Source: Dehalococcoidales bacterium (lineage in GTDB: Bacteria > Chloroflexota > Dehalococcoidia > Lucifugimonadales > Lucifugimonadaceae). Taken from it: a DNA stretch of 39,271 nucleotides. A program made the position numbers and the translations under genes. The notes under the pieces are model-generated. The model made no database searches and was not told where the DNA came from. It saw only the letters and a list, made by a program, of their open reading frames with translations. Positions 1 through 39,271 of this stretch are shown piece after piece (position 1 is the first letter of the stretch; each line of letters begins with the position of its first letter). The DNA lies in assembly GCA_009937255.1 (NCBI GenBank), contig JAACCT010000004.1, positions 1 to 39,271 on the forward strand, written 5' to 3'.

Positions 1-18
1 AGGAGTAGGAGTAGGAGT
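1..18. repeat. Hexanucleotide microsatellite (AGGAGT)x3
   Basis: Three in-frame copies of AGGAGT start the window and may continue to the left. On the minus strand they encode alternating Pro and Thr in the lipoprotein linker. The unit is a multiple of three, so copy-number changes would lengthen or shorten the linker without breaking the frame. Confidence 0.6.
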
Positions 19-225
19 AGATTGAATTTTTCTTAATTTTCTTCTTTTAGGTTTTTCTGTGACTACTTTAACTACAGTTTCTATATTTTTCTTTATTTCT
101 TCTGCACTTACTGAAATATTTTTTTCTGTTAATGGTAGGTCTATTTTCTTTACAGTTTCATCAACATCAACATTAGTACAACTCATTATAATTAAAGTGA
201 AAAAAGATAATAAAAGAAACTTCAT
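1..225 (-). CDS. Putative lipoprotein, partial (C-terminus beyond left edge)
   Basis: Reading leftward from an ATG at 225 gives 75 codons with no stop before the edge. The N-terminus MKFLLLSFFTLIIMSC is a short lipoprotein signal peptide with a lipobox ending at Cys16. A charged segment rich in Lys and Glu follows (DETVKKIDLPLTEKN). The visible part ends in a Thr-Pro repeat (TPTPTP) written by the hexanucleotide AGGAGT on the plus strand at 1-18. Such Thr-Pro runs are common as flexible linkers after the lipid anchor, so a folded domain probably lies outside the window. No clear Shine-Dalgarno is seen. Function unknown. A plus-strand reading frame over the same bases has no recognisable features and I treat it as its shadow. 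Confidence 0.6.
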   Translation of the reverse strand, partial: MKFLLLSFFTLIIMSCTNVDVDETVKKIDLPLTEKNISVSAEEIKKNIETVVKVVTEKPKRRKLRKIQSTPTPTP

Positions 226-444
226 TTTAAATTTTTTTACCCAGATATTTTATACATTGATAATATTTTAGAATATTCTAATTATTTATCAATATTTCTA
301 ATTTTTTTTTTGGAATATTGTCAATAAAATAATTTTTTTTAATTTCCTAAAAAAAAGATTTATATTTTATTTTTTTTTTTTTTGGTAAATGTTATTGTTT
401 TCTTATCAAATTAAAAAAATGATTTTAAAAAAAAGGAACTCGCG

Positions 445-1656
445 ATGAAACTATTTCATAAACTTATTTTAGCTTCAATAATTGGGATTTTTATAATCAG
501 TTGTGGAAATACAGATGATACAGAATCTTCAAGTATGGATATGAGTATGGACCATGGTTCAACTCCTTTCAAATTTGGAATGATTCTTGTAGGACCTAAA
601 GATGATAAAGGTTGGTCTCAGGCTCATTATGAAGGAGGTCAATATATAGAAGATAAATTAGGCGGAGAAATGATCGTTGCTGATATGATAAACCCAGCCG
701 ATAGTCCAAATCTGACTGTTGACCAGGTAATATCTGACATGATTGATGAAGGTGCACAAATGATCTTTGCAACTTCTGATGATATGAAAGATGGAGTTTT
801 AGCTGGTGCTGAACAATTTCCAGATGTTCCTATTATTTGGGCTTCTGGTGATAGTGCTAAATCTGATGGTAAAGGATATAGATCAGATTTGAGTAATTTG
901 GGAAATATTATGGGAAAAATGGAATATGGAAAAATGATAGCTGGATGCGCTGCTGCTTTAAAATCTTCTAATGGGCATATTGGATTTTTAGGTCCATTGA
1001 TTAATGATGAAACTAGAAGACTTGCTAATGTAGCTTATTTAGGAGCAAGTCACTGCTGGCAAGGGGATGGAGAACTTAAATTTGATGTAGTGTGGATAGG
1101 ATTTTGGTTCCATATACCTGGAGTGACATCAGATCCTACTCAAGTAGCAAATGAATTTTTTGATTCTGGTGCTGATGTAATTATTTCACATATTGATACT
1201 CCTGAAGGCTTAGTAGTTACAGGTCAAAGAGCTAGTGAAGGTCAAGATGTTTATGTAGTAGGATATGATTATGAAGATTCATGTGCAACTGCTCCGGATG
1301 TTTGTTTGGGAGTTCCTTACTTCAACTGGGGACCTGAATATTTAAACGCAGCTATGGATGTAGTTCATAATGAATTTTCTTCAAAATTTATTTGGCAGGG
1401 GCCAAATTGGGATAATATGAATGATGTAGACTCTTCAATGATTGGCTATAAAATTGGTGAAGCAATGTCTACTTCTGAAACTACAAAATTAGAGTCATTT
1501 ATGGATGAACTTGCATCAGGAAAAATAGAACTTTTCAAAGGTCCATTGAATTTCCAAGATGGTACAACTTATTTATCTGATGGAAAAGAAGCTACAGATA
1601 ATGAAATTTGGTATACTCCTCAATTACTAGAAGGCATGGTAGGAGATAGTCAATAG
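445..1656 (+). CDS. BMP family (PnrA/Med-like) nucleoside ABC transporter substrate-binding lipoprotein
   Basis: This 403-aa protein is the extracytoplasmic binding protein of a BMP-type ABC importer, a family that binds purine and other nucleosides. Residues 1-20 are a lipoprotein signal with lipobox IISC (lipidated Cys20). An acidic, Ser/Met-rich linker follows, and the BMP domain starts near residue 42 with FKFGMILVGPKDDKGWSQ, typical of the family, and includes GVPYFNWGPEYL near the end. The start is set by AAGGAAC a few bases before ATG. The gene leads an operon with a double-domain ATPase, two permeases and a hypoxanthine phosphoribosyltransferase, which supports nucleoside or nucleobase uptake. 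A terminator-like hairpin follows immediately. The exact ligand is inferred. Confidence 0.88.
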   Translation: MKLFHKLILASIIGIFIISCGNTDDTESSSMDMSMDHGSTPFKFGMILVGPKDDKGWSQAHYEGGQYIEDKLGGEMIVADMINPADSPNLTVDQVISDMIDEGAQMIFATSDDMKDGVLAGAEQFPDVPIIWASGDSAKSDGKGYRSDLSNLGNIMGKMEYGKMIAGCAAALKSSNGHIGFLGPLINDETRRLANVAYLGASHCWQGDGELKFDVVWIGFWFHIPGVTSDPTQVANEFFDSGADVIISHIDTPEGLVVTGQRASEGQDVYVVGYDYEDSCATAPDVCLGVPYFNWGPEYLNAAMDVVHNEFSSKFIWQGPNWDNMNDVDSSMIGYKIGEAMSTSETTKLESFMDELASGKIELFKGPLNFQDGTTYLSDGKEATDNEIWYTPQLLEGMVGDSQ

Positions 1657-1664
1657 AAAATAAA

Positions 1665-1698
1665 TTGGGCTTCTTGAAAAAAAGAAGCCCAAATTTTT
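1665..1698 (+). terminator. Terminator-like hairpin between binding-protein and ATPase genes
   Basis: An 11-bp perfect inverted repeat, TTGGGCTTCTT (1665-1675) and AAGAAGCCCAA (1682-1692), with a 6-nt loop, is followed by five T. It begins 8 nt after the binding-protein stop, and the ATPase ATG starts at 1699, directly after the T run. This has the form of an intrinsic terminator allowing partial readthrough, or a 3' stabilising hairpin, making binding protein in excess over the membrane complex. The ATPase gene has no separate Shine-Dalgarno between hairpin and ATG. Confidence 0.85.
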
Positions 1699-3135
1699 AT
1701 GAAAATACAAATAAAAAATCTATCCAAGTCATTCGGAAATTTAAAAGCAAATAAAAATATTAATCTAAGCTTAGATAGTGGAATTCATGCATTATTAGGT
1801 GAAAATGGAGCAGGTAAATCAACTTTTGTAAAAATTATTTCTGGTCAACTTACTCCTGATTCAGGAGAAATAATTATAAATGGGGAAAATATAAATTTAG
1901 GCTCTGCAAAAGATTCTATAAAAAATGGGATTGGATTATTAAATCAAGATCCACTAGATTTTTCTAATTTATCAATCTTAGAAAGTTTTTTAGTAGGTAT
2001 AAACGAAAAAAAACCTTTTAGAAAAATTGAAAATATAAAGCAAAAAATCTTAGGTTTATTTAAAAATTATGGAATAGAAATTGAATTAAGTTCAAAGACT
2101 AATTCTCTCTCTATCGGAGAGAGACAGCAAATAGAGTTAATTAGACTTTTGTATAACGGTGCAAAATTAATAATATTAGATGAACCAACAAGTGCATTTT
2201 CGCTGGAGCAAAAAAAAAGAGTTTTTGAAACATTAAAAAAACTATCTAATGAAGGAATAATAATAATTTTTGTATCTCATAAGCTAGATGAAATTTTTGA
2301 AATATGTGAAACAGGTTCTATTCTAAAATCTGGTGAATTAATAGAAAATATAACAAAACCTTTTAATTCGAAAAAAATTTTATCAACTATGTTTGAGAAT
2401 ACTGAATTTCATAAATCAGAACAAAAATATACAGAAAGAGTAAATAAATTTTCAATTATTATTTCTAAGTCAGATTTATTTAATGATTACAAATCTGACT
2501 TAGTTCATGAATATACCTTTGGTAGCGTGATTGGCATTGCAGGATTACAAGGATCTTCAAATGATAAGCTTATAAAAAATGTTTTTTCAAATGAATTTTC
2601 TAAAACACGTATAATCAAACAATTTGGGGATCCACTAAAAATTGAAAATTACTATTACATGCCTGCAGATAGACTTGAAAGAGGTTTATTTAAAGATTTA
2701 AATTTACTTGAACATTATGCTTTATCAATCTCAGCAAAAAAAACTTTTCTTGATTGGAAAATAATTAAACAAACAGCAATTGATAAAATAAATAAATTTA
2801 ATATAAAATCCAATTTAAATAATAGTCTTAGTGAACTTTCAGGAGGAAATCAACAAAGAGTAATGCTGTCTTTGATGCCTGATCTTGAATCTGTTTTATT
2901 ACTTGAACAGCCTACTAGAGGATTAGATTATAATTCTGCAAATAAGATTTGGGAAATGATTTTAGAAAGAAAAAAACAGGATATAGCAATATTATTTTCT
3001 TCGACAGATATGGATGAAATATGGGAATATTCTGATATTATTTTTTCTGTTTCAGGGAATAAAATTATGGATATTAGCTACAAAAATAATTTGACTAAAG
3101 AAAAAATAATTAAATTCGTTTCAGGATTAGTTTAA
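1699..3135 (+). CDS. BMP-type ABC transporter ATPase with two nucleotide-binding domains
   Basis: This 478-aa cytoplasmic protein is the energising subunit, in the sugar/nucleoside (RbsA/YufO-like) architecture of two fused ATPase domains. The first domain has Walker A GENGAGKST (34-42), signature LSIGERQQ (137-144) and Walker B LIILDEP (157-163). The second starts near residue 260 with a degenerate P-loop (GLQGSSNDKL) but keeps LSGGNQQR and EQPTRGLD. An asymmetric second site is usual in this family, so it is not a lesion. The ATG directly follows the T run of the upstream hairpin, so initiation may be leaderless-like or rely on A-rich context. The permease gene starts 1 nt after its stop. 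Confidence 0.9.
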   Translation: MKIQIKNLSKSFGNLKANKNINLSLDSGIHALLGENGAGKSTFVKIISGQLTPDSGEIIINGENINLGSAKDSIKNGIGLLNQDPLDFSNLSILESFLVGINEKKPFRKIENIKQKILGLFKNYGIEIELSSKTNSLSIGERQQIELIRLLYNGAKLIILDEPTSAFSLEQKKRVFETLKKLSNEGIIIIFVSHKLDEIFEICETGSILKSGELIENITKPFNSKKILSTMFENTEFHKSEQKYTERVNKFSIIISKSDLFNDYKSDLVHEYTFGSVIGIAGLQGSSNDKLIKNVFSNEFSKTRIIKQFGDPLKIENYYYMPADRLERGLFKDLNLLEHYALSISAKKTFLDWKIIKQTAIDKINKFNIKSNLNNSLSELSGGNQQRVMLSLMPDLESVLLLEQPTRGLDYNSANKIWEMILERKKQDIAILFSSTDMDEIWEYSDIIFSVSGNKIMDISYKNNLTKEKIIKFVSGLV

Positions 3136-3136
3136 C

Positions 3137-4183
3137 ATGTTTGATTTTGACAATCTAAAAATAAACTCAATTAGGCTACTTCTAACTCTTTTTATAATTT
3201 TTTTCACTTTAATTCTTTTTGGAATTTCTCCTTTTGAAGTATTTCAATCAATTATTTATGGATCTTTAGGAAGTGAATCTAAATTCATCAGAACATTAAT
3301 AGTTTGGGCTCCTATTTCTCTTGCATCCCTTGCACTAATTTATACATTTTCAGCAGGTATGTGGAATATAGGTATCGAGGGTCAAATTATAATGGGGGCT
3401 GTTGGAGCAACTTTTATTGCTAGATCGTTTTTAGGAGACTATTTAATTTCACCTTATATTCAAATTCTTTTTGCTGTATTGTTTGGAGGATTATGGGGTT
3501 TGCTTTCTGCGCTACTAAAGGTCAAAGGAAATGTTCATGAAATATTTAGTGGGCTTGGTTTAGATTTTGTTGCTTCAGGGATAGTGATTTTTTTAATAAT
3601 TGGTCCCTGGAAAAGAGATGGGATCGCTTCAACTGGTGGAACAGATCTATTTCATAAAGCGTCTTGGATACCCACAATTGGTAATCATAATTTTCCACTA
3701 ATGTTAATTGTGATAATTTTATTTTTGTACCTATTAAGCTATGTAGTTTTGAACTTTACTTCATTAGGGATAAGGTTGAAATCTACAGGAATTAATGTTC
3801 TAGCAACTGAAAGATTTTATTTTAAATCAGATAGATATATTGTATTTTCTTATTTAATAGCTGGCTCTATAGCTGGAATTGCAGGATTTTCTCAAGCTTC
3901 AGGAGCATATCATAAACTTGTACCTTCTATATCTGGAGGCTTTGGTTTTTTAGCTATATTAATTGTATTAATTTCTTCAAGAAATATTTATTTTTCTTTT
4001 ATTCTAAGTTTTTTATTTTCAATTTTAATAGTTGGAGGAAGCCAACTTCAAATTAGACTTGGCCTTGATAATACTATTATTGGGATAATACAAGCTACTT
4101 TTGTTCTGAGTTGGTTAGTATTACAAAGAATTAAGGTTGAAAATATGATACTTCAAAAGATCTCAAGGGTGTTTTCTAAATGA
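3137..4183 (+). CDS. BMP-type ABC transporter permease (YufP/NupP-like)
   Basis: This 348-aa membrane protein is one of the two transmembrane subunits of the nucleoside-type importer. It has about ten hydrophobic segments and the conserved section FSAGMWNIGIEGQIIMGAVGA near residues 70-90, followed by LSALLKVKGNVHEIFSGLGL, both typical of the BPD_transp_2 family. The start lies 1 nt after the ATPase stop, and its stop overlaps the next ATG (ATGA), indicating translational coupling. It should pair with the following permease as a heterodimer. Confidence 0.9.
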   Translation: MFDFDNLKINSIRLLLTLFIIFFTLILFGISPFEVFQSIIYGSLGSESKFIRTLIVWAPISLASLALIYTFSAGMWNIGIEGQIIMGAVGATFIARSFLGDYLISPYIQILFAVLFGGLWGLLSALLKVKGNVHEIFSGLGLDFVASGIVIFLIIGPWKRDGIASTGGTDLFHKASWIPTIGNHNFPLMLIVIILFLYLLSYVVLNFTSLGIRLKSTGINVLATERFYFKSDRYIVFSYLIAGSIAGIAGFSQASGAYHKLVPSISGGFGFLAILIVLISSRNIYFSFILSFLFSILIVGGSQLQIRLGLDNTIIGIIQATFVLSWLVLQRIKVENMILQKISRVFSK

Positions 4184-5136
4184 TATTTTTTGAAAACACA
4201 TTAATAACCGTAATTTCTTTGAGTACTCCTCTAGTAATAGCAGTGATTGGAGAAACGATTTCAGAAAAAAGTGGTGTTATTAATTTATCTGCGGAAGGAA
4301 CAATAATGATTTGTGCATTATTTGGTTTCATTTTTGGATATATATCTGATGTCGCAACTCTTGGATTTTTATTTGCAATGTTTTTAGGTGCTGGAATTGC
4401 TGTATTTATTTCTTATTGTGACATAAAGCTTAGAATGGATCAGATAGCAGTTGGGTTTGTATTGACTATCTTACTTAGTCATCTAAGTAATTATCTTGGA
4501 CAAGATTATGTGAGGTTGAACGGTCCAATGATAACAAAAATTCAAATTCCATTATTATCAAAAATTCCTTTTATGGGTAATGTTTTATTTAATCATTCAT
4601 TTATAACTTACCTTTCTATATTACTTATTCCTTCAGCTTGGTTTTTTTTGAACAAAACTACTATAGGACTTTCTATACGTTCTGCTGGAGAAAATCCTTT
4701 AGCAGCTAGTTCTAGAGGAATAGATGTAAAAAAAATGAGATTTTTAGGAACTATAATAGGAGGAAGTTTATTAGGCTTAGCAGGGGCTACTTTTTCTTTG
4801 TATACTAAATATGGATGGTCTGAAGGGCATACTACTAACTATGGTTGGATAATTTTGGCTATAGCTATATTTGGGGGATGGAATCCTTATAGAGCTGCTG
4901 TAGGTGCGTATTCTTTTGGTTTATTGCAAGTACTAGCTATAAAAGCTCAGTCAGTTACATTAGCTTTATCCCAAATATTGCCTTTATTACCGTTTCCTAT
5001 AATGATTTTTGTATTAATATTTATACAATATATTAATACAAAAGATGGCAAGTATGTTCCAAGGGTAATTGTATCTCTTATAGCGGGAAACCAGCCTAAA
5101 GCTCTTGGTGAAAAACTACCGGAAGAAATTAAATAA
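4180..5136 (+). CDS. BMP-type ABC transporter permease (YufQ/NupQ-like)
   Basis: This 318-aa protein is the second transmembrane subunit. Near residue 22 it carries the family motif GETISEKSGVINLSAEGT, and later IRSAGENPLAASSRGID, the cytoplasmic loop expected to contact the ATPase. Eight or more hydrophobic helices are visible. Its ATG overlaps the preceding stop by 4 nt. It ends with a short hydrophilic tail, one base before the ATG of the phosphoribosyltransferase gene. The pairing of two different permeases with one double ATPase matches known nucleoside importers of Gram-positive bacteria; the ligand here is inferred. Confidence 0.9.
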   Translation: MIFFENTLITVISLSTPLVIAVIGETISEKSGVINLSAEGTIMICALFGFIFGYISDVATLGFLFAMFLGAGIAVFISYCDIKLRMDQIAVGFVLTILLSHLSNYLGQDYVRLNGPMITKIQIPLLSKIPFMGNVLFNHSFITYLSILLIPSAWFFLNKTTIGLSIRSAGENPLAASSRGIDVKKMRFLGTIIGGSLLGLAGATFSLYTKYGWSEGHTTNYGWIILAIAIFGGWNPYRAAVGAYSFGLLQVLAIKAQSVTLALSQILPLLPFPIMIFVLIFIQYINTKDGKYVPRVIVSLIAGNQPKALGEKLPEEIK

Positions 5137-5137
5137 T

Positions 5138-5701
5138 ATGAAAGATATTGAAGTTTCTGATATAGAAGTTTTATGGGATAAAAACCAAATAAATACTGAA
5201 TTAGAAAGAATAGCTAAAGAAATAAATAAAAAATTTTTAAATTATGATTCAGTTAATTTAATTCCTATTTTAACTGGAGGAATAATTTTTGTTTCAAGGC
5301 TAATATTTGAGTTAGAAAACTTAAGACCTGGATGCTATAAAATGTTTCCTCTTATTGCTAAAACTTATGGATATTCTACAGAGTCTCAAGGCACTAAGAT
5401 TTATGGATATGAATTTTTAGCAGATAGTTTAGATAAAAATTCTCCAAGTATAATAGTCGATGATTTAATGGATACAGGAGAAACTTTAATTGCCGTTATG
5501 GATAATGTAAAAAAAACTTCTAATAAAAAGGTTTATACTGCTGTTTTATTAGATAAATTGGGTAAAAGAAATAATTATGCCGAACCAGATTTTAATTGTT
5601 TTGTCTTAAATGATAAAAGATGGGTAGTTGGTTATGGTATGGATTATTTAGGAAAATTTAGAGGCTTAGAATATGTTGGTACTATTAATCAAGAAATATA
5701 G
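5138..5701 (+). CDS. hpt: Hypoxanthine (purine) phosphoribosyltransferase
   Basis: This 187-aa cytosolic enzyme should join hypoxanthine or guanine to PRPP, making IMP or GMP. The PRPP-binding signature IIVDDLMDTGET is at 105-116, the PPi loop ILTGG at 44-48, and the C-terminal VGYGMDYLGKFRGLEYVG block is characteristic of HPRT rather than other phosphoribosyltransferases. I start it at ATG 5138, one base after the permease stop, rather than at an in-frame TTG at 5105 inside the permease gene, because the HPRT fold begins after this ATG. Being last in the nucleoside-importer operon links uptake to salvage. The substrate range (hypoxanthine, guanine or xanthine) cannot be told from sequence alone. 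Confidence 0.85.
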   Translation: MKDIEVSDIEVLWDKNQINTELERIAKEINKKFLNYDSVNLIPILTGGIIFVSRLIFELENLRPGCYKMFPLIAKTYGYSTESQGTKIYGYEFLADSLDKNSPSIIVDDLMDTGETLIAVMDNVKKTSNKKVYTAVLLDKLGKRNNYAEPDFNCFVLNDKRWVVGYGMDYLGKFRGLEYVGTINQEI

Positions 5702-5706
5702 TTTTT

Positions 5707-6822
5707 ATGAAAATTACAAATGTAGAAATTGATATTATTGAACGAGACACAGGAGATCTTGAGGTAAAAGATGAAAGATTTAATATAGGAGGAAAAACAA
5801 AGCAAGGAGTTTTAAGAATTAAAACATCTGAAGGCTTTGAGGGTAACTCTTTTATAGGAGACCAGGCAGCTAACTCTTTAGATCGAATACAAATTATAAA
5901 TGAAAAAATCAAACCACTAATTATTGGCATGGACTCGGATAATAGAGAATGGTTATGGTCACAGGTAGAAAATATAGCCGGTCATGGCTTGCCTATTCAT
6001 GCTTCATGGGCACCTATAGATGTTGCTTTGTGGGATTTAGCAGGCAAAATTTTGAATAAGCCAGTTTATAGATTACTTGGAGGAAGAAATACCCAAATAT
6101 CCTTATATGCTACTTATCCCCCAAGACACAATAACTCATTAGGCTTTATTGATGAGGCAAAAGAGTTATTATCAGAAGGATACTCAGCTTATAAAATTCA
6201 TCCTGGTGATTTAAGTGTTAAGGAAACCATTAAAACAATTGATGGCGTACGAAATGCTGTTGGTGAAAAAATGACCCTTATGCTTGATCGAAATCATGGT
6301 TATTCTCTAAATGAAGCGTTAAGAATTGGACATTCATTAGATGAAAATTTATTTTATTGGTTTGAAGATCCTGTTGATCCATCTAATATTAGAGCAATAA
6401 AAAGACTGAATAATACATTAATTACTCCAATCAATATGAGTGATTCTGCTACTTTTTTAATTAAAGAAGCAGCAAATTTTCTAGGTGAAAATATTATAGG
6501 AATGATTAGAGGTACGACTAGAAAATTAGGAATTACAGGTTTAATTAAACTTTGTTCCATGGCAGAATCTTTTGGTATTAATTGTGAAATTGGACTTGCT
6601 GGAAATTCATTGATGAATAAAGCAAATTTACATGTAATAGCATCGGTAAATAATAATACATTTTTTGAGTATTGGAGACCTGAACATATACACCAATGGG
6701 GAGTTCAAAATGAAATTGAAATTAATACTCAAGGTAAAATATTACTTAATGAAGAACCTGGCTTAGGAACTAAACTTGATGAAGATTGGATAGATTTTCA
6801 TAAAATAGATACATTAAAGTAA
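5707..6822 (+). CDS. Enolase-superfamily enzyme (mandelate racemase / muconate lactonizing type)
   Basis: This 371-aa protein has the N-terminal capping domain and C-terminal barrel of the enolase superfamily, which abstracts a proton next to a carboxylate with Mg2+ bound. Likely metal ligands are D194 (LMLDRNHG), E220 (FEDP) and D246 (NMSDS). The barrel lysine block reads YKIHPG at 162-167, so K163 is present and the second basic position is His, not Lys. Substrate is unknown; sugar-acid dehydratase, epimerase or cycloisomerase activities are all possible. The gene starts 5 nt after the hpt stop with no clear Shine-Dalgarno, so it may be read from the same transcript. The sarcosine-oxidase-like gene follows. 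Confidence 0.82.
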   Translation: MKITNVEIDIIERDTGDLEVKDERFNIGGKTKQGVLRIKTSEGFEGNSFIGDQAANSLDRIQIINEKIKPLIIGMDSDNREWLWSQVENIAGHGLPIHASWAPIDVALWDLAGKILNKPVYRLLGGRNTQISLYATYPPRHNNSLGFIDEAKELLSEGYSAYKIHPGDLSVKETIKTIDGVRNAVGEKMTLMLDRNHGYSLNEALRIGHSLDENLFYWFEDPVDPSNIRAIKRLNNTLITPINMSDSATFLIKEAANFLGENIIGMIRGTTRKLGITGLIKLCSMAESFGINCEIGLAGNSLMNKANLHVIASVNNNTFFEYWRPEHIHQWGVQNEIEINTQGKILLNEEPGLGTKLDEDWIDFHKIDTLK

Positions 6823-6874
6823 AAACATCTTTTCAAATTATTAAATATTATATTTATCAAGGTTGGTTATAGAC

Positions 6875-8014
6875 ATGAAATTAAAAAATAAAACTGATGT
6901 AATAATAATCGGGCTAGGTGCTATGGGAAGTGCAAGCTCTTTATTCCTTGCAGAAAAAGGAATAAATGTTATAGGTTTTGATACTTATAGGCCACCACAT
7001 AAATTCGGTTCAAGTCATGGTCATACTAGAGTAATTAGAGAGGCATATCATGAAGGAACCTCTTATGTTCCTATTGTGCAGAGAGCTTATAAGCTATGGT
7101 CAGATTTAAATAAAAAATCAAAAAATCAATTATTACTAGAATATGGAGGACTTATCCTAGGCAATAATGGAGATCATATAGAGAAGGCTAATGCATCTGC
7201 TGCGAAATATAAAATACCTATTACTAAATTTTCAAAAAATGAAATAATTGAAAAATTTTCTATATTAAATCCACCAGATGATTTTTTAGGTTTATATGAA
7301 CATAGAAGTGGTGCAGTTTTTCCTGATAAGTCACTTGAATTTATTTTAAGTGAGGCAACAAAATTAGGCTCTGTTCATAATTATGATGAAAATATTATTA
7401 ATTGGAAAAAAATAGACAATTATTATCAAGTTACTACATCAAAAGGACAATATTTTTCTGAGAAATTAATATTTAGTTCTGGTGCTTGGATTAAAAATTT
7501 GCTACCTAAATTAAATTTGCCTATTAAAATTGAAAGACAAGTACTTTTCTGGTTTGATCCAAAAAAAAATAGAGAAAAATTTGAATATAAATTTATGCCT
7601 AATACTGGCTGGGACTTAGATAATGGCTTAGAATTCTATACTCAACCAAATATTGAAAACTATGGATTTAAGGTTGCAATGCATCATAATGGCAATTTTA
7701 TAAAGTCAGAAAATTTGAATAGACAATCTAATATAGAAGATTTGACAACTATTAGAAATTTTCTAGAAGAATTTATTCCTGATGCTAATGGAGAACTTCT
7801 AAATTCTACAGTTGGTGTATATACAGATACGCCTGATTTAGATTTTATTATTGATTTTTATCTAAACGATGAAAATATTATAATTTGTTCGCCATGTTCT
7901 GGTCATGGATTTAAATTTACTCCTGCTATAGGAGAAATATGTAGTAATTTAGTAGTTGATAAATCTTCAAAATTTGATCTTAGTGAATTTTCAGTCAATA
8001 GATTTATAGAATAA
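6875..8014 (+). CDS. FAD-dependent amine/amino-acid oxidase, monomeric sarcosine oxidase / N-methyltryptophan oxidase family
   Basis: This 379-aa flavoprotein has the Rossmann motif GLGAMG (13-18), family block FGSSHGHTRVIREAYHEG (44-61) and C-terminal CSGHGFKFTPAIGEI, all typical of monomeric sarcosine oxidase relatives. Such enzymes oxidise secondary or N-methyl amino acids, giving H2O2. The position that carries the covalent-FAD cysteine in MSOX and SolA (CMYTNTPD-like block) reads GVYTDTPD here, so Gly314 replaces it and FAD is predicted to be non-covalent. I chose ATG 6875, preceded by AAGG, over an in-frame TTG 12 nt upstream. Substrate is not known. Confidence 0.82.
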   Translation: MKLKNKTDVIIIGLGAMGSASSLFLAEKGINVIGFDTYRPPHKFGSSHGHTRVIREAYHEGTSYVPIVQRAYKLWSDLNKKSKNQLLLEYGGLILGNNGDHIEKANASAAKYKIPITKFSKNEIIEKFSILNPPDDFLGLYEHRSGAVFPDKSLEFILSEATKLGSVHNYDENIINWKKIDNYYQVTTSKGQYFSEKLIFSSGAWIKNLLPKLNLPIKIERQVLFWFDPKKNREKFEYKFMPNTGWDLDNGLEFYTQPNIENYGFKVAMHHNGNFIKSENLNRQSNIEDLTTIRNFLEEFIPDANGELLNSTVGVYTDTPDLDFIIDFYLNDENIIICSPCSGHGFKFTPAIGEICSNLVVDKSSKFDLSEFSVNRFIE

Positions 8015-8100
8015 ACAAAAGCGCGTCTGAAATAAGTAACATTATCTGAATTATAAGACAAAAATTATAACTTTTGTAGAATATTAGTATAGTATATAGA

Positions 8101-8209
8101 AAAGCGTTTCGGTGAATCCCGAACAATGTGTTCGGAAAATTTTTTTTCTGATGTATGTTGCTGGTGTCACTCCTGATTTTAACTTAAATTATTTATGAAA
8201 GGAGTGATT
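8101..8209 (+). promoter_or_regulatory. Structured leader of the aap operon with competing hairpins and masked ribosome-binding site
   Basis: Three elements are visible. TTCGG (8108-8112) can pair with CCGAA (8119-8123). Alternatively CCGAACA (8119-8125) pairs with TGTTCGG (8129-8135), followed by AAAA and eight T (8140-8147), an intrinsic-terminator shape. The two are mutually exclusive. Further on, TCACTCCT (8167-8174) is complementary over 8 bp to AGGAGTGA (8200-8207), which is the Shine-Dalgarno of the binding-protein gene. A -10-like TATAGT lies at 8088-8093. The layout suggests an attenuator or riboswitch controlling amino-acid uptake, but it matches no riboswitch class I recognise. The first hairpin could instead be the terminator of the upstream oxidase gene. 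Confidence 0.5.
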
Positions 8210-9280
8210 ATGTTAAATTATCGCAATAAAGCAATAGTAGTAATTAGTTTACTATTTTCGATGTTTGTAATTTTTGCTTGTACAGCAGAAGAAACATCAA
8301 GTGAATCAAGCTCTGGTTCAAATACCCTTGCAACTATCATTGATAGAGGTGAGTTGGTTTGTGGAGTTAATGATAATCTTACCGGTTTTGGAGTTGTGAA
8401 TTCTGCAGGTCAATTTGAAGGTTTTGATATTGATTTCTGTAAGGCTGTAGCAGCAGCAATTCTAGGAGATGCGGGAAAAGTTGAATATGTTCCATTAACG
8501 GCTTCTGCTAGATTTGAAGCTCTAGCTGCTAATGAAATAGACATTCTAATTAGGAATACAACATGGACTGCTAGTAGAGATAGAGATTTAGGAAATGATT
8601 TTACAGCTCCTACTTTCTATGATGGGCAAGGAATGATGGTGAAAGCTAGTAGTGGTTATGATTCAATCGAATCTATGGCTGGATCTACTGTTTGTGTTCT
8701 TCAAGGAACTACAACTGAATTAAATTTAGATGATAGATTTACAGGTTCAGGTATAGCATACACACCACTAACATTTGAAACTAACGATCCTCTACAAGCT
8801 GCCTATGAAGAAGGCAGATGTGATGGCTGGACTACTGATAAATCAGGTTTGGCTTCTAAAAGAGCAGGGTTTTCTACACCTTCTGATCACGTTGTGTTAG
8901 CTGAAACATTATCTAAAGAACCACTTGGTCCTTTAACTCGAGATAATGATAGTGAATTATACGATGTTGTTCAATGGGTAGTTTTTGGTATGATGCAAGC
9001 AGAAGAAAGTGGAATTACAAGTTCTAACGTTTCTTCAATGGCATCAAATCCATCAGACCCTGGAATAGCAAGATTACTCGGAGTAGGTTTTGATGGTGGA
9101 GAACCAAGTGATTTTGGTTTTGGAATTAATGTTGATTTCATGCAAAATGTTATTTCTCAAGTAGGAAACTATGGAGAAGTTTATGAAAGCCATCTTGTTC
9201 CATTAGGACTTACAAGAGAAGGAAGTTTGAATGCACAATGGACTGAAGGTGGATTAATTTACGCACCTCCATTTAGATAA
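8210..9280 (+). CDS. aapJ: General L-amino-acid ABC transporter substrate-binding lipoprotein
   Basis: This 356-aa protein resembles AapJ, the binding protein of the broad-specificity amino-acid importer (PAAT family). It starts with a signal peptide ending in lipobox IFAC (Cys24), then a Ser-rich linker, then LVCGVNDNLTGFGVV and FDIDFCKAVAAAILGD, the usual AapJ blocks. AapJ of proteobacteria is periplasmic and soluble; here it is a lipoprotein. I chose ATG 8210, which follows AAAGGAGTGATT, over an in-frame ATG at 8195 that would put the Shine-Dalgarno inside the coding region. The remaining importer genes follow in order. Confidence 0.88.
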   Translation: MLNYRNKAIVVISLLFSMFVIFACTAEETSSESSSGSNTLATIIDRGELVCGVNDNLTGFGVVNSAGQFEGFDIDFCKAVAAAILGDAGKVEYVPLTASARFEALAANEIDILIRNTTWTASRDRDLGNDFTAPTFYDGQGMMVKASSGYDSIESMAGSTVCVLQGTTTELNLDDRFTGSGIAYTPLTFETNDPLQAAYEEGRCDGWTTDKSGLASKRAGFSTPSDHVVLAETLSKEPLGPLTRDNDSELYDVVQWVVFGMMQAEESGITSSNVSSMASNPSDPGIARLLGVGFDGGEPSDFGFGINVDFMQNVISQVGNYGEVYESHLVPLGLTREGSLNAQWTEGGLIYAPPFR

Positions 9281-9301
9281 AATCAAACTAAAATTAATTA
9301 T

Positions 9302-9333
9302 ATTACAGGGTCTTAAAAGGCCCTGTAATTTTT
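9302..9333 (+). terminator. Terminator-like hairpin between aapJ and aapQ
   Basis: ATTACAGGGTC (9302-9312) pairs with GGCCCTGTAAT (9319-9329), 11 bp including one G-U, with a 6-nt loop, followed by a short T run. The aapQ ATG lies 7 nt further on. As in the nucleoside-importer operon, it separates the binding-protein gene from the membrane genes and probably sets their ratio by partial termination or by protecting the aapJ mRNA end. Confidence 0.82.
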
Positions 9334-9340
9334 ATATAAA

Positions 9341-10543
9341 ATGATATCTAACCTACTAAAACAATTTAAATCTCAAACTACTACAAGAAAAAAAATTGAA
9401 GTTTTAAAATACGATAAAAGTTTTAGAAAATTTTTTATACAATTTCTTTTTTCTATTTTTATGGTGATATTCTTGTTTTATTTAATTTCTAGGGCATTTT
9501 CGTTAGAACTTGGATTTGGTCATCTTTCTAGTCGTGCTGGATTTGGACTAAGTCATACATTTATTGTTGAATATACGAGTAATGACTCAAGGTGGGGAGC
9601 TTATTTTACTGGGGTAGTTAATACTATTAGAGTTAGCCTTGTTGGAATATTTTTTGCAACATTATTAGGTATAGTAATGGGACTTGCAAGATTATCTAAA
9701 AATTTTTTAATTAGTAAAATCTCAGCAGGATATGTAGAATTTCTTAGAAATACACCTTTATTAATTCAAATAATCTTTTGGCAACTAGTTTTACTACAGT
9801 TACCTCAAATATCAAATGCCTTAACTTTTGGAGGGATATCTGTTTGGTCTAATAGGGGAATACTTCTCCCAATCATATCTTCTGTAGAAAATGGTTCTTT
9901 ATGGGTATTAATCCTTTTATTAACATTAATAGCTTCACTATTTTTAAGATCTTACCTACACAAATTTAAAGAAGAAAATGTTAGAATTTTTTCACCAAAT
10001 TTATTATCAGTTATATTTTTTCTAATTATTGGTATAGTTACATATTTTATTCTAGGTATTGACTTGAGATCTGATGTCCCTACATTACAGGTGAATGAAT
10101 ATGGAACGTATATTCAATCTGGAGGATTTGCTCTAACTCCTGAATTTGCAGCGATTTTATTTGCTCTTGTTCTTTATACAGGAACATTTATAACTGAGAT
10201 TGTAAGAGGTAGTATACAAAGCTTACCTATTGGACAAACAGAAGCAGCTCAAGCATTAGGATTAAGTACTTATCAAAGAATAACATTGGTTATTTTACCT
10301 CAGGCATTAAGATCTATCATTCCTCCATTAACTAACCAATATCTTAACTTAACTAAAAATTCTAGTCTGTCTGTGGCTATTGCATACCCAGATGTATTTA
10401 TGGTTTCTAGAACTATTATGAATAATGCAGGGCATGCTTTGCCGATGCTATTTTTGATTTTAATCACATTTTTGTCTTTAAGTTTATTTATTTCATTATT
10501 TATGAATATATTAAATAGAAGAGTAACTAGGATCGGAACATAA
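9341..10543 (+). CDS. aapQ: General L-amino-acid ABC transporter permease
   Basis: This 400-aa permease is one half of the amino-acid channel. An N-terminal hydrophobic segment near 30-50 is followed by helices around 85-150, a long variable section, and the conserved C-terminal EAA region (QTEAAQALGLSTYQR) that docks the ATPase. The block VEFLRNTPLLIQIIFWQ is typical of the HisM/AapQ family. It starts 7 nt after the hairpin that follows aapJ, and its stop overlaps the next start (TAATG). No ordinary Shine-Dalgarno is present, so expression relative to aapJ is likely low. Confidence 0.88.
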   Translation: MISNLLKQFKSQTTTRKKIEVLKYDKSFRKFFIQFLFSIFMVIFLFYLISRAFSLELGFGHLSSRAGFGLSHTFIVEYTSNDSRWGAYFTGVVNTIRVSLVGIFFATLLGIVMGLARLSKNFLISKISAGYVEFLRNTPLLIQIIFWQLVLLQLPQISNALTFGGISVWSNRGILLPIISSVENGSLWVLILLLTLIASLFLRSYLHKFKEENVRIFSPNLLSVIFFLIIGIVTYFILGIDLRSDVPTLQVNEYGTYIQSGGFALTPEFAAILFALVLYTGTFITEIVRGSIQSLPIGQTEAAQALGLSTYQRITLVILPQALRSIIPPLTNQYLNLTKNSSLSVAIAYPDVFMVSRTIMNNAGHALPMLFLILITFLSLSLFISLFMNILNRRVTRIGT

Positions 10544-11694
10544 TGAGAATAGTTATATGGATAAAAGAAAATTTATTAGGTTCTAAAATTGATATTTTAA
10601 TGACCCTAATCTCAGCATATTTTATATATTTTATAGCTTCTTTATTTTTAAATTTTGTTTTCACTACTGATTGGACATTAATACAAGTAAATAGAAAAAT
10701 TTTATTAGTTGGACTTTTTCCTGAAGAACAATTATGGAGAATTTGGACTGTCTTCTCAATATTTTCTATTTTAATATCAGCTACTATTGGATATTTATAT
10801 AAACTGAAACTAAGAAATTCTATATTTTATATTCTTATTCTAATAATTCCTTTTCTTATATTTACTACTATGAATTTATTAGTTAATGTTTTAATTATTT
10901 TATTTTTTAGCATAATCTCATACTCAGTATTCTATTATTTAAAAGAAAAAAAACTGAAAATCACCTCTAGAATATTATTGCTTTCTTGGCTTATATTTTT
11001 ACCTACACTATTTTTTATCCTTATTTTATTTGGAGGTCCAAAGGTAACTTTATGGGGTGGTTTTTTTGTAAACTTAATTCTTGCCGTAATTGCTATTTTA
11101 GCTGGATTTCCTTTGGGAGTTTTTCTTGCATTGGGAAGGGCTAGTTCATATCAAGTTATAAAATTAGTATCAATAATTTTTATAGAAACCTTTAGAGGTG
11201 CACCACTTATAGCTTGGCTTTTCTTTGCATGGTTTGTATTACCTAATTTTTTACCTAATTTATTTTCATTGAATGATATAAATCTTGTAATAAGAGCAAT
11301 GATAGTTTTATCATTATTTTCTAGTGCATATATTGCTGAAGTTATACGTGGAGGTTTGCAATCTATACCTAAGGGTCAAAAAGAAGCTGCAACAGCTCTT
11401 GGTTTAAATTCAATTCAAGAATTATTATTTATAGTGCTTCCACAAGCTCTAAGAGTGGTTATACCAGCAATTGTTAGTACTTTTATAGCAATATTCAAAG
11501 ACACATCACTAGTTTTTATTTTGGGTATCACAGATTTATTAAGAATTGGAAGATTGATTCCCGAGCAACAGCAGGAATTTTATGGGAAATCTATAGAAAC
11601 TTTACTAGTAGTAGCTCTTTTGTTTTGGGTTGTTTCAATAGTTCTTTCTCAAGTAAGTAGATCAATAGAAGAAAGACTTAATGTAAGTAAATAA
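10543..11694 (+). CDS. aapM: General L-amino-acid ABC transporter permease
   Basis: This 383-aa protein is the second permease. The first 170 residues hold several hydrophobic segments that vary between species; the core channel starts near 185 with LAVIAILAGFPLGVFLALGR, followed by ETFRGAPLIAWLFFAWFVLP and the ATPase-docking EAA motif QKEAATALGLNSIQE. Its ATG overlaps the aapQ stop by one base, indicating coupled translation. It should form a heterodimer with AapQ. Confidence 0.88.
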   Translation: MRIVIWIKENLLGSKIDILMTLISAYFIYFIASLFLNFVFTTDWTLIQVNRKILLVGLFPEEQLWRIWTVFSIFSILISATIGYLYKLKLRNSIFYILILIIPFLIFTTMNLLVNVLIILFFSIISYSVFYYLKEKKLKITSRILLLSWLIFLPTLFFILILFGGPKVTLWGGFFVNLILAVIAILAGFPLGVFLALGRASSYQVIKLVSIIFIETFRGAPLIAWLFFAWFVLPNFLPNLFSLNDINLVIRAMIVLSLFSSAYIAEVIRGGLQSIPKGQKEAATALGLNSIQELLFIVLPQALRVVIPAIVSTFIAIFKDTSLVFILGITDLLRIGRLIPEQQQEFYGKSIETLLVVALLFWVVSIVLSQVSRSIEERLNVSK

Positions 11695-11703
11695 GGAGAT
11701 TTT

Positions 11704-12441
11704 ATGAATAAAAAAGTTGCGATAGAGGCCAAAGAAGTCACTAAACTTTTTGGAACATTTGAAGCATTAAAAGGTATTACAGCTGATATTTACGAAGGTG
11801 AAGTTGTTGTTGTGTTGGGTCCATCAGGTTCAGGTAAATCAACTTTTATTAGGACAATTAATGGTCTAGAAGAACATAACTCTGGGACTATAAAAGTAAA
11901 CGGGACAGAATTAAATAATAATGTTAAGAATATAGAAAAAATACGCTCAGAAGTTGGAATGGTTTTTCAACAATTTAATCTTTTCCCTCATTTATCAGTG
12001 CTAAGAAATATTACATTAGCACCACAAAAAGTAAAAAAACTTCCTAAATCTGAGGCAGAAGATTTAGCTATGAGTTTGCTTGAAAGAGTAGGAATACCTG
12101 AACAAGCTAAAAAATTCCCCTCTCAATTATCAGGAGGACAACAACAAAGAGTTGCTATAGCTAGGGCACTTGCTATGCAACCAAAAATAATGTTATTTGA
12201 TGAACCAACTTCTGCACTAGATCCTGAGATGATTAAAGAAGTTTTGGATGTAATGACTGAACTTGCAAGATCAGGAATGACTATGATTTGTGTAACTCAT
12301 GAAATGGGTTTTGCTAAAGAAGTTGCAGATAGATTTCTATTTTTTGACGAGGGACTTATAGTAGAGTCTGGTACTCCAGAACATTTTTTTGAAAATCCTC
12401 AGGAAGATAGAACTAAATTATTCTTAAGTCAAATCTTATAA
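11704..12441 (+). CDS. aapP: General L-amino-acid ABC transporter ATPase
   Basis: This 245-aa ATPase is of the PAAT type (GlnQ/AapP). Walker [10 protein letters not shown] is at 39-47, Q-loop [12 protein letters not shown] near 88-99, signature LSGGQQQR at 142-149, Walker [14 protein letters not shown] near 162-174, and the switch His lies in [14 protein letters not shown] 6 nt before ATG is a good ribosome-binding site. It is the last gene of the operon; no strong terminator follows, but an AT-only inverted repeat lies in the gap downstream. Confidence 0.92.
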
Positions 12442-12470
12442 ATTATCTCTTTTATTTTTTTATAAAATTT

Positions 12471-12498
12471 ATATTATTATCTAATAAATTAATAATAT
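12471..12498. repeat. AT-only inverted repeat upstream of the first reductase gene
   Basis: ATATTATTA (12471-12479) and TAATAATAT (12490-12498) are perfect 9-bp inverted repeats with a 10-nt spacer in the 71-bp gap after aapP. It could be an operator or promoter element, but in DNA this AT-rich such a palindrome can also occur by chance. Confidence 0.3.
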
Positions 12499-12512
12499 AA
12501 CTGTGGGATTTT

Positions 12513-13556
12513 ATGTATACAAAAAAAAGAATAGGAGTTTTCGGTGCAGGTGCAATTGGAGGAGTTTTAGGTGGACTTCTTTCAAGAGCAGGTAATGACG
12601 TTACTTTCATTGATACATGGAATGAACATATTGATCAAATAAATAGCAATGGATTAATTGTTACAAATCAAGAATCTTCTTATTTATGTAAACCTAAAGC
12701 AATTCATATTAACAAATTACAGGAAATAACTGATAAATTTGATATAGGAATAATTGCAGTAAAATCTTATGACACAGAATGGGTAACTCATGCATTAAAA
12801 AATTATGTAAAAGAAGAGGGTTTTTTTGTGGGTTTTCAAAATGGAATCAATGACTATACTATTTCAAATATTGTTGGTGAAGAAAGAACTTTAGGAGCTG
12901 TTATAACAATAGCTGCTATGGCTTCTGAGCCAGGTCTAGCATGGAGAACTGATTCTAGAGGAGATGATACAGCTTATAAAGTTGGAGAAATGATCGGGGG
13001 TGTATCTGAAAGACTCAAAGATTTTGTAGCTATGATGCAAGCAGTAGGGCGTACAGAAGTAACAGAAAATTTAATGAGAGATAGATGGACTAAACTTATG
13101 GTCAATTGTATGGATAATACATTATCAGGTTTGACTGGTTGGGGTACTGCTGAAGTTAGATCAGAACCTCTTACACAAGATGTAGCAATTCAAATAGCAG
13201 CAGAAGTTATTAAAGTTGCAAAGTCTACAGGTAACGATATAACTGATATTAATGGAATATCACCGGAAGAATATTTGGATGCAGCTGAAGGAAGAAATCT
13301 AGAAGAATTAAAAAATAAGTTTTTAGATTCAGCAAAAATGGCTGGATCTGCAAGTAGACCATCTTTTGGTCAGGATGTTCTGAAGAAAAGAAGAACAGAA
13401 GTAAATTATCTAACTGGATATGTTAGTCAAATAGGTAAAAAAAATAATATTGCCACTCCTATATGTGACAAAATAACAAAAATTGTAAATGATTTAGGAG
13501 TTGGATTTGATCCAGCTCCAGCTCATCTAGATGAAATAGAAAATATGATAAATTAA
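12513..13556 (+). CDS. 2-dehydropantoate 2-reductase (ketopantoate reductase) family protein, copy 1
   Basis: This 347-aa NAD(P)H-dependent enzyme has the N-terminal Rossmann motif FGAGAIGGVLGG (10-21) and the C-terminal ApbA/PanE helical domain. Catalytic-type residues are visible: the Lys of RWTKLMVNC, and the block SFGQDVLKKRRTEVNYLTG that holds the substrate-binding Ser and Glu. The family reduces ketopantoate in pantothenate synthesis, but many members act on other 2-keto acids. No other pantothenate gene lies here and a close paralogue follows directly, so a catabolic or different reductase role is as likely. Confidence 0.82.
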   Translation: MYTKKRIGVFGAGAIGGVLGGLLSRAGNDVTFIDTWNEHIDQINSNGLIVTNQESSYLCKPKAIHINKLQEITDKFDIGIIAVKSYDTEWVTHALKNYVKEEGFFVGFQNGINDYTISNIVGEERTLGAVITIAAMASEPGLAWRTDSRGDDTAYKVGEMIGGVSERLKDFVAMMQAVGRTEVTENLMRDRWTKLMVNCMDNTLSGLTGWGTAEVRSEPLTQDVAIQIAAEVIKVAKSTGNDITDINGISPEEYLDAAEGRNLEELKNKFLDSAKMAGSASRPSFGQDVLKKRRTEVNYLTGYVSQIGKKNNIATPICDKITKIVNDLGVGFDPAPAHLDEIENMIN

Positions 13557-13589
13557 ATATATTTTTTATCATCAAGAAAGAAATTTAAT

Positions 13590-14630
13590 GTGTATATAAA
13601 AAAAAGAATAGGTGTTTTTGGTGCAGGTGCAATTGGAGGTGTCGTAGGTGGATTACTTTCAAGGGCAGGGCATGACGTAACGCTTATTGATACTTGGGTT
13701 GAGCATGTTGACCAAATAAATAAAAATGGATTATTAGTTACTAATCAAGAATCTTTATATAGATGTAAACCAAAAGCTGTACATATAAATCAATTGCAAG
13801 AGATAAAAGAACAATTTGATATTGGAATAATAGCAGTGAAATCTTATGATACTGAATGGGCAACATATGCATTAAAAAACTATGTTAAGGATAAAGGGTT
13901 CTTTGTAGATTTTCAAAATGGAATTAATGATCTTAGAATTGCAGATATTGTTGGTAAAGAAAATACTTTAGGGTGCATAATAACTATAAGTGCAGCAGTA
14001 TTTGAACCTGGACATTCTTGGAGAACAGATAATAGAAAAGATGTATGTTTTAAAGTTGGAGAAATTTCTGGAGGAGTTTCTGAACGTCTAAAAGATTTTG
14101 TTGCAATAATGCAATCAGTTGGACTTTCAGATTTAACTGAAGATCTTTTAAGTGAAAGATGGTCAAAGTTAATGGTTAATTGTATGGCTAACCCTTTAGC
14201 AGGTCTGACAGGATGGGGAACTTCTAAAGTTAGGACTGAACCTTTGACACAAAATATTGCAATTCAAATAGCTTCTGAAGTAGTTATGGTAGCTAAATCT
14301 GAAGGATATAAACTTGGTAAAATAATGGGTATGCAACCTGAAGATTTTGTGGATGCAGCTAGTGGAAAAAATATTGAAGAAATTAAAAATCAATTTTTAG
14401 ATGCAGCCAAACAAGCAGGTTCGGCAAGTAGACCTTCTTTTGGTCAAGATGTACTTAAGAAGAGAAGGACTGAAATAGATTACTTAACTGGATATGTAAA
14501 TGATATTGGTAAAAAGAATAAAATACCTACCCCTTTCTGCAAGAAAATTACAGAAATTGTAAATAACCTAGGAGTGGGATTTGAGCCTTCACCTAAACAC
14601 ATCGATGAACTTGAAAAGATGTTACATTAA
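13590..14630 (+). CDS. 2-dehydropantoate 2-reductase family protein, copy 2 (tandem paralogue)
   Basis: This 346-aa protein aligns end to end with the preceding gene product with few gaps and is largely identical by eye, so the pair arose by tandem duplication. It keeps FGAGAIGGVVGG, RWSKLMVNC and SFGQDVLKKRRTEIDYLTG. It starts at GTG 13590: the ATG overlapping it (13588) hits a stop after two codons, and the GTG aligns with the ATG of copy 1. Differences cluster in the middle (DTAYKVGEM against DVCFKVGEI) and may mark different substrates. The stop overlaps that of the convergent gene in a shared TTAA. Confidence 0.82.
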   Translation: MYIKKRIGVFGAGAIGGVVGGLLSRAGHDVTLIDTWVEHVDQINKNGLLVTNQESLYRCKPKAVHINQLQEIKEQFDIGIIAVKSYDTEWATYALKNYVKDKGFFVDFQNGINDLRIADIVGKENTLGCIITISAAVFEPGHSWRTDNRKDVCFKVGEISGGVSERLKDFVAIMQSVGLSDLTEDLLSERWSKLMVNCMANPLAGLTGWGTSKVRTEPLTQNIAIQIASEVVMVAKSEGYKLGKIMGMQPEDFVDAASGKNIEEIKNQFLDAAKQAGSASRPSFGQDVLKKRRTEIDYLTGYVNDIGKKNKIPTPFCKKITEIVNNLGVGFEPSPKHIDELEKMLH

Positions 14631-15352
14631 GGTTTATAATTTATATCATCTAAATTCCCAGATTTATAAATTCCATTCCATTGATCTAGAAAAGTTTTAT
14701 TCCACTCATCTGTAAATTTATTTTGTATCATCTCTTTGAATATAGGCCAAAAAATTATAATACCATCTGCTCCATCTTTTATAGCTTTATGAGCAGTTTC
14801 AACTGATCTTACTAAAGCAGCAGTGATAAAGGGTCTATTTTCCCATCCTTCAAATGTTTTACTAATTTCTCTAATTAATTCTGTAGAGTCTTTGTTAACA
14901 TCTAAAAATGGCTCACAAAAAGGTAAAACATGAGTTACTCCAGCATTTGCTGCTATAACTGCCTGGTTTAGTGAAAAAATTGTCGTACAGAAAGTTTCAA
15001 TATTTGATTTTTTTAGCTCAGAAAAAGCTTCTAAAGAGTATTCTGACATTGGGATTTTTAGTATGATTCTATCCGAAAGTTTAGTAAACTTTTCTCCCAC
15101 ATCAAGAAGCTCATTTGTTGAATGACCATCAATCTCAATTGCAACTTTTTTATCAGTAATATCAAGATATCTTTTTGTTAAATCGATTATTGAACCATAT
15201 TTATCAGTCATATCTTTTAGAACTATTGTATTTGTTACAATTCCTTTTACTCCTTTTCCCATCCAATTTTTTAAATCTTCTGGATCTCCAGCTAACCAAA
15301 TATCTGGACCTATACTATTTTTTTTATTTTCTGTAGCATTAGTTATTTTCAT
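14627..15352 (-). CDS. Transaldolase / fructose-6-phosphate aldolase-like protein
   Basis: This ~241-aa protein matches the small transaldolase/FSA barrel. IWLAGDPEDLKNW, the TNTIVL block, the Schiff-base lysine in RIILKIPMS, TFCTTIFSLNQAVIAANAGV and the late ITAALVRS segment are in family order. The enzyme would transfer or cleave a dihydroxyacetone unit. It differs from textbook members enough that the substrate is uncertain. Two adjacent ATGs exist; the second (15352) has better spacing from AGGAG. It lies downstream of a glycerophosphodiesterase and an alcohol dehydrogenase on the same strand, suggesting a small sugar or polyol operon. Confidence 0.72.
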   Translation of the reverse strand: MKITNATENKKNSIGPDIWLAGDPEDLKNWMGKGVKGIVTNTIVLKDMTDKYGSIIDLTKRYLDITDKKVAIEIDGHSTNELLDVGEKFTKLSDRIILKIPMSEYSLEAFSELKKSNIETFCTTIFSLNQAVIAANAGVTHVLPFCEPFLDVNKDSTELIREISKTFEGWENRPFITAALVRSVETAHKAIKDGADGIIIFWPIFKEMIQNKFTDEWNKTFLDQWNGIYKSGNLDDINYKP

Positions 15353-15377
15353 CATTACTCCTAGTTATTTTATTTCT

Positions 15378-16130
15378 TTAGATATTTGAAATTATTTTTT
15401 CCCCTCTTTTTGGCCAGTCAATAGTAGTTCCTGTACTTCCAGATTTATAGGCATGTAATAGATCTTTTTCATTTAAAACTCCCCAGTTTCTAACTAAAAT
15501 ATTCATATTTAAAGCTTCTAAAACCGTATTTTTATCTGCAAATGAAGCTTTTGGACAAATTAAGTCAATATTATTTAATTTACATATACTTAAGTCTTTT
15601 CTAGTGATTTTTTCTAATAGCCATGCTGTTCTTTCGTTATTTTCGAAATATTTAAATCGTATAATTTGTTCTAGGTAAAAACTACTTATTGTAATTCCTC
15701 CTATTTCATACATATTTTTATCAGAATTTAGCCATTTATTTTTTTTAAGACAATTAAACACTATCTCTGGTAAATCTTGATCTCTTGATTTTAACTCTAA
15801 ATGTAAATTAGCTTTATTTTTATACTTTATTAAAAGTTCATCTAACCTTGGGATACTGTAATCTCCTGACAAGTTAGTAAAGCTGTTTATAGCATTTAGT
15901 AATTTTATTTCAGAATATTTTTTTTCGGCAACGATTCCTAGTATTCCTGTAGTTCTTAATAAATTATCATCATGTATAACAACAGGTATTTTATCCTTAG
16001 TAAGCTGAACGTCAAATTCAAAATTATGAAAACCTTCTTTAATTGCTAAATCAAAAGAGGGGAATGTATTTTCAGGAGATTTTTCTGAAAATCCCCTATG
16101 AGCTATTAAGTTAAATTTATTTAATTTCAT
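15378..16130 (-). CDS. Glycerophosphodiester phosphodiesterase family protein, copy 1
   Basis: This 250-aa barrel enzyme should hydrolyse glycerophosphodiesters to glycerol-3-phosphate and an alcohol. Metal and catalytic motifs are clear: AHRGFSEKSPENT (H11, R12, E20), FEFDVQLTKD (E38, D40) and VIHDD (H53). No signal peptide is seen, so it is probably cytoplasmic. Its ATG overlaps the stop of the upstream dehydrogenase (ATGA), and the transaldolase-like gene follows after about 22 nt. A second, distinct copy lies at 25319. The two share AHRG, SPENT and FDVQLTKDK but differ elsewhere. Confidence 0.87.
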   Translation of the reverse strand: MKLNKFNLIAHRGFSEKSPENTFPSFDLAIKEGFHNFEFDVQLTKDKIPVVIHDDNLLRTTGILGIVAEKKYSEIKLLNAINSFTNLSGDYSIPRLDELLIKYKNKANLHLELKSRDQDLPEIVFNCLKKNKWLNSDKNMYEIGGITISSFYLEQIIRFKYFENNERTAWLLEKITRKDLSICKLNNIDLICPKASFADKNTVLEALNMNILVRNWGVLNEKDLLHAYKSGSTGTTIDWPKRGEKIISNI

Positions 16131-17131
16131 TTTTTCCAGGGCGAAATCATATATTTCATTCCACTACCTTTTGCTGTTAATTCTATAGCTTTATTTATTT
16201 CCTCAAGCTTAAATGTTTTTGTTACAAGTTTATCAAGTCCGAATTTTTCTATTCTTTTAGGTACGGATGAAAAATAATCACCTCTTCCAAAAGCTCCAAA
16301 AAGTTTAATTTCTTTATAATGAAGGTCATAAAGATCGTGTTGGAGATTAGAATTTTTAGGATGAACCCCAATCATTAATGCTTGACCTCTAGGCTTTAAG
16401 TTTGAAATTCCTTCTGCAAGTAAGATTGGATTTCCTACTGCTTCAATAAATATATCATAACCACTATCTCCACTTAATTCTTCTATTTCTTTTTTATAAT
16501 TTTTACTCATAGGATCAATAACGAAATCAGCTCCCATTTTTAATGCCATTTTTCTTCTTGATGGGTTAGGTTCAGAAACAACAACGTAATTAATATTTTT
16601 TTCCTTAACAAAAAGTAGACATAGCATTCCCATAATTCCTGATCCAAAAATTAGAACTTTCGAATCTTTTTTATATTCAATCATTTCTATTCCAGAAATA
16701 CAACAAGAGGCAGGTTCGGTCATAGCTGCTACTTCAAAAGACATATTTTCCGGAATCTCTATAGCAGATGATAATGGCATATTTGAAAATTCTGCAAATG
16801 CACCTGATGATGCTACTTGATTAGAGCATCTTGAAATCTGCCAATTTTTACAGTTATAACACTCTCCACAACTGGAAGTTGTGTTGCAAGCTACTCTTTT
16901 ACCAATATTTATATTATTAACATTTTTTCCGACATCCACTATTTCTCCACTAAATTCATGGCCTAATATTTTAGGAGGAGTTTAGGGAAATAAACCTTGA
17001 GTAATATGAACATCTGTTCCACATAAGCCTACTTTTTTTACTTTTACTAGAACTTGATCATTATCCAAGTTGGGGATAGGTACTTCTTTTATTTCAAATT
17101 TATCCCTACCTAACCATATTGAAGCTTTCAT
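16127..17131 (-). pseudogene. Zinc-dependent alcohol/polyol dehydrogenase (MDR family) interrupted by an in-frame TAA
   Basis: Reading from ATG 17131 gives a full-length 334-codon medium-chain dehydrogenase: MKASIWLGRDKFEIKEV at the start, catalytic zinc motif GLCGTDVH, then codon 50 is TAA (16982-16984), then TPPKILGHEFSGE continues in the same frame with no base gained or lost. The structural-zinc cysteines (SCGECYNCKNWQISRC) and nucleotide fold (GSGIMG) are intact. An automatic caller would start at 16939 and lose the catalytic zinc ligands. The lesion is one base from a sense codon, so sequencing error, fresh decay or readthrough are all open. The gene is first in an operon with the glycerophosphodiesterase and transaldolase-like protein. 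Confidence 0.8.
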
Positions 17132-17272
17132 TGATTTTTAGATTGTTTATATATTTAAGAACACTATATATTAAAAAAAAATAATAAGTCTGAAAGAAAA
17201 CTAATAAAATACTCTCCTAATATTAATTATATTGATACCATAACCATAGATTTAAAACTATTTCTAAATTAA

Positions 17273-18364
17273 ATGTTTACTAATTATAAAATAAAAAATA
17301 TTGAATCAATTGAAACTCCAGAACACCTGATTTTTGAAGATAAAGTTATTAATAATATAAATTCGATTATATCTTTGGTAGGAGATAAAAAGAGAATAGT
17401 ACCTCATGCAAAAACTCATAAATCAAAAGATACTTTAAAAATTCTAATCGATCATGGGATTACTAGGCATAAAACATCTACTATTAAAGAATTAGAAACA
17501 CTTGCTGAATGCAAACCTGAAGAATTGATTTTGGCATATCCTATAGCCTCAAAAATAAAAGCAAAGAGATTAGAAAAAATAGTTAAAAAATTTCCTCAAA
17601 CAAAATTCTCTACAATTGTTTCAAATAACTTTCATTTTGATTTAATCAAGGATATTAGTAATCTAAATGGAATATATATTGATCTTGATACTGGCATGAA
17701 TAGAACGGGTATTTTAGAAGAAAAAGTAGATGAACTATTAGAGTATGTGGTTTCTGAAAAAAAGCAAAAAATTAATGGTATACATGCTTATGATGGACAA
17801 ACCTATGGAGTTACAAGTATTGAAGACAGAGTTATTGATACTAAAAAATCATTATCTGCAATTAGAAATGTAGAAAAATTAATGAAAGAAAAATTCTCTA
17901 TTATTCCTGAAATAATTGTTGGAGGTTCTTGGTCTTTTCATTTCTATATTGATGAAAAAGATATAAAACTTTCTCCAGGAACCTGGATATATTGGGATGC
18001 AAGCAATATAAGACAAAAAGAATTGAATTTTGAAATTGCTGGAGTAGTTCTTGGACAAGTTATAGATCATAATATTGAGAATGAAACAGTAACAATTGAT
18101 ATAGGTGCTAAAGCAATATCAAGCGATCCTCTTACTGAGAGCAGATTACAGTTAGTAGATAAACCAAATGCAAAATTAGTTCATCAAAATGAAGAACATG
18201 GAATAATTAAATTAAATGGTGAAAAATTAAAACTAGGTGACTATGTATTAGCTCAGCCTGGACATGCTTGTACATTAACTCCGAAGTATAATAGAGCACT
18301 AAAAATAGATAAAAATGGTGATGTATCAGGATTAATAACTCCTCACGCACGTGACAGAGTATAA
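17273..18364 (+). CDS. Fold-type III PLP enzyme, D-threonine aldolase / D-serine dehydratase-like
   Basis: This 363-aa enzyme has an alanine-racemase-like barrel with PLP lysine in VPHAKTHK (K47) and the C-terminal metal-binding segment PGHACTLTPKYN (H331, C333), which defines the DSD1/D-threonine aldolase group. These enzymes cleave or dehydrate D-3-hydroxyamino acids using PLP and a divalent metal. Aldolase and dehydratase activities cannot be separated from sequence. ATG 17273 lacks a clear Shine-Dalgarno but the homologous region begins close behind it. It is divergent from the dehydrogenase gene across a 141-bp AT-rich gap in which I find no convincing promoter. Confidence 0.8.
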   Translation: MFTNYKIKNIESIETPEHLIFEDKVINNINSIISLVGDKKRIVPHAKTHKSKDTLKILIDHGITRHKTSTIKELETLAECKPEELILAYPIASKIKAKRLEKIVKKFPQTKFSTIVSNNFHFDLIKDISNLNGIYIDLDTGMNRTGILEEKVDELLEYVVSEKKQKINGIHAYDGQTYGVTSIEDRVIDTKKSLSAIRNVEKLMKEKFSIIPEIIVGGSWSFHFYIDEKDIKLSPGTWIYWDASNIRQKELNFEIAGVVLGQVIDHNIENETVTIDIGAKAISSDPLTESRLQLVDKPNAKLVHQNEEHGIIKLNGEKLKLGDYVLAQPGHACTLTPKYNRALKIDKNGDVSGLITPHARDRV

Positions 18365-18432
18365 AATATAATTCATAAGGTATTCAAAAAAACCTATAAA
18401 TATTTGTAATTTTATTTATTATTATTTTTATT

Positions 18433-20045
18433 ATGGATAAAAAGCAATTAGAAACAATAAATTTAGATGTCTTAATTGTGGGTGCTGGATTTGCAGGTAT
18501 GTATATTCTGCATAAATTAAGAAAGCTTAAATTAAATGTATTAGTTTTAGAAAAAGCATCTGATGTAGGTGGAACCTGGTATTGGAATAGATATCCAGGT
18601 GCTAGATGCGACATTGAAAGCTTAGAATATAGTTATTCTTTTTCAGAAGACTTACAGCAAGAATGGGATTGGTCTCATAGGTATTCTGATCAATCAGAAA
18701 TATTAAAATATGCAAATTATGTAGCTGAGAAATTTAATTTAAAAAATAATATAAAATTTAATACTGAAGTAAAATCTGCCTCATATAAAAAAAATCTGAA
18801 AAAATGGAAAATTATTACTACATCAGGTAAAGAATATATATCTAATTTTTGTGTTATGGCTACAGGTACCTTATCTTCAATTAAAGAACCTGATTTCAAA
18901 GGATTGGATAACTTTAAAGGTGATTTTTATGTAACAGGTAGATGGCCTCATGAAGAAGTAGATTTTACTAATAAAAAAGTAGGAATAATTGGAACAGGTT
19001 CTTCAGGAGTTCAATCAATACCTGTAATAGCAAAGAAAGCAGATCACTTAACTGTTTTTCAAAGAAGTCCTAATTATTCTATACCAGCTAAAAATCGTCC
19101 TCTTTCTGATAAAGAAATTTTAGATACAAAATCAAATTATTCAGAAATTAGAAAAAAAGCTAGATATACTAGGGCAGGAATTGGTTATAACCAATTTGAA
19201 GAACAAAAGATATTGGATTTATCTTCTGAAGTAATTAATAAAGAACTGAATAAAAGATGGGAAATTGGTGGACAAGAAATTTTTACTGCAGGTTTTACAG
19301 ATGTAGGAGTTGATCAAAAGGCTAATGATAAAGCTGCTGAATTTGTTAAGGCTAAAATTAAAGAAATTGTTAAAGATAAAGATACTGCAGAATTACTTTC
19401 TCCTAAAGATACAATAGGTTGTAAAAGATTATGTGCAGATTCAGATTATTTTGAAACTTATAACCGTAGTAATGTTGATTTGATAGATATTAATTCAAGT
19501 CCAATAGAATTAATTACAGAAAACGGTTTAATTACCTCAAAGAAGAATTTTTATTTGATATTATAATTTTTGCTACTGGCTTTGATGCTATGACGGGAGC
19601 TCTATTATCTATCGATATTTTAGGTAAGGATAATATTAAATTATCAGAAAAATGGAAAGAAGGACCAAGATCATATTTAGGATTAAGTATTCAAGGGTTT
19701 CCTAATTTTTTTACTGTCACAGGGCCTAGAAGTCCTTCAGTACTGACAAATATGATGGTCGCAATAGAACAACACGTTGAATGGATTTATAATTGTATAA
19801 AATATTTATATGATATTGATAAAAAAGAAATTGAAGCTGATTTAGTAGCTGAAAATAACTGGATGGATCATGTAAGTGATGTTGCAACTGATACATTAAG
19901 AGATACTTGTAATTCTTGGTATGTTGGAGCTAATGTACCTGGAAAGAAAAGAGTATTTATGCCCTATGTAGGTGGATTTGGAAACTATAGAAAAAAATGT
20001 GATGAAATTGCAATGAAAAAATATTTAGGTTTCTCAATTTCTTAA
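18433..20045 (+). pseudogene. Flavin-containing Baeyer-Villiger-type monooxygenase, frameshifted
   Basis: Frame one (18433-19566) encodes FAD motif GAGFAG (17-22), GTWYWNRYPGARCD (47-60) and NADPH motif GTGSSG (187-192). It then runs into a stop, while DIIIFATGFDAMTGAL, the expected next block, continues in the -1 frame to 20045. Adding one T to the five-T run at 19548-19552 would restore a 537-aa protein of normal length. The family fingerprint FxGxxxHxxxWP reads FKGDFYVTGRWP (161-172), so Val167 stands where His is expected. That change is separate from the frameshift. Substrate unknown. Its stop shares TTAA with the convergent hydrolase stop. Confidence 0.8.
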
Positions 20046-20947
20046 TTTAAAAATCTTTTTACATCCATCATGCATTTATTTGCATTAGTAATTTTTCCAA
20101 TATTGACATTAAAACCGTGTAGAGCTCCATCATATATTTTCAGGGTGACATTATTTTTTTCTTTTATTAATCCATAATATTCAATGGCTTCAGATTTTAA
20201 TATGTCGCATTCTGCAACTGCAATAAATGTTTTTGGTAGATCAGTTATATCTTTATCTTTATTTAGAGCTGAATATTTATTGACTTCATTATCGATATAT
20301 TGATCCCAAAACCATTCCATTACTTTCTTTGTTAGACCAAATCCTTCATTAAATTCTTTATAAGAGTCTGTCTCAAAGTTATTATTTGTTACAGGACAAA
20401 ATAAGATTTGAGATTTAATTATATTTTTTTTTGTTTCACTAACTAACATAGATACAGCTGCAGCTAGGTTTCCACCAGCTGAAGTGCCGCAAATAGATAT
20501 ATTGTTTTTATCAATTCCAAATTCTTTATGATTTTCGTATAAGTAAATTAAAGATTTGTAGCAATCTTGTAAAGGTATTGGAAATTTATTCTCTGGTGAA
20601 AGTCTATAATCTATAGATATAACTTTTCTTCCTGATAATTTAGATAATTCACGACACATTTGATCATCTGCGTCTAAGTCTCCTAAGACCCATCCTCCTC
20701 CATGAAAATTTACTAGTAAAGGTTGTATTGAATCATCTGAATTTGAAAAAATACGTATATTTATTTCTGTATTATTTACAAATATTTTTTTCTCTTCAAC
20801 ATATTTAATTTCAACTTCTGGTAGAGGATTTAATTCTTTATCTTTTGTAAATTGATTTCTTGCTTCTTCTATAGAAATTTCATATATAGGTTTTTTATTA
20901 AGAGATTCTGCCTCTTTTAATTGCAATATTGATTCTTCATTTAACAT
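20042..20947 (-). CDS. Alpha/beta hydrolase, hormone-sensitive-lipase family esterase
   Basis: This 301-aa enzyme has the oxyanion motif HGGGW (82-86), nucleophile elbow GTSAGG with Ser156, and C-terminal Asp (VAECDIL) and His (LHGFN) completing a triad. The family cleaves short-chain esters or lactones. There is no signal peptide. Its ATG lies within the last codons of the upstream small gene (11-nt overlap), so the two are coupled. It converges with the monooxygenase gene: if that enzyme makes esters or lactones, this hydrolase could process them, though this is inference from position only. Confidence 0.85.
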   Translation of the reverse strand: MLNEESILQLKEAESLNKKPIYEISIEEARNQFTKDKELNPLPEVEIKYVEEKKIFVNNTEINIRIFSNSDDSIQPLLVNFHGGGWVLGDLDADDQMCRELSKLSGRKVISIDYRLSPENKFPIPLQDCYKSLIYLYENHKEFGIDKNNISICGTSAGGNLAAAVSMLVSETKKNIIKSQILFCPVTNNNFETDSYKEFNEGFGLTKKVMEWFWDQYIDNEVNKYSALNKDKDITDLPKTFIAVAECDILKSEAIEYYGLIKEKNNVTLKIYDGALHGFNVNIGKITNANKCMMDVKRFLN

Positions 20948-21185
20948 AATTTAAATTTTCTTTCATATATTTTGAAATTTTTTCTAACATATCATTTTCG
21001 TCTAAAAATGATATGTTATCTAACTTTATAAGGCTTTTATCTGGGAACATTCTTCTAAACATAGCTTCAGAATTTTTTTTCATTTCTTCAATATTTTTTG
21101 AAACATAATCTCCTAAGACAGATAGTCTAATTACTTCGTACCCTTTTGAAAACTCAAACAATATATATTCTTTTTCTTGATTCAT
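20937..21185 (-). CDS. Hypothetical small protein coupled to the esterase gene
   Basis: An 82-aa acidic/basic protein starting MNQEKEYILFEFSKGYEVIR and ending with a helical, Lys/Glu-rich section (DENDMLEKISKYMKENL). I do not recognise it. I start at ATG 21185: an upstream in-frame TTG at 21257 would run through a hairpin and a divergent promoter. The N-terminal part looks like beta strands (YILFEFSKGYEVIRLSVLG), perhaps a small sensor or adaptor. The 3' end overlaps the esterase start, so it is likely co-expressed and may affect that enzyme. Confidence 0.6.
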   Translation of the reverse strand: MNQEKEYILFEFSKGYEVIRLSVLGDYVSKNIEEMKKNSEAMFRRMFPDKSLIKLDNISFLDENDMLEKISKYMKENLNYVK

Positions 21186-21213
21186 AAGAATATAATACAA
21201 TAAGACAGTTATT

Positions 21214-21242
21214 TTGACTGAACATTTGGGAAATAATATTAT
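21214..21242 (+). promoter_or_regulatory. Sigma-70-type promoter
   Basis: TTGACT (21214-21219) and TATTAT (21237-21242) are 17 bp apart. The predicted start lies about at 21249, the first base of the inverted repeat that follows, so the transcript would begin with that hairpin. Confidence 0.55.
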
Positions 21243-21248
21243 TTTATT

Positions 21249-21297
21249 AATCCTCAAGTGTTTGCCCCTCAGTAAAATATCTTGAGGATTTCTTTTT
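21249..21297 (+). terminator. Leader hairpin with T run in front of the MFS gene
   Basis: AATCCTCAAG (21249-21258) and CTTGAGGATT (21281-21290) form a perfect 10-bp stem with a 22-nt loop, followed by TCTTTTTTT. Both neighbouring genes point away from it, so it terminates neither. Together with the promoter just upstream it would make a transcript of about 50 nt, or act as an attenuator for the MFS gene. The loop contains TTTGCCCCTC, which could pair elsewhere. Confidence 0.55.
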
Positions 21298-21329
21298 TTA
21301 CTTTACACAAGGTTTATAGTGGTTTTCAT

Positions 21330-22520
21330 TTGATTAATTTTTTCAAACATAATTCTTTTTTTCTTTCTAAAAATTTTCAAGCTTTAACTTTTTCAAATTC
21401 TATTTTTTTATATTCTGCTCATTTAAGGGTTTTATTGTTTAGTTGGCTGGCATACGAAATTACGCAAAAAGATATCTGGGTAGGAATTGTACTAGGTGTA
21501 GGGGGAAGTCAAATTTTTATCTCATCATATTTAGGATCTTATTTGTCAGAAAAATATAATATTAATAAAATTTTATTTTATTCTTATTTATCATTTTTAA
21601 TTATTTTGGTTTTATTTATATTTATTAATTATGAAGATATTTATGTATTACTATTTTTTAGTATTTTATTTGGAGCAATTCCAGGTTTATTACAACCAGC
21701 TTTTCAAACTCTTTTAATTAATACTAACGATAAATCTAACTTTTCAAAAATAAATTCATATAGATATCTGATTATATTTTTTGGAGAAATGGTTAATCCT
21801 ATTATTTTTGCTTTTTTGATTTCTAGATTTGATATAGATTATGTAATATTTTTTGCCGCGTTGTTATTATTTTTTAGCCTTATATTATTATTATTTCATC
21901 CAGCAGATTCTCAAGTAAAAAGAAAAAAAGAAGATAATAAATTTGTATCTTACTCTTTTATTTTGAAAAATAAACCCGTCATTTTTTGGGGTGTAATTAT
22001 TGCAGCAGGACAAAATATATTTGGAGTCACTTTTTTTGTACTATTACCAAATTTTGCTGATCAGTTGGGATTAGGAGCTAGTGGATTTGGAATTATGAAT
22101 GCCGCTCTTGGAGCAGGTATGTTTTTTGGTTCTTTATTATCAATGTTTACTGGAATTTATAAAAGTAAATTATTAATTTGGATTTTATGTACGATTGTTT
22201 GGGATATTGGGCAGGTTTCAGTGATATTCTCAGAAAATTATACTGTTTCATTATTTTTTCTTTTCTTTATGGGGTTTAGTGGAGCTTATTGGATGGTAAC
22301 TTCAACTTTGATTTTTCAAGATCAAACAGAGAAAAATGATAGAAATAAAATTATGGGCCTTTATTCTTTGGTAATTTCTTTGTTTTTTATTGGATGGCTA
22401 ATTGGTGGTATCATTTCTGATATTACTAATCCTAGAATTGCTATAACTATCAGTGCATTATCAAGCTATCCTATATTTATAAGTGGTGTATTATTTTCTA
22501 AAAAATTAAGACAAGTTTAA
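21330..22520 (+). CDS. Major facilitator superfamily transporter
   Basis: This membrane protein of about 397 aa has some twelve hydrophobic segments and the MFS_3-like start FLSKNFQALTFSNSIFLYSA, followed by WLAYEITQKDIWVG. Substrate unknown; the family includes multidrug and metabolite exporters. No ATG is available near the N-terminus. TTG 21330 gives the usual short leader and follows AGTGG. A TTG at 21282 inside the hairpin is also in frame and would add 16 residues. The M20 hydrolase gene follows after 60 bp, so export or import of an amide substrate is possible but unproven. Confidence 0.75.
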   Translation: MINFFKHNSFFLSKNFQALTFSNSIFLYSAHLRVLLFSWLAYEITQKDIWVGIVLGVGGSQIFISSYLGSYLSEKYNINKILFYSYLSFLIILVLFIFINYEDIYVLLFFSILFGAIPGLLQPAFQTLLINTNDKSNFSKINSYRYLIIFFGEMVNPIIFAFLISRFDIDYVIFFAALLLFFSLILLLFHPADSQVKRKKEDNKFVSYSFILKNKPVIFWGVIIAAGQNIFGVTFFVLLPNFADQLGLGASGFGIMNAALGAGMFFGSLLSMFTGIYKSKLLIWILCTIVWDIGQVSVIFSENYTVSLFFLFFMGFSGAYWMVTSTLIFQDQTEKNDRNKIMGLYSLVISLFFIGWLIGGIISDITNPRIAITISALSSYPIFISGVLFSKKLRQV

Positions 22521-22545
22521 TTTGAAAACTTATGGTAAATAACAT

Positions 22546-22574
22546 CTCATTTTAGTAAGATCAAATAAAGTGAG
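22546..22574 (+). promoter_or_regulatory. Possible ribosome-binding-site-masking hairpin before the M20 hydrolase gene
   Basis: CTCATTTTA (22546-22554) can pair with TAAAGTGAG (22566-22574), 9 bp including one G-U, with an 11-nt loop. The 3' arm overlaps the Shine-Dalgarno GTGAGG just before ATG 22581, so folding would reduce translation. It may be chance in AT-rich DNA; the aapJ leader has a similar arrangement. Confidence 0.35.
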
Positions 22575-22580
22575 GTATAT

Positions 22581-23906
22581 ATGATTTCTAAAGAAGATCT
22601 AAAAATAAAAGTTTCTAAATTAATTGATGAAAAAAAAGATATTCCAATTGATTTATCTAAAGATGTTTTAAGTAATCCTGAAACTGGTTATAAAGAATTT
22701 AAAACAAGTGAAAAAGTAAAGAATATTTTTAAATCTTTTGATTTAAAGGTTAAGGAAGGAATAGCTATCACTGGATTGATTACAAAAATTCAAGGAGCTA
22801 ACCCTGGTCCTAATATAGCAATTATAGGTGAATTAGACGGATTGCCTGTTCCAGGTCATCCTTTTGCAGATAAAGAAACTCATGCTGCACATGCATGTGG
22901 GCATCATATTCAATTAGGCAATATGCTTGCAAGTCTAATAGGTTTAAATTCAAGTGAAATTTTAAATAATCTTAGTGGTTCTATTACTTTTATTGCAGTT
23001 CCAGCTGAAGAATATGTTGAAATAGAATGGAGAAGTTTACAAAGAGATCAAGGTAAATTTGAATTTCTTGGTGGTAAACAAGAGTTTGTAAAACTAGGAG
23101 CTTTTGATGATGTTGATATTTCAATGATGACTCATGCAAGAGGTAATTATGAAGGATTTGGATATGGTGGAACAGGAAATGGTTTAATTGCAAAATTTAT
23201 AGAATTTAAAGGGAAATCTTCACATGCTGGTGGAGATCCTCATCTAGGTATAAATGCTTTGAATGCAGCTAACTTAGCATTGATGGGAATTCATGCTAAT
23301 AGAGAAACATTTATTGATGAAGATCACGTAAGAGTCCACCCAATAATTACTAAAGGTGGTTTCGTTGTAAATCAAGTTCCAGAAATTGTTACTATGGAAA
23401 CTTTTGTAAGAGGTGCATCAATAGAAGCCATACAAAAATCAAACTTAAAAGTTGATAATGCATTAAGAGCAGGTGCCATGGCAGTAGGAGCTGAGGTAAA
23501 AATAACTACTTTGCCAGGATATTTTCCTCTTTTCCATGATAAAAACTTAACAAATTTATATGTTGAAAATCTTAATAAATCAAATCATAGAAATGAAGAA
23601 ATTCCACATGGAGGAGGTTCAACTGATATGGGAGATTTAGCACATATTATGCCAGTAATTCATCCATATGTAGGTGGAGCTACTGAAGCATCAGCTCATA
23701 CAGCTGGGTTTTTAGTTGAAGATTATGAATTAAGTGTTATTGAAGCAGGAAAAATGATGGCACATACAGTAATTGATTTACTTATGGACGATGCTACTGA
23801 AGCAAAAAAAATAATAAAAGAACATAGGCCAGTATATTCAACTGAGGAATACTTAAAGCTAATGAGAAGTTTTAGTAATGTAGAGGTTTCAAATTACAAT
23901 ATTTAA
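22581..23906 (+). CDS. M20 family metallo-amidohydrolase (AbgB/aminoacylase-like)
   Basis: This 441-aa cytoplasmic zinc enzyme belongs to the M20D group, which removes acyl or aminobenzoyl groups from amino acids or cleaves dipeptides. The first zinc motif is HAAHACGHH (101-109), the catalytic glutamate lies in VPAEEYVE, and a lid domain with KGKSSHAGGDPHLGINALNA is present. The C-terminal GGGSTDMGDLAHIMP and ASAHTAGF blocks closely resemble AbgB-type enzymes. GTGAGG precedes ATG. It is followed after 13 bp by an acetamidase/formamidase gene, so both may act on amide-bound nitrogen. Confidence 0.85.
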   Translation: MISKEDLKIKVSKLIDEKKDIPIDLSKDVLSNPETGYKEFKTSEKVKNIFKSFDLKVKEGIAITGLITKIQGANPGPNIAIIGELDGLPVPGHPFADKETHAAHACGHHIQLGNMLASLIGLNSSEILNNLSGSITFIAVPAEEYVEIEWRSLQRDQGKFEFLGGKQEFVKLGAFDDVDISMMTHARGNYEGFGYGGTGNGLIAKFIEFKGKSSHAGGDPHLGINALNAANLALMGIHANRETFIDEDHVRVHPIITKGGFVVNQVPEIVTMETFVRGASIEAIQKSNLKVDNALRAGAMAVGAEVKITTLPGYFPLFHDKNLTNLYVENLNKSNHRNEEIPHGGGSTDMGDLAHIMPVIHPYVGGATEASAHTAGFLVEDYELSVIEAGKMMAHTVIDLLMDDATEAKKIIKEHRPVYSTEEYLKLMRSFSNVEVSNYNI

Positions 23907-23919
23907 AATAAAAAATTAA

Positions 23920-24843
23920 ATGAAAAAAATATCAAAAGAAATTTTATATAGAGAGCATTCGCCAAAAAATAAAATAACAGACAAAGTTAATCAAAATGAA
24001 TGGTTTCAAGTAGAAACACAAATGAATAGAGGCCCAGATTCAAATTTAGTTGATCAATCTTTAGTAGATATCTTTAATAAATATAGAGATGATTCCATGC
24101 CTGATGATAGAGGAAATCCTTCATCAGGTTGTATTTGGGTAAATAATTCAAATAAAGGAGAAATTTTAAATATAGAAATTGGTGATATAGAAACTCATGA
24201 AATTGGATATACAAAATATAGAGGATCTACAGGAGCTTTTCCTTCATATATAGAATCATCTATAATTGGAGAAGTATTTAAGGTAGTTCAAATTATTGAT
24301 AAACAAATAGTTTGGAATGACGATCTTTCAATACCAATCAAACCTATGATTGGTATGGTAGGTTTAGCTCCTAAGCATGAAGCAAGATCGAATTCTTGGG
24401 CAGGAGATTGGGGAGGAAATTTTGATATACAAGAAATTACTACAGGAGCAACTGTTCAAATACCTATAAATCATGATGGATCTTTACTTCATATTGGTGA
24501 TATGCATGCTATTCAAGGTGATGGTGAAATATCTGGAGGAGGAGGAATTGAAACAGGAGGAACGGTTCTTATTAAATGTCATTCATCATTACGCCCCTTA
24601 GGCATGAAATGGCCGAGAATAATAAACGATGATTATATTATGACAACAGCACAAGCTAGACCAGCTGAAGATGGGTTTAGAATTGGTTTGTCAGAAATGC
24701 TTTTGTGGTTAGAAAATGATTATGGTATTGATAAAAAAGAAGGTTTTATGTTGTTAGCTCAAGTTTTAGAAGCAAGAGTAACACAATTTGTTAATCCAAC
24801 TTATACATATTTATTAAAATTAAATAAGAAGTATATTTATTAA
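23920..24843 (+). CDS. Acetamidase/formamidase family amide hydrolase
   Basis: This 307-aa protein matches the FmdA/AmdA family, metal-dependent enzymes releasing ammonia from short amides such as formamide. Visible family blocks are GMVGLAPKHE, GDWGGNFDIQEITTG, VQIPINHDGSLLHIGDMHA and IQGDGEISGGGGIETGG, the last holding the conserved GDGE. It lies 13 bp after the M20 hydrolase gene and likely shares its transcript. Substrate may be formamide, acetamide or a related amide. The stop lies 6 bp from the convergent coiled-coil gene. Confidence 0.87.
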   Translation: MKKISKEILYREHSPKNKITDKVNQNEWFQVETQMNRGPDSNLVDQSLVDIFNKYRDDSMPDDRGNPSSGCIWVNNSNKGEILNIEIGDIETHEIGYTKYRGSTGAFPSYIESSIIGEVFKVVQIIDKQIVWNDDLSIPIKPMIGMVGLAPKHEARSNSWAGDWGGNFDIQEITTGATVQIPINHDGSLLHIGDMHAIQGDGEISGGGGIETGGTVLIKCHSSLRPLGMKWPRIINDDYIMTTAQARPAEDGFRIGLSEMLLWLENDYGIDKKEGFMLLAQVLEARVTQFVNPTYTYLLKLNKKYIY

Positions 24844-24849
24844 ATATTA

Positions 24850-25254
24850 TTATTCACTTCGCTCTATTTCTAATCTCTTTAATTCTAAATCCATTCTTTT
24901 GAGCTCTAAAAATGAATCATTTTCTATCTGCTTTTTATCTGACTTAAGCTCTTTCAATAAAAACTCTAAGTTATTTTCATTTAATAATTTAATTTTAGAA
25001 TCAATTTTTTCAATTTCATATTGTAATTCTCTTTCTTTAAATTCCTTTTCTAGTTCCAATTCTGCTTGGAAAATTTCATTATGTCTTTGAAAATCTAAAG
25101 GTCTGATGTCTCTTGAAATCATAGGAGGTTCTATAAATGGATCTCTTTTATTTGAATCATTTTCTTTAAAAAAATCTATACTAATTAATATTGATGAGTA
25201 TAAAGAAATTATTAAAATGGTAAATGAAGCTATAATTATTGATATCTTGAACAT
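24850..25254 (-). CDS. Hypothetical membrane-anchored coiled-coil protein
   Basis: This 134-aa protein has one N-terminal membrane helix (residues about 4-28, rich in Ile, Ser and Leu), a short Pro-containing linker (RDPFIEPPMISRDIRP) and then a long Glu/Lys helix from about 55 to the end with heptad-like spacing, as in LELEKEFKERELQYEIEKID. No enzyme motif is visible. It is flanked by convergent acetamidase and divergent glycerophosphodiesterase genes, so it is a single-gene unit. A structural or complex-organising role is plausible but unknown. Part of the low-complexity sequence gives a plus-strand shadow frame. Confidence 0.6.
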   Translation of the reverse strand: MFKISIIIASFTILIISLYSSILISIDFFKENDSNKRDPFIEPPMISRDIRPLDFQRHNEIFQAELELEKEFKERELQYEIEKIDSKIKLLNENNLEFLLKELKSDKKQIENDSFLELKRMDLELKRLEIERSE

Positions 25255-25318
25255 TACATAAATTTCTTTTTTATATTTTTTAATATATCAGTTTAAATAA
25301 TTATATTAATAAAAACAC

Positions 25319-26035
25319 ATGACATATTTTGTTGCACATAGAGGCTTATCTAGCAAAGCTCCAGAAAATACTTATAAAGCATTTGATTTAGCAATATTAA
25401 ATGGGAGTAAATATATAGAATTTGATGTTCAGCTAACTAAAGATAAAAAAGTTGTAATAATACATGACGAGACTATTGATAGAACAAGTAATGGTTCTGG
25501 AAAAGTTAAAAGTAAAACTCTTAAAGAATTATTAAGTTTAGATTTTGGTTCTTGGTTCTCAAATTTTTATAAAGGATGTAAAATACCTTTATTTTCAGAT
25601 GTTTTAGAAAAATATAAAAACATTAATTTTGTAGTAGAAATAAAAGGAAAAGAAGAAGAATTAGTTCAAGAAGTTTTAAGAATAATTTTATCTAACAATT
25701 ATTGGAAAAGTAAAATTTATACATCAGAAAATTTAACTCCAAATATAACTTTTTGTTCTTTCTTACCTGATCAAATAATATCTCTAAGAAAATTTTATAA
25801 AGATGTTTTTGTATGGTTTTTGGTTAAAAAGATTGATAATGATATTTTGAAATTTTCTAATGATTTAAATTTAGATGGTATTTCTCCTTACTATAAATTA
25901 ATTAATAAAAAAAATATGTTACTTATTAGAAATTACCACACAAGTTGTTGGGGGTTACAAAAACGAGAAGAGGTAAAACCTTTATTAGGACTAGGTATAG
26001 AAGGGGTTACTGTAGATTGGAGCTATCCTTTTTAG
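25319..26035 (+). CDS. Glycerophosphodiester phosphodiesterase family protein, copy 2
   Basis: This 238-aa enzyme has the full GDPD set: AHRGLSSKAPENT near the N-terminus, IEFDVQLTKDK, VIIHDETIDRTSNGSG and VEIKGK. The later Trp-containing WGLQKREE and GVTVDW blocks also fit. No signal peptide is present. It is shorter than the copy at 15378 and retains the typical DRTSNGSG sequence that copy 1 has lost (LLRTTGILG), so it is the more canonical of the two. ATG follows a gap with no Shine-Dalgarno. Confidence 0.87.
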   Translation: MTYFVAHRGLSSKAPENTYKAFDLAILNGSKYIEFDVQLTKDKKVVIIHDETIDRTSNGSGKVKSKTLKELLSLDFGSWFSNFYKGCKIPLFSDVLEKYKNINFVVEIKGKEEELVQEVLRIILSNNYWKSKIYTSENLTPNITFCSFLPDQIISLRKFYKDVFVWFLVKKIDNDILKFSNDLNLDGISPYYKLINKKNMLLIRNYHTSCWGLQKREEVKPLLGLGIEGVTVDWSYPF

Positions 26036-26246
26036 TGGTATGCTATTTAAGTTGACAATAATACTTGTACCTTAAAGTTTATTAAATATAATTTTCAATT
26101 ATTATAATTTATATAGCTTGGGCTATATTAGTTAGTAGAAATTTAATTTCTAATTAGTTTATAATTCTGCTATTTTCAATTGAACTGTATTAATTAATTA
26201 ATCGAAAAAGTTTTATAATTTATGAAGTTAACTTAATTAAAAAATC
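26036..26246. other. Intergenic stretch with two small hairpins upstream of the methyltransferase gene
   Basis: No gene is visible. ATATAGC (26111-26117) and GCTATAT (26122-26128) form a 7-bp stem with loop TTGG. A 17-nt palindrome TAGAAATTTAATTTCTA lies at 26136-26152. TTGACA at 26054-26059 could be a -35 element, but no good -10 sits at the proper distance. These may be regulatory sites for the methyltransferase gene; evidence is weak. Confidence 0.35.
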
Positions 26247-26993
26247 TTGTTGATAAATTACTTAAATAAAGATTGTCTAGAATTTCTTTCAGATCTTGAA
26301 ACTGAATCAGTAGATCTGATAATTACTGATCCTCCTTATTTCATTGGATTTGATAGAGGAAAAGGTTGGGATTCTCAGTGGGCTAATGAAAAAGATTATT
26401 TAGATTGGTGTTCTTCATGGATAAAAGAATGTTCAAGAGTATTAAAAAAAAATAGGATGTTAATTGTTTGGGGGACTCTTAAAACAGAAACTTTTCTAAA
26501 GTTTAAACTTCAGACTTCTAAAATTAATAATTTATTTCCTCAAAATGAAATAATATGGTCCTATAATTGGGGTGGCAGATCAAAAAATAATTTTGCAAGA
26601 AAGCATGAATATGCGTGGTGCTGGAGTAAAGGTAAAGAATTCCTATTTAATTCTAAGGATATATTACAAGAAAGAAAATTGAAAAAAAATATGCGAACAG
26701 GAAAGGATTACAAGGAAGGTTCTATACCTACATCAGTTTGGGAAAAAAATAATCATACAACATCCAAAGACTATGTAGGGTGGCATCCGACTACTAAAAA
26801 TTTAGAAATATTACAGAGAATGATAATGGCTTATAGCAATAAAAAAGATATAGTTCTAGATATTTTTATGGGATCTGGTTCAACTGCAATTTCAGCTATA
26901 AGATCTGGTAGAAATATTATTGGATGTGAAAAAGACAAAGAATTTTTTGATCAGTCAACAAAAAGAATAAATTTAGAAATTAAAAACATCTAA
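26247..26993 (+). CDS. Solitary DNA methyltransferase (N6-adenine or N4-cytosine, beta-class order)
   Basis: This 248-aa enzyme has catalytic motif IV DPPY (28-31) near the N-terminus and the SAM-binding motif DIFMGSGST (205-213) near the C-terminus, the order of beta-class methyltransferases. The insertion between them (about 85-190) holds the probable target-recognition region with many Lys and Trp. DPPY occurs in both N6-adenine and N4-cytosine enzymes, so the modified base is open. There is no restriction endonuclease beside it. The start is TTG (26247 or 26250); no ATG fits. An orphan methyltransferase of this type could mark DNA for regulation or protect against phage-borne enzymes. Confidence 0.83.
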   Translation: MLINYLNKDCLEFLSDLETESVDLIITDPPYFIGFDRGKGWDSQWANEKDYLDWCSSWIKECSRVLKKNRMLIVWGTLKTETFLKFKLQTSKINNLFPQNEIIWSYNWGGRSKNNFARKHEYAWCWSKGKEFLFNSKDILQERKLKKNMRTGKDYKEGSIPTSVWEKNNHTTSKDYVGWHPTTKNLEILQRMIMAYSNKKDIVLDIFMGSGSTAISAIRSGRNIIGCEKDKEFFDQSTKRINLEIKNI

Positions 26994-27125
26994 TCTCTAT
27001 AGATTAAACTCATTAAAAAATCTGTGTCCTGGATACTTAGTTTTCAAATTTTATTAATTCCACTCTAGAGAAATTTCAATATCTCAAATTATGATAAAAA
27101 AAACTACTTATTAATGAAAATATCA

Positions 27126-27153
27126 TTGTCAATTGCTATAATTGTTATATAAT
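27126..27153 (+). promoter_or_regulatory. Sigma-70-type promoter for the small membrane protein genes
   Basis: TTGTCA (27126-27131) and a perfect TATAAT (27148-27153) are separated by 16 bp. It lies 40 bp before ATG 27194, which is preceded by AGGTG (27180-27184). This is among the best promoters in the window. Confidence 0.65.
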
Positions 27154-27193
27154 TTTTACCAAATTCATCAACAAGTACTAGGTGTAATTAATA

Positions 27194-27367
27194 ATGAAAA
27201 ATCAATCATTCTTTTATTTGATGCTAGCAGCTTCATTTGTAGCATTTCTTGTTTCTATTTATTTTTGGTTTATGACTGATGGTAATCAAATGGAAGCTAT
27301 CTTTGTAGGTATATGGGTCCCATCTATACTATCATTCGCAGCTCTTTTACAGGTTTCTAAAAAGTAA
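27194..27367 (+). CDS. Small two-helix membrane protein (57 aa)
   Basis: MKNQSFFYLMLAASFVAFLV begins a 57-aa protein with two hydrophobic helices (about 6-27 and 36-53) joined by a short acidic loop (MTDGNQME). A strong promoter, AGGTG at proper spacing and a TAATG overlap with the next small gene all support real expression. I do not recognise the family. Such pairs of tiny membrane proteins often support transporters or respiratory complexes, but no partner is next to it. Confidence 0.65.
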   Translation: MKNQSFFYLMLAASFVAFLVSIYFWFMTDGNQMEAIFVGIWVPSILSFAALLQVSKK

Positions 27368-27483
27368 TGACATCAGAAACAATATTAATACTTGCGTTTA
27401 TAGTAGTAGCTATATTTTTTATCGGAGGGATTTTTACCGTTTTAGAACTTGGTAAAACTAAAGACGAAGAAGTTAAAAGATAA
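27367..27483 (+). CDS. Small single-helix membrane protein (38 aa)
   Basis: Starting at the ATG within the TAATG overlap, it encodes MTSETILILAFIVVAIFFIGG and ends with a charged tail (GKTKDEEVKR). One membrane helix spans about residues 5-26, N-terminus outside by the positive-inside rule. It is coupled to the 57-aa gene and they probably form a small membrane unit. No known family recognised. Its 3' end overlaps that of a 28-aa minus-strand frame. Confidence 0.6.
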   Translation: MTSETILILAFIVVAIFFIGGIFTVLELGKTKDEEVKR

Positions 27484-27559
27484 AGTGAGCAATAGCCATA
27501 ATTATGGTTAAAATTAGCACTGCTGCTCCTATCGTTCTTAATGCATTATCATGAGTCAT
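27473..27559 (-). CDS. Candidate 28-aa single-helix membrane peptide
   Basis: ATG 27559 opens MTHDNALRTIGAAVLILTII and ends AHFIF, followed by TAA at 27473-27475. After an 8-residue polar start the rest is a single membrane helix. A perfect TTGACA lies upstream on the minus strand (27591-27596), though the -10 spacing is poor. It overlaps the plus-strand 38-aa gene tail by 11 nt. Very short, no ribosome-binding site; real status uncertain. Confidence 0.4.
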   Translation of the reverse strand: MTHDNALRTIGAAVLILTIIMAIAHFIF

Positions 27560-27689
27560 ATATACATTTTACATGCTAAAGTTCTATAAACTTGTCAATA
27601 ATTGTTATTTTCTGTCGAAAACTCATAGAAGAAATTAATGCTTTTCGTGTTTTAATAGATAAGTAATAAAAAAATTCAAAGGAATATTA

Positions 27690-27932
27690 ATGGATATATA
27701 TGTTGGGAACTTACCATGGAGTATAGATGATGATGGATTACAAGCTTTGTTTGCTGAACATGGTGACGTTATAAGTGCAAAAGTAATTAAGGATAGAGAA
27801 ACTAACCGTTCAAAGGGATTTGGATTTGTTGAAATGGATGATGATTCAGGAGAAAATGTAATATCTTCTCTTGATGGATCTGAAGTTGATGGCCGAAATA
27901 TTAAGGTCAACAAATCAAAAGGTAAAAAATAA
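27690..27932 (+). CDS. RNA-binding protein with one RRM domain
   Basis: This 80-aa protein is a single RNA recognition motif: RNP2 IYVGNL (3-8), RNP1 KGFGFVEM (near 47-54) and a basic tail KVNKSKGKK. Bacterial RRM proteins of this size act as RNA chaperones, often responding to cold or tethering mRNA. AAGGA precedes ATG. A long hairpin lies 34 bp downstream, possibly a 3' end stabiliser or target. The gene has its own gap on both sides, so it is probably monocistronic. Confidence 0.88.
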   Translation: MDIYVGNLPWSIDDDGLQALFAEHGDVISAKVIKDRETNRSKGFGFVEMDDDSGENVISSLDGSEVDGRNIKVNKSKGKK

Positions 27933-27965
27933 TTCCAGATAATTACTATTACGCTGGCTAATAGA

Positions 27966-28012
27966 TGGTGAGAGATTGATATTATAATTTTATAATTTCT
28001 CAACTCTCACCA
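27966..28012 (+). ncRNA. Long hairpin downstream of the RRM gene
   Basis: TGGTGAGAG plus TTGA (27966-27974, 27976-27979, with one bulged A) pairs with TCAACTCTCACCA (28000-28012), giving 13 bp. The loop holds a further palindrome ATTATAATTTTATAAT (27981-27996), so the element can fold into one long rod. No T run follows, so it is not a standard intrinsic terminator. It may be a processing or stability element, a protein-bound RNA site or a small RNA end. Marked ncRNA only as a best fit. Confidence 0.45.
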
Positions 28013-28100
28013 ACTAACTCGACTTATTCAACGATATTCTATTTTTGGTTTTAAAATAGATAGTTTTACTATTTTTATAAATTCTTAGAATTATTCTTAT

Positions 28101-28880
28101 ATGGATCACGAATTAGTAAGCTTTACAGGTATAACATCTGCAATTATTATTGGACTTATTTTAGGTCTTAGACACTCGTTAGACGGAGATCACATAGTCG
28201 CTGTTTCAACAATGGCGAGGGACTTCAAAAGTTATTTTAGAACTTTATGGATTGGATTTTCTTGGGGGCTAGGACACTCTACTCCTTTAATAATAATATC
28301 TATTTTGATTTTTTCTTTTAAAGGGAAATTATTAGAAATTTATCAACCAATTTCATCTTATTTTGAAATTTTGGTTAGTTTAATGCTAATTTTTTTAGGT
28401 ATGCAAGTTTTTTGGAATTTGTTTAATGGAAATCTTCATGTGCATAAGCACAATCATGATGGAATAGATCATACTCATATTCATAATTCACATAAGCATG
28501 AATTAAAAAATAAAGTTATAAAAAGAAATCATAAACACTATTTTTTTAAAAATTTATTACCTTTTTTTCGACCTAAATCTTACATAATAGGAGTCATACA
28601 TGGATTGGCAGGAAGCGCTGCTGTTTTATTGACTATTATTCCAAAACTTCCTAATATTTATACTGGTCTCTTATACGTGATCTCTTTTTGTTTAGGAACA
28701 ATTTTTTCTATGACTATAATGACTTTTATTTTATCTACTCCATTTATTTTAACTAGTAAATCTGATATTTTTGGAAAATTTTTTATATCTATTGCAGGTA
28801 TATTTAGTATTGCTTTAGGATTAGCTTTAGGTTCTGATTTGATTTTTGAAACAGAATTTACTAGTTTTCTATGGTACTAA
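28101..28880 (+). CDS. Nickel/cobalt transporter (NiCoT / UreH-like) with His-rich loop
   Basis: This 259-aa membrane protein has the signature HX4DH in LRHSLDGDHIVAVST (H25, D30, H31), the metal-selecting motif of NiCoT permeases, and a second membrane motif GFSWGLGHSTPLI. A cytoplasmic or periplasmic His-rich loop follows near residues 113-147 (HVHKHNHDGIDHTHIHN), a probable metal-buffering region. Six hydrophobic helices are visible. Ni or Co is the expected ion. No Ni enzyme or cobalamin gene lies nearby. The stop overlaps that of the convergent SnoaL-like gene. Confidence 0.85.
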   Translation: MDHELVSFTGITSAIIIGLILGLRHSLDGDHIVAVSTMARDFKSYFRTLWIGFSWGLGHSTPLIIISILIFSFKGKLLEIYQPISSYFEILVSLMLIFLGMQVFWNLFNGNLHVHKHNHDGIDHTHIHNSHKHELKNKVIKRNHKHYFFKNLLPFFRPKSYIIGVIHGLAGSAAVLLTIIPKLPNIYTGLLYVISFCLGTIFSMTIMTFILSTPFILTSKSDIFGKFFISIAGIFSIALGLALGSDLIFETEFTSFLWY

Positions 28881-29296
28881 ATCTTAATTTCTGAGATTTG
28901 AGAAGCTCCTTCTAGGAATGATGATCTAAACTGTATACCCCATCTCCCATTAATTTTAGTCATGATCCAAAGAGTTTGAAAATTATGATACTCCTCATCA
29001 TTTTTGTTTCTTCTAGATTGATGAATCAAAAGATGAACTTTTTCTTCTTGAGATTGGACAGCTTTTATATCTAAAGTAACTGTATGATCCCATCCTTCTT
29101 TCTGTAAGTTTTTTGTTTGAATCTCGTAACCCTCTAAGAATGCATTTTCATCCTTAAAAATAGAAAATTTATTTTTCCATAATCGAACATGAGGAAAGTG
29201 TAACCCTTTAATTGTAATTTTTTTATCTCTTTTATTAAATCCTTCTTCATTCCAATATAAAGCAGCATTTATTGCTTCTGTTTCAAAATCTTTCAT
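28877..29296 (-). CDS. SnoaL/NTF2-like small protein
   Basis: This 139-aa protein has an N-terminal helix pair and a beta-rich second half (VHLLIHQSRRNKNDEEYHNF, LWIMTKINGRWGIQFRSSF), the layout of NTF2-like folds. Such proteins may be isomerases, hydrolases or non-enzymatic pockets; no catalytic residue can be picked. AGAGGAATT precedes ATG, a good ribosome-binding site. It lies 67 bp downstream of the orphan ABC permease on the same strand but need not be functionally linked. Confidence 0.55.
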   Translation of the reverse strand: MKDFETEAINAALYWNEEGFNKRDKKITIKGLHFPHVRLWKNKFSIFKDENAFLEGYEIQTKNLQKEGWDHTVTLDIKAVQSQEEKVHLLIHQSRRNKNDEEYHNFQTLWIMTKINGRWGIQFRSSFLEGASQISEIKI

Positions 29297-29363
29297 AATT
29301 CCTCTTTAGATTTTTTATTTTGACAAAATACTAACATATTAATAAGTTTTATAAATAATCTAA

Positions 29364-30698
29364 TTATTCCAACTGTCTTAGTTTTGGATCAAGCTTGTCA
29401 CGAAACCAATCGCCTAAAAAGTTTAAAGAAAAAACTGTACATATAATTAATCCTCCAGGTATAGCTACTTGATATCTATATGGATATGTTCCAGTAACCC
29501 ATCCTTCATTCCAATAATCTGAAGCTAATTTTATTAAGTTTCCCCAAGCTGTCCAATGCCTTGGAATTGCTATTTCAAAGAAACATAAAACTGATTCTAA
29601 AGTTATTATCATTGCACAATTAAAAGTTGCTATGACCATCATGTCATTTATGTGAAAAGGAAGAATGTGCTTAACTAATATTCTTGATGTACTAGCTCCT
29701 GATATTCTGGCAGCATTGATATGTTCGCTTTCTCTTAGACTTAATGTTTTTCCTCTTATTATTCTTACAAAATGTTGCCAAGTAAAGAGAGTAAGAATTA
29801 TGGTAAAAACCCAAATTTTATTTCCTAGAATTAAAGTAGTCATGATTGCAATAAGTAATATTGGAACTACGCTTGTCATATCAACAACTCTGATTATAAC
29901 CTCATCAATAATCCATCTGAATTTTGGTTTAAAAGCATACCAACCTGAGATAATACCTAAACTTGTTCCAAAAATACTTCCAGTAACTCCTGTGATAAGC
30001 ATTAAGGTTAAATTCCACCTAGCACCATAAATTAATCTTGAAAAATAGTCTCTTCCAATAGTATCTGTTCCTAATAAATACAAACCACTTGGCCACCACG
30101 ACCATTTTTTAGTATCTTCTCTGATTACTTTTAAGTCTAGTGAGAGAATATCATTTATATTATTTACTATATCTTCATTAGCCCTATACTCTATGTATCC
30201 ATTTGCTTCTTCTTTGTAAATTTTTAAAAATGTAATATTTGGCTTAGGACAATAATTTTGAGAAAGCCCTAGGCAATTTTCAGAAAATTGATCAAATTTA
30301 ATTTCATCAATATAATTACCATTTCTATTAACGTCAACAAAGTTTGTTTTTGGTCCTAATTTAAATTCTATAATTTCAATTGAACCTTCTGAAATAGATA
30401 ATTTCTCTAATGATTTATTTTCTATGTCTAAGAGTTGCTCCCACCGAGGTTTTTGATTTATTTGATCTTCAGTTTTTATTAAATCAAAATTCTGTAGATT
30501 ATACTGTCCTGCTACTATTCCAGGAGGCTTTAACCTTGCTCTAGTATCTCCAACATAAGGATCATATGGAGCTATAATTGGGGCTAATAGACCAAGTATT
30601 GATATTAATAATAAAAAACCTCCTGAAAGAACAGGAAATTTAAAAAGTGTTTTGACATTATAAATTATAGAAACTGCAAAGTTTTTTATTAAAATCAT
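29364..30698 (-). CDS. Peptide/nickel-type ABC transporter permease (DppC/OppC-like), orphan, with large insertion
   Basis: This 444-aa permease has an N-terminal helix (about 25-46, followed by APYDPYVGDTRARLKPPG), then about 140 extra residues before LGTDTIGRDYFSRLIYGAR, where typical DppC proteins go straight on. The insert includes DVNRNGNYIDE, an EF-hand- or dockerin-like acidic turn, and lies on the outer side of the membrane. The channel part has the EAA-type loop NAARISGASTSRILVKHILP. No binding protein, partner permease or ATPase lies within the window, so its other subunits must be encoded elsewhere. It is divergent from the PHP gene with 42 bp between. Confidence 0.85.
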   Translation of the reverse strand: MILIKNFAVSIIYNVKTLFKFPVLSGGFLLLISILGLLAPIIAPYDPYVGDTRARLKPPGIVAGQYNLQNFDLIKTEDQINQKPRWEQLLDIENKSLEKLSISEGSIEIIEFKLGPKTNFVDVNRNGNYIDEIKFDQFSENCLGLSQNYCPKPNITFLKIYKEEANGYIEYRANEDIVNNINDILSLDLKVIREDTKKWSWWPSGLYLLGTDTIGRDYFSRLIYGARWNLTLMLITGVTGSIFGTSLGIISGWYAFKPKFRWIIDEVIIRVVDMTSVVPILLIAIMTTLILGNKIWVFTIILTLFTWQHFVRIIRGKTLSLRESEHINAARISGASTSRILVKHILPFHINDMMVIATFNCAMIITLESVLCFFEIAIPRHWTAWGNLIKLASDYWNEGWVTGTYPYRYQVAIPGGLIICTVFSLNFLGDWFRDKLDPKLRQLE

Positions 30699-30740
30699 AT
30701 TTGAATTTTATATTTCATTACAAATTATAAAGGAGTTTTT

Positions 30741-31670
30741 ATGCCTTGGTTTAAAGGTAACATTCATTCTCATACTACTAATAGTGATGGAGATTCATCC
30801 CCTCAACATGTAGCTGCTTGGTATAAAGATAATGGTTATGATTTTGTAGTTTTATCTGATCATAATCATCTTTCAATCTTAGATGATGCTGAAAAAAATA
30901 ATGATAAATGGCCACTATTAATACCAGGTGAAGAAGTAACTGTAAGAAAAATTGGCATCGATGCAGCAGCACTACATATAGGAGGAATAGCTTTAAGTGA
31001 AGTTATAATGCCAGGATCTTATGAAAGTAATACTGATGGTATCAATGATATTGTTTCAAAAATAAATAAACAAGATGGATTGGCAAGTATTAACCATCCA
31101 AATTATCAATGGTGGGTATCTTCAGATGATATTAAACATTCTACTGAAAAAATTTGGGCCTTTGAAATTTTTAATGGTCATATGCATGCAAATAATTATG
31201 GTTCACTTAATTCAATGTCCACGGAATAAATTTGGGATGATATTCTTAGCTCAGGTAAACTTATTTATGGTGTAGCAGCTGACGACTCTCATCATTTTAC
31301 AGAAGAATTTAATCGAAATAGATCTAATCCTGGTAGAGGATGGTTAGTAGTAAATACTGAATCAATAAGCCAAAAGAATATAATTAGTTCTTTAAGAAAA
31401 GGTAGCTTTTATGCTTCTACAGGAGTTGAATTAAGAACTTTAAATTTATCAAAAGAAAAAATATTTATAGAAATCAAAAGAAAAATAAAACCACCACAAG
31501 ATAAAACTGAAAAATTTTCTATTAACGTAATTCATGATAATGGTGTTATTTTTTATCAGGATGAAAACGATTATTTAGAAATTAGTACTAAAGGTATAAA
31601 TAAATATTATAGGGTAGTAATAAATTCATCTAATGGTGAAAAAGCTTGGACTCAACCTATTTTACTTTGA
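30741..31670 (+). pseudogene. PHP-domain metal-dependent phosphoesterase interrupted by an in-frame TAA
   Basis: The open frame from ATG 30741 (AAAGGAG upstream) encodes PHP metal motifs NIHSHTTNSDGDSS (H9, H11, D16), LSDHNHLS (D40, H41), GEEVT and SINHPNY. Codon 163 is TAA (31227-31229). In the same frame, the missing part IWDDILSSGKLIYGVAADDS and HHFTEE follow, then a beta-rich tail to TGA at 31668-31670, giving 309 codons in all. The segment after the stop carries the last metal ligands, so truncation would abolish activity. The sequence after the stop shows no other damage. Substrate of this family ranges from nucleotides to phosphoesters; unknown here. Confidence 0.8.
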
Positions 31671-31804
31671 AAAATATCGTAAATTATATAAGTTTTATTT
31701 TCTGATATTTTCATCCAAGTTTTTTTATCTATAATTTCTCCTAATTTGTTTTTATAAATAACTTCAGAGTTATTAATTAAAATTGATTTTCTTTTTTTTA
31801 ACAT
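31652..31804 (-). CDS. Candidate 50-aa hypothetical protein
   Basis: ATG 31804 opens a 50-codon frame MLKKRKSILINNSEVIYKNK ending in TGA at 31652-31654. It has a basic start and a mixed helix/strand pattern (GEIIDKKTWMKISENKTYII). No ribosome-binding site or family is recognised. It fills the gap between the PHP gene and the next minus-strand gene and converges with the PHP gene with a 19-nt overlap. Confidence 0.35.
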   Translation of the reverse strand: MLKKRKSILINNSEVIYKNKLGEIIDKKTWMKISENKTYIIYDIFQSKIG

Positions 31805-31870
31805 ATATATAATTTATTGGAATAAAATTATTACACAAAAAAGAAAATAGAAATAATTTTATGTCATAAA

Positions 31871-32353
31871 TTATTTCTTTAACTCTCCCAAGTCATAAAG
31901 ATGCTTTAATGCTGTAATTTCTATAGATTTTTCATCATCAAAGATCCAATGGATTTTAGGGAAAATATAGTTATTAAATTTTTCTAAAATAATATTTATT
32001 TTAGATTTATCAAATTTTGTCTCTTCATTATTTGATAAATAATTTCTTATTTCAACAAACTCTTTTTTTGTATATTTGAAAAGTTTTTCAGCGTTATCAA
32101 GTCTTTTCTCTGATTGCGTTGTGATAATCATATCTTCAAGATTTAGATTTAATCTTTCATCTTGAATGTAATTTGTTAAAATTTCAAAATAATTTTCTAA
32201 TTCATCTATACTGTTATTTAATATATTTAAGTTTATTTCAACAGGTTTTTTTTTTAATTCTTTAAGAAAAACTTCAACACTAGAAATTATTTTACTTTTA
32301 AAATTTTTTTCAGACATATATATATTGAAAATAGAATTTATTTTTTTTATCAA
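31871..32353 (-). CDS. Hypothetical alpha-helical protein
   Basis: A 160-aa, mostly helical protein, without signal peptide or membrane helix. Segments such as LNNSIDELENYFEILTNYIQ and NAEKLFKYTKKEFVEIRNYL suggest a helical bundle. It ends ITALKHLYDLGELKK. I recognise no family. A second start, MSEKNFKSKIISSVEVF at 32317, would give 148 residues and is perhaps more likely, as the first 12 residues are low-complexity. The gap upstream holds the long inverted repeats. Confidence 0.55.
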   Translation of the reverse strand: MIKKINSIFNIYMSEKNFKSKIISSVEVFLKELKKKPVEINLNILNNSIDELENYFEILTNYIQDERLNLNLEDMIITTQSEKRLDNAEKLFKYTKKEFVEIRNYLSNNEETKFDKSKINIILEKFNNYIFPKIHWIFDDEKSIEITALKHLYDLGELKK

Positions 32354-32423
32354 CTAATTTAATTATGGAGTATACATAATTAAATTAGAACACTTATTTA
32401 TAAAAATTTACACATTAACAAAC

Positions 32424-32490
32424 AATTTAGGTTAGAGAATCAAGTTTTATTATTTTGGTGGCAAGCCGACTTGATTCTCTAACCTAAATT
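32424..32490. repeat. Long perfect inverted repeat H1 (22-bp arms)
   Basis: The left arm at 32424-32445 and the right arm at 32469-32490 are perfect reverse complements over 22 bp, containing GGTTAGAGAATCAAGT and its complement. The loop is 23 nt and contains GGCAAGCC, which can itself fold. There is no flanking T run on either strand. It lies in a 280-bp gap with no other gene and shares the core TTAGAGAA with H2 about 160 bp away. Possible roles: mRNA 3' end protection, protein-binding site or mobile-repeat remnant. Confidence 0.8.
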
Positions 32491-32606
32491 ATAAATAATC
32501 AAAATATTAATTCAAAATTTAGAGTCAAAATTATGATAAAAATATGTATTATTAATCAGACAAATTTTTAAACTTAATGATTTTACTGACACTGAATAAG
32601 AGAATT

Positions 32607-32654
32607 AAGTTAGAGAACCGATTACTAAGTCCCTCAAAGTCGGTTCTCTAACTT
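32607..32654. repeat. Long perfect inverted repeat H2 (15-bp arms), overlapping the 3' end of the glycosylase gene
   Basis: AAGTTAGAGAACCGA (32607-32621) and TCGGTTCTCTAACTT (32640-32654) are perfect 15-bp arms with an 18-nt spacer. The core TTAGAGAA matches H1, so both appear to belong to one repeat family. The right arm encodes the last residues of the glycosylase (NKLENR), and the stop codon (32634-32636) lies in the loop. No T run follows. Confidence 0.8.
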
Positions 32655-33338
32655 ATTAACCATACTCCAATCTACTTCTTCAATATTTTTGGACCTTAAA
32701 TATTTATTAGTTTTTGAAAAAGGTTTACTACCAAAGAAGCCTCTATAAGATGATAATGGTGAGGGATGGGGAGATTCAATTATTAAATGTTCTTTATGGT
32801 TAATATTTTTTATTTTATTTTGAGCATGTTTTCCCCAGAGTATAAAAACTAAGTTTTTTCTTTTTTTACTTAAAATTTCAATAACTTTACTAGTAAATCT
32901 TTCCCAACCTATTTTACTGTGTGATAAAGGTTTGTTTTTTTCCACAGTTAGAGTTGAATTTAATAAAAAAACTCCTTGTTTTGCCCATTTTTCTAAATTG
33001 CCGTTTTTATAATCTACTTGAATTTCCAAGTCAGTTGATAGTTCTTTATAGATATTTTTTAATGAAGGGGGTAAAGGGACTGTTTTAGGTACTGAAAAAC
33101 TCAATCCATGAGCTTGACCGTTCCCATGATAAGGATCTTGACCTAATATTACAACTTTAATATTTTCAAAATCAGAATAGTTAAAAGCATTGAAAATTAA
33201 TGATGGTTTAGGAAAAATTTCTTTTCCATTTTTATAGTTTTGTTTTAGAAAAGATATTATTTCTTCTATATATTTTTCCCCTAATTCATCCTTAAGGTGA
33301 GATTTCCAGCTTAAAGGAAGTTTTATATCTTTTATCAA
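32634..33338 (-). CDS. ung: Uracil-DNA glycosylase, family 1
   Basis: This 234-aa repair enzyme removes uracil from DNA. Water-activating motif GQDPYH is at 66-71 (D68), uracil-binding block GLSFSVPKTVPLPPSLKNI follows, and the minor-groove loop HPSPLSSYRGFFGSKPFS holds the second catalytic His. The usual fold ends around EVDW; here about ten more residues (SMVNKLENRL) are added, coded by one arm of inverted repeat H2. The tail is therefore probably recruited from the repeat. ATG 33338 is fixed by the conserved N-terminal helix. Confidence 0.92.
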   Translation of the reverse strand: MIKDIKLPLSWKSHLKDELGEKYIEEIISFLKQNYKNGKEIFPKPSLIFNAFNYSDFENIKVVILGQDPYHGNGQAHGLSFSVPKTVPLPPSLKNIYKELSTDLEIQVDYKNGNLEKWAKQGVFLLNSTLTVEKNKPLSHSKIGWERFTSKVIEILSKKRKNLVFILWGKHAQNKIKNINHKEHLIIESPHPSPLSSYRGFFGSKPFSKTNKYLRSKNIEEVDWSMVNKLENRL

Positions 33339-33352
33339 AATTCTATATATTG

Positions 33353-33949
33353 TTATTTATTAATAATTTTTTGTAATTTTGAGTATCCAATAGCCATAGT
33401 AAAAAGGGAAGCAATAATTGCTTTTATCATATCTCCTATTAAAAATGGATAAACTGCTTCAGATAGCATCATTCCTTCTCTAGGCCAACCAAAATCAAAA
33501 ATTGATAACCAGATTATTGCTGGAATATAAACTAAAATTGTACCGATTATATAAGCCCAAATACTGTTAGATTTATTTAAGCCAATTTTTGTTAAAAAAC
33601 CTACTGAAGTAGAAGCTAGAATAAATCCTAAAATATAACCTCCTGTAACTCCACTAATATAATCTATTCCTCCATTACCTCCTTGAAACACAGGCACTCC
33701 CACTAAACCAATTAAAACATAGCCTAAAATAGAGCCAAATCCCCATTTAAGACCTAGAATCCCTCCCATTAGTAAAATACCTAAAGTTTGAAATGTTATG
33801 GGTACAGGATTACCAGGTATGAAAAATCTCATTTGAGCAAAAATGCTAGTAGCTATTATAAGAATAATTGAAATAGAAATTTTAATTATTATTGATTTAT
33901 CATAGTATAAAAGTTTTTTATTAGCACTTTGAGTTGTTTTTATATTTAT
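33353..33949 (-). CDS. bioY: BioY-type biotin transporter S component, apparent ATA start
   Basis: The part from ATG 33832 encodes MRFFIPGNPVPITFQTLGIL, GLVGVPVFQGGNGGIDYISG, and GGYILGFILAS, clear BioY features of ECF-type biotin uptake. That start would miss the first membrane helix. The frame is open upstream and reads INIKTTQSANKKLLYYDKS then a helix ending SIFAQ, which completes a normal 198-aa BioY. The only start at that place is ATA (33949), preceded by GAGGT (33957-33961) with 8-nt spacing. So the gene either uses a rare ATA start or carries a G-to-A change in ATG. No ECF ATPase genes are here. Confidence 0.8.
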   Translation of the reverse strand: MNIKTTQSANKKLLYYDKSIIIKISISIILIIATSIFAQMRFFIPGNPVPITFQTLGILLMGGILGLKWGFGSILGYVLIGLVGVPVFQGGNGGIDYISGVTGGYILGFILASTSVGFLTKIGLNKSNSIWAYIIGTILVYIPAIIWLSIFDFGWPREGMMLSEAVYPFLIGDMIKAIIASLFTMAIGYSKLQKIINK

Positions 33950-34007
33950 TCTATTTACCTCATAAAAAATATTTATATATTTATAATACTTAAGATGTAT
34001 TTTTTTT

Positions 34008-35042
34008 CTATCTGAAATAACCTGCTAGTTTATCGTTTAATAAATCTCTTTTAATAATTTTTTTATTTTTTATTTGTCTAGAAATTTCATTTCTCAATTT
34101 TGATAAATGAAATTTAGAATTATCCCAGCATTTTATATATATATCAGGCATTGAGGAGTAAATATCTTTTTCAATACTTGGTAGTATTTTTATTCTATCT
34201 TTTAAGGGTAAATTACTAGACCTATTAATTGTTTCGTTATCAATAAAATCTCCATTAGAATCCATCATATTATAAAAATCTAAATATGAACTATTTGTAA
34301 TATTAAGATTCTTTATTTCTTTATCAAATAAAGTTTTTATAATCATAAAGGATTCATCTGCAGTAAAGTTCAATTCCTTTGCTATCTTTGTAAAATAATA
34401 GAAAAGTAATTCTTCATTCATAAGAAAGCTTGTAGATAAAATTTCTTCTAATGAAGGATTTACGGCAAAAAGGGGAGTAGTTTTACAGAAAATATATCCA
34501 ATTTGATTATTTAGAATCTCTTTAGAAAAAGTTGGATAAAATTTAAATTTTTGATCTTGAGATAAAAAAATTCCTATAAAAGCTGCCAATTGTAGAATTT
34601 TTGATTTATCTGAAATGACTCTTTCTCCAGAAATATATCTATAAAACTGCCTTTCATTAACTTTAAAGTCGTTTTGAAAAAAGTCTTTTAACTCAGTAGA
34701 TTGTTTATAAACATAACTTAATATATTACTTTGAGATTCTGATATTATAATTTTTTTGGTTTTATTTTTATGTATTTTTATGTACTCTACTTGTTTGTCT
34801 CCTATTAAATCTAAAGGATAATTATTATCAAGATCTACAACTGCTCCTCTAATACTTCTTCTAGGAAACTTGCCTTCAGTTTTAGAGTCTATTAACTGTA
34901 TAACTTCTCTATACCTAGGAGTACCACCTAAAGAAAGAGCTCCCATAAAGGCAACCAATTGCAGAAACTCTTTTTTTTGGTGAGTACTCCCATTGGCAAT
35001 AGCGCCTTTTTTATATCCAAATAGTGTTTTTTTATTGACCAT
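34008..35042 (-). CDS. Hypothetical protein with HTH-like repeat segments
   Basis: This 344-aa soluble protein is not recognised. Two similar segments appear: KKEFLQLVAFMGALSL (23-38) and KSKILQLAAFIGIFLS (about 146-161). The second follows NERQFYRYISGERVISD (129-145), which resembles the recognition-helix region of a Cro/XRE-like HTH; the first is followed by GTPRYREVIQLIDSKTEGKF. The C-terminal half is helical with a basic end. Upstream, two TTTTGGTCAA copies might be binding sites. A DNA-binding regulator is a reasonable guess, not shown. No Shine-Dalgarno is visible. Confidence 0.6.
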   Translation of the reverse strand: MVNKKTLFGYKKGAIANGSTHQKKEFLQLVAFMGALSLGGTPRYREVIQLIDSKTEGKFPRRSIRGAVVDLDNNYPLDLIGDKQVEYIKIHKNKTKKIIISESQSNILSYVYKQSTELKDFFQNDFKVNERQFYRYISGERVISDKSKILQLAAFIGIFLSQDQKFKFYPTFSKEILNNQIGYIFCKTTPLFAVNPSLEEILSTSFLMNEELLFYYFTKIAKELNFTADESFMIIKTLFDKEIKNLNITNSSYLDFYNMMDSNGDFIDNETINRSSNLPLKDRIKILPSIEKDIYSSMPDIYIKCWDNSKFHLSKLRNEISRQIKNKKIIKRDLLNDKLAGYFR

Positions 35043-35077
35043 AATTATTTATATAATTGACTTTTTTTATACTTCGC

Positions 35078-35106
35078 ATCTTATTTATACACTATTTTTT
35101 GGTCAA
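35078..35106 (-). promoter_or_regulatory. Candidate promoter of the HTH-like gene
   Basis: On the minus strand TTGACC (35106-35101) and TAAGAT (35083-35078) are 17 bp apart. The -35 lies inside one of the two TTTTGGTCAA repeats, which would allow a protein bound there to block transcription. Confidence 0.45.
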
Positions 35107-35194
35107 AATAATATAATATTTTGTACATCTTTAGTCAAGTATTTTGGGATAATTGATTTGAAATAGTTGTTTTTAAATAGTTTATTTTGGTCAA
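35097..35194. repeat. Direct repeats TTTTGGTCAA upstream of the HTH-like gene
   Basis: TTTTGGTCAA occurs at 35097-35106 and 35185-35194, about 88 bp apart. Both are followed by TTTGTA and later TCAAGT, so the similarity is longer than the ten identical bases. The 252-bp gap (35043-35294) has no gene. Possible operator sites shared with the divergent exonuclease gene. Confidence 0.45.
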
Positions 35195-35294
35195 TTTGTA
35201 AATATTTTCTATAATCAAGTCTTATTTTCTTTTGTATTTATTGATAACAAAATATAATAATTTTAATTATTGTATTAAATGATTAGGATTTTAT

Positions 35295-36050
35295 ATGAAA
35301 ATGGTATCTTGGAACGTAAATGGAATTAGAGCATGCTTAAATAAAGGCTTTATGGATTTTTTTGAAAAAATTGATGCAGATATTTTTTGTATTCAAGAAA
35401 CTAAAGCTAATTCTTCCCAAGTAGATATTTCAACTCCTCAGCATACACAATTTTGGAATAGTGCTGATAAAAAAGGTTATTCAGGAACTTTAGTTTTTTC
35501 TAAAGAAAAACCAATTAACTCTATAAATGGTTTAGGTATAGAAAAACATGATACTGAAGGTAGAGTTATAACTTTAGAATTCAATGAATTTTATTTAGTT
35601 ACAGTTTATACTCCTAATTCTAAGAGAGACTTATCAAGATTAGATTACAGGGAAAATGAATGGGATGTTGATTTTTTATCTTACGTACAAGAATTAGAAA
35701 AAATCAAACCTGTAATTTTTAGTGGAGATCTTAATGTAGCTCATAAAGAAATAGATTTAAGAAATCCAAAATCAAATGAAAGAAATGCTGGATTTACTAA
35801 AGAAGAAAGAAAAGGTTTTGATAATTTATCTTCTAGAGGATTTATTGATACTTTTAGACACTTTAATCAAGAACCTGATAATTATTCATGGTGGAGTTAT
35901 ATGGGTGGAGCAAGAAATAGAAATGTAGGATGGAGAATTGATTATTTTTGCGTATCTAATATATTAAAAAATAATTTACAAGCAGCTAATATTCATCAGA
36001 ATATCCTTGGTTCAGATCATTGCCCTGTTAGTATAGATATTAAAATTTAG
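35295..36050 (+). CDS. xth: Exodeoxyribonuclease III (AP endonuclease)
   Basis: This 251-aa enzyme cuts at abasic sites and degrades one strand from 3' ends. Family motifs are [15 protein letters not shown] at the N-terminus, IQETKA with the metal-binding Glu, [36 protein letters not shown] and the final [11 protein letters not shown]. It is complete. It is near the uracil glycosylase but on the other strand; both act in base-excision repair. The yyaL-like gene starts 14 bp later with its own AAGG, so the two may be co-transcribed. Confidence 0.93.
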
Positions 36051-36064
36051 TAAGGCATAATATT

Positions 36065-38101
36065 TTGAATAACCTAGTAGGACAAAAATCAGAGTATTTA
36101 CTACAACATTCTAATAATCCAGTTAATTGGTATCCCTGGGGTAAAAAAGCCTTTGATAAGGCGAAAGGTGAAGATAAGCCAATATTTTTATCTATTGGTT
36201 ACTCAAGCTGTCATTGGTGTCATGTAATGGAAAAAGAATCATTTGAAGATCTAGAAACTGCTGAAATATTAAATAAAAACTTTATATCAATTAAAGTAGA
36301 CCGTGAAGAAAGACCTGATATAGATTCAGTTTATATGGCTGCTATTCAAATGATTAATGGAAATGGAGGATGGCCAGCTTCTATTTTTATGAATTATAAA
36401 GGAGCTCCATTTTTTGCAGGGACATATTTCCCTAAATTTGATCATAATAACATTCCTGCTTTTAAGTCAGTTTTAGCAAAGATTATTGATATTTATCATA
36501 ATAATAGATCTAGTATTGATGAACATTCAAATGTAGTTATGGAAGGATTAAGAAAGTATTTTAATAGTATTCAAACCTCAGAAATACAAATAAATAATAT
36601 TGATGAAACTATTACAAGTCAAATTAATAAAACTTTTGATTTTGAAAAAGGAGGATTTGGAGATTTCCCTAAATTTCCAGAAACATCTAAACTTGAAATT
36701 TTATATATGATAGGGAAAAAAAATAATTCTAAAAATTTGTATGACATGGGTCAATTAACTTTGGGATCAATGATTAATGGAGGTATTTACGATCAATTAA
36801 AAGGTGGTTTTGCAAGATATTCCACTGATAGAGAATGGAAAATTCCTCATTTTGAAAAAATGCTATATGACAATGCATTAATTTTAGGTACTCTTGCTAA
36901 CTCTTACAAAGTAACTAATAATAAAAAAATAATGTCAATTATAAAAGATACATTTATGTTTCTTGAACAAGAAATGCAGTCTAATAATCTTTATTTTAGT
37001 AGTATTGATGCGGATTCTGAAGGTATTGAAGGAGAGTACTATTTATGGGAATTTAATTAATTAAAAAATATTTTAACAAAATCTAATTTTGAAATTGTTA
37101 AAGATCATTGGAATATAACCGAAGAAGGAGATATAGATAAAAAAAATATTCTATATATTAATAAATCATTGGAAGAAATTGCTGTAGATAAAAACTTACC
37201 AATTCAGGAAATAGAAGATACGGTTAATAATATTAAAAATGAACTGATGTCAAAAAGAAATTCTAGAGTAAAACCCTTAACTGATAAAAAAATAATATCT
37301 TCTTGGAATTCTTTATTAATTTCTAGTCTTTGTGAAGCTTATAATATTACAAATGAAGAGAAGTATATTAAGCAAGCTCAAAATTCTGCAGAATCTATCT
37401 TAAAAAGTTGTTTTAAAAATAATAATTTAAATCATACTAGTGAAGGAGAAATATGTTTTTTAGAAGATTATTCATATTTTTCTAAGTGTTTATTTGATAT
37501 CTATAATTCAACACTTAATACATATTGGTATGAACTCGCTGAAAAATTTACAAATTCAACAATAGATAAATTTTGGGATGAAAATGAAAAAGTTTTTTTT
37601 GATACTTTTAAAAATGATGATTTAATCCTGAGACCCAAAGGATTTTTTGATCCTATGGTTCCAAATCCAGCAGCTATAGCTGCTCAAAATACTTATAAGT
37701 TATATAAATATAATGGTAATAATAAATTATTAACAATTGTAGGAGACTCTTTAAAAAAAGTTTCCTCATTATTAAATAAAAATCCATTAGATGTTCCTTC
37801 TTGGTACAAGTTATATTATCAAATGGAAGAAGAGCAAATAGAAATATTAATTTCTGGTCATAAAAGAGATAAATTATTTTTAGAAGCTAAAAAAAATATT
37901 CTTTCTAGATATTTACCAAATTTATTATTTACTTCCTCTAATGGTAAGGATAGTGAAATGAATTTACCTATAATGAAAGGTAGAAAAAATGATCAAAAAA
38001 CTAAAATTTATATATGTAAAAATTATGTTTGTGATATACCTCTAGAAAATATAAATGAACTTATTGAACAATTGGATATAATTTCAGGATCTTATAAATG
38101 A
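36065..38101 (+). pseudogene. YyaL/SPATA20-type thioredoxin-domain protein interrupted by an in-frame TAA
   Basis: It begins at TTG 36065 (AAGG upstream) and encodes the DUF255 thioredoxin-like domain with NPVNWYPWG and [14 protein letters not shown] (Cys49, Cys52), [11 protein letters not shown], then the (alpha/alpha) barrel with [12 protein letters not shown]. Codon 332 is TAA (37058-37060), directly after [10 protein letters not shown], and the same frame goes on LKNILTKSNFEIVKDHWN to TGA at 38101, 678 residues in all, the usual family length. In relatives this place is EEL or similar, so one GAA to TAA change explains it. An internal ATG at 37169 is not a separate gene start. Function of the family is poorly defined. 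Confidence 0.82.
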
Positions 38102-38553
38102 ATATAGTTCTTTATAAACCTGAAATTCCACAGAATACTGGAAATATTATTAGATTATGTGCAAATATAAATGCTAATTTACATCTTATCCAACCACTAG
38201 GCTTTTCATTAAATGATAGAAATCTTAGAAGAGCAGCCTTAGATTATTTTGATCTATGTAATGTTTATATTCATAAAAATTTTCAAGAATTTTTGGAATA
38301 TAATAAATCATCAAAAATATATTTGACTGATACAAAGGCTACTAATATTTACTCCGAAATTAATTTTAATATTTCAGATACTTTTATATTTGGATCTGAA
38401 AGTAAAGGTATTGATAAATCAATATTAGATAAATTTATTTCTGATTCTAAAATATACATACCTATGTTCCCAAATGTTAGATCTATTAATATATGTAATT
38501 CAGTATCTATAATTGCATACGAATGTTTAAGACAAAATAATTATAAATTTTGA
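38098..38553 (+). CDS. trmL: tRNA (cytidine/uridine-34-2'-O)-methyltransferase
   Basis: This 151-aa SPOUT enzyme methylates the wobble ribose of tRNA-Leu species. The N-terminus IVLYKPEIPQNTGNIIRLCA, then LGFSLNDRNLRRAALDYFD, FGSESKGI and MFPNVRSINICNSVSIIAYE (the knot region binding SAM) match TrmL throughout. Its ATG overlaps the preceding TGA (ATGA), so translation depends partly on upstream ribosomes; a stop in the upstream gene at 37058 might therefore reduce its expression. Its stop directly abuts the stop of the convergent NIPSNAP gene. Confidence 0.92.
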   Translation: MNIVLYKPEIPQNTGNIIRLCANINANLHLIQPLGFSLNDRNLRRAALDYFDLCNVYIHKNFQEFLEYNKSSKIYLTDTKATNIYSEINFNISDTFIFGSESKGIDKSILDKFISDSKIYIPMFPNVRSINICNSVSIIAYECLRQNNYKF

Positions 38554-39171
38554 CTATTTGATTGGAGAAAAGTCAGAAGCCATTACTATTTTATTTTCCA
38601 TAATCAAAGGAGGATTAGCATTTAAAGACTTTGGGGGCCAACCAATAGAACTAAATTTTTCTCTTGCTTCAGTTCTATGTTGAAGACTTTTATATGCCCA
38701 AATATGCATAAATTTGTTGGCATCTCCTATTTCAGAAACAAAGGCACCTACCAGAGGTGCTAGCTCATTTCTAGCTTCAATTTTTTCTTCCCATTTGGGA
38801 AGTATTTTAGGTATTTGATTAGGTTCAAATGTATATATTCTCATCTCAAAAAAAGGTCCTATTTCTCTAACTTCTAAGCTAGGACTAAAAGAAACAGGTA
38901 ACCATATTTCTGAATTCATTTTCACAATATAATCGTTTGTATCTGGAGGCCATACTTTTTTTTCTATCGCTTCCTTTCTAGATTTATTTCTATGATCAAT
39001 ATTATTATATGGCCAAACATGTATTATTTGATTTAATGGTCCAATTTCAGTGAACCAAAAAGCTCCTATCTTTGATATTTTATTTCTTTCATCTATTTTG
39101 TCTCGAAATTTTTCTAAAACATTAGGAAGTGAACCAGCTTTAATTTGATAAGTTCTAAATTCATAAATCAT
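38554..39171 (-). CDS. NIPSNAP family protein with two repeated domains
   Basis: This 205-aa protein contains two ferredoxin-like NIPSNAP domains: MIYEFRTYQIKAGSLPNVLE from residue 1 and FEMRIYTFEPNQIPKILPKW near the middle; both have ...H(V/I)W.Y and EA(I/R)E parts (IIHVWPYNN, FMHIWAYKSLQHRTEAREKF). The role of these proteins is unclear; some act in small-molecule breakdown. I take ATG 39171, with GAGG 7 nt upstream, rather than a TTG 12 nt before. Its stop abuts the trmL stop with no space for a terminator. Confidence 0.87.
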   Translation of the reverse strand: MIYEFRTYQIKAGSLPNVLEKFRDKIDERNKISKIGAFWFTEIGPLNQIIHVWPYNNIDHRNKSRKEAIEKKVWPPDTNDYIVKMNSEIWLPVSFSPSLEVREIGPFFEMRIYTFEPNQIPKILPKWEEKIEARNELAPLVGAFVSEIGDANKFMHIWAYKSLQHRTEAREKFSSIGWPPKSLNANPPLIMENKIVMASDFSPIK

Positions 39172-39246
39172 TTTCAACCTCAAAATAATAAGTAGGATTT
39201 AATAGAAAAGGTTACAATAAAATTAAATGAAAGTATAGGAGATAAT

Positions 39247-39271
39247 ATGTCTATAGAAAATGCTATTTTTA
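39247..39271 (+). CDS. Start of a further gene, truncated by right edge
   Basis: AGGAG precedes ATG 39247 by 6 nt, followed by eight open codons MSIENAIF. Too short to identify. It is divergent from the NIPSNAP gene across a 75-bp gap that must contain both promoters. Confidence 0.5.

Follow-up and report, generated by a model that had tools for sequence, protein, structure and literature searches.

Two related hairpins downstream of ung as a lineage-specific candidate structured RNA pair in a marine Chloroflexota genus

Introduction

The Chlorobi-RRM RNA motif (RF01697), a candidate structured RNA found in Chlorobi and named for RRM genes (Weinberg et al., 2010; PMC2864571), is the nearest described idea to the two hairpins, H1 and H2, that are analyzed here. 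Both systems are candidate structured RNAs restricted to one bacterial group, and the Chlorobi motif is linked to RRM genes by its name. However, no match in sequence or structure was found between them, and the present system consists of two hairpins, one of which is tied to ung and both of which outlast the loss of an RRM gene.

In the E. coli ompA type, a 5′-terminal stem-loop stabilizes the mRNA. H1 is likewise a long hairpin, apparently at or near a predicted transcription start, but its loop is partly conserved and its partner hairpin H2 is without counterpart there. Hairpins that titrate CsrA/RsmA carry AnGGA in the loop, and the H2 loop, which reads UUGAGGGACUU, has GGA at its apex; unlike those systems, the genomes with H1 and H2 had no detected CsrA. 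In a search of 11 genomes including that of the window (incomplete MAGs), CsrA was found in none, while the controls were detected, and Hfq was also found in 0 of 11 genomes, the own genome included. A CsrA sponge based on the GGA of the H2 loop and an Hfq-dependent sRNA were therefore both rejected. Moreover, scans against Rfam 15 at gathering and E-value thresholds returned no family that matches H1 or H2, the best scores being chance miRNA-like hairpins far below the cut-off, and a search of the literature on small RNAs of SAR202/TMED70-type Chloroflexota found nothing.

The stretch of DNA analyzed, 39,271 nt at its full length, is called the window. Loci with the H2 pattern were found in the named genomes Chloroflexi bacterium TMED70, Chloroflexi EAC10 and Dehalococcoidia SAT203, and the window therefore belongs to that marine Chloroflexota genus, which comprises streamlined ocean bacteria of the SAR202 type. 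We consider it probable that the two hairpins are structured RNA elements that form a pair specific to this genus and belong to the minus strand, which is that of ung. With covariation in one hairpin and a letter-perfect partner in the other, they are a well-supported, lineage-specific candidate structured RNA pair in an abundant, largely uncultured ocean lineage.

Results and Discussion

Two Perfect Stems With a Common Core

The features of the locus are listed in Table 1. A preliminary description of this DNA had given H1 perfect arms of 22 bp, which agrees with our measurement, and H2 perfect arms of 15 bp, which proved to be perfect as stated and one pair longer. It had also seen a sequence common to the two hairpins, and the core GTTAGAGAA was indeed present in the arms of both. 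This core occurs five times in the window vs. 0.47 expected, and four of the five copies lie inside the arms of H1 or H2. The H1 loop has 23 nt and contains CTTGCCACC, and the apical loop of H2 has 18 nt and contains the conserved GAGGGAC.

H1 and H2 were the longest perfect stems containing G+C in a 434-kb sample from the own genome (an assembly of 1.47 Mb in 108 contigs), and the next-longest perfect stem in this sample had 17 bp with a single G/C. Across 20 dinucleotide shuffles of the whole 434-kb sample the longest arm was 16, and shuffled arms of at least 14 never had more than three G/C, compared to six each in H1 and H2. The folding z-scores relative to shuffles were −8.0 for H1 and −5.4 for H2.

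TABLE 1. Coordinates of the hairpins, genes and motifs in the window.
Feature	Position	Strand	Remarks
H1 stem-loop	32424-32490	-	9/9 genus genomes; compensatory changes at 8/11 core pairs
H1 arms	5′ arm 32469-32490, 3′ arm 32424-32445	-	22 bp, 100% complementary
H2 stem-loop	32606-32655	-	7/9 genus genomes, directly after ung
H2 arms	5′ arm 32640-32655, 3′ arm 32606-32621	-	16 bp, 100% complementary
ung (uracil-DNA glycosylase)	32634-33338	-	derived C-terminal tail, stop within H2
TTGTCTGATTAA (conserved form TTGTCTnATTAA), spacer between H2 and H1	32552-32563	-	7/7 genomes having H2
TTGAAT, −35-like hexamer	32510-32515	-	16 nt upstream of TATAAT
TATAAT, −10-like box	32488-32493	-	invariant in 9/9; 6-10 nt before H1 core stem
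TGTTCTAAT motif downstream of H1	32384-32392	-	in relatives, found in the leaders of RRM1 and RRM2
RRM1 site of relatives, gene absent in window	32318-32383	-	comparison with eight relatives
Partner gene, co-directional; follows RRM1 in relatives	31871-32317	-	ATG start at 32317

A Single Syntenic Locus per Genome

Pattern searches and covariance-model searches covered the own genome and 79 relatives. The genus sample comprised the window and eight other genomes having ung, all from marine Chloroflexota related to TMED70. H1 was present in all nine and H2 in seven (8/8 and 6/8 of the relatives, respectively), in each case in the spacer that follows ung; G002 and G005 (L013, L014) have H1 without H2. 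For each genome of the genus, the covariance models returned a single strong site, with E-values from 1e-9 to 1e-18, and outside the genus (71 relatives) weak marginal hits only (E 0.02-0.09 for H2 and 0.006-0.06 for H1). Eight weaker hits were inspected, and those at other sites are not copies: L046 and L048, from genomes of other genera, proved to be short stems resembling terminators, and L053, inside the genus, falls in a coding sequence. The two hairpins had been described as related, and in keeping with this the model of each weakly finds the other, the H2 model (R2) matching H1 in G004 at E 0.007 and the H1 model (R1) matching H2 in the window.

Since there is one strong site per genome at the same spacer, H1 and H2 are no dispersed repeat. 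The preliminary description had proposed the opposite, that a repeat seems to have landed at the gene end; such a repeat would be mobile or dispersed, of the REP/MITE kind. H1 and H2 resemble REP/MITE palindromes in being inverted repeats of imperfect similarity that stand 178 nt apart in a spacer; unlike these palindromes, they occupy a single locus that is syntenic across species and keep a constant position throughout the genus. A genome-wide search for such palindromes found no further copies in the own genome, no strong match appeared at other sites, and the inspected weaker hits were not copies. The relatives likewise had neither empty sites nor signs of recent insertion: H1 (9/9) and H2 (7/9) stand at the same site, with H2 after the ung stop. 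The REP/MITE reading is thus already contradicted, and we give it hardly any probability. The hairpins are an old, genus-specific, single-copy and syntenic feature and no recent arrival. H2 was also searched for in viral contigs and found in none of them, and a phage origin of the hairpins was dropped.

The end of ung bears on the same question. As had been reported, the stop codon of the window's ung lies in the conserved loop of H2 (TGA, 32634-32636, minus strand). The encoded Ung has ten extra residues, SMVNKLENRL (32637-32666), past the usual terminal W; in six relatives Ung ends at ...INW or two residues past INW, and in the relatives H2 begins 12-23 nt past the ung stop. In the window the usual stop is lost and the frame runs through the 5′ arm of H2 to the TGA in the loop. 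H2 is older than the Ung extension, which is the reverse of the order proposed before and also argues against a repeat that arrived at the gene end. The locus shows that a stop codon can give way to another one that lies within a conserved downstream RNA loop.

Covariation in H1 and Invariance in H2

It had been claimed that the pairing and not the bases is kept in these stems. This held for H1, which showed strong covariation and pairing that is conserved in the relatives, but not for H2, in which the letters of stem and loop are themselves invariant. Across the nine genomes, 99% of the cells in the H1 core stem were paired, and changes on both sides were found at 8/11 core pairs; these are compensatory changes of the kind expected of a structured RNA. 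The covariation score was reached by 0/500 shuffles, and in a control in which the partner was slid by 1-3 columns, pairing dropped to 36-46%. Furthermore, the H1 core has three wobble cells, each of which is G-U if read on the ung strand and C-A if read on the other, and this polarity suggests that the RNA is that of the ung strand.

In H2, all seven genomes had the same stem AGAGAACCG, the same loop sequence GAGGGAC and the same returning arm CGGTTCTC, except for one sequencing N and the end pairs. The identity of Ung to the Ung of the window is just 58-65% within the genus, and the invariance of H2 therefore indicates a strong sequence constraint. Being invariant, H2 is uninformative for covariation and gives no evidence of this kind for RNA pairing; a position at the end of the loop is a non-pairing A-C in two genomes, which becomes a wobble if read on the opposite strand. 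Because both stem and loop sequence are conserved, H2 is probably bound by a protein or an RNA. A search for antisense targets of the loop (AGTCCCTCAA) found no more sites than the reversed control, and two inspected sites (L114, L115), apparently in the same coding sequence, were unconvincing as targets.

Symmetric DNA-binding sites can covary too. The palindromes might accordingly act as DNA, as operators of a dimeric regulator with the half-sites GAGAAC/GTTCTC, and H1 would then be a repressor operator at the start site of a promoter. H1 does directly follow the invariant TATAAT, where operators are usually found, the half-site-like arms are common to both hairpins, and the bases of H2 are invariant. 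However, the arms are far apart, reach 22 bp and change their letters in step from species to species, the loop length is variable, the H2 loop is as conserved as the arms, and the wobble pairs of H1 have one polarity. We therefore regard an operator function as unlikely.

The terminator reading, in which transcription of ung ends intrinsically at H2 and its U-rich tail and H1 serves as another terminator or as an insulator, fits the location of H2. Like an intrinsic terminator, H2 is a stem-loop right behind a stop codon, at the short distance from ung given above for the relatives, and a T-rich stretch (AATTTTCTTT-like) lies downstream of it; the flanking genes are co-directional. On the other hand, this stretch begins several bases past the stem, so that H2 is without the immediate U run, and nowhere in the pair is a GC-containing stem followed directly by such a run. 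The scan found no canonical terminator at H1 or H2, which bears out the earlier statement that they are not ordinary terminators. An invariant loop and stem sequence would be needless for termination, a related hairpin stands at the next start, and H1 follows a promoter-like box, with T runs only ~27 nt after it. These observations make the terminator reading rather improbable.

A Possible Leader and 3′UTR Hairpin

Among the minus-strand sequences of the spacer, TTGAAT and TATAAT together came closest to a sigma-70-like promoter, a consensus match only, at 10/12 positions; a classical −35 ahead of TATAAT is not conserved in the genus alignment. The invariant TATAAT just before H1 would be the place of an RNA 5′ end, and H1 is therefore read as a 5′-terminal leader hairpin. 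In the window, the extended 22-bp arm of H1 overlaps the 3′ half of TATAAT, so that a transcript starting 7 nt after the box would not contain the full arm.

Taking H1 and H2 as paired RNA elements, we propose that H2 would be a stem-loop in the ung 3′UTR that marks or protects the 3′ end of ung, and that H1 would be a leader hairpin at or near the 5′ end of a transcript begun at TATAAT. This transcript would normally run into an RRM gene and its partner gene, and in the window into the partner alone. H1 may act through mRNA stability or by binding a factor. Since AGAGAA(C)YG occurs in both stems, a single factor could recognize the two hairpins. In a more far-reaching and, in our estimate, improbable version, the two hairpins would form a regulatory RNA system found only in this one streamlined marine Chloroflexota genus, in which neither Hfq nor CsrA is detectable. 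The factor, which might be an RRM protein, would recognize the common stem on two messages, at the 3′ end of that of ung and at the 5′ end of the following one, and DNA repair would thereby be coupled with an RNA-binding-protein operon.

Relation to the RRM Genes

In all eight relatives, the next gene on the ung strand encodes RRM1, a small RRM RNA-binding protein of ~80 residues (Pfam RRM_1), and in most of them RRM1 is followed by the co-directional partner gene. The window has lost RRM1 and retained H1, H2 and the TGTTCTAAT motif; RRM2, a paralogue of RRM1, is kept at 27690-27932. The persistence of both hairpins despite this loss is further support for a pair of structured RNAs, to which the lack of H2 in two species is a counterpoint.

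H1 could also be a cis-regulatory leader through which RRM proteins regulate their own genes, similar to Chlorobi-RRM. This would be a special case of the RNA pair and would not exclude it, and we hold it to be a tentative possibility. H1 lies directly upstream of an RRM gene in 8/9 genomes, and for Chlorobi there is a listed candidate structured RNA that takes its name from RRM genes (PMC2864571, RF01697). H1 is not always accompanied by an RRM gene, however, as the window keeps it without RRM1; the inspected RRM2 genes have no H1 upstream, several of them having a separate TGTTCTAAT, and the Rfam scans gave no match to RF01697. TGTTCTAAT precedes RRM2 in G002, G005, G006 and G008, where H1 is absent, and is rare elsewhere in the genome, being found mainly at RRM leaders. 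The motif therefore looks RRM-specific, and H1 does not appear to be simply an RRM leader. A role of TGTTCTAAT as a general promoter was rejected on account of the same rarity. An alternative pairing of TGTTCTAAT with an H1 arm was discarded, since it is not preserved in L009.

Several further observations were made around these genes. AAAAAATGTTCTAATAnTTAAG closely precedes both RRM paralogues in several species (window 32384-32392, minus strand; L130, L131, L133, L134) and may be a shared promoter or an autoregulatory site. Where RRM1 was lost, the window has a 14-bp perfect AT-rich inverted repeat (32354-32388), which may be either a scar or a newly formed leader hairpin. Downstream of RRM2, a third hairpin is found at 27964-28010 on the plus strand (TGGTGAGAG...CTCTCACCA, then ACTAACTCGACTTATT); its counterpart in G001 (L128) has identical arms, a near-identical flank and a loop that is much shorter, and in G006 another hairpin occupies the corresponding position. 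In addition, the adjacent palindromes TTAGAACACTTGTTCTAA and GAACATATGTTC at ~6103-6150 of L035 (G000:C67), before an ORF start, resemble Bacillus-type LexA (SOS) boxes.
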